Source: Tilletiaria anomala UBC 951 (lineage: Eukaryota > Basidiomycota > Exobasidiomycetes > Georgefischeriales > Tilletiariaceae). Taken from it: a DNA stretch of 39,240 nucleotides. The stretch spans positions 1 to 39,240 of the forward strand of contig NW_013546887.1 in assembly GCF_000711695.1 (NCBI RefSeq). The letters are read 5' to 3'. Under the pieces are notes generated by a model. That model did no database searches. It was not told the origin of the DNA and saw only the letters and a program-made list of their open reading frames with translations. The first letter of the stretch is position 1. Every line of letters starts with the position of its first letter. The position numbers were made by a program, and so were the translations under genes. This document shows, one piece after another, positions 1 to 39,240 of this stretch.

Positions 1-1248
1 TCGTCCTCTTCGTCCTCCTCTTCCACCTCGTCCTCCTCGTCATCAGCGTCTCGCTCTTGCTGTGCCTCGGCCGCAGGTGATGGGTAGACTTGCGAAGGAG
101 GACAGCGAGACACTGTGTTGGTTGGGATAGCTGTATGTATGTGTTGTAGCTGAGCGGCGTGCCGTTTTTGTGGCGACTCATTGTAGATCGACGAGCTTTC
201 GAGGCCATAGAAATTGCCATCTGGCAGCAACGCCTGGGGCACGTCCAAAGCCCGCTTCCTACCCTTACGTGGCGAACTATTGGTGCGTGTACGTCTGGCG
301 TATCTGTAGTCTCCCTCCGTAAGGTGAGCATTTGCCATAGTTCCTGTTGCCGGGCCAAAGTTCGTTTGGGCAGGGGTACTAGCGCTGCTGAAGCCAGCCA
401 TGCATTCAGTGTTGACCATCCAATTAATTGCAGCTCCCATGCCCATGTCATCGGCTGTCGCGCCTCCTATGGCTGCACCCGGAAGATTGATGCCCAAACT
501 CGCATCGAATTCGAAATCCGGGTCAACAAGATACGGGTCAAAGTCGGGGTCATCGTCCTCTTGCTCTTCCTCAAAATCCATCATCATGAAGGGAAGCCCA
601 CCACTTCCTTGTAAATGACCCAGAGGCTGGCGTTGCATAGGCGAAGAAGAAATATGCGAGGTAGAGAGTCCAGAAGAATTCGATGGATTACCGCTGGTGG
701 AAGTCCGTTGTATAGGATGTGCAGTGTTCAAGATGGGCATGCCGGCCGGACCAGTAGTGGCATTCGCTGGGTAGTGACTGTTGCTGTCATTACCGCTATG
801 AGCGCCACGAAGTTTTTGTGCAGGATCTAAAGCAGAGTGGTTACGGCTGCTGCTCCTGTTATTGCTGATGTTGCTTATCGTCTGGTTGCGCTGCGCTTCT
901 TGTTGGCTCATAAGCTTTTGAAGCAAAGCAGTCAGATCTTGCTCTCTCAGCGACTGCTGCGAAGGAGACGCCGCAGCCGCTGGGCCATTGAGCTTGACCT
1001 GCAACGCATGCCAGAATCGCTGGAATCCATCCGCCCAAGATTTGAAAAAAGTTAGCCAGAGTGGGTACATCGCGCCGACACCCAAGCCATAATCGGCTCA
1101 CCTGTAGATTTGCCTGCTCCTCTGGTTTCAGCCCTTCACTGCTCCCGAGCACTTGCGTCAAGAAAGCGATGACGCTACCTGTATCTGCGGCCAGGGCAGC
1201 TGCGGCTGAATCCGCGGACTGCGCGCCGCCTTCTCTTGATGGATCCAT
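1..1248 (-). CDS. Unknown acidic, probably nuclear protein; C-terminus runs off the left edge
   Basis: Two exons give one open frame of about 388 codons that is still open at the window edge. Exon 1 is 1248-1102 (49 codons from the ATG), the intron is 1101-1020 (82 nt, GTGAGC..CAG, with a CTAAC branch-like site), and exon 2 runs from 1019 to the edge. The join keeps phase 0. The protein starts with an Ala/Glu-rich segment, then a Gln/Asn/Ser-rich disordered region, an acidic stretch with repeated D-P-D-F and D-D motifs, a basic patch (RKGRKR) that could be a nuclear localisation signal, and a Glu/Asp-rich run at the edge. That composition suits a chromatin or transcription protein, but I recognise no domain. 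A more upstream start in another frame (near 1427) is possible but less natural. Existence is fairly sure; function is unknown. Confidence 0.6.
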
Positions 1249-3406
1249 CTTTTCCTCGGACTCCCTTGGGCCATGGATGCTTTGACGTACTCAGGCGTGA
1301 TTGTCAGAGGCAGAGCACACGCTTTACATTGAGGGTAACCCTGCCCCTGCCATTTCCTGTCTTCCGCCGGCTCAGGAGATACCTTAGCAGTGCATTCTGG
1401 ACGTCGACGATCGCAGGGGATGTGCACCTGATAGTTAGGAGGGGAAGATGCTACTTGAAGTATATTACAACCGGTTGCTTACCCTCCTCAAGCGCAGTTA
1501 AACGAATACTTGAACCAGTCGCGTCACGGGAGGACGCGAATCGCGATGACGCCCTATAGCATTACGTAAGTATTTGTTTTATGGAAGATTTAAGCTCATG
1601 CAATCTCCACTGACCGTCTGCCCTACCAAGCCCTAGCTGGGTACACTTAGAAAGGCGCCAAGGGTTATAGGCGGCGGGTAACATGCAAAATATGGACTTA
1701 GTGTGTATTGACGATTGAGTGATGTCTGATGGAGTTGGACCATCTCTGCTCGCCTCGGGGTTGTGCAAGCTGTTCCTTTTTTTGCAACCCATTCCAGGCT
1801 GCACTTGAACCAAAATGTAATTGCCCCAATATATATGGCGCCTCTCGCCTCTCCAATCCAACATAACACACAGTACTCTGCAGAGCAGTATCATAAGACA
1901 GTAGGGCGAGAAGAGGATGTAGAGTGGCTTGTATTCGTGAAGTGAAATGGCCGACTGGATACAGATGGGTGTTCTAATATTCATAGGCGACAGCTGAGCT
2001 TGCGATTCCCTTAGTACAGCCGGTGTAGGCATAGCGAGATCGAAGGAAGCGATAACAAGATATTTGTGTAGGAGAAAGGGAAGCAGTTGGTCGAATAGCG
2101 AACGAGTAGAGGTTGGGCATAGCGAGTTGAGCATAAAAGATGTAATAGTGATGATGTTTACGTAGAGATGTCGATTGGTTTTGATGATGACGTTGCCACC
2201 GTTTGTGTTGTGCCTCAGATCCGGTTGTCTGTATCTGGCGGACAGCGGGCTTCCTACGCTGCCCATTTGCTAGTCGTGGCACCGGCCTACTGCGATGCTG
2301 CGGAGGAAGGCGGTGCGCATAGACGCCCTGGAAAACCGAAAAAGCTTCGCCGCAATCAATCTTGAGCAAAAAAGTTGCGGAGTGCTTCATTACGTGTCGC
2401 CGTTGTCCACAACCTGCCGGAAACCCGCAAGCGCCGGTACACAGTTCGTCCGCTCCACGGCGATTGCTCGAAGAGAAAGAAGTCGGAGCCTCCGAGGAAC
2501 AAGACGCTTTACTGATGAGTGCAGACAACACATTGCCGCGTTTGGTCTGTAGGCTGAACACTGCCAGGGCAGGCCTATAAGCCGCACCCTGGAGCGCCTG
2601 TGACTCTGTGAGCCTCCCCCCAAACGTACACTCATGCGCCAGGACCACACTAGCCCGTATGAAGAAGCTCATCTACGCCGATTAGTCGACTACGGAGCAC
2701 GGACGAGGGCACAACCGCGCGATGGTAAATAAACTTTGGAAAGGCGATGAAGCGAGCATAAATAGCTTGCGACGCTTTCACCGGCCCATCTCTGATTTAA
2801 CGTGCGCGCCACTGATCGACGCGTAGAGATGAGCACCATTTCTCCCGCTGTCTCCTCCGTGGTAGCTGATAAATACCGCCAAACGAGAGACGAGCGACAA
2901 CCCGCGCTGATGCATACACTTGTTTTTTCAGTTTCCGAAATCGGAGGATCGGTATTAATGGTATCTCGTGGTCTCCGCTCTTCTGTGATTTGTCACCTAA
3001 TCCTATCCAGTGTGAAAACCCTGCGGACATGCGACGACCAATCCAGATTCAGACAACCTTAAACTTCTCGCGTCTGTTCGCCGCATGGCGACACTTCTTG
3101 TTTGTTGGTCTTTCCATGGCGTCTTGGCGCCTTCCCGGTGCCGTCCCTCACACCTCACTACTCGATACTCACTTGCGCACTTTTAGTATGAGCTGAAGGG
3201 CTCGCCCCGCAAGACATGCGCATGGCAACCTATCGCACCCTCAGCCGATTTTCCCTTCCTTCACGTCGTCTGCGTTCAAGTCGCTGAAATGCCGATGATG
3301 ATAAAAGGAAGCGCACCATCTTGTACTGACCGGCGTCCCTGCATCAGCGTCTCCTCTGCTCGCGACTGGGTTCTTCTTCTTCGCTTGATCCGTTTCTTGT
3401 GAAAGG
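1249..3406. other. Long intergenic / upstream region between divergent genes
   Basis: This 2.2 kb separates the minus-strand gene ending the left edge from the plus-strand TLC-like gene. Two overlapping minus-strand open frames of about 230 codons (1562-2266 and 1974-2672) lie here in different frames. Neither shows a domain, coding-like amino-acid pattern or usable splice partner, so I treat them as chance. AT-rich TATA-like stretches occur near 2720 and 2756. The region could hold a long 5' leader or a non-coding transcript, but nothing in the sequence proves it. Confidence 0.4.
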
Positions 3407-4876
3407 ATGCCTCTCTCTTCGCCTAATCCTACCAGCGGTCTTGTTATAAGCGACCTGTATATGCAAGACTCCTGGTCAGTACAGCAATTCCGCGTATCCA
3501 GCACGACAATTGGCCCTGCTGACCAGCTCAATCCTGCATTCTGGCTTTGTCTTCTCATCATCGTCCTCCTCTTGAATGGTCTGCGCTCGTGCTTCTTCAA
3601 TCATGTGCTGGGCAAGGAGGTATGGAATCTCCATGGCTCGGAGCAGCAGCGCACAATGTGCATGTACTGCATGTACCTCATCGTGACGGGCGTTGCACTG
3701 GTCTTGCAGCTACTCAGCACCTCCAGTGCCTGCACTTAGCACTTAGACATTGCACCTGCGAAACGGATATTTGTGGCTGCTGAATTGATCGTGATGCTCT
3801 ATCTAACAGAGCTTCTTTACCGTAAGGTCAGGAGTGCTCAAGGGCCAGCAACGGTATTGACGATTTCGGACTGAATGAACTCCCCTGAATGCTTATACCG
3901 ACACATCAGGTGAAAGAATGCGCTACCGGATGGTTGCACACCACATATTCATCATTTTCATTATAGTGTACCTCAGCACCATGCTCCATCACACGTGAGT
4001 ATGTGCGAGACAGGCCGGGCTGGCGGCTTCTTCTCTATGTTCATGTCTCATGATTGTACAACCCCGTCCGACAGTCAAAACCCATCATACCTGCTCACGT
4101 GCCTGACCTTGACGTTTCAGGCGACAACAGAGCAGCTCACATTTGCATCACTACTTGCTTATCGTCTAGCAGCACAATGTCGTTCGCGTTGTGCTCGCTT
4201 TCTCCGCTATCCAATCTCTTCTGTGCAAGCTTGCCAGCATTATCGTCGCCATCTTCATCTGGGTAAAATGGCAGCGAGCAGAGAGTCAAATATCGACAAG
4301 TTTCGTATGAGCTGGTCAATCATATTTTGGCTATTCAGTGTGCAGCTTGTCGCGGACTAGGTCATTCAGGCATACAATCTTCTTCTTGTTGCCAAGAACA
4401 TGAAATCGCCGTGTCAGATCGCCTCGAACGGCGCGGTATCGGAACAGAAGTCAGCATCGACACAGTCACTTTCAGATCCCAAGCGCGGTATGTCGAGGCC
4501 AGCTAGAGCCGCAAATGGCAGCGTTGCATTCACCATGGAGGAGAAATCTCGGCGCGAGAAGGTCTTCTTGGAACAAGAGATGCAAGAGCCGGTCTTGAGG
4601 CGTTCGGGGAGTACGGGCAACAGTTATCGTCCGACACGCTTTCGTTTGAATTCGGCGACTTCGCAGTCACACTTACAACCTCAGTTTCACTCGCACCTGC
4701 ATTTCCCCCTGCCGCACATCTTAAGTTCCAAAATGCATAAATATGGCTCGAGCACATCGACGGCCTCGTTTGTGACATCTGTTGGAAGCGCAGCTTCTTT
4801 CGAACGACCTCAGCTGTCATCAGCACTCGCACGTTTCGTGCACCCGGAAGAACCTCGTCCTGCTTTCCATCTCTAA
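3407..4876 (+). pseudogene. TLC-like multi-pass membrane protein gene, probably decaying
   Basis: Four exon-like pieces are visible: 3407-3821, 3910-3994, 4075-4304 and 4370-4876, with introns of 88, 80 and 65 nt that have good GT..AG ends and compatible phases. Together they encode six or seven hydrophobic helices. Helix 3 runs into an E-L-L-Y-R motif and helix 4 begins with a paired histidine (V-A-H-H-I), an arrangement reminiscent of TRAM/LAG1/CLN8 (TLC) proteins. A later segment reads A-T-T-E-Q-L-T-F before a further helix, and a Ser-rich tail follows. Two defects stand out. A TAG lies in frame at 3737-3739 between helices 2 and 3, and the frame shifts by one base near 4165-4180. A 57-nt intron beginning GTGACG could remove the TAG but would also remove half a helix. 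The gene is therefore probably a recent pseudogene, unless the assembly has errors. The TLC assignment is an inference from motif layout. Confidence 0.5.
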
Positions 4877-5585
4877 AGAGAATGATCCGCTTGCAAGTGG
4901 TTCTGCAAGAGTACAGCATGGAAATGTGCGCTCGACATCTGCAGTCTCCTTCGTGCAAATACCATCAGCAGCACAGCGAAAGCCATTTCCACCATCACCC
5001 GCACCAGTCAAGATTGTATACCAGGGCTATATCGGCATCAAGAGAGCAGACTACCGGTCACATCCTTCTGGAGCTTCAATCACAACATCTTCCGAGGCGT
5101 CAGTATCAACAAAAGTACCACAATTGGCATTTCACCCACCCCCTCATTCATCACCCGCCTGTTAGCACACCCCGTTCATTCACGACTCGCAATGCAGCAA
5201 AGGGCAAGGCTCAATTTCTATCGAAGTCCGCGTCGTCAGGGTCGGCTCATCCCCGCATGCAGCACAGTCGCGCTAGTTCATAACCTAGCTTACGATGCAT
5301 CGTCTCTGGATATTCCGATGTTCCCCCCACATCAACCGGCAAAACAGCATGGGTTCCATGAAGGAGAGCATCCCCCTTCAAATCTTGTGTTTGTTGTACT
5401 TTCATCAATGCCCTCAAGGTAAATATCTGTACAATTACCCAAAAATAATACACCATGCGCTCCTACTGCTCGTCTGTGCAGCTCTTCAACCACTGCACCT
5501 ACCCAAGCCGAAAATATCTCGTGCCTAAACACAATTTTCTTGCTGCCAGACCGCGTGGACATCTAACAGCCAAAGGCCACCCAGA
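4877..5585. other. Low-complexity stretch between two decaying genes
   Basis: Three plus frames are open for 100-130 codons each (4782-5165, 4882-5283 and others), but they are Ser/His/Pro-rich and none has a domain. Part of this may be a former cytoplasmic tail of the TLC-like gene in a shifted frame. I see no independent gene. Confidence 0.4.
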
Positions 5586-6400
5586 AGCATCGCAACCGTA
5601 AAGGGTGGCGTGATAAGTGTTGCTACCGCTTACTATCTCATGCAGCTCACCTCTGCCCATCTTGACACGAAGCAATGGTCACCAACATCGAGTCGAACTG
5701 ATCAGCTTCAGGTGCAAGCGGCAAAGCAGGAGGTTTCCCTTCTGACAAACTGTGGTTCTTCGGGGGAAGCATGTGTAACGTAGCCCAGCTGAACTACAAG
5801 CCGCATCTCCTATTAGCGAAAAAGTAGCAATATGGATTTGGGCTGGTTGATGTGCTCGGGCTTGTTGTCAATCATTGTCAATGGCGGTGATACCGACAGT
5901 ACGGCCCGCTTCGGAAGCGGTGTGTTCCAGATACCGTGACCTGCCAACGCACTGCATCATCCTTCAATCATCCTCTGTAGTCGCGCCACAAGCGCTTTTC
6001 GCTTCCATGCAAGTGTAACGAAAGCGAACGTTTTCTTCGACACTCAGCGTCACCAATGCCCCCGAGCGCTTCGTGCGCTCGGATGGCACAATCTACGTGG
6101 CGGGCGAGAACATAGGCCCGATGTCGCCGCCAAATGGCACAGCTGATGTGCTTGCGGCAGAGCACGGTAGCGCAGAGATTCAGAAGCTGCTGAATGTGGT
6201 CAAGTATATCTGTTCAAGACTCGAAGTTACAGCTTCTTTCCAAGAGGTCTTTGACGGTCATGGAGAGGGAAGAGCAAGGCAGCAAGAGTGCTTACAACGC
6301 AGTTGTGTTACTGACTAGTAGGACCTGATGGCAAGCCCATCTTTGGGTCTTTAGCAGACTCGTCGCAAAGACAAAGGGCGGCCTTTGCAGCCCACTGAAC
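5586..6400 (+). pseudogene. Relic of FAD-dependent oxidoreductase (D-amino-acid-oxidase/Tda3-like family)
   Basis: Pieces of one flavoenzyme appear in the right order but in different frames. At 5586-5680 a degenerate Rossmann FAD-binding start reads G-G-V-I-S-V-A-T-A-Y-Y-L. At about 5715-5760 the family's S-G-K-A-G-G-F motif follows directly after an Ala/Ser-rich segment. At 6040-6240 a C-terminal block reads R-F-V-R-S-D-G-T-I-Y-V-A-G-E-N, matching the usual 'R-x-D-G-x-v-Y-v-x-G-E' strand. At about 6323-6350 there is D-G-K-P-I-F-G, the family's final FAD-contact region. Several stops and frame changes lie between, and the middle of the protein (roughly 5800-5980) is barely recognisable. This is an old pseudogene. 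Working family members oxidise amino groups of small substrates, often in peroxisomes or at endosomes. The exact substrate class cannot be told. Confidence 0.72.
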
Positions 6401-6504
6401 AGGTTGCGACATCGATGATCTTTAATTGAAGGAAATACAGCGATGGTGGGAGGCATCCTTATAGAGCACCGCACAGCTATTGCAATCAAACGTAGTTCGT
6501 CGCA

Positions 6505-6810
6505 TCAAACCCTGGGCGCCGCCACGCGCCATTCCTTATACACGTGGCTTGGCCGCCCAGCCGACGCGAGCCGGCTCCGCCTCTGGAGCTGTCGGCCGGC
6601 TAGCAGAAGACCAAGTGCGCTTGATCGCTCCCGCTCGGCCATAGTTCGCTTAAGCGTCTTTTTAAGCTCGAACCACTCTATCTTTTGAGTTGCTGCATTC
6701 ATCGCCCAGCCCGGGTTCGTGGTCGTAGCGGTGACGAAGCGCAGGCTCATGGCACGTGTCGCGTCGAAGCTCGGGAAGTACGCAGGCTGCGGGCAGGGCG
6801 TGCCGCACAA
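6505..6810 (-). CDS. Possible short ORF or exon, unidentified
   Basis: The frame ends at 6505 and has an ATG at 6750, giving 81 codons; a CAG splice-acceptor-like site lies a little upstream. The codons have GC-rich third positions, and the predicted protein includes an amphipathic basic helix (around K-I-E-W-F-E-L-K-K) followed by an Arg-rich tail. I recognise no family. It could be a small gene, the last exon of a lost gene, or chance. Confidence 0.22.
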   Translation of the reverse strand: MCGTPCPQPAYFPSFDATRAMSLRFVTATTTNPGWAMNAATQKIEWFELKKTLKRTMAERERSSALGLLLAGRQLQRRSRLASAGRPSHVYKEWRVAAPRV

Positions 6811-7006
6811 ACATGTTCTGGCAAGGGTACTTTAATCTCTGCTACACAATCCTCAAACGCGGAGCCGACGCATACCAGTTGGCCCGCTAAAGAATTTCGA
6901 TGGAGAATAAGGACGCCGGATGACCGATGAGAAGCGATCAAGAACTGATTTGAGGACTGGAGAGTCATGGTGGATGGTGGCAGAATTCACCAGTAACGTG
7001 CTACGT

Positions 7007-7049
7007 ACGCGTGCGTTCTAAACGAGTCACGTGACATATCGTCACGCGT
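7007..7049. promoter_or_regulatory. Cluster of two ACGCGT boxes and one palindromic E-box
   Basis: ACGCGT occurs at 7007-7012 and 7044-7049, and a ten-base palindrome GTCACGTGAC sits between them at 7026-7035. ACGCGT is the core bound by MBF-type factors that drive G1/S and DNA-repair genes in yeasts. CACGTG is bound by bHLH factors such as Cbf1. They lie about 290-335 bp upstream of the Rad4 start codon. Function here is inferred from these known motifs. Confidence 0.45.
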
Positions 7050-7341
7050 CTCAGTTGAGAGACTTCAAATCGACCACGTACATTTCATAACTCAGCATTA
7101 CCACTCGGAGAATTACACAAAGGTCTCCCAGATCAAGGCTTCCCTCGCTGCTTGCTGCATCAATTCATCTCAGCTGTGTCGGCCAGTTGACCCATCATAT
7201 TAAGTTGATGGTGGGCTCTTCGGGTGGCAGCTGTCGCGAGTCGTCAGGGAAAGCCAGGCAGGGTGGGTGCGCCGTGCTGCGTCCATAAGATCCACCTAAT
7301 GGTCCTCTTATCCACAGCAAAGCAGGCCGGAACTGACTAGG

Positions 7342-10300
7342 ATGCCAGACAACAACGCAGGCCAGAATGGGAAGGCTGGAGAGGAAGAGGAAGAGGAGAT
7401 GGAGTTCGAACAAGTCGAGATCCCTGAACAGGCACGCGCGCCCGCTTCAACCAAGGCTGCGCAGTTTTCCGCCACCATGAAAGCGGAAGATGAAGAGGAG
7501 ATGGAAGCGGTCGGAGTAGATTACGAGAATGATGAGATGGTGGAAGTTGGCGAGAATAGCGATGGTGAAGATATCTTGGCCGAAGTGGATGAAGACGGTG
7601 ATGATGATGAGGCCGACGAAGCCGCAGCTGCGTATGCAAATCTGTACGGAGAGGATGGTGCTGCACCCAAATCCACGAAATCCAAGCACCCTGCCTCGGC
7701 AAACAGCAACAGGTCCAAGGTCCAAGGCAAGAACGCAGCTCTGCGCGTTTATTTTGATGGGAAAGGGCAACATGCGGGCGTGACCATCTCCCTCGATTAT
7801 CAGTCGTCGCTGCAGCGCAAACGGAAACGAGAAGCGGATGCTGAAGAGGAGCGAAGACGTCAGAGACGGGAGAACATGATCACACCGCGTGATAGGCAGA
7901 ACCGCATCGTCGCGCACAAGCTGCATGTACTCGCCCTGCTTGCATGGGCGAAGGGACGGAATGCTATGTTACAAGACGATGAGCTGCAGGTGCGTCTGCT
8001 GGGCACATGCGAAATGCATCACCGGAAGCTCACTGCTGACTGTTCGGCTGTTGTTGACCGATGGACCAGGCTTGGCTCAGCGATCAAGCCCCCAAAAACT
8101 TGATAGAAAAACAAAAACGCATCACACCGCGCAAAGAGCCGAATCAACGAGAGCGTGTGCGCCTCTTCGAATCCTTCCTCACCCAACTGACGGAATGGTG
8201 GAAGGGACAGTTCAGGCTAGATTCCACCATGGTCGCCGGCGCAGCAATCCGTCAACCAGATATTGATCTAGTCAATGGGTCTGGTATCACCTTTGGCAAG
8301 ACCGGTAGAAGAGTTGATGGCTGGGTCTATGAAAGTGCTGCGCAGAGAGTAGATAGGCAAAAGGGGGAGAAGGAAGCCACGCAGAAATGGCAGGATAGGC
8401 AAGCGAAGAGCATCAAGGGGAAAGGGAAGGCCAATGATGATCCGAAGGGCAAAGGCAAGCAGGAAGCTAAAAGCTCAAGTGGTCAAGGGGGCCAGGGAGA
8501 TGGAGCGAAGCCACTGGAGAAGACGCCCGAAATCTCGATCTTTCCACCTGGCGCCGTTTCACACACCAAGCTACCCGCTTATTTGCGCCTCGCCAAGCCC
8601 GTCGAGAGAATATCCAATGCTTCCGATCTCTTGGACCGTGCGATGGAGATGCGCGGCTCGCGCGAGACAAGCGCCTCGCTCTTCGCAGGCCTGTGTCGCG
8701 CGCTGGGCATTCCCGCTCGACTCGTCATCAGTCCACAGGTGCCACCGTGGAGCGTCGCGGCTGCAAAGGTATCCAAGAGTGGAGGAAACGCGGTCGGTGA
8801 CATGAGCACGAATGCTGGCGGCACTGCGAGCGCAACAGCTAACGCGAGCACCGCGGCGAAGGTGCGAAAGCCGGGTAGCGAGGCAATGCGCCGCCTGCCG
8901 TCGGATGAAGCGACGAGCGACGACGACAAACAAGCCGCCACCTACTTGAGGGCAGACGAAGATGCCAGCAGCGCTTCGAAGATCCGCGCGAAAGGTAGCG
9001 TCTCGACAAGAATTCCTCAAGTCGCAAACGGGGCGAATGTCGCCAGCAGTGGGAGTTGCGCGCTTGCGACAACGACCCTTTCGCATCAATTCCTTGGTGG
9101 TGTTCGTAGCGCAACTGCGCGTGCGGCAGAGAAGGCTCAGGATGCGGCCACACATACTCATGGGACGATATATCGAGTTAACGCTAAAGGCAAGGGAAAA
9201 GGTAGAGTCGACGGTGCGGACAAAAACGGAAGCGATAGCGTGTCGGTCATCTCGCTCAGCGACAGCAGGGCCAGTTCGGTCGATGTGGTCTGGAATGGTG
9301 CAGGACTTTCTGCCAAACCAGGAGCCAAGACCAGCGTCAAACGCAGTACCGAAAGCGGAAGCGGTCGATTATTCGACGACGAGGATGACGAAAAGAGCGT
9401 GATCACTGTTCATTCAGACGCGTCTTCCGCTGCGATTAAGGCTCGAAGAAAGGGAAAGGGAACGAGTGGGGCGGCTGTCCTTAAGGAAGGCAAAGCAAGG
9501 CAGGCCGATGCTGAAGCCGAAGAGAACGACTACCGGGACGAAAAGTGGCGAGGACTCACGGCGCCGTTGAAAGTCACGCCCACCGTGAAGCTGCGCCCGC
9601 ACAGCCGACGACACGCCAAAACAGGGCATGTGGTGGCGGAAGGGGATGGCGAGCTAGAGCCGGTAAACTTGCAATACCCGCCTACCGTCTGGGTGGAGGC
9701 TTTCTCCAAGCCATTTCAGAAGTGGCTCACCGTCGATCCGATCCGCGGCTTTGTATTTGCCACCGGCAACAGGTACATGGAGCCCGTTGCCGCAGACCGG
9801 CAGAACAAGCTCGTGTACGTCGTGGCCTACGAGGAAGACGGCTACGCGCGCGATGTGACCGCTCGGTACACCCGGACGCTTCACAGCCGCATCGCACGTA
9901 TGCGTCCGCCGCCGAGCAAGGCCCATGGCGATTGGTGGGAAAGCGTCGTCCGGGCGATCTCGAGGCCTTTCAAGCTTGATCGTGACGCAGTCGAGGATGT
10001 GGAACTGGAAGACAACGCAAGTAAAGAGCCGATGCCTTCCAGTGTGGCAGGCTTTAAGGACCATCCGGTCTACGTGATTGAGAAGCACCTAAAGCGAGAC
10101 GAGGTGATCTTTCCTCCCACTAGCGCCGGTACATTCCAGAATACGCCAGTGTACCTCCGCTCCAACGTGCTTACTTGCCGCTCTGCGCGCCAGTGGATGA
10201 ACGAAGGTCGCGTTATCAAGGAAAACGAGCAGCCTTTGAAGCTGGTCAAGTCTAGGGCGTACACCATCGGTAATAAGCGAGTTGAAGAGCAAGCTAGAGC

Positions 10301-11557
10301 ACAAGGACAGCAGCTACCACAAGAAGGTCTCTATGCGCGTTTCCAGACCAAGATCTACAGGCCTCCTCCAATAGTCGACGGCAAGATTCCTACGAACTCG
10401 TTTGGCAACATCGACTTGTACGTCCCGAGCATGCTTCCAAAGGGCGCTGCGCACATTCCATTCAACGGATCGGCTAAAGTTGCCAAAAAGCTGGGCATTC
10501 CGTTTGCCGAGGCTGTTGTTGGTTTTGAATTTCGCAAATTCAAGGGCATGCCGAAAATGGGCGGCATCGTCGTTCTGGTAGAGCACGAGGAGGCTGTTCT
10601 AGATGTGAGTGCAATGGAGGCGAAATTTGGCGCTTGAAAGTGCAAGCTGCTTACATTGACTCGTTTTTCTAGGCATTCTGGGCATCCGAACATGCAAATG
10701 TCGAGCGTGAAGCCAAGAAGCGAGAGGAGCGAGCGCTTAGGAATTGGCGCCGGCTCATCAATGCGGTCAAGATTGCCGAGCGCGTTAATGCTGAATACGG
10801 CAGCGGTGATGGCAAGAAGAGATCAACAAGTACACAGCCCGAAGTCAGTCGTCTACGAATTCTGGACAACGACAATGCAGCAGAAATCCCCCAGGTACAA
10901 GCAGGTGGTTTCATTGTGGACGATGATGAGACGGCACCTGGAGGCTTTGTGGTCGATGAGAGTAGTGCGGAGGATAGAGAAGCGCAGAAGAATGGAGAGT
11001 CAGCTCGGACACCATCGGTTGTACCGAGCAAGTATGGTGGTAGCTGGAACAAACTCGGTGGCTGCTTCCAAGTTGGAGTACAAAATCGACTTGCAAAAGG
11101 GGTTCCGTCGGAAGAGGAGCTATCTGAGCCAGAATCGCCAGTCGCGCCTGACGAAGGCGAGCACATGCTCGCCCAGCGTTCTTCCCGCCGCGCCAAACGT
11201 GGAAAGATAGTATCCCTCGCCGAGATGATCTCCTCAGAGCAAGCAAAGGCGGAACCACCGAAGCCTGCCACTGCAGATTCAAAGGCGGGCCGGCAGAATG
11301 GGTGCAGGCGGAGTGCTAGGCGCATGCGCAGTCCAGAAGACGTGACCTTAGCTCAGCCTAGTGAACCGATACCCAAGCGCTTACGAAGAAGTCGTCCGAA
11401 TGGCACCAGGGCTGTGGCAAACGTGACATCATATGCCTCAGCGGCTCCTCGCAGATTGTCACGTAGATCGGACGCCGCTGCCAAGAACGCTCAAAAGCTT
11501 GAAGAGTCCAGACGGGCCGAGGAAGAACTGGACGCGATGCTAGACCACATGGAATAG
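7342..11557 (+). CDS. rad4: DNA damage recognition protein Rad4/XPC
   Basis: Three exons, 7342-7989, 8070-10604 and 10673-11557, with introns of 80 nt (GTGCGT..CAG) and 68 nt (GTGAGT..TAG), keep phase 0 and give 1355 aa. The protein should bind helix-distorting DNA lesions and start nucleotide excision repair in the nucleus, as Rad4/XPC does with Rad23. The N-terminus is acidic. A transglutaminase-like fold begins about residues 415-435 (G-L-C-R-A-L-G-I-P-A-R-L-V) and resumes about 752-824 (P-T-V-W-V-E-A-F, then K-W-L-T-V-D-P). Beta-hairpin domains 1-3 follow at roughly 878-1105, from H-P-V-Y-V-I-E-K-H to A-F-W-A-S-E-H across the second intron. The last 250 residues are acidic and disordered with a basic patch. 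The length exceeds yeast Rad4 (754 aa) and human XPC (940 aa), mostly because of an insertion of about 310 residues inside the transglutaminase fold. Confidence 0.95.
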
Positions 11558-12147
11558 AATATCTCAGCCAATGCACTCTGGAATGCACTATTCACGCAAA
11601 GCAAACAACTGACTTCGGCATTGTGCAAAGTTAGTCGGTTCTGGAGTCAAAGTACATGAGGTCATATGAATTGCGACGGCCCTCAGATGCAAGAAAAGAG
11701 GCGCAATGAACGAAAATGTACGTTGGTGGGGCATGGTCGTGAAACGAGATAGTGTCACAACTGTGTGTATATATGAGATTGCTATGCTTGCTATGCTGGA
11801 AGGGATCGGATTTGCGTTATGCGGAGGTGCGGGTGTCAGGCGTGCATGTACTTGTTGACAGGTAAAAAGGGGGAGAGCAGGCGTGGAAGCAGTGTGATGT
11901 AGGTAATTGCGAAAGGGGGAAATGGGTCGCGTGTCGTGTTTCAAGTGATAGGTGAGAAGGTTGACTGACCCTGAAAATATCTGTCTTGCGTTGAAACGGA
12001 GCGAGATGCGAAACGTGATCGATGATGTAACGTGTACCTTTTGATGCATGCGCATGTGTTGGATTAATGACAGATGGGCAAAAGTCGCGCAGCTGCTTTT
12101 GAGCAAGCCTCTAGAGGCGAGCGGGGCGAGCGAATTGAGGAAGGACG
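11558..12147. other. Convergent 3' region between Rad4 and the YTH gene
   Basis: This 590 bp is shared 3' untranslated sequence of two genes pointing at each other. A 187-codon minus-strand frame spans it, overlapping the YTH stop codon by two bases. It lacks an ATG at its start and has no domain, so I do not call it. Confidence 0.5.
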
Positions 12148-15100
12148 TCACATGTGGTATACACCTGGTAGTAGGCAGTTTCTTGAATTTTCTTCATCCT
12201 CCTGATCTTGCTCAGGGCTCGTATTCCGGTCTCCGCTGGTCGCCGCAGCCGTCTTTTCGCGATCCTCGAACTTGTCGAAAATCTCGAGCATTTCGCGCCC
12301 TACGGATGGTTCCAGCTCTGTGCCATCACGGGAAACCTTGACTTGACGGTTGTCGCGCCAAGGGTTGCGCAGCTTGCGCGTGACGTAGAAGGGAACATGC
12401 CTGACTTGAATCCATTCCACCTTGAACGGCCTTCCGATCGCTTGTGCAGGCCGACTTGGCAGGCCCTCCGCGCCTGCTTCGAGCATGTACTCCAGCTCCG
12501 AGGCTTTCTGTGAGCTCTCGCGCTCGTCGAGACGAAGGTTGTGGATGAGAGCGCGTACGGCCAGCTGCTGCAGATCGCGCGCTGTGCTGGCCATCGAGAC
12601 GGAGTCGGCAGGGTAGATCGATCCCCCGCTGATGCTCCCGCACTCACTGCCTGGCAGCTGCTCGCCGAGCATGTCCTTGCAGGAAATGCCGCCGACATCC
12701 GGTGACAGCAAGCGCCTATTGCTCTCTGGTACCGATGTGGAAGCTGAAGAGCCTCCTGCACCAGGAGCCCAGCTGAGCGGCATCTCCTCCTCATTGAGCT
12801 TAGTGATGTCGTTCGGCGATGCAATCGGCTGCAGTTCTGAGCTGGTGCGATCACCAAGCGCGCTAAGAAAGCTGGTGGGAGCGAAGCGAGACTTGATCTG
12901 ATCGCCTTGCGCGTCGGTACCTTCTTCGAAGATCGTCTTGGGGCGATTCGGATGCCCTCCGCGCTTGCTCATCAACGGACTGTGCTCAAGCTTCGGGGTG
13001 GATGGGTGAGGCTTGATGGGACCCATCATGCGTGCGACGCCAAACCAGCCTCCGGATTGGTTGGCGCTGAAGAAGAGATAGACGGATTGGCTGTTACGGA
13101 AAGCTCGGTCGAGCACGTCCTCGTTGTGCAGCTGTGTCGCCCAAATGCCTTTCTCGACGGAGCGCTGTAGTTCTTCGACTTGATGGCTTTTGAGGACAAA
13201 AAAGCGCTCCTTGAATGCCGGATGACGAAGCAGCGACGAGTTAGTTGAAGTATACGATAGGGACCCGCTGGAAACGCTTGGAGATCCGGACGACCCGTCG
13301 TAAGCGAGAGCCGGTGGCTCAGCCTGTGACACACCTGGCAGCCGTGCATCTGCCGGAAGCTGGCGAGGCGTCCCGCCCGTCGACTCGGACCTTGGGCTAC
13401 CTGGCTCGCTCCGCTTCATATTCGAATCCTCTAAGTTCAGACTGGTCACGGACCCGGCCAGGGTTACTTCAATGGCTGTGTTTTCCCCAGCAGCTGTCCC
13501 TTGCCCTTGTCCTAGCCGGACATCTTCCTTACGCCTCTTCTCGTGCTCCTTGATATATGCGATATGAAACCCCTTCCCACGCTGCCCAGCAACACCCGCC
13601 TGCACCTCCTCGTCTTTCCTGCGTACGCGGCAGACGAGCCGCGGACAGTGCGGATCCAAAGGCCGCAGCGCCTGGCCAGCGAAGAAGGCCACGGCGCGCT
13701 GCAGCACCTCAGCATCCTTGTAGTTGACGAATGCGCAGTTCGAGCGCGAGATGATGAAGATGGAGAGAATGCCATGCGGAGGCGCGGCGGCACCTGGGTC
13801 GGCGACCTCTGCGCCGGCGATGGCGGCTTGCTGCGGCAGCGCCGCGGGCAGACCAGCGGGCTTTGCTGGTGGAGTTGTACCGCTCTCAGCCGGTGGCAGG
13901 CGACCGAAGAATTGCCACAGCTCCGGGATCGTGGCGTCGGTGGGAATGTTGCCGACCCACATGACGTGGTCCGATCGCTGCGGCTGCGAGTTGGGGTCTT
14001 GTAGCCGGCTCGGCGGACGAGGAAGATGCGGGGCGATCGCAGCAGACTCAGCTGGCATTCCCGAAAGGTGCGGCGCATGCAACGGTGAGTGTTGTGACGA
14101 GGAGGAGGTTGATGTTGAGAGCGGCTGGACGCCTTCGGCGATCGTCGGAGGACTGTCAATTGGGCTGCTTGCCGGGTCTGTGATCGGCTTGTTGCCCGAG
14201 GCGGAAGTGGCGGAGGATTGGCGAGGTCGCATGCGTAGACTGTGCAACGAGCCCAAGTTCTGCGTCAAAACGAGGGATAACGTGCAAGGGGTTATCAGTG
14301 ATCGTTGCTCCCACATACAGGAAAGGTCCAGCTTGCGCACTCACCGGACCGCCTCTCGAAGTAGAACTTTGACCTCTACCCCTACCAGTCCCCCACAGCT
14401 GACGGGGCGGCGGACGCGCAAGGACGCTGCCCATGGCGCCGGGCGCAAAGCCAACGGTGCCCATGCCGAACCCATTCGGCGTATGCACGTGAAACGCGCT
14501 AGCGGCCATGCACGGCATGCCTGGGGCTCCTCTGGCTGCTGCTGCCGCCGCGGCGGCGAGGCCGGGTGCGTGTACGAGAAACCCTGGCGGCGCTACTGGT
14601 AACCCGTCGTAGCCCGGTGCGTATGCCTGCATGGATGGAGAAGAAGTATTCCAGGGGTACAAAGGGATATACGAAAGCATGCCGGGCGCTAGTGAGTCGA
14701 GATGCAAGATGGGAGGCATGGGGGGATGGAGTCCTTGTGTAATGATCATGATGACTTACGCTGTACTGGAAATAGGCAGGAGCCTCCATGCCCTCCCGAG
14801 AGGAAGTGGAGCATCTTGCAGCACCGCCTGCTGCCTGTTGCTGTGACGCTGATCCATCATCCTGCACGCTGTTCAGGCTTTCCGCCGTTCCTTCGTACCC
14901 TACCCCGGGCATCCCAGGCTGGAATGGATAGCCGTACATGTACCCGACAAATGGCGCGCCAACTGCTTGATCCGGAGCGGCAGCGTGTGTAGCTCCGGCC
15001 AGACGCCCATAGACGTCGTAGTATGTCTCTTGCATGGCTCCCGCAGAACCATGGGAGCCTTGCCGTTGTGCTGCTCCGCCTCCTACGCCTCCATTTGTGC

Positions 15101-15464
15101 CAGCCCCGCTGATCAGTGGAGACACAGGGTATTGGTGGTACGAGAACATGCCAGCGGAGGCGTTGCCAAACGCCGATTCGGCTTGCATGCGAGAGCCTGC
15201 GTACGGATATCCAGTATAGTGATGATGTTCCTGCTGTTGGTGGTGGTGAGCTGCGTCTAGCGAGGTCCACATGTAAGGAGCGTAGCCCACACCTCCAAAA
15301 TTGACTTCAGATTGTCAGTGTGAAAGTAGGGGAAAAGATTAAGCGTCGGATCTTGAGTGCACCCTTTGTGCAATCTATCTGCACATACCTCCGGCCTGCA
15401 GCTCCTCCTCACGTGAACTGGGTTGCGCAGCACCAGCGCTCGGAAGACACAAAGAGTCATCCAT
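12148..15464 (-). CDS. RRM and YTH domain RNA-binding protein (m6A reader)
   Basis: Four exons on the minus strand, 15464-15389, 15304-14760, 14626-14345 and 14259-12148, have introns of 84, 133 and 85 nt with consistent phases, giving 1004 aa. The first 390 residues are low complexity (His, Gly, Tyr, Ala and Pro). An RRM lies at about 399-515, with W-V-G-N-I as RNP2 and S-N-C-A-F-V-N-Y as RNP1. A YTH domain spans about 653-964: it opens R-F-F-V-L-K-S, has Trp674 in K-G-I-W and probably Trp798 in L-S-W-A-P for the methyl-adenine cage, and ends with V-E-W-I, N-P-W and S-R-D-G-T-E-L. The N-P-W and S-R-D-G-x-E blocks resemble the YTHDC1 type. The domain is about twice the usual size because of two disordered insertions. 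YTH proteins bind N6-methyladenosine or related RNA motifs and steer mRNA decay or processing. Fungal RRM-YTH proteins are known. Confidence 0.92.
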
Positions 15465-16597
15465 CTTGGTAGAGGGCTTACGCCAGCAGTGAATGTCGCT
15501 AGCTGGCAGCTAAGAAGCGAGCTGCTTGCGGCTCACTGTCTGGTATTCTAAGTGTTCTGTAGCCGCAAAGGACCTGGCACGTTCAGAAGACATGCAACAT
15601 GGACTGAAGCATGAAACGCTCAGACCGAATGAGGTCCAGCCGGATTCTGTAAAGTGAAAAGGACGAGGGTGGCAAGAGAAATGTCAATACTCTAACCATG
15701 GGATGCGATTCGCAGTATGCCGATATCACCCGTTTCTACGAACCGTGGCAACGACTGCGATGCCACTGTCGCCTGACTCGCACATTCGTCATGTCGACTC
15801 TGTATTGATGCTATGATGCACTCACCAAGAAAGGGAGCCCAATACTTGTTGCCTTTCTGTTCCCGAACAGTGCAAATGGCGAGATGGAACGGCAAATACC
15901 TTGCTAGCAACTCCGCCAGCGCTTTTCAACAAAAATGCGGCACTGAACGCTTCCTGTCTGTGTAGATGGTAACGAAAAACTGACAGCTTAAATGCACAAG
16001 GAGCTGTTGAAATTGGCTGGAGTGCAATTCGGAAGGCTGACCTTGGGAGTATCAACTGGAAGAAAGTGCACACTCTGAACAGAGAGAGTGGTGACACTTG
16101 CCACGCGTTCGAACACGCTGGAATGCCGGTCTTCGCGAGCAAGCAGGGTTCCTCTTTTGATCTTGGGTGTGTTCACTGTGGAACTGCGGATGATTACCTT
16201 CGGTGGGTGGCGATTCAAGCGGACCTTGAATCTTCTCCTTTGCCCGAAGTCGAAAGTGCGAAAGACCTTTGTGTTTGGTTGGCCCTTCGTTCCCATGACC
16301 ATGCGGAGCTATCGCAAACAAGGATGTGGTAGAATATACTCGCAATGAGAGTATAGAGCAGATGATGTTGAGGCGTCGCTCGTGAGGAGCTCCTGAGTTT
16401 GGGGATTATGACCAAGATGCCAGCCGCAGTGCTCGGCGACGGACCTGGGGAAAGCGGTAGCAATCCATCCGTGTAAGCTGCTCGAAGGGAACAGTGCTCT
16501 CTGGGTAGCGGTCCTTCGCACTGATGAGTCAGTCACACCCACCAACCAAAGTTCGGTTGCAGACATTCTGCTCAGGATCTCTCGCCAACGCCGGCGA

Positions 16598-16605
16598 TGA
16601 CGTCA
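16598..16605. promoter_or_regulatory. Perfect TGACGTCA (CRE/ATF) palindrome
   Basis: The eight-base palindrome TGACGTCA is the classical site of bZIP ATF/CREB factors, including fungal stress regulators such as Atf1. It lies about 1.1 kb upstream of the YTH start codon and 1.55 kb upstream of the GPI-protein gene. A single eight-mer in a 39-kb window can be chance. Confidence 0.25.
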
Positions 16606-18039
16606 CAGTGCATTTTGCTGCTGCTGATATAGAATCATCTCGATCGCTTCTTGGTTCGTCGGTACTCTAGGCGTTGGGCACTGCATCAGCGCGCGTGACA
16701 CCTGGCCTGTGAAAAGTGCATGAAGCCGCGGATTAATGACACTCATCGAAACCTTGGGAAAAAGAAAGTGCCCCAGTTCCGCACTAACCGTTTTTTGGTG
16801 CGCTCCTTTGCGAACTCCAGCACCACGCGACTGCCCATGTCAATTTAAATAGGGCCCATATGCAACCCTAATAAATGAAACTGGAACCAACGCTTCAGCG
16901 TCATTTTTTACTTATCTGGCTCGCCGCAAGCCGCAAATTCATTCAACACGACAACCCACCAATGACTGTGTTCCCTCTATTAATACTCCCGCAGCTAGAC
17001 TTGGCAGCTGACAGCGCCTAAACCCCAAGCGGAGAGGCGAAATCTTGCCAGTACTTCCACGGTTTACTTGTCCTTCTTGGGAGAGAACGGGGGACAGTGG
17101 TGCGGCCGTTGGCAGCAGGTGTCGCAACCCGGCTGTGGGCGCAGCGCTGGGAGACTAATGTAAAATCTGAGATGCGTGCCTGCATTCTTAATTAAAGAAC
17201 GAATTCGAGTGTTCCAGGCTGAGGGCTGTGGCGACTGGACGTCAGAAAAAAAAAGAAAGCAGTTCCAAAAATATGACATCATGCTCAGAGTTACCTTTGA
17301 TATAACTAGTAGTGCCACTCTCGATCACACTACGTCACTCCAAGGCACTGAGCGCGACAGTGAGCGTTTCGTCCGTCTAAGCGGGGTCCTCGGTTGCGGC
17401 TTCCATCGGATACATACATGGTTTCAGCCCTGGTCGCGAACTCGGAGGCTGGTTGCGCTGGTCAGAATTCCGAGCGTCGCACCGCAGAGAGGACGAGCGA
17501 CGAGCGAGCAGTTCGACTTATGTCCAACATACACACCAGTAATTAAAAGGCGCGAAAGGCACGCGATGGAGGCTGTGGCAGTGTTTGGAGAGTCCAAGTA
17601 GCAGATATGGAGGCATGTACCGTCTGTTCGTTCTAGTTTTCTGAACAATCGTCATAGTCACTCTCTCGCATTGCCATAGCCGCTGTGCGCTGACGGGTGC
17701 TAGGATAGGCGGAAATTCGAGTGCAACTCGGCGATCCGAGCCTGCTACGTGCTACGAGTTGCGAGGGGTTTCGGTCGAATGGAGCGGCTTGCATGTACCA
17801 CGTAGAAACAGCCCGAGCCTTTCAATGGATTGCACAAGTCGAGGTTCAAAAATGCACTGCATAGACAGCAAGCCCCGTCCGTCTAGTCGCCGAGGGGAAT
17901 GCCATGCTCCGTGGTGCATAATGAATGATGACGGTCTGTGTCCTCCACGATTTGTCGCTCGGCTGGAAACAGGAGAAGTTGCGATGCGATTTAAACAAAT
18001 GCTCATCGAATGCATGTGTCCTGTTGAACAGGCCCTGAA

Positions 18040-18046
18040 TATAAAT
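18040..18046 (+). promoter_or_regulatory. TATA-like box of the GPI-anchored protein gene
   Basis: TATAAAT stands 111 bp before the ATG at 18157, a normal spacing for a fungal TATA box. It is supported by position only. Confidence 0.35.
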
Positions 18047-18156
18047 GGAACACAACGTTAATCCTTCAACATTTGTCGATCTGCCATCCATTTGGAAACC
18101 AGTCTAATATTTATTTTAGCACAATTCACATCTCCAACCGCTCAAAGAAAGCACCC

Positions 18157-18793
18157 ATGAAATCAACAACCTCATCTTTCTCGGCGCCGCGGCTGCACCC
18201 CTGGTCGATGCACAAGGTGAGAGAAGCAGCGTCACTGCTTGTGCTCACACCGACCAGCGCCGAAAAATATTCATCTCTCTCGCTGGAACGCCATACATCA
18301 CTGCGGCCCATGCGTTCCATTCTACCACGCGACATAAACAGGCTCTGACATAGGGGCCCCCCGGGCGCAATCCCCACAGACCTCGACAGCGCGGCCGCGT
18401 CATTCGGTAGTTCAATCGCTAGTGGTGCACAGAGCGGAGTGTCGGGGGCACTTTCAGACCCTTCTAGTGTCGGTCAGGGTGAGCGAGCAGCGTGTGGGAG
18501 AAAGATGAGGATATATCTGCGCGATTGACGCCCCATTTACCCCGCAACGTACAGCCGCAGCATCGAGCGCTTCGTCCGTCGCCTCGGTTGCGGCGAGCGG
18601 CGCTTCCTCCATCGCAGCCACTGTGACCATGGGCGCCGGATCGGCAGCATCGAGCGCCAGCTCGCAGTCTGCCAGCCAGACGACTAACTTCAATGCCGCA
18701 GCACCAAGCACGCTCGAAGGCCAGATGCGCGCGCTCTGGGCCGGCGCGACGGTCCTCGCCTTTGCAGCGTCTGTTGGCGCGTACATCCTGTAA
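18157..18793 (+). CDS. Small Ser/Ala-rich GPI-anchored secreted protein, with apparent frameshift at its start
   Basis: Three exons are visible: 18157-18216, 18380-18478 and 18555-18793, with introns of 163 and 76 nt (GTGAGA..CAG, GTGAGC..CAG). Exons 2 and 3 join in phase and encode about 110 residues rich in Ser and Ala, ending in a hydrophobic tail (L-W-A-G-A-T-V-L-A-F-A-A-S-V-G-A-Y-I-L). That tail fits a GPI-attachment signal preceded by small residues. Exon 1 in the matching frame encodes a convincing secretion signal (N-N-L-I-F-L-G-A-A-A-A-P-L-V-D-A-Q). However, the only ATG nearby, at 18157, is one base out of that frame. If one A is missing after ATGAA the product would be about 132 aa. 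The choices are a recent frameshift, an assembly indel, or an unseen upstream exon. The likely place is the cell wall or plasma membrane; no enzymatic domain is present. Confidence 0.55.
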
Positions 18794-19110
18794 AGCCGCC
18801 TGGATTGTTGTCAGATCGCGCAATGCTTGACGCGAATCTGTAGCTATATGCGCACGTAATCATCGGCCCCTTCGAATAGTTCGGTTTGTACATTGCCTTG
18901 TGAGCAATGAGCGAGACGAGTGAGGTCGATTGGCGTTGCAGCTGTGTGAGGCCCATTGGCGTTGCGGCCTAGTGGTAAAGATTTACTCTGCTCCCGAGGC
19001 TTCAGTTTGCATAGTTGCGTCTGCCATCGCATCGGCTGCTAGCCAAGGAGTTCAAAAATGTGTCAGCAGAGAGCCTTTGCGCCAAGGCCAGAAGAAGGCT
19101 TGTGACACAG
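18794..19110. other. Short convergent region between the GPI-protein gene and APC11
   Basis: These 317 bp are shared 3' sequence of two convergent genes. A tRNA A-box-like run (CCTAGTGGTAA, near 18969) lies here without a matching B-box or cloverleaf, so I do not call a tRNA. Confidence 0.4.
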
Positions 19111-19551
19111 CTACGAACTCCATGGCCTCTTGCACATCGGACACATTGTGTGGTTCTGAAGCCACTCGACGATACAGTGAAGGTGAAAGATGTGCGAGCA
19201 GGTGCCATGTACTGCACATGAAAAGAAGAGGCACATATAATTAATAATCCATCCTTACGCAGACGGGTGCAACTGAACAATATCAGGCTCACAAAGCGGA
19301 CAGCTCTCGCCTGGGACTTTGCATTTGGCGCAGGTCGCATCGAAGTTGTTCTGGCAGATACCGCAGACATCATCTGGGTCCTTCACGTCCCAGACTAGGT
19401 GGCGTGCAGAGCAGTGCGACATAAATAAAGAAGATTAACGCAATCAGTCTGCATTGCGCAGGCCATAGCATGTAGAGCGAGTAACGCGTATGCAACACCA
19501 CAACTCACTCCAGTAGCCAATTGCGCGCCACGACTTGACTTCGACCTTCAT
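19111..19551 (-). CDS. apc11: Anaphase-promoting complex subunit 11 (RING-H2 protein)
   Basis: Three small exons, 19551-19509, 19394-19293 and 19211-19111, are separated by introns of 114 and 81 nt (GTGAGT..TAG, GTGAGC..CAG). They give 81 aa, close to the usual 84-85. APC11 is the catalytic RING subunit of the APC/C ubiquitin ligase: with cullin-like Apc2 it recruits the E2 and marks securin and cyclins for the proteasome at anaphase. The family start M-K-V-x-V-K-x-W is present. The zinc ligands are all visible: Cys25, Cys28, Cys36, Cys39, Cys46, Cys53, His55, His58, Cys61, Cys72 and Cys75. The C-terminal M-C-P-M-C-K block ends with P-W-S-S. The exons are so short that automatic gene finders may miss it. 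Downstream it converges with the GPI-protein gene; upstream it diverges from the membrane-protein gene. Confidence 0.95.
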
Positions 19552-20014
19552 TGTCTCGTACCCGCTGGCTCTCCCGCAGGATAAATGCTACGCTCGTTGG
19601 TGACGTCGGCGTTGGAGACTGGTGCACACATATGACCGCGCTTCGATTCCGATTGAAGATGAGGTTGAACCTGGGACCAATGGCCGATGTGCGAAAGACG
19701 AAGATGGCGAGAGCAACACTTTTGACACCCCCGCATCTTTTTGTGACTTCGCGCGTTGCCAACTGCCGCACAGAGGGATGGAACCCATTCCGCCCACGCT
19801 GTGGAGATGTGCATGTGAAACACACGAGCAGATTAAGGCCTCATAGGGGGGGGGCAAGGCCTTGATAGAACAGCCGACTCAATATAGGCAAAGATCACTT
19901 CATACGTCCAGGTGAACTGTGAAGAGTGGCATCTGATGCGAGCTGCACCTCCACGGCCGCGCTGGCTGACTCTCTCCTTCCTTCGCCTCCCCTGTTCTGC
20001 AAGGCCGGCTCATC
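19552..20014. promoter_or_regulatory. Divergent promoter region of APC11 and the four-helix membrane protein
   Basis: This 463-bp gap lies between two start codons facing away from each other, so it should hold both promoters. A run of eight or nine G occurs near 19847-19855. I see no clear TATA box. Confidence 0.4.
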
Positions 20015-21824
20015 ATGACGCCTGCGAGCTCGGGGGCGTCTTTCCGCATCACCTCGACGCAAGCAGCGCCAAGAGCAGCGCCGGAAACAACGGCTCTACG
20101 ACCCACATCCTACGTGCTCGTCTCAGAAGCAACGGATGATGATGATTACGATGATGATGACGAACCTTTCGGACGCGACGGAAATAGTGGTGCATTCTCA
20201 GAACCACCCGACGGATCCTCAGGGGGCACCCCGGTTCCCCAGCCGCGCTTCTACTTTGTGCTTCCGACGCTCGCCGCGCTCGACATACTGCTCACGGTCG
20301 TGATCGGCTTCACCATCATCGAGCAAGAGCGCAAGCCTAGAGGGGGAGATACAGGGGACGCCAACTCGCAGAGGGTCAAGCTCGTCAGCGCACTAATTGC
20401 CTGCGCAATCCTGAGGGACTCGGTCATTGCCATTATTGGCTTCAGTAGGAGCATCGCTAAACTCGGCATAACTGTCGCTGCTATCTGCTTGGTACGTAGA
20501 GCTATGTTAATGCGCGAGAAATCCCTTTTCTGAGGGATCTCCACTGCACACTATCCAGATGTCCATGCTTTTCATCATTTCGATTCTCAATTTACTCTTC
20601 CAAGTACCAGGCGAGAACGATGATCCGACACCCCTCTCCGCAACATCGCCCATATGTATTCAAGCGGCAGCTAACGCACACCCCATGGTTGTGCGGACCT
20701 GCACAGCCCCTTCCCTCTCCAGTGCCGCGGGGCGTCTTGCCTCGACGGTCGGGCTAGTGGATTGGACACTGTCGTACAGCCAGAAGCCATCGCTCGCGCT
20801 GCTCTGCAGCATCCAGCTTTTCGCGACGTTCGCTCAGTGGATCTCGTACGTTGCCGTCGTCGGCATCCGTGTGCCGCCGGGTGGTAACCCGGTCCGAGCG
20901 CAACGCTGGATGCAAGCGCTTGCGCAAGGAGAGATTGATACAAGCCGCTTGAGGGAGACGAGCGTGTACGACCTCGATGTGGACTTTGAGGATGATGATG
21001 ACACAGATCCGGAAGCGCAGACTGGGCTTCTTAGGAACGAGGAGGAGGCTCAAGAAGGCGACATTGACGATGGTAGCGGGAGAGATGAAGATGCAGATGC
21101 GAGTGAAGGGGATGAGGAAGGAGTAGAGGAAGGAGAAGGAGCGACACATGCCGTGCGCTCACACCCGCGTCTCCCAGGCGCACAGCAGCCGGACCGCGGT
21201 GCGACGCCCTCTCAATCACCCTCTTCTCGCCTGCGCAAGCCCCTATCAGCCTCCTCCCTGCGATTCCAATCACAAGCGCTTCTATACGCCAGCTCGCCTT
21301 CGGCCTCGACGCCACTGCTCGCACGCGTCCCCTTGATGGCTCCTCGACCCGGCCGCCTTGGCGATCGGCACCCGGAAGGCGCAGGCGAAGATGAGGACGA
21401 AGACACCGATGTAGACCCGAACGACATTGTCGACATCACCAGCGACAGGCACCTCAGCCGTCAATTCTCACGTGCGCGCCTCGCCCTAGCGGCCGATCCA
21501 GAGCGGTACCGCTCCAGCGTCACCACGCGGCCTTTCGCCACGGGTTCTGACACTGGCGCGGGGATCGACTTTCCGTCGATACCCCATCGCAATTCGTCGT
21601 TCGCCGATATGAGCACACTGACTTCTACGTCGGCGTCTGGGGCTGCGTCCGTGGCAGGTGGGGGAGGGCGCGCCCTTTCGCGCTCGCCGCGGACGCCCAA
21701 GGTTAGTTTTTCGAGATTAGCTGCGCTCGCGCAGGGTGGTAGGGACCGCAGGCGGACGCAGAGCTCTAAATCCGCTCTGCTTTCCGCTCAAGAGGGGTCT
21801 CGCGAGGATTTGGGCGCAAGGTAG
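20015..21824 (+). CDS. Four-helix membrane protein with long acidic, Ser-rich tail, unknown function
   Basis: Two exons, 20015-20491 and 20559-21824, with a 67-nt intron (GTACGT..CAG) in phase 0, give 580 aa. The N-terminal 75 residues are disordered with an Asp run. Hydrophobic helices lie at about 80-102, 121-143, 150-174 (across the splice joint) and 238-262. The rest, about 310 residues, is a presumably cytosolic tail with two Asp/Glu-rich runs and many Ser-Pro and Arg-x-x-Ser sites that could be phosphorylated. The pattern of paired short-loop helices suggests a small integral membrane protein of the endomembrane system or plasma membrane. I do not recognise the family. The start was chosen as the first ATG before the disordered segment; other frames upstream lack continuity. 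Confidence 0.75.
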
Positions 21825-21961
21825 CGCAGACAACCACCATATTTTCAGCAGAGCACCTGGCATGGAAGCTTTCGACCAGCACCGACATGATACCCTAATC
21901 CCACATGTATTTCTACTCAGGCCCTTCTCGAAACTTATGTTGCCTGCAGGGAGGAAGGGTA

Positions 21962-23434
21962 TCAGCTCGACGATGCCCCTGGCGTGCTCGTTGGTGCCTC
22001 TGTTCGGTGCTTCTTGACTATTGCATCCGCTTCGAATATGCGCCATATTGGCAGAGCAATCTGGTGGAAGGCGATCAAAAGCATCAGATCATATTCGATC
22101 AAGCCTAAGGAAAAAAAGCAAAGGCAAGAGGGAAAGAGAAGATACGTCCCGCACTCACCCTACCGAGCCTGCTCTTGCAAAAATCCATAAAACACCCGTT
22201 CCCCGGCGCGACTCCACCCGTCGCGGCTCTGAATAGGTCCGTCTGCCAATCGCTCGTGATGAAGAAGTGACCCTTCTGCACACCCTGCAGCAGGCGCGCC
22301 GCGCACACCGCCGGCGTCTGCGGCACATCGCTCTTCTCAATCTCCTTCAGCACATGCGGCTTGGTGAGCTGCTCCGTCTCGAATCCGGGGCTGAGGATCG
22401 TCGCGGGGAAGTAACAGTGCACAGTGATGTTGTACAGTAGGAATTCGGAGCGCAGCGTCTCTGCGAGGCCTGGGAGCAGCAGGCAGAGGCAGGATGATGG
22501 TCAGCAGAGACGCAAGATGAGATCAAGCACATCTCCTGTTTGGTGTCACACTTCACGTACCACGGATGGCGTACTTCATCGGCGCATACTGCGAATAGCC
22601 GACAAGCCCAAAGAGCCCTACGAGTGAAGAGACGAGAACGATCTTACCTTCCACGCCTGCTTCTCTCATGGCGCGTGCAGTAGCCTGTCCACGTTTTCAT
22701 CTACAGAAGTTCAGCATTGTCCAAAAATGTGGCCACTGCTGGTGTACAGACTATTGACTTACGTGGGTCGAAGCAAGCGCAGTCCAGTAGTCCATCTTGA
22801 GGCCCATCTCGAAATCTTGCTCCTCCTGCTCGAGGAAGTGCCCCGGCTTCGCACCGCCCGCACAGCAGAATAGCGTGTCCGGAACCTGGCTGCATTTTTT
22901 CACAGCTTGTTTTGCGCCGTTAAATGTGGACACGTCGGCGGATATGTACGCATGCGATTGAGTCTTCGGCGAGGCAGACGCTTTCTAAGGAAGGGGAAAT
23001 ACACAGTTGGGCGTGAGCAAGACTCGTACAATATACAAGCACAAAGGATGGAAGAAGAGGGCGGTTCACCTTGATCTTCTCAAGCGCTTGCTCCAGTTTG
23101 TCTACGTTTCGAGCGACGATCGTGACATTTGCACCCTTGGACGCAAGAAGCTCAGCGAGGGCTAAGCCGAGTCCCTGCGACCCTCCTGTTATAAGCACAT
23201 TCTTCGGAAAGAACAGATGAGGTTAGCTGAAGCTCACTTCCATGCATAGTCACATGGCAACGTATTGGTGCCGATACAAACCTTTCGTTCTGGCATCCAC
23301 CTCTTCTTGGCACGGGCGTTGAGAAGAGGCATGATGTTCAACACGACTGCGAGGAGGATGCCGAACGCGAGACCGTAGATGAGCGGGTTCCCCTGCTGGG
23401 CCGCTCGGACCTTCTCGAGGAGCGGATGGGACAT
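21962..23434 (-). CDS. tsc10: 3-ketodihydrosphingosine reductase
   Basis: Six exons: 23434-23282, 23201-23070, 22984-22763, 22684-22561, 22469-22164 and 22104-21962; introns are 80, 85, 78, 91 and 59 nt. The product is 359 aa. It should reduce 3-ketodihydrosphingosine to dihydrosphingosine with NADPH, the second step of sphingolipid synthesis, on the cytosolic face of the ER. An N-terminal membrane helix (about residues 17-38) leads into a short-chain dehydrogenase fold. The cofactor loop is T-G-G-S-Q-G-L-G, the catalytic Ser is in V-S-S-L-V-G, and the Tyr/Lys pair is in Y-A-P-M-K. C-terminal hydrophobic segments finish with R-I-F-E-A-D, as in the family. The last intron must use donor GTAGGG at 22163 to keep the C-terminal helix; a better-looking GTGAGT donor 5 nt downstream would truncate the protein. 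It shares a 388-bp divergent promoter with the securin candidate. Confidence 0.93.
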
Positions 23435-23822
23435 GTCGGGGATTCAAAATGACAACTCGAGGCACGCTGCTGGTTGTAAGCAGCTGCTGATACTTCTTTG
23501 CAGGCTGTTCGTCCGATGTCCAGGTTGCAATGTACGGTGTAATAATTGGCCAACTGGAGTCCAAAGCAAGGCCATCATCGGGCTTTGGGGCTTTGAGCCA
23601 CAAAGCTGATAGTCGGCGACTGGCGATCACTTCGCGTCCCGTTCTCATCTCCCTGCGGTGTGGTGCCCATCCCACCCACAGGGTGCACGTGAGACATTTG
23701 CCTGCTTGTATATGTATCAACAAGCACCTTCATTGCAACAGACCATCATCCTGATCGCATCCAGGCTCCAGGTGCTGTCTAAGGATATGGTCTGGACGTA
23801 CAGCTAGAGCTCCAAGCGCACT
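23435..23822. promoter_or_regulatory. Divergent promoter region of tsc10 and the securin candidate
   Basis: This 388-bp gap lies between two divergent start codons. A CACGTG E-box is at 23686-23691. No clear TATA box is seen. Confidence 0.4.
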
Positions 23823-25729
23823 ATGGATGCGCTTTCACCCGCCAAAGAGAATGACTGGCAGCACCAGCACCAGCGGCAGCGCAGCATGTCGCCCACGAAG
23901 ATGGCCATCGGATGCTCTCCGTCCAAGGCGAGCCGGATGGTGAAAGAGAGAGGAGGCGAGAAAACAGCAAGCTCTAGCCGGCATCGTCTAGATAGCTCCC
24001 CTTCGAAGGGCCACTCCGCCGCTCATTCACGCGACAAGCTGCTGCTGTCTCCCGCGAAAAAAGCAGCGCTGGGCGATAAGAGCAACCACCGTGGCACCCA
24101 GAGCCCGTCCAAGCCGCAGGCCTCTGGTGCTGCTGGCGATAACGGCGCTGCGGACGACGACATCGAGAAGGACATCATCAGCAAGAGTCACTCAAAAAAT
24201 GTGAGCCTGCAGCCTCCGAGGAACATGTCACCTACCAAGTCTAGGTCCAAAAGCGAGGGCAAGTCCAGGGAGAGGCAGCAACAGCAGACTGAGACAGCGG
24301 GAAACGAGACGATCGCAGGCCTGTCTGCCTCATTATCACCCCCAGCTTCCAGTGCTCATCTCAATGACGCGAAGGTCATCCTCACTCCGCCATTGGCAAA
24401 TGATCCGCCAGCATTCATGACACCGGCTGCAAACATCGGAAAAGCGGGCATGGCCAAGTACAGGCGGGGCGAAGCGATGGATGCGGCTATGGGTGTAGGC
24501 ATGGGTTTGGATGATCCCATAATGGCAGCTGGAGAGATGGGAGCGGCGGCAGGTGTAGATGGAGGAGCTGAAGTGGCGCAAAGCTCCGAGCCAGACATGG
24601 TGATGACGGAGGAGGAGCTTTATCCTGAGATCGAATACATGCCGCCGAGTGACTATGCCAAAAGTGAGTTGCCATGCCGTCAGATGTTGTACGCGCGAAC
24701 TGGACACTCATCTCCTCCCTGCCTCTCGTAGATCCGCCAGTGCACTTCCCACCGATCTTAGACGGCATGCCACGCGCCAGCGAACTGGGTGACATCATGC
24801 GCTCTTTGCCCTTCAGCGGCTTCGTCTCGCACGCGCGCGCCGCGCTCGATCCCGTCGAGCGCGATCTCTTCCAGGTCGACATGGAAACCACGATGTCGAG
24901 CTTTGACGCGTTCGACAGGGAGCTCGAGCGCAAGCTGGACGAGTACTATGCCAGCTGCACGCTATGGGACAACGACGAGGAAACCGAGTACTTCTTCAGC
25001 ACGCCGCTATGGGAGCAGCAGCCTAAGGGGCTACGGAACCGAGATGCTCCAGCAAAGTCGAATGTGGCCATCACTGCGGTCGCGCGTTCAAATACACAGA
25101 GCACCAAAGGAGGGATCGGCGGTGGGAGAGCTAGTCGCGCACCCTCTGCCATGTCCAATCGCTCTGCCACTGGCAAATCGATCAAGGCTGCTCCCAGTGT
25201 GACAGGTGCAGGCAGTGCTAGCAGTGTGAGTGCGAAGAGAGCAGCCACGGTCAACAAGGGCGCTGTGTCAGCACGGGCAACCGCGTTGCGTCCTGGCTCG
25301 CGCATCGTTGCCAACGCGAGTACCAGCGTAAACGGCGTGCGCTCCACCGCCGCTGCGACTGCGACTGCATATGCAAGCGTCGCTAGGCGCACGACCAGTA
25401 CCGGCGCCGGTGCTGCCCCTTCCAAGCAAGCTGCAGCGGCAAGCATGAGTGTAGCTTTGAGCCGAACACTTGGCATTCAGACGCCAAGCTCAATCACTTC
25501 CGCCGCGAGAAGTGGGGTGCGACCACCTGGCGTGCTTAGAGCAACGAAGCAGCAGGTGCGCCAGCCTGCGCCCTCGGCTACAAGAGCTGGCCCAGGAGCA
25601 TCATCGAAGAAGCGTCCACCACCACTATTTGACTGGCGCGCAAATGAGCACGATCGCCTTACCGAATGGACCGAGACGACGCTTGCGCAGATGGAGGCGG
25701 AGGTTGATGCCCGCGTGGTGGAGCTGTGA
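23823..25729 (+). CDS. Disordered cell-cycle-type protein with KEN box and S-P-x-K sites (securin candidate)
   Basis: Two exons, 23823-24663 and 24732-25729, are joined across a 68-nt intron (GTGAGT..TAG) in phase 1, giving 612 aa. The N-terminus holds a KEN degron at residues 8-10, RxxL destruction-box-like motifs at 53-56 and 70-73, and seven S-P-x-K CDK consensus sites at 5, 23, 32, 59, 76, 94 and 136. A conserved-looking segment follows at 269-275 (E-I-E-Y-M-P-P), close to the splice joint, then an acidic, Tyr/Phe-rich stretch (about 281-380). The remaining C-terminus is Ala/Thr/Ser-rich and basic. An N-terminal KEN box, RxxL boxes, clustered CDK sites and a short acidic segment with an E-Y-x-P-P core are the layout of securins, which inhibit separase until the APC/C destroys them. 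That identity is inference: securins are too divergent for me to be sure by eye. Other mitotic APC/C substrates are possible. Confidence 0.8.
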
Positions 25730-25902
25730 GGCCGACATTCACGGCTTGCGACGCAGCACGCTTTTCTCGCAGATTGTAATACTAGCACTTAGCACCCTTG
25801 TCATGCCACTCATGGCAATTTGATCAGCATGTATCCAGGATTTTTCGCAATGATGAACCCGCAATGTAGAAGACAGATGTGCTCATGATCCCATTTCTGC
25901 TT

Positions 25903-27248
25903 CTAGCTCGACGTTACACGTCTCGTCGGCTGCACCTTGACGCCGCTCTCGAGCAGGTGCTTGAGCACAGGGTCGCTGGAGCCCATGGAGCCAGCGAGGA
26001 GCTTGGCTGCGTTGCCGAGCACGTCGGAGCTGGGCAACTCGATCTTGTCCGGTACGATAGGGTCCGCTCTAGTGGGGCCGATGTTGACGATCATCACGCG
26101 CTTGCGCTCCTCGACAGCCTGTTTGACGAGGCGGAAGGCGCTGTACGTAGCGAGAGAGCTTCCGACAAGCATGAAGCTGTCGCTGGACGCTACGAGCGCG
26201 TGCGAGCGGTCGCGCAGCTCGTCTGGAACCGACTCGCCGAAAAAGACCACCGCAGGTTTCAGCACGCCACCGCAAGAAGGACATGGCGGGTACATGAAGG
26301 AGGAGTAGTTCGTATCAGCACCGAGCTGCACATCCCCGTCCGGGTTCGTTTTGAGCAGGGTGTTGCTCGCGGCCATCTCGGCGGAAAAATCTGCCCATCG
26401 CGGGTTCCAGTCTGTCAGGACATCTTGGAACGCAGCACGCGAGCCGCGGAAGCCGCAGCCAGGGGCGTAGGACGAACCGGTGGATGTGTTGGACCAATGA
26501 GATGCGGTGGCACGCGGATTGTGTAGATGCGGGAGCGCTAGACGCGCGTGCATGTCTGGATCGAACAGCGCCGAGGCTGATGATGGGAAGGAGGTTTCGG
26601 CGCGTCCGTCACCCCTGTTTGCTCTTGCACTGGTCCCATCCAGTCTGGAAACGCAGACAACATACGCGAGCGTGCCGTGCAGCTCGAGGATCGAAGCCGC
26701 AGCTAGCGAGGGCGAGGGGGTGGCAGCGTGATGCAAGCTGTCAACATTTTGGGTGATGAATTCCGGCACGTGTCCAAGGCGCTGCAGCGCTGCTATAGAG
26801 TAGTGCGTCTTATTGGGCAGCGCATGGCGCACGGGTGGGAATCCGAGGTAGGATCGGGACCAGTAGCGCTGCCTGTACGTGTGCCCCTTGTCGCTCAGCG
26901 CCGTAAATTCGTGAAAGAAGATCGGTCGGTATGTCTTGTGAACTGTGTAATGTCCATTTTCACCCCGATACGGCGCGATGCCAGAGTCGACAGAAACACC
27001 TGCTCCTGGCCTTGTCAACCAGGCGGAATGAAAACAAAAGGGTGCCTGTCATGCGTCAACGATGCAGTCTCCCTCCGAGAGCTGCTGACTGAGAATGAGC
27101 CTCGACGAAACTCACCGGTCATGATCAAGTTCTTCCGTCGGCCTCTGCGCAGGAACTCAGCGACCATCTCCCCGGCCTGCGGAACGGTGTATTCGATGAT
27201 AGACCGCGTGTTCCCATTGTGAGGGATGCTTGGGATGGAGATGCGCAT
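25903..27248 (-). CDS. SIRT4-like NAD-dependent sirtuin
   Basis: Two exons, 27248-27116 and 27005-25903, with a 110-nt intron (GTGAGT..CAG, phase 1), give 411 aa. The NAD loop reads T-G-A-G-V-S-V-D-S-G-I at about 44-54. The block Y-R-Q-R-Y-W-S-R-S-Y-L-G-F-P-P is characteristic of class II (SIRT4) enzymes. Q-N-V-D is at 130-133 and the catalytic His at 154 (L-E-L-H-G-T). The zinc ligands are Cys162, Cys228, Cys286 and Cys289. G-S-S-L and the N-I-G strand near the C-terminus complete the Rossmann fold. SIRT4 proteins act in mitochondria as deacylases, lipoamidases or ADP-ribosyltransferases; I see no long targeting peptide here. The first zinc pair, normally C-x-x-C, is split by a 65-residue insertion. 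The C-terminus converges on the securin candidate (173 bp apart). Confidence 0.92.
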
Positions 27249-28213
27249 CGTGGGATCGATGAGTAGCCCTTACAAACCCAAGGCGCTGAGACGCAAACTC
27301 TATGGCAAGCTCTCGCAAGAGTCAACAAGGACCAGGGGTGAGCTTGGCTTTGCGGGATCGCGCTGCGCGAAGCACGGCGCGTATTTCGGTCTTACTCGAC
27401 ACGGCGCATTTGCGTCCTGATCGAGCAGCGCGCGTGCGCCAGCCATGGCCTATGGCGGGCACCGTCCTGCACCATACCAAGCTGTAGATGTGTGGCAGGC
27501 TGCTCGCGCTGGACGGTGAAGCGAAGCGCCAGTTTCTCTCATCAGCCTCATGTCGTATGTGTCGGCACTTGGGAGCCATTGGGCATTCGGTGCAACTCGG
27601 TATTCGCGGGGAAGTGTGGACGCGTGGACACTGGCGCTGTGCCAACAAAAATTGCACATGAAATGACGTCGTCACTAGTCACGTGGGCTTTCTTGTGAAC
27701 TTGCGGCTCCCCACAGGACACAAAAGGATGGTAACTGGCACCACGCCCTCCAAATTGCATCGTATCATGACCGTGATCATCGTTATCACAGTCAGACCTT
27801 TTATTGCTTGCCTGTTTACGCAAACATCGTCATCTGGGACATGGCTTCGCGGCTCCATGTACCCTGAGGTAGAGGGTAAAGGGAAACTCGCCGGGAGGTC
27901 AACAGGCGGGGGCCTGTGCCACCTCTCCAGCAGGTGACCGACGCGCTTTGGAGCTTCTCAGCAGCTTCAAACGGATACCGTCATGCTGGAAAAAAGAGTT
28001 ACAAAAAGCGGTCGCATCGAGAGTGGCGGAATTCGTTATATCCAGTGAGAATATGTACTACAAATGATACCATGGCAGCCGCTCCTTCCTGTGGCGCGCT
28101 GCCTACTTTCCCTTGACATGCGTTCCCCAAATTGCACGCACCTAGCACATTCGCGACCACACGCGCCGGGTATGAAGATGCGCCAGCTGAGGCTGCTGAT
28201 GTTCCCATTTTTT
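27249..28213. other. Intergenic region upstream of the sirtuin and downstream of the aquaporin
   Basis: This 965-bp stretch holds the sirtuin promoter and the aquaporin 3' end. A CACGTG E-box (27680-27685) lies close to a CRE-like TGACGTCG (27664-27671), about 420-440 bp upstream of the sirtuin ATG. Short frames here show no domain. Confidence 0.4.
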
Positions 28214-29495
28214 TCAAGGCATGCGACTGATGGTCCGCTTGGCCTCAAGCGCGCTGGGGTCACCTCCGCGGCTAATGACCTTCTGGATGCGGCGGTCGAG
28301 CATGTCCTCGTGCGTTTTGACGTGGAGGTCGTGTTTGCGCTTCTCCTCCTCAAGGAGAAAGTGGTGCGCGACGGGTGCCGGCGGACGGCGCGTGTCAGAG
28401 AGGAGGAACGTCTGCATGCCGAAGGCCAGCAGCGTCGCAAGAATGTTTGTCAACGCCGTCAGTGCCGAGTAACGCGGCGGGAAGCACTGGCGCGGGTCAA
28501 AGAACGCAGCGCAGACCATGCGCGTCGGCAGGTCGCGCGCCGTGTTCGTCGCCAGGTCGCCCGATGCGAGGCCAACGATCATGGCAAAATATGCGAGGCC
28601 GATCATGATCGGCGCGCTCACTGGCGACACGAACGGGTTGCTCGAGTCGAGGTGCGTCGCGATGACCAGACCGATGAGGAAGTCGGCGATGAACTCGGTC
28701 GCGAAAATGGCGCCGTAGCTGCGCCCAGGCGTCGGGAAGAGGGCGATGACGCCAGCGGGCCCGGAGGCCGAGTATATGACCGCCTCCTTGCCCTTGGCCG
28801 TCAGCTCGGCGGCGATGGCGAGCAGCTCGTCGTGCCAGCACGCGACGACGAGGAAGCCACCGAGGAGGCCGCCGAGCAGCTGGCACATGATGTAGATCGG
28901 TATCTTCCACGCGGGGAAGCCCTTGTACAGCCATAGCGAGATTGTCACGCATGGGTTCAGGTGCGAGCCGGACAGCGGCGCGGCGATGATGACGGCGAAG
29001 GCGATGCCCAGCGCGTAGCTCAGCGCAACGTTGAGCAGTGAGCCTTGTGGCGAGCCGGCGTAGGTTGTGACAATCAGTGTGGCGAGTGAAAACCCTCCGA
29101 AAGAGACGTAAAATCTATTCCAAAAGGGCAGTAGAGTTGTAAGCGATTGAAAGCAGCATTTCGAATGACAATGTGGTCTTCTCTGTTGTGATGGGCGCTC
29201 ACATGACACCGAGTATTTCACCAACACAAGCGACGAGCAGCTCGGGTCTCCACTGCTCCCATCGCTTCCGGAACTCCATGTCGCTCAACCCGGCAGCAGG
29301 CACGACGCTCCTCGGGCTTTCGCGATCCTGCACGATGGACGCGAGGCCGAGTTCCATTTGGCCCGCCTGACGGTGCGGGCGCTGGAACGCATGGTGGTGC
29401 TGCTGCTGCTGGTCGTTGGCGACTTCCTGCGCGCCGGAAGAACTCTTTTCGGAGAGCTCTTCGGCGGTGTGGTAGGTGGCATGGATGTTGCTCAT
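28214..29495 (-). CDS. Aquaporin/aquaglyceroporin-family channel with altered NPA motifs
   Basis: Two exons, 29495-29203 and 29114-28214, with an 88-nt intron (GTGAGC..TAG) in phase 2, give 397 aa. Six hydrophobic helices and two re-entrant half helices are recognisable. The first pore motif reads S-G-S-H-L-N-P-C-V-T (151-153 is NPC, not NPA). The second reads D-L-A-T-N-T-A-R-D-L (288-290 is NTA, not NPA), and the following Arg291 of the selectivity filter is kept. The long extracellular loop before helix 5 and the wide helix-3 spacing fit glycerol-type channels. The N-terminal 80 residues are hydrophilic with Gln/His runs, and the C-terminal 65 residues are basic and charged, both probably cytosolic. 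Fungal MIP proteins with non-standard NPA motifs are known, so the gene may be functional with changed selectivity. The start was set at the ATG of 29495; an upstream in-frame ATG at 29663 would add 56 unlikely residues. Confidence 0.9.
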
Positions 29496-29623
29496 CGTGC
29501 CTTGCGTGTGGCTCACGGTGATGCTTGCGGCAGAGAGCCTTTGATAGCACGGCGCAGGGTAGGCGCAGGGTAATTTCCATCGGTAAAGCGGAGATCCAAG
29601 AGACGCTGGGGAAGTGGGACGGC

Positions 29624-29633
29624 TATATATATA
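29624..29633 (-). promoter_or_regulatory. TATA-box-like run upstream of the aquaporin gene
   Basis: A run of ten alternating T and A bases lies about 130 bp before the aquaporin start codon, at an ordinary distance for a TATA box. Some highly regulated fungal transporters have TATA promoters; that link is an inference. Confidence 0.4.
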
Positions 29634-30051
29634 CGTAACACGGCCGAGGAACAGCCCTTCCATGCTCTAGAAGATGGAGAAGCGGACCGCTGGCGCAAGC
29701 CTTGGCGGTTCAGGCTCCATCGCTCTTCCCGTTGTTGGCCGTCAGCAATACAGCCCGCGACGGGTCGAGCACGGTCACTCACTCCAATGATCCTTCCAGT
29801 TTGTCGAGCGAGGCACGCCACCTGCCAGCCTCGAGGGAACGTCGCCTGATTCGAAGGGGACCGGGGGAGAAGGAGAAGTCGCCCACCGAGGCTTGCAACG
29901 GGAAGGTGTGCACAGCATACAGTGCCATCCCGCCATAGAGACAAGACGAGTCTTCAGCAGGTGCCAGGCACGACCACACTCCCTATCACTGGTTTCTTTT
30001 TTCTTTTCTTCTGCTTTGGGGTGCAGCAGAGCGGCATTCTGGCGGCACTGC

Positions 30052-30280
30052 ACATATGTAGGAACATACCAATGTGTCCAGCTCGCTGCTTTTTTACCGT
30101 TGTGCCTCCTGTTCGCGCTCCTTTGGAGCGTCGAGAGTGATGAACTGATGAGAAATGCGTCTTTGACTGCAGGCCGCATTTCTGGTTCTGTGCCTCTCAG
30201 ACAGACTCAACACTCGACCAAAAATGACCCAGGCACACATATCTTAGCAATGTCTTTACCTTGTATGTTCCTACATATGT
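30052..30280. repeat. Element-sized segment bounded by an 18-bp perfect inverted repeat
   Basis: ACATATGTAGGAACATAC at 30052-30069 returns as its exact reverse complement at 30263-30280, leaving 193 bp between. The whole is 229 bp and has no coding capacity. That size and structure resemble a miniature inverted-repeat (MITE-like) DNA element, or a large regulatory palindrome. I see no clear target-site duplication at the outer edges. Confidence 0.5.
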
Positions 30281-30429
30281 ATGTATTGGACGGATATCGT
30301 TGCATCGGCGCTCATTGGCCTCTCAGCCGAGAGGCGTGCTTCAAGCAATCGCGTTTGTGTATACTGTATCCCTCCCGCTGCCACTAGATGCAGGCAGGTT
30401 GAGAATTATCCGACTGCCTGTCGCCTGCG

Positions 30430-30694
30430 GTCGGCTGCGTTGACGAGAAGCAGCTCTTTCAGAAAGGAAAAGGCGGAGAGGGATGAGCCCGACAAGTTGC
30501 GTCGTTCGGACCGTGTCGCCACGCTCAACCATGCCAGCCACGCCGGCATCGATGGAGATGTGCACATTCAGCCGCAGCTGACCGCGGCCCGCACGATCTC
30601 CGCAATCTGCACCCCGCGCTCCAAAGGCGCTAGCGCAGGCGGCAATGGCAAAAGGCCGGAGCTGGGTGTGGTCTACAGGAGAAAGATAGGTTAA
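30430..30694 (+). other. Coding-like exon of unidentified origin
   Basis: This frame ends at TAA 30692-30694 and is open upstream to 30281. From about 30430 its codons have strongly GC-biased third positions like the real genes here, and the residues are a natural mix of charged and polar types (for example D-K-L-R-R-S-D-R-V-A and A-G-I-D-G-D-V-H-I). No start codon or family is evident. It may be the surviving last exon of a lost gene, or part of a gene whose other exons I cannot place. Confidence 0.28.
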
Positions 30695-31239
30695 TGCATT
30701 GATTGACTGATTGGCCGCCATCTCCATCACTACAGCAAGGGGGGGAAGGCGGGGGAGGTAAGGAGAGTGCCGCGCAGTGTGCACCCCGTTGTGAGGTAGG
30801 CAGCACAGCGCAGGTGCCGGTAATGTGCGATGGGGTAGAGTGTGGGGAGAGAGCGCAGAGTCGGAGCTGCGTGCCAGAGAATGCCGCGACAGCGCACGTC
30901 AGTCGAGAGCATGTATGTATACATGTGCAGAAAGTGTCCAGCTGTCTGCCCCTGCGCTCGTTTCACCTTTGAAGGAGTGATGGAACCCCCGCGACGTTGC
31001 TCCCCTCTTCGTGTGGGTTACAGCAAGGGAGAGCTCTCACGGTGAGTTCTTTCCCGGTAAACAGCTTTGGGAGGGGAACGATGCTGATATTGCATCACTG
31101 CAGCTCGAAAATCGTTCCTAACCCGGATAAATGGGCGCCGCAGACAGTACATTGTTTACTACTCCGCTAGTTGGGTTGCCCTCAGTATAATTATCCGAGG
31201 TCTGATCACTGGTGGCTGGATTGAAAGACTAGAGAACAC

Positions 31240-32389
31240 TCGCCTTCTTTCGGGATGGACGTGACGCGAGCCGGGCCGTGTAGCTGGGTGATCGGGGCAG
31301 TCTTATTCGGCTAAAGCTTGTGCGCCCGCCATGACCGTCTGCATCGTCGAAGCCGCTGCGACCGGCGGCGCGGCGCTCTTCGCCTTCTTCAATTTGCCCG
31401 GCCACCCCGCCACGACGCGCTGATGGAGTGCACGAGAGAGGCAGCTTGCAAGTGCTCACATCGCCGACGACTCGCTCGCGACGCGCGTAACAACGAGCAA
31501 ACGAGCCACTCGAAAGCGGTTCGCGACTCTTTCAACGACTGGTACCTGCGGGCGTTTGTACTCAAGTACTTGTGCATAACAGGTGCGCAGGCCATCCAGT
31601 ATTTCACCCCTGAACTGGTTAAGGTGAGCTGAGATGCATCGACTGCCATGCGCATGGCTGTGCGATGACTTACAACCACCCCCCAGTGACTGCAGGGGCT
31701 GCGACCGAATGCCGGAATCATAGAAGTCCAATTCTTGACGGCGCCCGTGTATGCGGTGGCGCTTGTCGCCCTCCTCGGCTCTTCGTTCCCGCCCAACCTC
31801 CTCAAGGAGTGCCCTCTTCATTTTGCCACGGCGTCGGCGTCAGCGCTCGCGGTTGTCGCCTTCGCGATCCTATACGGCGTTCTCGACAAGGTCGACCGCT
31901 ATGCCCTGAATTGTTTTGTCGTCCCAGGTGGGTCTACACTGTATGCCCGCTCGTCAGCATCTAAGTTTCCAACTGCAGTGAGATCGGGCGGAATTTACCG
32001 TGCGAAAGGGTTGGAGGTGAACTGTATTTCCCTATCGGCAGTCTCATATCCTTCAGAGAAGCGAGACATCTCGCAAGCGGCTGTCAATGCACTAGGGAAC
32101 AGTGCATTGATGTGTGAGTCTGCGACTTTACAAAGCACCGCTCTGCCTCGTTCCGGCCGAATGGTAACGCCAAATTCGACCATCGCCTTCGTTTTTGACC
32201 GACGACTGCTTCCTCTTCCCGTCCGGCGTGACCTATCACCACCGTATGGGCTTCATCGTGAATGCAGTTTTCATGGCGATCGCATCCAGCATGGCCTTCA
32301 TACTGCGCCACCTGCAGGCACAGTACCCCTACCCAGAGCTCGCGGAGCTGCTGAGACCTGACCAGGAGATGGGCCCCGCTCAGAGGTAG
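31240..32389 (+). pseudogene. Relic of an MFS transporter of the anion:cation symporter (allantoate permease-like) family
   Basis: Only the second half of a 12-helix transporter is preserved, in several frames. Near 31335-31420 the helix 5-6 region reads A-A-A-T-G-G-A-A-L-F-A-F-F-N-L-P. An E-R-Q-L-A-like start of the central loop follows in a second frame. At 31500-31623 a third frame gives W-Y-L-R-A-F-V-L-K-Y-L and Y-F-T-P-E-L-V. A plausible intron (from 31625) leads to 31696-31930, with F-L-T-A-P-V-Y-A-V-A-L and two helices. At about 32050-32110 there is the family's E-K-R-D-I-S-Q-A-A-V-N-A-L-G-N block. At 32200-32389 the last helix and cytosolic tail end at TAG. The N-terminal four helices are missing and at least two frame changes are present. 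Working relatives import allantoate, vitamins or other carboxylates. Confidence 0.65.
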
Positions 32390-32968
32390 GAGCTTGAGTG
32401 GCCGGGTACGAGAAGGGGCAGGCTGGCTTGCGCGTTATTCTAAGAGCAACTCATAACTCGTAGCATATACTTTTGGGGAACTTTTCAAGAAGCGGTGTTT
32501 TTTCACCTGCCCAGACAGAGGGCCTGCAAGGAGAGCAGCATGCAATGAGAGCATGTGGTGATGAGGGGCGGTAAGCCTGAGTCTCAAGCAGCATCAAGGT
32601 TGACTGTAGCCGGTACTCCGCACAACGAAGCTTACATGATGCATTTTAACTTTGGTATGCCGTATGAATCCACAAAAATCATTAAATGTGATTACATAGA
32701 TATACCCGTCGTCAGAGGAGAAACATGCTAAGAGGGTATCACTGAAGGAAGCTTGCTGAAGTTAGGTGGGGGTATGAATTGAATCAATCAATCAATGTGT
32801 GCCGGGCCGCGGTGGCACCAATTTGCCCGTGCGTGTGCTGCATGGTATGCTATTTGTTGTGATTGATGGTGCTGGTATCTGATGCATATGTCGATGGAAA
32901 AGTCGGTGTTAAACGTACCAAACGTCGGCCACCTTTGGGAAAGTCGCGCGCCTACCTTCGGTTAACTC
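32390..32968. other. Intergenic region
   Basis: These 579 bp hold the 3' ends of the MFS relic and the disordered-protein gene. Three or four AATC tandem units occur near 32778-32795. I see nothing else. Confidence 0.4.
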
Positions 32969-34447
32969 CTACAGCAGCATCTGCTCTCCATCCTCGTCTT
33001 CGTCGCCTTCCATTCGACAGTCCATGTCGACAATATCGCTCTCTTCCATCTGGGCGTCGACAGCGTGCTCGCATTGCTGCTGGACCTCCAAAAGGCCAAA
33101 CAGCGACGCCGCAGAACCACCGACGCCACTATCGCTGCTGCTCCGAAGGTACTTTCGTAGCAGCTTGGACTCTGGCAGCGCGGAGAGGGCTTGAAGGCCG
33201 TATAACGATGCGAATGGCTGCGCATGCTGCTTGGAGGCAGCGCTGAGGAGGCCGGCATGCGCCGACGAGGGCCGGCGAAGCGCGGCGCTGGGAGAGTCGC
33301 TGTCCTCCTCGCTCGACATGCTCTCGTCCTGGTCTCCACGACCGCAGCCGCGGCGCTTCCAGCGCCGCTCGAAGGGATTGCGCACATGTATGCGTGAGAT
33401 GGGCGAGAGTGGGGATCGAATCAAATCGATGCCGAGAGCGCCGACGGGCGGGTGTGCTGTAGTGACGGCTGCCGACGAGGATTGTCGCTTGACTTGATTC
33501 TTCTCACTGGTGTGAAAGACGTCATCGGTGGCAGCGGCGGCCCTGGCGTTGGTCGGTGCGAGGCTTTTCTCTGCCACCGCTTCCATGGTGGAGATGGCGA
33601 GCGTGTCGAGCACAGGCGAGGGGGGCCTGCTCCTTGCAGTGGGTCCAGGGGAACTGACCCGAGCCGCCGCCTTTACTGGCTCTGTCGAGGATGGCAATGG
33701 CATCAGCTTCGCTGGCCGCCACGTCGGCGAGAGCAAGCGTTGCGATGTGTCTTGTCTCGATTTCGGGCGCAGCTGAGTCGGGAGAATCTGCGGTGATGCA
33801 CCCATCCTCGCCTGCTCGCTTTCGCTTGCGTTCTCGATGCCGAGGCCAATGGTATTTGGATGTATCGAGATCGAGGCGCAAGTCATTGCTTCGTGCTTAT
33901 CTTGGTTTGCCTCGGGTGGGGCCTTGCACTGCGGCAGCGGTGGCAGTGGCGGAGTTTCAGGTGCGCTGGAGCTGTGATTGCTCATAGCCTGCGACGAGGC
34001 CATCGTCGGTGTCGAATTGCAACTCGAGATGACAGACGAGGGGCTGCCATCGAGCACTGCGGCTGAGAGTAAGTGACGGGGAGGAATTGCATTATATGTA
34101 TGATGTCCGGCCGCAGAGCGGTGTGGTCGTCTGCCTGCCGGCAACGAACTGCGTCGACCTTCTCCGCCCGGCGCCACTGCACCGGCATGCGATGGCGCGG
34201 AATCCTCGGCCAAAGGAGAGGCATAGGGCCCGTGTCGATGGTCGTGCTTGTGCTTGCGCATCAGCGTTATGGGCCGCCTGGGCGTCGGCGCGACGATCAG
34301 CGTTGAGGCAACTGGGGTGCGGCGGCTGCCGCCCGCTGTGCTGCTGTTTGCCAGGTGTGAATAAGGCTGTTGCAGGGCGGCCTGATGATCTCCATGGCTG
34401 GGATGTTGCAGTTGTGGCTGCGGCTGCGGGTAATGCTCAGTGTACAT
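32969..34447 (-). CDS. Disordered Pro/Ser/Ala-rich protein, unknown function
   Basis: A single open frame gives 492 aa from the ATG at 34447; the frame is open 25 codons further upstream but without an ATG. The N-terminus is Gln/Pro/His-rich and is followed by a basic His/Lys/Arg patch. The middle is Pro/Ser-rich with many S-P sites and several short Pro-Pro-Leu-Pro runs that could bind SH3 domains. A basic segment (F-E-R-R-W-K-R-R) precedes an acidic Ser/Glu run. A possibly folded helical piece (Y-G-L-Q-A-L-S-A-L-P then L-L-R-K-Y-L) leads to a strongly acidic C-terminus. Proteins of this kind are often signalling or transcription regulators. I recognise no domain. Its length, composition and codon use argue that it is real. 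Confidence 0.65.
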   Translation of the reverse strand: MYTEHYPQPQPQLQHPSHGDHQAALQQPYSHLANSSTAGGSRRTPVASTLIVAPTPRRPITLMRKHKHDHRHGPYASPLAEDSAPSHAGAVAPGGEGRRSSLPAGRRPHRSAAGHHTYNAIPPRHLLSAAVLDGSPSSVISSCNSTPTMASSQAMSNHSSSAPETPPLPPLPQCKAPPEANQDKHEAMTCASISIHPNTIGLGIENASESEQARMGASPQILPTQLRPKSRQDTSQRLLSPTWRPAKLMPLPSSTEPVKAAARVSSPGPTARSRPPSPVLDTLAISTMEAVAEKSLAPTNARAAAATDDVFHTSEKNQVKRQSSSAAVTTAHPPVGALGIDLIRSPLSPISRIHVRNPFERRWKRRGCGRGDQDESMSSEEDSDSPSAALRRPSSAHAGLLSAASKQHAQPFASLYGLQALSALPESKLLRKYLRSSSDSGVGGSAASLFGLLEVQQQCEHAVDAQMEESDIVDMDCRMEGDEDEDGEQMLL

Positions 34448-37400
34448 GATTCGCGTCGTGTCGAGCAGGCTTGGACGCTCAAGTTGGTAAACCGATGACA
34501 AGTGGGCGGCTGAGTTGCGCACGTCTCCGGAGCGAGGGTGGGCGAGAGCCGGAGGGAAACGGAAGGCACTGTCGGTGGGCTTGAGCTACGAGTCAGCGTT
34601 GCTGCGCTGCGAGACGGAAAGGGGTAGAAGCCTATCAGGCAGCAGTATCAGTCGGCGTTGCTTGCTCCTTGCCGGGCGTCATACAGGGAAGCGAGATGCG
34701 CACTGCTAAACCGGAGCGAGTCTAGTTGTGTTGGATGGGTGTAGGCTGATCTCTTTTGCCAAAAACCAAAGCGGAAAAGCAGAGGAAGCGACTCTCGCTA
34801 TTCGACCGGCACCACAGCACACTCTGTTGTCCCCAGCACCGATCCGGCGGTTCGCTGTGGGTTCCAAAGCTTGCTCGTCTGGCCAGGAGTGTGCGCGGAA
34901 CATACGATATGTGCCAATGGGCCAATACGCCAGCCTGTGTTCCAACGCTGGCACATCTGGCCATGGCACATCGACGGGAAAGGAGTGAGGACCTGAAGTA
35001 CCGAGCGCCATAATGGCATGCGCCATCGATTCGCCTACGATGTGTCACGTAATACGCTGCAAAAGCCATGGGGATCCCAAGGATTCGGAGGGAGGAGCAG
35101 AAATCCGGCAACAAAAGCTCGTATCCCCAGGATTTCAGAATGTCACCCGTAGAAAACGGGACTTCTTCGTAATACGAACTGCCAATGTGCCAGAAGGCAC
35201 CATGCGACATTTGAATGGCTTCACTCTTTGCCGAATGTACGCTATACGGTGGCCAGGAGACGGTCGAATCGAGATTCGAGTATCACGTTTCGGGTGGGAA
35301 GCCGAAGCGAAGTCCTTTCCTTCCCAGCCGTCGAATGACACCTAGAAGGTATGAGTGTCTTGTGTCCATTCGACCACCGCGTGCCTGCGTGCATGGTCAG
35401 CAAATGTTGCTTACAAAGACACGGCTGCCTTTGTTGAAGCTGTCCTTTCTGGGTCATGAGGAAGGCGTAGAAATCGCTTAGGCAGGTTGAAGACTGGCCT
35501 GGCCAGAATCTCAGCAGGTGCAGTGTATATTCATCCACTTGCGCCAAGTAGAAACATGACCCCATGGGATCGCGACCGAGGGGAACACGGTCGCGGCTTC
35601 GTCCGCTAGGTAGTGCGGTACAGCTACGAAGTGAGAGATCACGTCGGCATCCATGGCAGCAAAGTGATCAGGACCTAAACCTCCGGACATGGTGCCCACC
35701 TGTAATAAAGGTGAAAACTTGAGCGTGAGCTTGAAACCGCATGTGCAAGCTTCATCCGGCATCTTTCACCCGCAAGAGACACTTACATCCCATCCAAATT
35801 GCCTCCATACTTCGTCCTGGCTGTCAGAACATGAGGGCATGTTACGGCCCGATGCAGTTCATATTCGCATTCACATTCTGCAAGAAACATGTATCATCCT
35901 AATCAATGGCGGGGGCAACGCAACCGCCTGCAGCCCACCGGCGCAATCAGTTCTTAGCACCATGAAAGCCAGTATGATGTTGCCAGATGTTGACATAGTT
36001 TGTGAATCGCTGACGGGAAGGCATTCGAAGGGGTACCTGGGTTATGCACGACACCGCACTGGCTGAAATGTATCAGTCATCCTACCGAACGTTTCAGCAC
36101 GGAAGAGACATAGAACCCGTCCAAGTCATGCGGCTCGTCCGATTCTGATTTCTGGATAAGGCTGCATCGCGCACGTAACATCGGGAAATCGGAATGCTGG
36201 ACAACATGTGCGTCGCTCCAGCTCGCGGCCAGCCGCTGGATCCACGCTGGACAAGGCTCCACCTTTGGCAAATGTACATAAGTGGAGTTATCCTTCGGGC
36301 AGATCGCAATTAGCAAGTGCACATTCCACTGGTTTGGACGCCAGACGCCAGGCCCGTTTCCAACTGGCGAGTGACGCCTGGTGGCGCCGGACTAGAATAT
36401 TCTGGAGGTCACCTCGCGTTGGTTAGTATAGAGCAATTCTTGGTTTTTTGGGGGGGTTCAGCCGGAACCTCCGAGCCCTTTGCGTGACGCCGATGGCGCA
36501 ACACTTATACCGCTTCCGTGCTGACTCGCTCATGCCATCGAATGAAGAACGGATCTACATATGGCTCATCGGCCATCGCTCTTCTCATGTCTGTGATATT
36601 TGATCCTTGATGCCTGATACCGAAGGAAGGGTTTCCTAGTCCTCGATGGATGCACCTACATACCATACAGTTGAAGGGGTCGAGCCGCAGACTCATGCAT
36701 GCCACAGGGCAAAGCACATCAGCAAGCCGCAATCGCAATGCAATTAACTCTCCCCATGGCCCAGTGTCGGCACCAGAAGAAGCATGCTGACCGGGCTCAT
36801 AGGGTCCAGAAAATTTAGGCCGGGATTACCGGCCTGGCAGCGGCAGGAAGCGTTAGTAGTACGAGTGTCGCGGCAGGCGCTTCGCTCGTATGATGCTTAT
36901 ATGCTGTCAATACTTCCGACACATGTCACATTGCGTACTTGCCTACAAGTTCTGCTCATGACCTGTCTTCACAGCGCACACAAAAGTCACCAGCAGCAGC
37001 AGCAAAACGGAACAAACTCGACAAACACAACCCACAGACAGCAGGTCGCAGCAATCATCTTCCACAAGTGACTGGCCTGCCGCATCTCAAGCGGTCCGAC
37101 CATGAGACTTCCGTGCACGCAAACAGTTCCACGGTGCTCGGCCCTTGCTACATGCGCGTAACTGATTGGCTTGGGCCGATCCATTGAACAGGCGAGCTTT
37201 TGACTCGCACCGGGTACGACTGCAGATGGAGACCAGTCGAACATTTCGTCAATGTCACATATTCACATTCTTGCTAGCTCAACGCCTAGCGCTCTTCAGT
37301 GTGCGCGACCTGACACCTTCATACATATTCATTTAAATGGACGATGACGAATGAGTTCGTCTTAGAGAGCGCCAACCACCGCTTCAGAGCTTGAAGATAT

Positions 37401-38482
37401 CTCGCTGGGTTTCTGGCCGCATTTAATACGTCCGAAATGTTTCAGCCTTGAGTGCCCGATCTTTTGCCAGGCCCAAAGGTCAAGGCAGAAAAATCTGGAA
37501 TATTTGTGATCCTCTTTCTATTGGGCCCTGTTTACATTCGCGAAATTGACCTCCGCGGATTTGTTCTCAGCTGAAATATTTTGAAGTTACCTTGCAAATA
37601 TCAAAGCCATGCGTGTGCAACCTACAGTACAAAGATGGTTCACATACTTTTTAGTCACTGCAAGGCGGTGGAGGACGTGCGATCTTGGTGACTGTATCGT
37701 TAGACAGCTTAGATGAGTTCTGACCATCTTTCTCCTCCTGGCTTTCAGGATGGGTTTCCCTCGTCGATTGTGAATTTTGCCCTCGGTCTCAAGCAAATCG
37801 TGTGGCAAAGGGAGGGGGGGATGAGGAGCTAGCGTCGCGCTCTTCACAGTCTGCGTAGATTAGATTTCGATGACGACAGCTACGAATATGGTGCTTGCGG
37901 CAGACAGCTGCAGAAAGAAGCGAAGGCATTGCAACAGATGATGTGCTCCGGTGGAGACTTGTCGGTGTCCACTGGTGCCTCTTCCTCGCGCTTCATCCGT
38001 TATTCGCTTGAGCTAGAGTCTTTCCATTGCCTTATGACCATTTGTCTCATTCTCCAACCCTTTTGATCTGCCCAAGTACTGTCTCTGCGTGATCAGAGTT
38101 CCCAGATTTCATCGTCAGCTGACCACCACGTACGAAAAAAGCGATCTTCGGAGCCGAGTGCGAAAGAAGTCGTGTCATGGGCCCACGGCTTAACCGTGTG
38201 AGCAAGGTTGAAGTGCGACTTAATATCGCTCACGATGATTTGGTGGCCGGATATCATTTTAGCGCACGAAGATCATCTGTTCAGACCTCAGAATACCCAA
38301 CCATAGTGAATGCAAGGTCGAGATGGAACTCTGATGGATAGGAGTGAGCAGCGATAGATGGCGATGAAGCTATGAAGTAGCATATATGAAGCGCAGCCGA
38401 ACCGGAGGTTCGTCGGCAACATTTCACAATCAGGGCGCCACTCCGTAAAGACACCCTGTAAAAGGCATCAAATGACTGCGTT
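34448..38482. other. Gene-poor stretch of 4 kb
   Basis: Many short frames occur in all directions, but only one set (35511-36325, minus strand, listed separately) looks protein-like. The part from 36430 to 38480 has AT-richer, non-coding texture with scattered homopolymers (a G run near 36451). I find no RNA gene, no long direct or inverted repeat, and no recognisable mobile element. Confidence 0.4.
35511..36325 (-). pseudogene. Unidentified spliced gene fragment or gene remnant
   Basis: On the minus strand, a short exon (35820-35787) encodes Q-D-E-V-W-R-Q-F-G-W-D and ends at a GTAAGT donor. An 87-nt intron follows (35786-35700), and the next exon continues in phase with V-G-T-M-S-G-G-L-G-P-D-H-F and about 50 more natural-looking residues to a TGA at 35511. 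Further upstream, 36325-36080 reads L-L-I-A-I-C-P-K-D-N-S-T-Y-V-H-L-P and on to a possible donor near 36080. The part between has stops in every frame. The pieces may belong to one gene that is decaying or has exons I cannot see. I do not recognise the family. Confidence 0.3.
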
Positions 38483-39240
38483 TCATGTGATGCTCCCAAG
38501 GGAATCTACGCTCCGGCCAGCCAGCGCAGCGACGAGATGATCCCACGAGATGCCGTCCACTGGCCTCGATTTACCCAGCCGATCTGCGAGTCGAGCTGCG
38601 AGGAGATGCTTACACTGCATGCGTACGAGCAGCGAAGGAGCCACGTGCCGCGAGGTCAGTTTCTGTTTCTATTTCCGTTTCCATTTTCGCCTCACGTCCC
38701 GTGCCCCTTTGATACGACGCACCATGAGAAAGGGAGACCCTTGCGCAGCTGATGTGCCCGAAAAAGCAGCGGCAGACGCAGTGAGAGCCTGCCCTGCCCT
38801 GCGATGCGTCCCCTCCCTTTCGCCTTCACCCGGCCGCAGCTCGGCATCGATAGAAGCAGCTTCTGCTGCTGCACGCTGTCCATGAACAGTGAGCCCAGCA
38901 CTTTTGGCTGCAATTCCAGGCCCATAGGCGCGCACCGTGAAAGCAGGGCAGGGACAATGCGGAGGTTGGCGCAGGGCAGACGGTATCAGCCTGCTGCGTC
39001 GTGCGTGGCAGTGCGGCGCCGTTGTGCTGGTCTCGTCTTGATCGTGGCCTTGCTCTTGGCCATCTTTGATCGAAGCTGCACCTGCATTTGGCTTGTGCAG
39101 CCGCTGCCAGAAGACGGTGTAGCTGACACTGGGGTCCGTAGCGGATTGCACGACATAGTAGACGACGGCGCTCCCGCCGCGCGAGACATGGGGGCTGGGG
39201 ATCGCGAGGACTGATGTGCCCGATGGAAAAAGCGCATCGA
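38483..39240 (-). CDS. C-terminal part of an unknown protein, open at the right edge
   Basis: Two exons fit: from the window edge to 38696, and 38614-38483, with an 81-nt intron (GTGAGG..CAG) in phase 0. The frame is open from the edge for about 181 codons, then 43 more after the splice to TGA. Close to the edge it reads V-V-Y-Y-V-V-Q-S-A-T-D-P-S-V-S-Y-T-V-F and Q-R-L-H, faintly like the start of a PX phosphoinositide-binding domain. The next 130 residues are Ala/Ser/Glu/Arg-rich, and the C-terminus is helical (L-A-A-R-L-A-D-R-L-G). The PX idea is weak. The 5' end lies outside the window. Confidence 0.5.

What the first reader, a model, noticed from the sequence alone, without database searches (positions are those of the whole stretch)
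23823..25729. Candidate basidiomycete securin
The protein has a KEN box at residues 8-10, RxxL boxes at 53 and 70, seven S-P-x-K CDK sites in the first 140 residues, and a short E-I-E-Y-M-P-P segment at 269-275 followed by an acidic aromatic stretch. Securins are hard to find by similarity because only the degrons and a short separase-binding segment are conserved. This layout is what one would expect of one.
Basis: partly seen in the sequence, partly recalled or inferred. Interest (0 to 1): 0.7.

Follow-up and report, generated by a model that had tools for sequence, protein, structure and literature searches.

The report
Probable fungal securin (separase inhibitor)
This gene most likely makes securin, the disposable guard protein that keeps the chromosome-separating enzyme separase switched off until cell division is ready; it is a new example of a known kind that a standard family search misses.

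Summary
A two-exon gene (23823-24663 and 24732-25729, +) encodes a 612-aa Ala/Ser-rich protein with KEN at 8-10, seven SPxK sites in residues 1-140 and EIEYMPP at 269-275. The RxxL boxes are at chance level.

The securin reading is well supported, but not by a family model: Pfam Securin, which recognises Cut2 and Pds1, does not match. The segment fits the separase pseudosubstrate consensus, with Pro at P1 as in Pds1. It shares YPEIE with human securin and IEYMP plus PPVH with Cut2 (letters recalled). A hydrophobic-Pro pair lies 17 residues after P6, as human LPE does. The basic/acidic/basic charge order is Cut2's. In the genome [DE]-hydrophobic-EYxPP occurs once, here. Of 12 [DE]IExxPP sites, only this one has KEN in the part of its ORF that was read.

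A separase is present; active-site residues checked are kept. The kleisin genes carry LPPLEDxP, which resembles the candidate's FPPILDGMP: a possible docking motif.

Orthologues and co-folding could not be tested. Verdict: new member of a known family, confidence about 0.82.

The parts
23823..24663 (+). exon 1 (residues 1-280 and first base of codon 281)
   Evidence: gene model; open frame
24664..24731 (+). intron, 68 nt, GT...AG
   Evidence: reading through it ends the frame at a stop in its last bases (ORF 23808-24731)
24732..25729 (+). exon 2 (rest of codon 281 to residue 612, and stop)
23844..23852 (+). KEN box, residues 8-10 (APC/C degron)
   Evidence: 22 of 20,000 shuffles have KEN in the first 15 residues
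23835..24239 (+). seven S-P-x-K CDK-type sites, residues 5 to 139
   Evidence: 0 of 20,000 shuffles
23979..24041 (+). two RxxL boxes (residues 53-56 and 70-73); weak, not above chance
24627..24647 (+). EIEYMPP, residues 269-275: proposed separase pseudosubstrate (P6 E, P5 I, P4 E, P1 P, P1' P)
24746..24772 (+). FPPILDGMP, residues 286-294: proposed docking motif at the LPE position, similar to the kleisins' LPPLEDxP
24806..24820 (+). LPFSG, residues 306-310, resembling human securin LPLSG 139-143; LP[FL]SG is not rare (4 times in the sample, this one included)
24609..25045 (+). acidic region 263-385 (net charge -16; includes the intron in these coordinates), proposed separase-binding stretch
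25046..25726 (+). basic C-terminal tail 386-612 (net charge +22), as in Cut2

Best explanation
The gene encodes this organism's securin, a Cut2-like inhibitor and probably chaperone of separase. Before anaphase the acidic middle (about 263-385) lies extended and antiparallel along separase. EIEYMPP fills the active site as an uncleavable pseudosubstrate: Glu at P6 and P4 bind the basic patch, Ile sits at P5, and Pro replaces the P1 Arg. FPPILDGMP then covers the exosite used by cohesin kleisins. The N-terminal KEN box (and perhaps RxxL boxes) lets APC/C ubiquitylate it at anaphase onset, which frees separase to cut the kleisins. The SPxK cluster is a CDK1 input that tunes degradation or binding. 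Shown: sequence, motifs, rarity in the genome, a separase and two kleisin genes. Inferred: binding, inhibition, degradation, phosphorylation.
For: (1) Pseudosubstrate. Separase sites are [D/E/S]-hydrophobic-ExxR (PMC12609080) and securins replace the P1 Arg (PMC10317155). Human EIEKFFP with F118 at P1 (PMC6858450), Pds1 DIEIAPQ (5u1s_B), candidate EIEYMPP. A 7-residue score built from human plus Pds1 alone puts this site first of 263,043 windows in the genomic sample; with five upstream residues added one other window ties with it, among 251,043. (2) YPEIE 267-271 is identical to human 111-115 (letters checked against 7nj1_B). (3) Hydrophobic-Pro at +17 from P6 (F286-P287), as human L130-P131 from E113; Pds1 VP at +14. 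(4) BLASTP to recalled Cut2: E 2e-4 for the single comparison; local alignment score reached in 0 of 1,000 whole-protein and 1 of 1,000 local shuffles. (5) Charge order: candidate +12/-7/-16/+22, Cut2 +12/-14/+13. (6) KEN at 8-10; recalled Pds1 8-10 and Cut2 11-13. (7) [DE]-hydrophobic-EYxPP once in 18.4 Mb, here; of 12 [DE]IExxPP sites only this one has KEN in the part of its ORF that was read. (8) Separase present; residues aligned to human H2003, C2029, R2067, D2070 and R2101 are the same, R2071 is Lys.
Against: Pfam Securin PF04856 recognises the recalled Cut2 and Pds1 (E 3.7e-58 and 1.6e-59) but not this protein or segment (E up to 10), nor any place in the genome. Local alignment to human and to Pds1 is no better than whole-protein shuffles (126 and 777 of 1,000 as good). 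Two small profile HMMs did not pick the protein out: Cut2 plus Pds1, with the DIE motifs correctly aligned, rank 200 of 1,658; with human added, its motif misaligned, rank 28 of 1,849 (shuffled copies are among the rows). RxxL is at chance level. The reversed-pattern control gave 3 hits against 1, so that motif alone proves nothing. A weak hepatitis-core-like match at 347-427 is unexplained (Pfam E 0.0014, below cut-off; best PDB chain E 1.1e-4 from two stretches, neither significant alone). Separase has Ala for R2017, part of the site that binds LPEE in human. 612 aa is long for a securin. No orthologues and no binding data.
Confidence: 0.82

Rival explanations
1. A different disordered CDK1 and APC/C substrate (a spindle, kinetochore or replication factor) in which the EIEYMPP segment is a coincidence.
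For: SPxK clusters and KEN occur in many mitotic proteins (general knowledge). A motif of that specificity occurs a few times per genome by chance (3 hits of the reversed control). No family model matches and a Cut2 plus Pds1 HMM does not single the protein out. RxxL at chance level.
Against: The motif is followed at the human spacing by a hydrophobic-Pro pair; flanks agree with human securin (YPEIE) and Cut2 (PPVH); the charge order matches Cut2; of 12 [DE]IExxPP sites no other had KEN in the part of its ORF that was read.
Confidence: 0.12
2. A separase-binding protein that is not securin: a substrate or a shugoshin-like inhibitor that uses a pseudosubstrate segment.
For: SGO2-MAD2 is proposed to use a non-cleavable pseudosubstrate (PMC10317155, passages). 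Docking-like motif shared with the kleisins.
Against: P1 is Pro, not Arg, so this is not a substrate site. No shugoshin domain match in Pfam. N-terminal KEN followed by a separase segment is the securin order.
Confidence: 0.05
3. Not a real gene: a long open frame in GC-rich DNA.
For: No database relative found, though the collections of 46 and 47 are not fungal.
Against: Two long exons joined by a canonical intron, with the Cut2-like PPVH just after the junction; KEN and SPxK far above shuffles.
Confidence: 0.01

Closest known systems
Cut2, securin of Schizosaccharomyces pombe (Pfam PF04856)
   Same: IEYMP core, PPVH after it, N-terminal KEN, basic/acidic/basic order (Cut2 letters recalled, family confirmed)
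   Different: 612 aa against 301; a seven-residue insertion between the core and PPVH; no clear D-boxes; not detected by PF04856
Pds1, securin of Saccharomyces cerevisiae (PDB 5U1S/5U1T)
   Same: [DE]IExxP with Pro at P1; hydrophobic-Pro downstream; KEN at 8-10 (Pds1 N terminus recalled)
   Different: no significant alignment; recalled Pds1 has no basic C-terminal tail
Human securin PTTG1 (PDB 7NJ1)
   Same: YPEIE identical; hydrophobic-Pro at +17 from P6; LPFSG against LPLSG
   Different: human P1 is Phe; overall alignment not significant; 11 more residues between P6 and LP[FL]SG here

Membership tests
Securin (separase inhibitor) | Match to the curated family model PF04856 above cut-off | tested here: not met
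   the model does detect recalled Cut2 and Pds1
Securin (separase inhibitor) | Pseudosubstrate [D/E/S]-hydrophobic-E-x-x with non-Arg P1 | tested here: met
   EIEYMP 269-274
Securin (separase inhibitor) | LPE-like docking element 11-14 residues after the pseudosubstrate | tested here: inconclusive
   F286-P287 at the human spacing, but no Glu directly after it; kleisin-like FPPILDGMP instead
Securin (separase inhibitor) | N-terminal APC/C degrons | tested here: met
   by sequence only: KEN at 8-10 (22 of 20,000 shuffles); RxxL boxes at chance level
Securin (separase inhibitor) | Intrinsic disorder, degron part basic, separase-binding part acidic | tested here: inconclusive
   charge order as expected; on the charge-hydropathy line residues 1-260 and 261-400 lie just on the disordered side (-0.023, -0.045), 401-612 does not (+0.040)
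Securin (separase inhibitor) | Significant sequence similarity to a known securin | tested here: inconclusive
   Cut2 (recalled letters) E 2e-4, 0 and 1 of 1,000 shuffles; human and Pds1 not significant; small HMMs negative
Securin (separase inhibitor) | A separase with intact active site in the same genome | tested here: met
Securin (separase inhibitor) | Binds and inhibits separase; destroyed by APC/C at anaphase | not testable with these tools
   needs co-folding of two chains or experiments
Securin (separase inhibitor) | Conservation of the segment in orthologues | not testable with these tools
   no other fungal genome was available; protein scans of viral and prokaryotic collections found no relative

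The most novel reading that the evidence does not exclude
This securin inhibits by double mimicry. Besides the pseudosubstrate it carries a version (FPPILDGMP) of a docking motif LPPLEDxP found in both kleisin genes of this organism, so separase here reads a repeated kleisin motif that securin copies. Its mixture of human-like (YPEIE, LPFSG) and Cut2-like (EYMPP, PPVH) features would also speak for a common origin of animal and fungal securins, which have been called non-homologous (PMC3195147).
Probability: 0.3. Interest if true: 0.5.

Novelty: new member of a known kind. Interest (0 to 1): 0.38.

Why it matters
A 2011 survey found separase in all Dikarya sampled but securin in fewer than half, and called fungal and animal securins non-homologous (PMC3195147, passages). 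A concrete candidate that the Pfam model misses suggests that some such gaps are failures of detection. It gives a query for finding securins in related fungi, and the LPPLEDxP-type motif gives a testable idea about substrate docking on separase.

Tried and rejected
Family and structure searches with the full protein and with the segment gave no securin. The hepatitis core hit (Pfam E 0.0014, 18.6 bits against a cut-off of 22.6; PDB E 1.1e-4 for a tandem core construct whose two stretches have E 0.73 and 2.3) is most likely chance, but was not explained. Human, Pds1 and Cut2 fragments searched against the whole genome as single proteins: nothing, without a positive control. HMMs from two or three known securins failed: in the three-sequence alignment the human motif is misplaced, in the two-sequence one the motifs are aligned and it failed all the same. 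Contig scans of the viral and prokaryotic collections gave no relative. A scan for [DES]-hydrophobic-ExxR found none in any frame of at least 90 aa at the first kleisin locus (L008) and, at the second (L009), DFEPDR in a 335-aa minus-strand frame that also holds LPPLDD, plus three in other frames; so substrate and inhibitor sites could not be matched. Papers: ten searches. In the listings no title or abstract start named a basidiomycete securin (securin with Ustilago, basidiomycete or Cryptococcus); most of the listed papers were not opened, so this does not show that none exists. Motif letters were in no held paper. Structure prediction was not used: only single chains are offered. An earlier count gave the intron one base too long; the coordinates here are right.

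Full report
WHAT IS THERE. The window lies in an unnamed 18.4 Mb assembly (G000, contig 135). The gene runs from ATG 23823 to stop 25729 on the + strand, with one 68-nt intron (24664-24731), and encodes 612 aa. Pfam finds a SIR2-family gene on one side and a short-chain dehydrogenase exon on the other, both on the minus strand. Three exceed chance in shuffles of the whole protein: the early KEN (22 of 20,000), the SPxK cluster (0 of 20,000) and the pseudosubstrate pattern followed by a hydrophobic-Pro pair (7 of 20,000). RxxL does not (1,924 of 5,000 as many or more). The genomic sample was the window, the separase and kleisin loci and twenty 10-kb stretches of contigs 1-20. In it 5 of 176 stop-to-stop ORFs of at least 200 aa contain KEN and 3 of 176 have at least five [ST]Px[KR]; this gene's first exon is in both sets, and it is the only ORF of at least 60 aa with the pseudosubstrate pattern.

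WHY SECURIN. Separase cuts after Arg at [D/E/S]-hydrophobic-ExxR (PMC12609080, passages). Securin occupies the same groove with the P1 Arg replaced (PMC10317155, passages). In human the segment is EIEKFFP with P1 at F118, followed by LPE at 130; budding yeast has VPE (PMC6858450, passages). A Cut2 fragment is reported to bind separase through a DIE motif that is also present in Pds1 and C. elegans securin (PMC4626109, passages). Here the segment is EIEYMPP. P1 is Pro, as in Pds1 DIEIAP (letters checked against 5u1s_B). YPEIE is identical to human 111-115 (letters checked against 7nj1_B). A hydrophobic-Pro pair follows 17 residues after the P6 Glu both in human (L130) and here (F286). LPFSG 306-310 resembles human LPLSG 139-143, whose LP mattered in the human assay only when combined with the LPE change; LP[FL]SG occurs four times in the sample, this one included, so it is weak evidence. 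A 7-residue score from human plus Pds1 ranks this site first of 263,043 windows; a 12-residue one gives a tie with one other window, among 251,043.

COMPARISON WITH CUT2. My recalled Cut2 sequence is recognised by PF04856 over nearly its whole length, which confirms the family but not each letter. BLASTP aligns residues 265-340 of the candidate to Cut2 123-208 with E 2e-4 for the single comparison. The local alignment score was reached in 0 of 1,000 whole-protein and 1 of 1,000 local shuffles. The order of charge is the same: basic N terminus, acidic middle, basic tail. Against this, human and Pds1 segments align no better than shuffles (126 and 777 of 1,000), an HMM of Cut2 plus Pds1 ranked the protein 200 of 1,658 and one with human added 28 of 1,849, and PF04856 itself does not match the candidate or anything in the genome.

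ANOTHER WEAK MATCH. Residues 347-419 resemble hepatitis core antigen (Pfam E 0.0014, below the curated cut-off; best PDB chain E 1.1e-4, made of two stretches with E 0.73 and 2.3). I take this as chance, but it is not explained.

RIVALS IN THE SAME GENOME. The pattern for [DE]-hydrophobic-EYxPP occurs once in the genome, in this gene; the reversed control occurs three times, so rarity alone proves little. The looser [DE]IExxPP occurs 12 times, its reversed control three times. Looked at one by one within about 1.5 kb on either side, 7 of 12 lie in frames shorter than 100 codons (one of them has a stop inside the motif), and only this gene has KEN in the same stop-to-stop frame. The other four are L037 (117 aa), L045 (158 aa), L042 (307 aa, EIELRPP) and L036 (633 aa, EIEIRPP, two SPxK, running off the start of the fetched stretch, so a KEN further upstream was not excluded). 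Upstream exons were not examined. A securin whose motif lacks PP, as Pds1 does, would have been missed.

THE PARTNER. The genome has a separase (PF03568, E 6.0e-88 and 6.5e-23 for two stretches in separate frames). Its best solved relatives are the chains 5fc2, 5fby and 5fc3 (E about 5e-51; Chaetomium by recall). Residues aligned to human H2003, C2029, R2067, D2070 and R2101 are the same; R2071 is Lys, R2008 is Gln and R2017 is Ala. In human, R2067, R2071 and R2101 form the patch beside the active site, and R2017 belongs to the site that takes the LPEE of securin (PMC12609080). So the active-site patch is kept, while the LPEE site differs in one residue, in line with the missing Glu in FPPILDGMP. 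The other two residues of that site were not checked.

A POSSIBLE SHARED DOCKING MOTIF. PF04824 finds two kleisin genes, here called Rad21 (contig 4) and Rec8 (contig 5); the names were not tested. The DNA pattern for LPPLEDxP occurs 6 times in the genome and its reversed control 0 times: three in the Rad21 region (two in the frame with the PF04824 match, one in a frame upstream), one in the Rec8 region (a frame upstream of the match), one in a 109-aa frame on contig 27 and one in a 98-aa frame on contig 51. That the upstream frames are exons of the same genes is inferred. The candidate has FPPILDGMP at the position of LPE. The expression [LF]PP[LI].D occurs 10 times in the sample (22 of 20,000 shuffles of residues 276-345); [LF]PP[LIM][LE]D.{1,2}P occurs five times, four at the kleisin loci and one here (1 of 20,000 shuffles). 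Both expressions were written after seeing the sequence, so the counts are only a guide. It is a lead, not a result.

VERDICT. Best read as a new, divergent member of the securin family that the Pfam model misses. Confidence 0.82. Binding, inhibition and destruction are inferred. That the organism is a basidiomycete was not tested.

Noticed in passing
L008 and L009 (kleisin loci, G000:C4 and C5): LPPLEDxP occurs six times in the genome and its reversed control none; four of the six are at the two kleisin loci (three and one).
   Followed up: partly
L034 (G000:C27:87729, minus strand): A 109-aa frame with ETLPPLEDMP, upstream of a 455-aa charged frame on the same strand; possibly one gene and a further separase partner, or chance. 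Gene not identified.
   Followed up: partly
window 24940-25014: Short internal duplication in the acidic region: EYYASCTLW and EYFFSTPLW, 15 residues apart; could be paired aromatic anchors.
   Followed up: no
window 24929-25147 (residues 347-419 of the protein): Weak, unexplained resemblance to hepatitis core antigen (Pfam E 0.0014, below cut-off; best PDB chain E 1.1e-4); probably chance.
   Followed up: no
window 25903-27045 (minus): SIR2-family gene next to the candidate securin, with two matched stretches in Pfam.
   Followed up: no
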